A stretch of 10,990 nucleotides of DNA from contig ONQH01000019.1 of the NCBI GenBank assembly GCA_900319885.1, forward strand, positions 1 through 10,990, in the 5' to 3' direction. The DNA comes from Candidatus Avelusimicrobium ruminicola. Lineage in GTDB: Bacteria; Elusimicrobiota; Elusimicrobia; Elusimicrobiales; Elusimicrobiaceae. Numbering within the stretch: position 1 is the stretch's first letter; each line of letters starts with the position of its first letter. A program made the position numbers and the translations under genes. Below, one piece after another: positions 1 to 10,990 of the stretch. Below the pieces are notes generated by a model. That model saw only the letters and a program-made list of their open reading frames with translations, was not told where the DNA came from and searched no databases.

Positions 1-1233
1 CGCCCCCAGTGCCGCGCGCACGGCCCCCACCAAATAAAACGACCCCGTACAAAGCACCACGCTAGACGTTAGCGCCTGCGTGAGTGCGTGGCGGTAATCC
101 GGCACAAAAGTAATGTTCTCCGCGTTTAACAAATCGCCCAACTCGTTTTGCGTGGCCGCCCGGGTAGACGGGGGAAGCGTTACAATCACCCGCGCAAAAT
201 GCGGGATCAGCCGACGCAACATAGCCGGGAAATCTTTATCTTTCATAAATCCGCACAAAAGCGTGGGGTTTTGCAACGCATAGGGGGTACGTTGCCAAAA
301 AGTTAGCAACGCCTCCAGGGCCTGTGGGTTGTGCGCCCCGTCTAAAATAAGGGTGGAATTTTGATATTTTATCCGCTCAAAACGGCCCGGCAAATTCACG
401 GTTTGAAATGCGGTTTTAATTACCGGATCCGGCACGCCCAGTCGCTTTGCCGCGTGATAGACCAAGCACGCATTTTGCGTTTGCTTACTACCCAGTAAGT
501 GCAAATCCCACTCCTGTTGGTCGGCTGTGTGCAAGGTGGTAAACCCGTTTACAAAATCGCAAGCGTATTCATAAAAAGGGTCCCCGGCTTGCACCCACGT
601 CAGCGGGGCGTGCCGGTCCAAAACGGTTTGTTCAATGACGCGCGCCGCTTCGTCGGGCACAGGCCCACAGAGAACCGGCACCTCCGGTTTAATAATGCCG
701 GCTTTTTCGCGTGCAATTTGCGCGAGGGTATCCCCCAAAATAGCGGTATGGTCCAGGCCAATAGAAGTGATAACAGATAACACAGGAGCACACACATTGG
801 TAGGGTCTTTGCGCCCGCCCAGGCCTGTTTCCAGCACCACGTATTGCGCGTGTTTTTGGGCAAAATACACCAAGGCCGCCGCCGTAATCAGTTCAAAAAA
901 ATTAAGCGGCTCTTGCTTTGCCGCCAGGACGGTTTGCACGCAAGATATAAAATCTTCTTCTAAAATGGACTGCCCGTTTAGTTGGATACGCTCGGTAGGG
1001 CTACATAAATGGGGCGAAACAAATAACCCCGTTTGCAATCCGCCGCACCCCAGCGCGTGTGCCAAAAGGGTGCAGACCGTTCCCTTTCCGTTCGTTCCGG
1101 CTACGTGAATAATTTGGTAATTTTGTTGCGGGTTTCCCACGCGTTTTAGCAACGCCTCAAAGGCCACCAAACCCTCCCCGGCGTTGGGAGCCGTGCGGGT
1201 TTGCAAGTCTAAAAACCAGTCGTTAAAATTCAT
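1..1233 (-). CDS. folC: Folylpolyglutamate synthase / dihydrofolate synthase, 3' end cut by window edge
   Basis: This is an ATP-dependent Mur-ligase-family enzyme that adds glutamate to folates; bifunctional members also make dihydrofolate from dihydropteroate. I translated it by hand from the ATG at 1233 and found 411 codons with no stop, leaving the window still open. Visible motifs are the P-loop GTNGKGT (residues 46-52), SPHL followed by ERI, ETGLGGR (135-141), the SIGLDH block (157-162), EKAGIIK (176-182, whose first Lys is the family's carbamylated lysine) and LDGAHNP (297-303). Near the edge, CTGSFYLVG is the usual C-terminal family signature, so only a few residues should be missing. 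The start overlaps the end of murA by 11 nt and has no clear SD, which suggests translational coupling as the last visible gene of prfA-prmC-murA-folC. Sequence alone does not show whether it also has dihydrofolate synthase activity. Confidence 0.95.
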   Translation of the reverse strand, partial: MNFNDWFLDLQTRTAPNAGEGLVAFEALLKRVGNPQQNYQIIHVAGTNGKGTVCTLLAHALGCGGLQTGLFVSPHLCSPTERIQLNGQSILEEDFISCVQTVLAAKQEPLNFFELITAAALVYFAQKHAQYVVLETGLGGRKDPTNVCAPVLSVITSIGLDHTAILGDTLAQIAREKAGIIKPEVPVLCGPVPDEAARVIEQTVLDRHAPLTWVQAGDPFYEYACDFVNGFTTLHTADQQEWDLHLLGSKQTQNACLVYHAAKRLGVPDPVIKTAFQTVNLPGRFERIKYQNSTLILDGAHNPQALEALLTFWQRTPYALQNPTLLCGFMKDKDFPAMLRRLIPHFARVIVTLPPSTRAATQNELGDLLNAENITFVPDYRHALTQALTSSVVLCTGSFYLVGAVRAALGA

Positions 1234-2494
1234 TTTTATCGGGGTTGTAGCGGCGAATCGTAGCCCCGAGCGCGGTTAATTTTTGCTCTAAATTTTCGTA
1301 CCCGCGGTCTATGTGATAGACGCGTTCCACTTCCGTTTCACCGTGCGCGCACAGGCCCGCCATCACCAGCGCAAACCCACCGCGTAGGTCCGATGCTTGC
1401 ACGTGGGCGGCGGAAAGTTGTTTTACTCCCGTTACACGTGCCACGCTTTTTTCCGTATAGATATTGGCCCCCATACGCACCAGTTCCGGCGCGTGCATAA
1501 AGCGGTTTTCAAAAATATCTTCATCAATTTCCGCCGTTCCGTTGCACAAAGCCATGAGCGTCATCCACGGGGCCTGTAAATCGGTAGCGAACCCCGGGTA
1601 AGGCGCGGTACGCACCCGCACGGGAGCAATCGGCCCGTCATACGCGTGCACCCGCACAGCGGTTTCGGTCACGTCTAATGTAAAGCCTGCCTCACGCAAA
1701 TCATCTAACAAAATCGCGTTGTGTTCCGGCACGCAATCAGCCACGGTTACGTCGCTACGGGTAGCGGCGGCAGCCAAAATAAACGAACCTGTTTCAATAC
1801 GGTCCGCCACTACGGTATGTTCGGCCCCGTGCATTTTACTTACCCCTTTAATGAGCAGCCGTCCTTTTTCGTCCGTCTTAATTTGCGCGCCCATTTTGTT
1901 TAAGAATAAAACCACGTCATCTACTTCAGGCTCTTTGGCGGTATTTTCCAATATAGTTTCGCCCGGGATGAGTGCGGCACACATCAGCAAATTTTGCGTA
2001 GCGCCCACGCTAGGAAAACGCAGCACAATTTGCGCGGGTTTTAACTCCTGTGCGCGGATGATGACGTTGCCGGATTGCACGTCGCACTGGGCGCCCAATT
2101 TTTCAAAGCCTTTGAGGTGAATATCTACCGGGCGCACGCCAATGGCACAGCCGCCGGGCAGCGGAATATCCGCTTCCTTAAAGCGCGTAAGTAACGGCCC
2201 GGCCACCCAAAAACTGGCGCGCATTTGCTTAACCAGTTCGTAAGGCAAATTATTTTTAAGCGGACCGTTGGCTTCCACGGTAACGGTATTATTTTGATAG
2301 GTAATTTTTTTACCCAGATATTCCAAAATTTTAAGTGTCGTGCGCACATCGCGCAAATTAGGTACGCGGTGAAGTACGCATTTTTCGTCGGTTAACAACG
2401 TAGCCACCAAAATGGGTAGCGCGGCATTTTTGCTGCCGCTAATGTGCACCGTGCCCGATAATTTTTTCCCGCCTTCAATTAAAAACCGATCCAT
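1223..2494 (-). CDS. murA: UDP-N-acetylglucosamine 1-carboxyvinyltransferase
   Basis: MurA catalyses the first committed cytoplasmic step of peptidoglycan synthesis, transferring enolpyruvate from PEP to UDP-GlcNAc. The 423-residue length is normal for the family. Visible landmarks are GSKNAALP near the N-terminus (catalytic Lys22 and Asn23), the active-site loop PGGCAIG with Cys116 (equivalent to E. coli Cys115), RPVDIHLKG just after it, Asp305 in the TDLQAP block, FENRFMH, and the C-terminal YHIDRGYE. Because the loop Cys is present and not Asp, the enzyme is expected to be fosfomycin-sensitive (inference). The start is set by an AGGAG SD six nt upstream, embedded in the prmC stop codon. 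The end overlaps the folC start by 11 nt. Some conserved spots vary mildly, such as DLRGG where DLRAS or DLRAG is usual, but no key catalytic residue is missing. Confidence 0.97.
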   Translation of the reverse strand: MDRFLIEGGKKLSGTVHISGSKNAALPILVATLLTDEKCVLHRVPNLRDVRTTLKILEYLGKKITYQNNTVTVEANGPLKNNLPYELVKQMRASFWVAGPLLTRFKEADIPLPGGCAIGVRPVDIHLKGFEKLGAQCDVQSGNVIIRAQELKPAQIVLRFPSVGATQNLLMCAALIPGETILENTAKEPEVDDVVLFLNKMGAQIKTDEKGRLLIKGVSKMHGAEHTVVADRIETGSFILAAAATRSDVTVADCVPEHNAILLDDLREAGFTLDVTETAVRVHAYDGPIAPVRVRTAPYPGFATDLQAPWMTLMALCNGTAEIDEDIFENRFMHAPELVRMGANIYTEKSVARVTGVKQLSAAHVQASDLRGGFALVMAGLCAHGETEVERVYHIDRGYENLEQKLTALGATIRRYNPDKNEF

Positions 2495-2500
2495 AAAATT

Positions 2501-2506
2501 CTCCTA
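2501..2506 (-). promoter_or_regulatory. murA ribosome binding site fused to the prmC stop codon
   Basis: On the minus strand the hexamer TAGGAG contains both the prmC amber stop and the AGGAG SD of murA, followed by six nt and ATG. The layout suggests that ribosomes ending prmC can re-initiate on murA. The rho start has the same arrangement. Confidence 0.8.
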
Positions 2507-3340
2507 ATTACGCGTTGCAAACACAAAACGCTCTACGTTAAATATATCTTTTTTTACCGTGGCTTGCCAGCCGATTTCGGCTAGTCCCCGTGCCAGCGGC
2601 CACGCTTGTCCGTCATCTAATTCTAGGGCCAGTAGTCCGCCCGGGTTCAAAAATCCGTCTGCCGCTTGGCACAAAGGACGCGTAACGTCATATCCGTCTG
2701 CGCCGCCATCTAGGGCCAGGCGCGGCTCGTGACGCACTTCACGCGTGAGATTTTGCAAATTTTCAGTAGGGATATAAGGCGGATTGGCAACAATCAAATC
2801 AAACGTGCCCATTACTTCTTCCCACAAGTTACTTTGGAGTAGTTGCACGCGGTCCTCTACTTTATGTTTGCGAATATTTTGCTGAGCCACTTGTAACGCC
2901 GCTTGTGAAATATCTACTGCCAGTACGCGCGCGTTTGGGAATTTTTTAGCCAGTGCCACCGCAATACATCCGCTCCCCGTGCACATATCTAAAAAAGCAT
3001 ACGGTTTTTTACGTTCAAAATGGGCACTCACTTGCTCTACTAAATCTTCGGTTTCCGGGCGCGGCGTCAGCACATCCGGCGTGACCAAAATATCCAACCC
3101 GCAAAACGGTTGAAACCCTACGATATGTGAAAGCGGCTCGCCGGCGGCTTTGCGGGCGAGTAGTTTTTCAAAGAGAGCGTGGTCTTTGGCAGAAATTTCA
3201 AAATCGGCGTTAGCCAGTACCCACGTGCGCGTAACGCCCAATACAAATGCCAAGAGCCACTGCGCGTTGGCTTGCGGCTCATCGGAGCCGGCGGACGCAA
3301 GCGTGGCAGTGGCTGTTTGCAAGAGTTGGGCAATCGTCAT
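2504..3340 (-). CDS. prmC: Peptide chain release factor N5-glutamine methyltransferase
   Basis: PrmC (HemK) uses S-adenosylmethionine to methylate the glutamine of the GGQ motif in class I release factors, which raises termination efficiency. The 278-residue protein has the expected layout: a helical N-terminal substrate-binding domain (about 1-80) with GEPLSHIVG, then PRPETE (93-98), a Rossmann methyltransferase core with DMCTGSGCIAVALA (118-131) binding SAM, and the diagnostic NPPY active-site motif (186-189) that holds the target glutamine. EP..AL.GG.DGYD follows, as is usual. The start codon shares one base with the prfA stop (TAATG), so its substrate RF1 is encoded immediately before it and the two are probably coupled. 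There is no separate SD. The amber stop is part of the murA SD. Confidence 0.96.
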   Translation of the reverse strand: MTIAQLLQTATATLASAGSDEPQANAQWLLAFVLGVTRTWVLANADFEISAKDHALFEKLLARKAAGEPLSHIVGFQPFCGLDILVTPDVLTPRPETEDLVEQVSAHFERKKPYAFLDMCTGSGCIAVALAKKFPNARVLAVDISQAALQVAQQNIRKHKVEDRVQLLQSNLWEEVMGTFDLIVANPPYIPTENLQNLTREVRHEPRLALDGGADGYDVTRPLCQAADGFLNPGGLLALELDDGQAWPLARGLAEIGWQATVKKDIFNVERFVFATRN

Positions 3341-4398
3341 TAGATTTGCAAGTTTTTGAGTTTTTGTTCTACGCGGTACGTGCGTAAGTCGGTCAAAATC
3401 GGCTCAATATTTCCTTCCATAATTTCCAAAAGATTATGATAAGAAATGTTGGTGCGGTGATCGGTCACGCGGCTTTGCGGAAAGTTATAAGTGCGGATTT
3501 TTTCCGAGCGGTCCCCGGTCCCTACTTGGCTTTTGCGCTCGTCGTAAATTTCTTTGTTGCGTTTTTCTTCTTCAATCTGGTAAAGTTTCGCGCGAAGCAT
3601 AGCCAACGCTTTTTCGCGGTTGGCGCCTTGGTGGCGTTCTTCGCGGCAGGATACCACAATGCCGGTCGGTTTGTGCAAAATGCGCACGGCAGTTTCCACT
3701 TTGTTAACGTTCTGCCCGCCGTGTCCGCCGGCGCGGGAAGTTTCCAACTCCAAGTCTTCCGGGCGGATTTCAATATCAATTTCTTCGGCCTCCGGCATAA
3801 TGGCTACCGTAACCGTAGAGGTATGCACACGACCCGAAGTCTCCGTATCCGGCACGCGCTGTACACGGTGGGTGCCGGCTTCGTTACGCAGCCACGAATA
3901 GGCCCCGTCGCCTTTGATAAACATACTCACATATTTGCATCCTTTAAGCCCGGTTGGGGTAAATTCCAGAATTTCCGTCGTCCAGCCTTTGGTTTGTGCA
4001 AAGTGCTGGTACACGCGCAAGAGTTCCCCCGCAAACAAGGCGGACTCATCTCCCCCGGCCCCGGGGCGAATTTCCAAATAAATATTTTTGGAATCGTTCG
4101 GATCGGGCGGAATCACCAAAATACGCAGTTCTTTTTGAAGTTCGGGCAGTTTGGCTTCCAGTTCAGCCAGTTCTTCAGCCGCCATTTTAACCAAGTCTTT
4201 ATCTTCGCCGGCCTCAATGAGAGCGCGGTCATCAGCAATGGCTTTTTGCGTTTGGGCGATTTCGTTTTCTTTTTCAATAATGGGTTTTAAGAAGGCGTGG
4301 CGTTTGGCTTTTTTGGTCAGTTCGGCGCCGGACAAATTGCCGGAATATAATTCTTTTTCCAGCGTTTCAAATTCTTGTGCGTATTTAGAGGTATCCAT
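3340..4398 (-). CDS. prfA: Peptide chain release factor 1
   Basis: RF1 recognises UAA and UAG in the ribosomal A site and triggers hydrolysis of peptidyl-tRNA. The 352-residue protein has a helical, charged N-terminal domain, [16 protein letters not shown] (111-126), the [10 protein letters not shown] segment, and GGHGGQ with the catalytic GGQ at 227-229. The PxT anticodon-like tripeptide reads Pro-Asp-Thr at 183-185. PxT, and not the SPF of RF2, supports RF1. GGQ is followed by [10 protein letters not shown], a variant of the common GGQHVNK. The start is supported by an AGGA SD six nt upstream at 4405-4408. The gene begins right after the rpmE terminator, so its transcription may depend on readthrough; I could not find a convincing promoter for it. 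prmC follows with a one-base overlap. Confidence 0.97.
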
Positions 4399-4404
4399 AA
4401 GTTT

Positions 4405-4408
4405 TCCT
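4405..4408 (-). promoter_or_regulatory. prfA ribosome binding site
   Basis: AGGA lies six nt before the prfA ATG and only three nt after the T-run of the upstream rpmE terminator ends. That proximity leaves almost no room for an independent prfA promoter. Confidence 0.7.
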
Positions 4409-4411
4409 ATG

Positions 4412-4450
4412 AAAAAAGAGCAGACCCCTTGCGGTAGTCTGCTCTTTTTA
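4412..4450 (-). terminator. Intrinsic terminator after rpmE
   Basis: A perfect 13-bp inverted repeat has arms 4413-4425 and 4437-4449 with an 11-nt loop, and the descending arm ends in a T-run on the minus strand. It starts 10 nt past the rpmE stop codon. The A/T flanks are symmetrical, so it could also act on transcripts from the other side, but no plus-strand gene needs it. It sits directly upstream of the prfA SD. Confidence 0.9.
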
Positions 4451-4460
4451 TAAAGCGTTG

Positions 4461-4805
4461 CTATTTAGCTTTGGCTTCGGCTTTTTCAGCTTTAGCGGCT
4501 TTTTTAGCAGCCGGTTTTTTTACTGCGGCTTTTTTGGCCACCGGTTTTTTGAGTTTGGCTTTGGCCTTTACTTCGGTTTTCGGTTTGCGAACCATCGTTT
4601 TACCTTCGGTTTTGGCAAAGCGTTTGTTGAATTTTTCTACCATACCTTCGGTGTCCAGTAATTTTTGTTTACCGGTGAAGAAAGGGTGGCAAGCGGAGCA
4701 AATGTCCAGCTTTAGGGTTTTAGCGGTGGAGCGGGTCATAAATTTGTTGCCGCAGGCACAAACCGCTTCTACGAATTCATACGTGGGGTGTAATTTTTCT
4801 TTCAT
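4461..4805 (-). CDS. rpmE: Large ribosomal subunit protein bL31 with Lys/Ala-rich C-terminal tail
   Basis: bL31 bridges the large and small ribosomal subunits. The ATG at 4805 gives 114 residues starting MKEKLHP, the classic bL31 start, with an AAGGAAG SD eight nt upstream. An upstream in-frame ATG at 4871 would lie ahead of the promoter -10 and is rejected. Cys16, Cys18, Cys36 and Cys39 form the zinc-binding set of the C+ type. The core ends around residue 65 (VEKFNKRF). The remaining roughly 50 residues are low-complexity Lys, Ala, Val and Pro with repeated AKK/KKPxAKKAA units, like histone H1 tails. Ordinary bL31 is about 66-90 residues, so this is a clear extension. It has its own promoter and terminator, and sits between rho and prfA as in the rho-rpmE neighbourhoods of many bacteria. 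Confidence 0.95.
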
Positions 4806-4813
4806 TGTTTTGT

Positions 4814-4820
4814 CTTCCTT
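4814..4820 (-). promoter_or_regulatory. rpmE ribosome binding site
   Basis: AAGGAAG lies eight nt upstream of the ATG at 4805. It decides the bL31 start in favour of MKEKLHP over the longer open frame. Confidence 0.8.
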
Positions 4821-4838
4821 ATCAAAATCTTGTACTTT

Positions 4839-4868
4839 ATTATAGCATATCTGGCGGGAATTTGGAAA
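4839..4868 (-). promoter_or_regulatory. rpmE promoter, extended -10
   Basis: A perfect TATAAT (4844-4839) is preceded by TGC (4847-4845), giving the extended -10 form TGnTATAAT. A weak -35, TTTCCA (4868-4863), sits 18 nt further up. Transcription should begin near 4832, giving a leader of about 27 nt before the ATG at 4805. The -35 lies within the hairpin sequence that follows rho. Confidence 0.8.
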
Positions 4869-4886
4869 CAAGTTTCTTTCCCCGCC
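4853..4886 (-). other. Hairpin between rho and rpmE overlapping the rpmE -35
   Basis: On the minus strand GGCGGGGAA (4886-4878) can pair with TTCCCGCC (4860-4853), with one bulged G, around an inner GAAAC/GTTTC pair. It begins five nt past the rho stop. There is no T-run after it, so it is a poor intrinsic terminator. It may be a pause or 3'-end stabiliser of the rho mRNA, or an operator over the rpmE promoter. The role is unknown. Confidence 0.55.
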
Positions 4887-4891
4887 CTACA

Positions 4892-6373
4892 CTAAAATGC
4901 GTTGACTTCCATTTGCTTAAAGAAATCTTTGTTTGATTTCGTGGCTGTAAGTTTGGAAAGCAGCATGGTCATCGCATCCACAGAACTCAGCGGAGCAAGG
5001 ACTTTACGCATAATCCACACTTTGTTAAGTTCATCTTCACTTAAGAGCAAATTCTCTTTGCGCGTAGAACTGCGGTTGATGTCTACCGCCGGGAAAATAC
5101 GCCGTTCGGAAAGTTTGCGGTCCAGTGTAAGTTCGCTGTTGCCGGTTCCTTTGAACTCTTCAAAAATAACTTCGTCCATGCGGCTGCCGGTTTCAATCAT
5201 CGCGGTGGCGATAATGGTAAGCGAACCGCCTTCCTCAATGTTGCGCGCGGCCCCCAAAAAGCGTTTGGGTTTTTGCAAAGACGTAGCCTCCAAACCGCCG
5301 GTCAGTACGCGGCCGGAAGAAGGGGCTACCGTGTTGTATGCGCGAGCCAAACGGGTAATGGAGTCTAGCAAGATTACCACATCTTTGCCTTGTTCGGCCA
5401 AGCGTTTTGCTTTATTAAGTACCATTTCGGCCACTTGGACGTGGCGGTCAGCCGGTTCGTCAAAGGTAGAGGCTACCACTTCGCCTTTGACGCTGCGGCT
5501 CATATCGGTTACTTCTTCGGGGCGTTCATCAATGAGTAGCACCATCAGCACGGTATCTTTGTAATTTTCGGCGATAGAGTGCGCAATGGCTTGCAAAATC
5601 ATGGTTTTCCCGCTTTTGGGCGGAGCCACAATCAGCGCACGTTGCCCTTTGCCGATGGGTGCAATCATATCAATCACGCGTTGGGTGATGGAGTTTTTGT
5701 CCATTTCCAACGTAAAGCGTTCGTTGGGGTGCAACGGTGTCAAGTTTTCAAATAACGGGCGGTTGTAGATTTTATCGGTTTCAATCCCGTTTACTTTTTG
5801 CACTTGGAGCATAGCAAAGTAACGTTCGTTATCTTTGGGCGGGCGGATGAGGCCTTCAATGGTGTCACCTTTGCGCAGACCAAAGCGTTTAATTTGCGAA
5901 GGGGAGACGTAAATATCATCTCCGCTGGAGAGATAGTTGTTTTCTTCCGAGCGTAAAAAGCCAAAACCGTCGGGCAGAATTTCCAATACGCCTCCACCGT
6001 ACACGGAACCGTTTTGCTTAGCCTGGATAGCCATAATGCGGCCAATGAGTTCCTGTTTACGAAGGCCGGAAATATCTTCTAAATTGTAATTCACCGCCAG
6101 TTTAGTCAGTTCGGCCACGCTTAGTTTATTGAGTTCGCGCGCGTCCAATACTTTAGCGCCATTAGGCTGGCGCACCGGCTGTGCGTTATTATTATTAAAG
6201 GCACGCGGTTGCGGGCGATTGTTGTTATTGTTACGCGCCGGGCGTTGTTCACGCGGTTTATCCGCGGCGGCCGAAGCCGGTTTTTCTGCTACAGCCGTTT
6301 TGGCAGAGGCCTTAGCGGCTTTGGTTTCTTTGGCAGGTTTGGTAGATTTTTCCTGCTTTGCTTGTTCTTCCAT
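4892..6373 (-). CDS. rho: Transcription termination factor Rho
   Basis: Rho is a hexameric RNA-dependent ATPase/translocase that ends transcription. The 493-residue protein has an atypical N-terminal extension (about 1-75): a Lys/Ala/Glu-rich stretch, then Asn runs at 48-52 and 60-63 with Arg, Pro and Gln. The normal Rho N-terminal helical domain follows ([13 protein letters not shown], about 81-93), then the RNA-binding OSB fold ([25 protein letters not shown], about 136-170). The RecA-type motor has Walker A APPKSGKT (250-257), [10 protein letters not shown] (282-291), Walker B VVILLD (332-337), [10 protein letters not shown], and LTGG in the R-loop region. An AGGAG SD lies six nt before the ATG and overlaps the coaE stop. 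The extension raises the length above the roughly 420 residues of E. coli Rho. It is likely the last gene of polA-coaE-rho. Confidence 0.97.
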
Positions 6374-6379
6374 GAACTA

Positions 6380-6385
6380 CTCCTA
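6380..6385 (-). promoter_or_regulatory. rho ribosome binding site fused to the coaE stop codon
   Basis: TAGGAG joins the coaE amber stop to the AGGAG SD of rho, with six nt before the ATG. This is the same hexamer and spacing as at the prmC-murA junction, and it implies coupled translation. Confidence 0.8.
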
Positions 6386-6970
6386 TTGATGTGGTAATAC
6401 TTCTAAAACATTACAAAATCGTTCTACGCTTTTTTTCAGTTGCGCTTTGGTGGCGTGAAAAAATACCACGTCCGCATGTTGCGCTTTTTTTTCATCCGGC
6501 CACTGGTGCCTGGCACGCCGGTTAAATTCGGCCCGGGTAAGGTTACGTTCTTTAAGCCGCGCGGGCAACGTCTTTGGGTCTGCCAGCACGACGATATTCA
6601 AATCAGTCAGTTTATCCCACCCGGCTTCAAAGAGTAGCGGGGCTTCCACCACCACACACGGCTTATCCGTTTTTTTAATCTGCGCACGCACTTCTTTTAA
6701 TAAAAGCGGATGCAAAATATTTTCTAATGCTTGGCGTTTAGCCGCGCTCTTAAAAACCAAGTTGGCCAGTTGCGCTTTGTCCGCGGTGCCCAAGGCGGCC
6801 TGAATTTTGCGCTGTACCGTATGACGACTGCGTAGTTCGCGCGCCAAATCATCACACGAAAGCGTGCACGCTCCATAGCGCGCAAAGTACGCCAACGCGG
6901 TACTTTTGCCGCTAAGCATACTGCCCGTAAGACCAATCACCCATTTTGATTTATTGCGAAAACTCATCAT
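6383..6970 (-). CDS. coaE: Dephospho-CoA kinase
   Basis: CoaE performs the last step of coenzyme A synthesis, phosphorylating the 3'-hydroxyl of dephospho-CoA with ATP in the cytoplasm. The 195-residue protein is of normal length. It has an N-terminal P-loop in GLTGSMLSGKST (13-24), in which SMLS replaces the common GIGS. Next come CDDLARELR, ILHPLL, the VVEAPLLFEAGWDKL block typical of the family, and the basic R...R...QWPDEKKAQHAD segment of the lid and C-terminal region. The end lacks the usual DN.GS consensus and reads FFHATKAQLKKSVERF. The ATG at 6970 overlaps the polA stop as ATGA; the next codon is also ATG, so the true start could be one residue later. No strong SD is seen, which is consistent with coupling to polA. 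Confidence 0.93.
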   Translation of the reverse strand: MMSFRNKSKWVIGLTGSMLSGKSTALAYFARYGACTLSCDDLARELRSRHTVQRKIQAALGTADKAQLANLVFKSAAKRQALENILHPLLLKEVRAQIKKTDKPCVVVEAPLLFEAGWDKLTDLNIVVLADPKTLPARLKERNLTRAEFNRRARHQWPDEKKAQHADVVFFHATKAQLKKSVERFCNVLEVLPHQ

Positions 6971-9540
6971 GAAAGTTTTTCAAGTTCGTACCAGTTTTTG
7001 CCGGCCTTGGCACTTACCAAAAGCGGCACCCGCAATTTGACCGCGTTTTGCATCAGTTCCTTAATTTGCCCCACCCGTTGGGCCAGTTCGGCTTGCGGTA
7101 ATTCAAAAATCAGTTCGTCGTGCACCTGCATCAGCATTTTTACGGGCGACGTGTGCAACGCGTTAAACACATCCAGCATGGCTTTCTTAATAATATCGGC
7201 CGAGCCGCCCTGCACAATCGTATTGATAGCGGCACGCTGTGCAAACGAGGCCATACTGCCAATCCCCATATTAAACTCGGGCAAATACCGCACGTGGCCG
7301 AGCATTGTTTTGACATATCCGTTTTGGCGGGCAAGCGCAATATTTTTATCAATCCATTCGCGCACTACACGGTAATTCTTAAAATAATTGTCTATGTATT
7401 CTTTTGCTTCGCGTAAAGATATGCCTAGTGATTGGGACAGGCCCATCGGTCCCTGTCCATATATAATACCAAAATTGATGGCTTTTGCGCTAGAGCGCAT
7501 TTCGGGCGTGACCATCAGCGGCATCACGCCAAACACCTGCGCGGCGGTTTGCGTGTGGATATCCCCCCCTTCTAAGAAGGAGTCAATTAAAATGGGGTCT
7601 TGGCTTTCGTGTGCCAGTACGCGCAAATCAATTTGCGAATAGTCCACACTTAATAGCACATTTCCCGGCGCAGCGCAAAAGGCGCGGCGCAGTTGGCGGC
7701 CTTTTTCGGTACGCACGGGGATATTTTGCAAGTTGGGGCTGGAACTGGAAAGCCGCCCCGTAACCGTGCCGGTTTGATCCAGGTACGAGTGTACGATATT
7801 ATTTTCATCCGCCAGGAGCAGCAAATTATCTACGTAGGTAGATTTGAGTTTACTGCTGGCGCGATAGTCCAAAATAGTACGGGCAATCGGGTACGTGTCG
7901 GCAATTTCTTCCAGTACACTTTCGTCGGTAGAATAGCCCGTTTTGGTTTTGCGCACGGGCGGAATTTTCATTTCTTCAAACAGTAAGGTGCCCAGTTGCT
8001 TGGGAGAATTGATATTGACCGCGTAGCCGGCTTGGGCGTCCACCGCGGCTTGGCACTCTTGCATTTCTTGCTCCAAGAGGACCTTAAAACTTTCCAGCCA
8101 CGCCGGGTCTATGCGAAGTCCTTGCCACTCCATATCCGCCAGCACCATCATCAGCGGCAGTTCCAGCGTGCGGTACAAGTCATACTGTCCGCTTTTTTGA
8201 AGGGCCTGGGTCAGTTTGTCTTGCAGAGGCCATATATATTGGTTGTAAGTTTGCAGCAAAGCCACGGGGTCTTCTTCACTCACGGTGGCGGAAAAATACT
8301 GCGCTACGCACCCGCTAAAACTTAAATCGCCCGACGGGTCCAGCAAATATTTAGCCAGCCGCCCGTCAAAACAATTCAAAAAATGCCCGTCTAAATTTAA
8401 GTCCAGTAGGCGCAAGGTGAGTTTCAAATCATAGCCGATTTTTTCAATGGCATCATTTAGAAAAATTTGTTTAAGCGTGCCCAACTCCCACGGTTCCATT
8501 TCCGCCACCGGCACAACAGCCGCTTGCGTGGCGTTTAGGCCCACAATCACGCGTTCTTCGTCGGCATGGACAAACACACGCGGGGCGCTTTGTGCTTGTT
8601 TTAAGGCGTCGCTGAGCGTCATTTGTTGCACGGGGGCGGGGGCCTGGAACAAAGGTTTCGTGGCAGATTGCCCGGGGACAAGGTCCAGCAAATTCTTAAA
8701 TTCATATTGGGCAAACAAGTTGGCCAGTGTCGCGCGGTCTGCCAAGTGCACGCGGTAATCGTCCAGCACAAAGGGCATATTGAGGCTATGGTCAAACACC
8801 ACCAGTTGCTTGGAAAGCAGCGCCATTTCTTCGCTGGCAAGTAATTTTTTAAGTTGGAGGGGTCTTAATTGCGGGTCCCCGTTGTGGGCGGCACGCAAAA
8901 TATCTTCCAAGTGGCCGAATTTTTTAATGAGTTCCACTGCCCCTTTGGGACCGATTCCTTCTGCGCCAGGCACATTGTCCGAAGCGTCCCCAACCAAAGC
9001 AAAATAATCGGGCAGAAATTGCGGCTCCAGGCCGAACTTTTCCACCGCGGCTTCGGGCCCTTTGATAGCGTCTTTGCCCGAGGGCCAAATAGAAATCCAC
9101 TCGTTTAAGAATTGATAAACGTCTTTGTCGGACGTGACGAGCGCGCTGGGCACTTGGGCTTTGGCGGCCTGACGTGCGAGAAAGGCCATTAAATCGTCGG
9201 CCTCAATGCCGCTTTGCGCCACTACGGTTAGGCCCAACTGGCGTACCAAATCGCGCGCTAAATTCAGTTGACGCACCAGCGCTTCATCCGGCGCGGCGCG
9301 GTTGGCTTTGTAAGAAGGCAGCAGTGCTTTGCGCCGGGCACAACCGCCGGGAGAATCAAAACACACGGCTACGTAATCGGGGTGTTGGGTATTGAGCATT
9401 TTCAAAATCCAGCGCAAAAACCCGTAGAGCGCCCCCACTTCTAACCCGGTAGAGGTGGACAGTTTAGGAAGCGCATGATAATTGCGATGCAAAAACCCAT
9501 GAGCGTCAATTAAATAAAACTGCGGCGTAGGTTGTGTCAT
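6967..9540 (-). CDS. polA: DNA polymerase I
   Basis: Pol I fills gaps and removes RNA primers during replication and repair. From the ATG at 9540 the protein has 858 residues. The 5'-3' exonuclease domain (about 1-290) keeps its metal-binding acids: Asp12, Asp62, Glu113/Asp115/Asp116, Asp138/Asp140 and Asp185/Asp188. The central 3'-5' exonuclease domain (about 300-460) has lost its catalytic motifs, so proofreading is unlikely. The polymerase domain has motif A DYSQIDLR (633-640), motif B with RSSAKAINFGIIYG (682-695) and motif C QVHDELIFE (805-813). Motif A carries Asp638 where the family has the steric-gate Glu (E. coli Glu710). The start was chosen because MTQPTPQFYLIDAHG fits the family N-terminus; an in-frame ATG at 9585 lies inside the trxA terminator. 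No SD is visible before 9540. Confidence 0.97.
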   Translation of the reverse strand: MTQPTPQFYLIDAHGFLHRNYHALPKLSTSTGLEVGALYGFLRWILKMLNTQHPDYVAVCFDSPGGCARRKALLPSYKANRAAPDEALVRQLNLARDLVRQLGLTVVAQSGIEADDLMAFLARQAAKAQVPSALVTSDKDVYQFLNEWISIWPSGKDAIKGPEAAVEKFGLEPQFLPDYFALVGDASDNVPGAEGIGPKGAVELIKKFGHLEDILRAAHNGDPQLRPLQLKKLLASEEMALLSKQLVVFDHSLNMPFVLDDYRVHLADRATLANLFAQYEFKNLLDLVPGQSATKPLFQAPAPVQQMTLSDALKQAQSAPRVFVHADEERVIVGLNATQAAVVPVAEMEPWELGTLKQIFLNDAIEKIGYDLKLTLRLLDLNLDGHFLNCFDGRLAKYLLDPSGDLSFSGCVAQYFSATVSEEDPVALLQTYNQYIWPLQDKLTQALQKSGQYDLYRTLELPLMMVLADMEWQGLRIDPAWLESFKVLLEQEMQECQAAVDAQAGYAVNINSPKQLGTLLFEEMKIPPVRKTKTGYSTDESVLEEIADTYPIARTILDYRASSKLKSTYVDNLLLLADENNIVHSYLDQTGTVTGRLSSSSPNLQNIPVRTEKGRQLRRAFCAAPGNVLLSVDYSQIDLRVLAHESQDPILIDSFLEGGDIHTQTAAQVFGVMPLMVTPEMRSSAKAINFGIIYGQGPMGLSQSLGISLREAKEYIDNYFKNYRVVREWIDKNIALARQNGYVKTMLGHVRYLPEFNMGIGSMASFAQRAAINTIVQGGSADIIKKAMLDVFNALHTSPVKMLMQVHDELIFELPQAELAQRVGQIKELMQNAVKLRVPLLVSAKAGKNWYELEKLS

Positions 9541-9560
9541 ATTATAAAAAGGAAAGGGAA

Positions 9561-9593
9561 AGAAATTTCCCGCCCCGGCAAGCAAGGCGGGAA
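9561..9593 (-). terminator. Intrinsic terminator after trxA, with alternative pairing
   Basis: TTCCCGCC (9593-9586) pairs with GGCGGGAA (9574-9567) across an 11-nt loop, followed on the minus strand by ATTTCTTT. It lies eight nt past the trxA stop. The descending arm can instead pair with TTTCCC at 9561-9556 (stem GGGAAA/TTTCCC, 4-nt loop), so two exclusive folds exist just before polA. Confidence 0.75.
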
Positions 9594-9600
9594 GATGAAG

Positions 9601-9924
9601 TTATTTAAGTAGTTCGTCTAGTTTGGCGGCTAAACCGTCTTTAGATTGCAAACCCGTCGTTTGGAAGGCAATCTGCCCGCCTTTGAACGCAATGAGCGTA
9701 GGCACGGACGAAATTTGATATTTCCCGGCGGTGTTCATCCCTTGGTCCACATCCAATTTGCAGACTTTTACTTTGCCCGCATACTGGTTGGCTAATTCTT
9801 CCACCACAGGGGCAAGCATACGGCACGGGCCGCACCACGTGGCCCAAAAGTCCACCAGCACGGGTTCTTTGGCGTTTAGCACTTCTTGTTCAAAATTGGC
9901 ATCTGTTAAAATGACTTCGCTCAT
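9601..9924 (-). CDS. trxA: Thioredoxin
   Basis: This cytoplasmic protein-disulfide reductant is normally recycled by thioredoxin reductase. The 107-residue protein is a single thioredoxin fold with FWATWCGPCR (active-site Cys31 and Cys34), Asp25 in the VDFWA strand and the cis-proline segment SSVPT (Pro75). A third cysteine, Cys55, lies in the KVCKLDVD strand. There is no signal peptide. The start is supported by a GAGG SD five nt upstream and by a promoter that leaves a short leader of about 22 nt. It forms its own transcription unit, with an intrinsic terminator eight nt after the stop. Its placement next to a cysteine-rich protein gene is noted, but they appear separately transcribed, and a cytoplasmic thioredoxin would not act directly on an exported protein. 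Confidence 0.97.
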   Translation of the reverse strand: MSEVILTDANFEQEVLNAKEPVLVDFWATWCGPCRMLAPVVEELANQYAGKVKVCKLDVDQGMNTAGKYQISSVPTLIAFKGGQIAFQTTGLQSKDGLAAKLDELLK

Positions 9925-9952
9925 AACAACCTCACAACTAATTTATAAAATC

Positions 9953-9981
9953 AGTATAGCAAAAAACAAACGGTTTGCAAA
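9953..9981 (-). promoter_or_regulatory. trxA promoter, extended -10
   Basis: TATACT (9958-9953) is preceded by TGC, giving an extended -10. TTTGCA (9981-9976), a 4-of-6 match to the -35 consensus, lies 17 nt upstream. The predicted start near 9946 leaves about 22 nt before the trxA ATG. The rpmE promoter has the same TGC-plus-hexamer form. Confidence 0.7.
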
Positions 9982-10024
9982 TACACCCTTGCGCCCATAG
10001 CAAGGACTCCTTCCGGCAAAGGCA

Positions 10025-10057
10025 AATAAAATCCCCCGGATCAAGCCGGGGGAAAAT
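10025..10057 (-). terminator. Intrinsic terminator after the Cys-rich protein gene
   Basis: The inverted repeat CCCCCGG/CCGGGGG (10052-10046 and 10039-10033) has a 6-nt loop and one further T-A pair. On the minus strand it is followed by ATTTTATTT. It lies about 20 nt past the stop at 10074 and cleanly separates this gene from the trxA promoter. The remainder of the 9925-10073 gap shows nothing else. Confidence 0.9.
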
Positions 10058-10073
10058 TGTGTCAACTACTACT

Positions 10074-10990
10074 TTACTGACATTCTATTAGTCTATAATA
10101 GTCCCTTCCAAAAGTTACCGCTGTACCCCCAGTGCCAACCCCAGTTTGTCCACCCGGGAAGGAATTATTTCTCCTACATGTTTCAATATAAGTACCAGCA
10201 GGGTTACCCGCCACAGGTTGCGCCACACACACACATGTTGTTCCTGAAGGGCAAGACTTCGTACATGAGTGAGGGCATCCGGTCGTTGTGGTCTGATTGC
10301 CAGGATTATAATAAATGTCATAGCAGGATTCATGATTTGGAGGAACGCCAGCATATTGCTCCTCATTATTTCCATCGCATGTGTCTTCCCCTGTATAAGA
10401 GGTTAATTCCGTATAAGAAAGGTTACACTCTTCTTCAGGAGTACACTCCCCCGTCCATTCGCCGGCTTCATATTTCCCAGTGCTTGAATTACACTCATAA
10501 GAACGGGTTTGCGTTCCGGTTCCTTCGGAACATTCCTGCGTTTCGTCTTGCGGTTTAGTTTCACAAGTACAATTCTCTTTTTCATCCTGTGTTAAATCGG
10601 TCGGTTCATCTGTAAAAGAAACCCACGCATTGCTTACACAACGCTTGCCGCTCTTTTTACCACATTTGGACGATGTAATCTGTTCTTCCCCTTCCGTACA
10701 GGTGGGGCATGCCTCACATTTCGGTTCCCAGGCTCCGGTTGTAGTATTACATTCATAGGTGCACGTTACACTTTCCCCCGTGGAACAGGTTTTCGTGGTA
10801 TCGCCCGGCTGGGGAGTGCCGTCATCCGTGCTTGCAAAATGTTTCCAAGTACCGCCTTCACATCTTTCCCCGCTGGAACCAGTACAATTGTGGTTCACAT
10901 GACGGGTTTCCCCTTCACTACACGTAGTAGGGTCAACAGTAATATCGTGACATTGGTTAACTTGCTCATACCCGGTACAATCCGCATTCG
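10074..10990 (-). CDS. Cysteine-rich modular repeat protein, 5' end outside the window
   Basis: I do not recognise a named family. The frame is open through the right edge: 30 complete codons precede a GTG at 10898, so that GTG is probably internal and the true start lies outside. The visible 304 residues contain 28 Cys and much Thr, Ser, Gly, Asn and Glu, with no membrane segment, as expected for an exported disulfide-bonded surface protein (inference). Residues about 23-187 hold four modules of the form C-[ST]-x-G-x(8,9)-C-x(3)-[ST]-G, alternating as A-B-A-B. The last part (about 188-304) has a dense Cys cluster (SCTKSC..GTTCVCV), then a Gly/Thr-rich linker and a short YYRLIECQ end. Such C-terminal regions can follow a pilin-like or signal-peptide N-terminus, which cannot be checked here. 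Its 3' half uses ACA, TCA, AGG and AGA codons freely, and looks different from the housekeeping neighbours. A strong terminator follows. Confidence 0.8.
   Translation of the reverse strand, partial: NADCTGYEQVNQCHDITVDPTTCSEGETRHVNHNCTGSSGERCEGGTWKHFASTDDGTPQPGDTTKTCSTGESVTCTYECNTTTGAWEPKCEACPTCTEGEEQITSSKCGKKSGKRCVSNAWVSFTDEPTDLTQDEKENCTCETKPQDETQECSEGTGTQTRSYECNSSTGKYEAGEWTGECTPEEECNLSYTELTSYTGEDTCDGNNEEQYAGVPPNHESCYDIYYNPGNQTTTTGCPHSCTKSCPSGTTCVCVAQPVAGNPAGTYIETCRRNNSFPGGQTGVGTGGTAVTFGRDYYRLIECQ
10428..10922 (-). repeat. A-B-A-B cysteine module repeat within the Cys-rich protein
   Basis: Four diverged units begin at visible residues 23, 68, 97 and 153 (about 10922, 10787, 10700 and 10532). 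Each begins Cys-Ser/Thr-x-Gly, has its second Cys 12 or 13 residues later, and a Ser/Thr-Gly pair four to five residues after that. Units 1 and 3 continue with SGERC or SGKRC, then a Trp and a polar linker (A type). Units 2 and 4 continue with TGAW or TGKY and further Cys (B type). The repeat is visible at protein level; I did not see long exact DNA repeats. Confidence 0.7.

Follow-up and report, generated by a model that had tools for sequence, protein, structure and literature searches.

A cysteine-repeat array at a contig edge in a gut Elusimicrobiaceae genome, probably the stalk of a modular type IV pilin with exchanged heads

Introduction

What kind of protein carries cysteine units that alternate in a regular order at the very edge of a contig, and what could such a protein do for a gut bacterium? 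The window, that is, the whole stretch of DNA analysed here, is the entire contig C106 (10990 bases) of MAG G000, an assembly of 1.2 Mb in 176 contigs that is 83% complete. On its minus strand, an open frame of 304 aa (10074..10988) begins at the contig edge (10988) and ends with a stop at 10074; the frame is open at its 5' side, where the gene continues off the contig, and about two thirds of the gene is present.

Flagellar machinery is given as absent from Elusimicrobiota genomes in a published study (PMC11257099), and for that reason we regard pili as a likely means of contact in this group. In the open literature (titles and starts of abstracts, mostly without subscription papers) no description of a Cys-repeat pilin family was found, with an earlier mention in the E. 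minutum genome paper being possible.

Results

The pattern C[ST]xGx(8,9)Cx3[ST]G has four matches in the frame, at residues 23, 68, 97 and 153 (window positions 10922, 10787, 10700 and 10532, reading downward), which confirms the four cysteine units in A-B-A-B order that the first-pass annotation had described, here on the minus strand, together with its spacings of 74 residues (A to A) and 85 residues (B to B) and its cysteine content of about 9% (28/304, 9.2%). More than one match was found in 0/20000 full shuffles and in 0/20000 shuffles with the cysteines fixed. In self-alignment against shuffled Cys-rich sequence, A1/A2 (z = 9.2) and B1/B2 (z = 4.9) were clearly above the shuffles, the four A/B cross pairs aligned weakly (z from 0.6 to 3.5), and the combined pair A1B1/A2B2 gave z = 9.7, which supports a duplicated A-B order.

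Both A units have three cysteines, namely A1 (residues 22-54, 10827..10925, minus strand; A profile 3e-19), which is probably a divergent member of the B family, and A2 (residues 96-128, 10605..10703, minus strand; A profile 4e-20). Unit B1 (residues 67-94, 10707..10790, minus strand), recognised by the pattern and by the B profile (7e-7), has five, while B2 (residues 153-182, 10443..10532, minus strand; B profile 8e-14, and 7e-17 in the genome search, at 10437-10580) forms, together with the CxC of the preceding linker, a B repeat minus the fourth cysteine. The remainder, residues 183-304 (10077..10442, minus strand), is a C-terminal head. It was suggested earlier that A and B might be separate disulfide-bonded domains, which does not fit the odd numbers of cysteines in A1 and B1. 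As hand counting gives 3 in A1 and 5 in B1, and 8 in A2, linker and B2 together, the A-B pair may be the folding unit.

Since the N-terminus of the window gene is off the contig, it was sought through full-length relatives, and a prepilin motif was found there. The frame has eight matching database proteins. Seven of them, 431-493 aa long, are clearly related to it (E 3.5e-35 or better), and one, P0008 (463 aa), is distant (E 0.018). A prepilin-like N-terminus can be seen by eye in all eight, and among those scanned, P0001, P0003 and P0005 pass the N_methyl Pfam cut-off (P0001: PF07963, 26.6 bits against a cut-off of 21.2), with P0008 slightly under it; one relative bears the source name PilE. 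The closest comparison is with the prepilin-type P0001 (470 aa), to whose residues 167-470 the window frame is 84% identical over its whole length. Because the full-length relatives start with a prepilin signal, we read the window frame as the ectodomain of a modular type IV pilin of gut Elusimicrobiaceae, and the window gene presumably has a prepilin signal of its own. This agrees with the earlier guess of an exported, pilin-associated ectodomain, the relatives carrying PF07963/TIGR02532. All 66 genus genomes searched have matches to P0001, mostly via its N-terminal part, and in each of four genomes, G000 included, there are four matches to the assembly ATPase family and one to prepilin peptidase.

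Behind the pilin module, these proteins have an extra part in which repeats start near residue 160 and are followed by the head. The NCBIfam matches located in P0001 all lie within the pilin part, and a family profile run against solved pilins matches the N-terminal part only. Neither Pfam nor PHROG gave the scanned proteins anything better than E 0.005 behind the pilin part (the best match, Trypan_PARP in L119, had 0.0052 and was far below the cut-off). The remark that the array belongs to no named domain also stood up, as the window frame had no Pfam or NCBIfam match with E up to 1, and among solved structures the B profile had one match (E 0.42) and the window region two (E 1), which we take as spurious. 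The long Cys-rich proteins are accompanied by many short ones in at least one genome: the 1.6-Mb G014 has 91 prepilin-type matches, 4 long and Cys-rich and 87 shorter, mostly of 155-219 aa.

Profiles of the units were built and searched. The B profile found 301 units in 154/173 family proteins (of 415 relatives, the best 120 were used), mostly 38-56 residues long from neighbour to neighbour and usually with six cysteines, and the first unit begins at residues 160-189 in 125/154 proteins. In the subset of 94 tandem, non-redundant repeats parsed by a fixed expression, 76 have six cysteines and 80 an even number, although related sequences are not independent. Among 294 sampled phylum genomes the B repeat is present in 47 (E up to 1e-4), which belong to a single family and come from three genera, the window's own (38 genomes), a second (8) and a third (1). 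It should be noted that 4 of the 20 seed pieces behind the phylum scan, the PDB search and the shuffles described below had one to four flanking letters foreign to their source proteins. In the second genus (L233, L234, L235 and L236), B repeats occur in frames of 1301 (cut), 1866 and 2290 aa with a different prepilin start, and also in frames of 164 and 219 aa with no pilin motif.

Unit A, searched with a profile rebuilt from real matches, is present in 13/173 family proteins. Segments in L191, P0103, P0115 and P0120 match both profiles (A profile 2e-4 to 3e-3, B profile 2e-9 to 0.04), and because of these intermediates A and B look like the two ends of one repeat family, with A as a divergent B. 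This gives no support to treating A and B as unrelated domain types; still, neither A unit of the window was matched by a B profile in the search that found the intermediates. By our own reading of the intermediates, the three cysteines of A correspond to the second, third and fifth of a six-Cys B; as this is another register, the pattern common to A and B pairs non-equivalent cysteines.

Placement in a known domain such as thrombospondin type 1 had been named as a finding that would speak against a new module, and here the answer is divided. TSP1_ADAMTS was matched weakly (E up to 10) by 14/20 isolated exact B units, a count that recurred with slightly differing pieces, and by 0/20 Cys-fixed shuffles; the best E value, 0.0013, lies under the curated cut-off, and the nine full-length relatives and the window frame had no match. 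The apparent likeness lies in W..G.W..C and CG....R.V.C blocks in a tandem array, and the difference in about 20 residues that separate the two blocks here and in no score over the Pfam cut-off. We regard it as a lead and not as membership. An EGF-like domain was considered as well and rejected, with no Pfam match better than E 1 in the window frame and nine relatives and with 1/20 isolated units at E 7.1.

DsbA, DsbB and VKOR families had no match in four genomes (G000, G014, G065 and G072) that encode Cys-rich exported-type proteins, while matches were obtained in control genomes (DsbA 8/14, DsbB 6/14, VKOR 3/14). For this reason disulfides in the repeats are an assumption, and the same result suits another explanation, in which the repeats bind metal through their cysteines. 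Many B repeats do contain CxxCG, and 4/20 isolated units matched a zinc ribbon weakly (best E 0.019); however, one shuffled unit matched a zinc ribbon too, CxxCG is missing from B2 of the window and from 31/94 repeats, where the knuckle has no fixed replacement, and the repeats sit behind an exported pilin module. We therefore find metal binding quite unlikely, although the absence of Dsb and VKOR matches counts against our own reading, in which the repeats would form disulfides.

The heads differ between copies and species. Among 121 proteins with long enough heads (the short-headed P0111 and P0113 are excluded), there are 167 pairs whose pilin parts show 97% identity or more; the last 130 residues of these pairs are unrelated in 53 (score under 80) and score 400 or more in 108. 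Many of these pairs are not independent, so groups were counted beside them, and 13/16 groups of proteins with such near-identical pilin parts hold more than one head type. P0003 and P0005 match the pilin part of P0001 without a difference over 125 residues and have other heads, and the window's type of head is common to P0001 and P0002 and absent from P0003-P0007. The reverse case is given by P0001/P0002, with heads 99% identical on pilin parts that are 69% identical. The window frame is itself a patchwork, being identical to P0005 at residues 71-90, to P0002 at residues 101-120, to P0003 at residues 131-150 and to P0001/P0002 at residues 161-180.

This mosaic of P0001-P0007 was read at the protein level. 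In a site-order test on the window and P0001-P0004 (29 sites), 0/2000 permutations equalled the observed order at neighbourhoods 3 and 5, and 1526/2000 at neighbourhood 10, which is not significant; with eight sequences (residues 1-95) the result was 0/2000 at neighbourhood 3 and 3/2000 at neighbourhood 5. A diversity-generating retroelement was also considered for the variation and rejected, since 13 close orthologues (the P0082-P0102 group) vary in short blocks of the ectodomain and, by eye, show no scatter in one C-terminal region.

The chromosomal site of the window gene can be compared as well. Downstream of the pilin gene and on the same strand, a terminator-like hairpin with a T tail (10032..10053, minus strand; 1 found against 0.4 expected from shuffles) is followed by trxA (9601..9924, minus strand; PF00085 5e-34) and by polA (from annotated matches). 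Beyond polA, judging from translations, are genes that we take to be coaE, rho, rpmE, prfA, prmC, murA and folC, and a frame at 4461-4871 (minus strand) is presumably a ribosomal protein L31-like protein with a long Lys/Ala-rich C-terminal tail. A tblastn search of polA against plasmids gave nothing with at least 60% identity.

In G031, where PolA is 92% identical, the order pilin-trxA-polA is the same as in the window; DNA identity is 85% from 86 bases behind the window pilin stop into polA, and there is no match in the ectodomain. The G031 ectodomain contains A- and B-type units and only its head differs, being of the P0003 type (43% over 218 residues) with no match to the window head. A close relative thus carries another head at the window's own trxA-polA site, as read from the two assemblies, in one of which (G031) the pilin gene is broken by a frame change. 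In G003 (PolA 90%) no Cys-rich pilin was seen at this site, and a window-like ectodomain (46% over P0001 residues 263-469) lies elsewhere, beside apparent ABC transporter genes. By our own reading, a Cys-rich pilin-type frame adjoins trxA in 9/30 polA loci (G000, G031, G019, G007, G010, G051, G001, G048 and G054), and G035 and G002 have a Cys-rich pilin at the trxA site too; trxA-polA therefore stands beside a Cys-rich pilin in some other species and marks the site.

Within single genomes, the comparison was made on 47 Cys-rich prepilin frames longer than 200 aa from the fetched loci. A 5' DNA tract with 68-97% identity is common to 40/40 within-genome pairs (11 genomes) and reaches the 3' end in none. 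It ends at codons 55-67 in 10 pairs, at codons 124-169, approximately the end of the pilin domain, in 25, and at codons 247-278, approximately the region behind two repeats, in 5. When nearest neighbours were determined (46 frames, one with a head under 130 residues being dropped), the nearest N-terminal neighbour was from the same genome in 23/33 proteins and the nearest C-terminal neighbour in 5/33, with a maximum of 7 in label shuffles either way; the frame of L143, which has a wrong-frame tail, is outside the 33 counted. In G028 the heads are related as well, and one pair has a separate 3' match. Mixed strains in MAGs could mimic some copies, but a tandem pair on one contig of G014 (2 contigs), 94% identical over 845 bp, speaks otherwise.

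These observations have to be weighed against ordinary modular pilins that were duplicated and then diverged under constraint on the pilin module, with fast-evolving heads and no exchange. Plain conservation of the pilin part could explain the 10 pairs that share only their first 55-67 codons, identities do fall to 68%, and the heads of G028 are related like their pilin parts. Against this, N-terminal neighbours track the genome and not the head, the tracts reach 97% DNA identity and end abruptly, the window gene is internally a patchwork, and in P0001/P0002 the head is far better conserved than the pilin part, all of which makes divergence alone an unlikely explanation.

Programmed variation of the pilE/pilS kind, in which silent copies feed one expressed copy, would share with our proposal the mosaic alleles and the different heads at one site, and there are broken-looking copies (four matches with internal stops, and frame changes in G031 and G010). 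However, the majority of the copies read have an open frame and a start of their own, and in most a purine-rich stretch that resembles a ribosome site can be seen by eye upstream; G014 has four open long genes, and an array of promoterless cassettes was not noticed among the copies read. A programme of this kind appears very unlikely to us, and we keep to homologous recombination among mostly open genes. A strict AGGAGG-ATG pattern had no match in L136.

The contig edge itself deserves a comment. Among seven contig pairs that end inside such genes, six share exactly 141 (G060 on both sides, G019, G022), 99 (G003) or 77 (G052) bases, and the seventh (G058) ends at different places. The numbers 141, 99 and 77 are k-mer sizes in common assemblers, and overlaps of exactly this size are expected if copies share a tract longer than k. 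The edge of the window contig may have the same cause; in the incomplete MAG G000, neither a second gene copy of the window kind nor a partner contig for the broken edge was found, and several copies in this very genome would be expected from its relatives.

Frame changes break two of the relatives, L143 near 4280-4300 and L144 near 2050, with no long run at either place; they may be real or assembly errors. Switching by homopolymers inside the genes was rejected, as 4/47 genes have single runs of 7 G or C and the window gene has no such run. Long Cys-rich pilins are in several cases preceded by promoter-like stretches with T runs of 12-18 (L184, L186, L106, L204, L206 and L218), whose length differs even within one genome (12 and 18 in G040), and these are a candidate for switching by tract length. 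In G014 (loci L251-L280), TTGAC with a short spacer and T11-14 occurs at 27 distinct sites, 26 of which lie 30-97 bp upstream of a prepilin match. At the 16 sites read out beside short pilin genes, this element is followed by TGATAAAT and by an inverted repeat, perfect to varying degrees, around the start codon. The arrangement resembles a promoter/operator common to the genes of a pilin regulon in G014; a loose expression of the motif was not seen in 28 pilin loci of G000.

Discussion

Taken together, we consider it probable that the cysteine array serves as the stalk in a modular type IV pilin whose heads and repeats are exchanged among copies by homologous recombination, and that such pilins are tip adhesins. 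The N-terminal third, off the contig, would supply the prepilin signal and the pilin domain and bring the subunit into a type IV filament, where A and B, as tandem Cys/Trp repeats from a single family, would act as a spacer and the variable C-terminal head would bind a ligand, most likely at the filament tip. Several such genes would lie at scattered sites of the genome, and homologous recombination would keep their 5' parts alike and trade repeats and heads from copy to copy, so that close relatives could have different heads at the same site. The combination of a nearly constant anchoring half with a reshuffled Cys-rich outer half hints that this gut bacterium exchanges the tips of its surface hairs.

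A broader picture can be offered more tentatively, with chances that we see as somewhat short of even. In it, gut Elusimicrobiaceae would have a genome-wide system of filament-tip cassettes, with a homogenised assembly module, stalks and heads traded at module borders and, at the same site, different heads in close relatives, and the six-Cys repeat may be a bacterial thrombospondin-like fold with no recognisable Dsb/VKOR pathway. If true, recombining modular pilins would make the choice of ectodomain the variable part of contact, there would be a new repeat to classify, and it would be explained why several metagenome assemblies of the group break inside these genes.

Several known systems resemble the one proposed here. 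In Neisseria pilE/pilS, mosaic pilin alleles arise as by recombination between copies, and mosaic pilin alleles are found here too; unlike in pilE/pilS, most copies here are open genes, they lie at scattered sites, and a constant 5' part is combined with a grafted ectodomain that varies. The PilV shufflon of IncI plasmids has a constant N-terminal pilin part and exchangeable C-terminal ends, which is also the arrangement of the present family, although a single locus with invertible segments was not noticed here. In Streptococcus sanguinis PilB, an already known modular pilin (PMC8179133), a prepilin module is likewise followed by an extra C-terminal module, for which a place at the filament tip and a role in adhesion are proposed. 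Compared with PilB as presented there, the extra part in gut Elusimicrobiaceae is an array of cysteine repeats with a variable head that has no named domain, and it occurs in several mosaic-looking copies.
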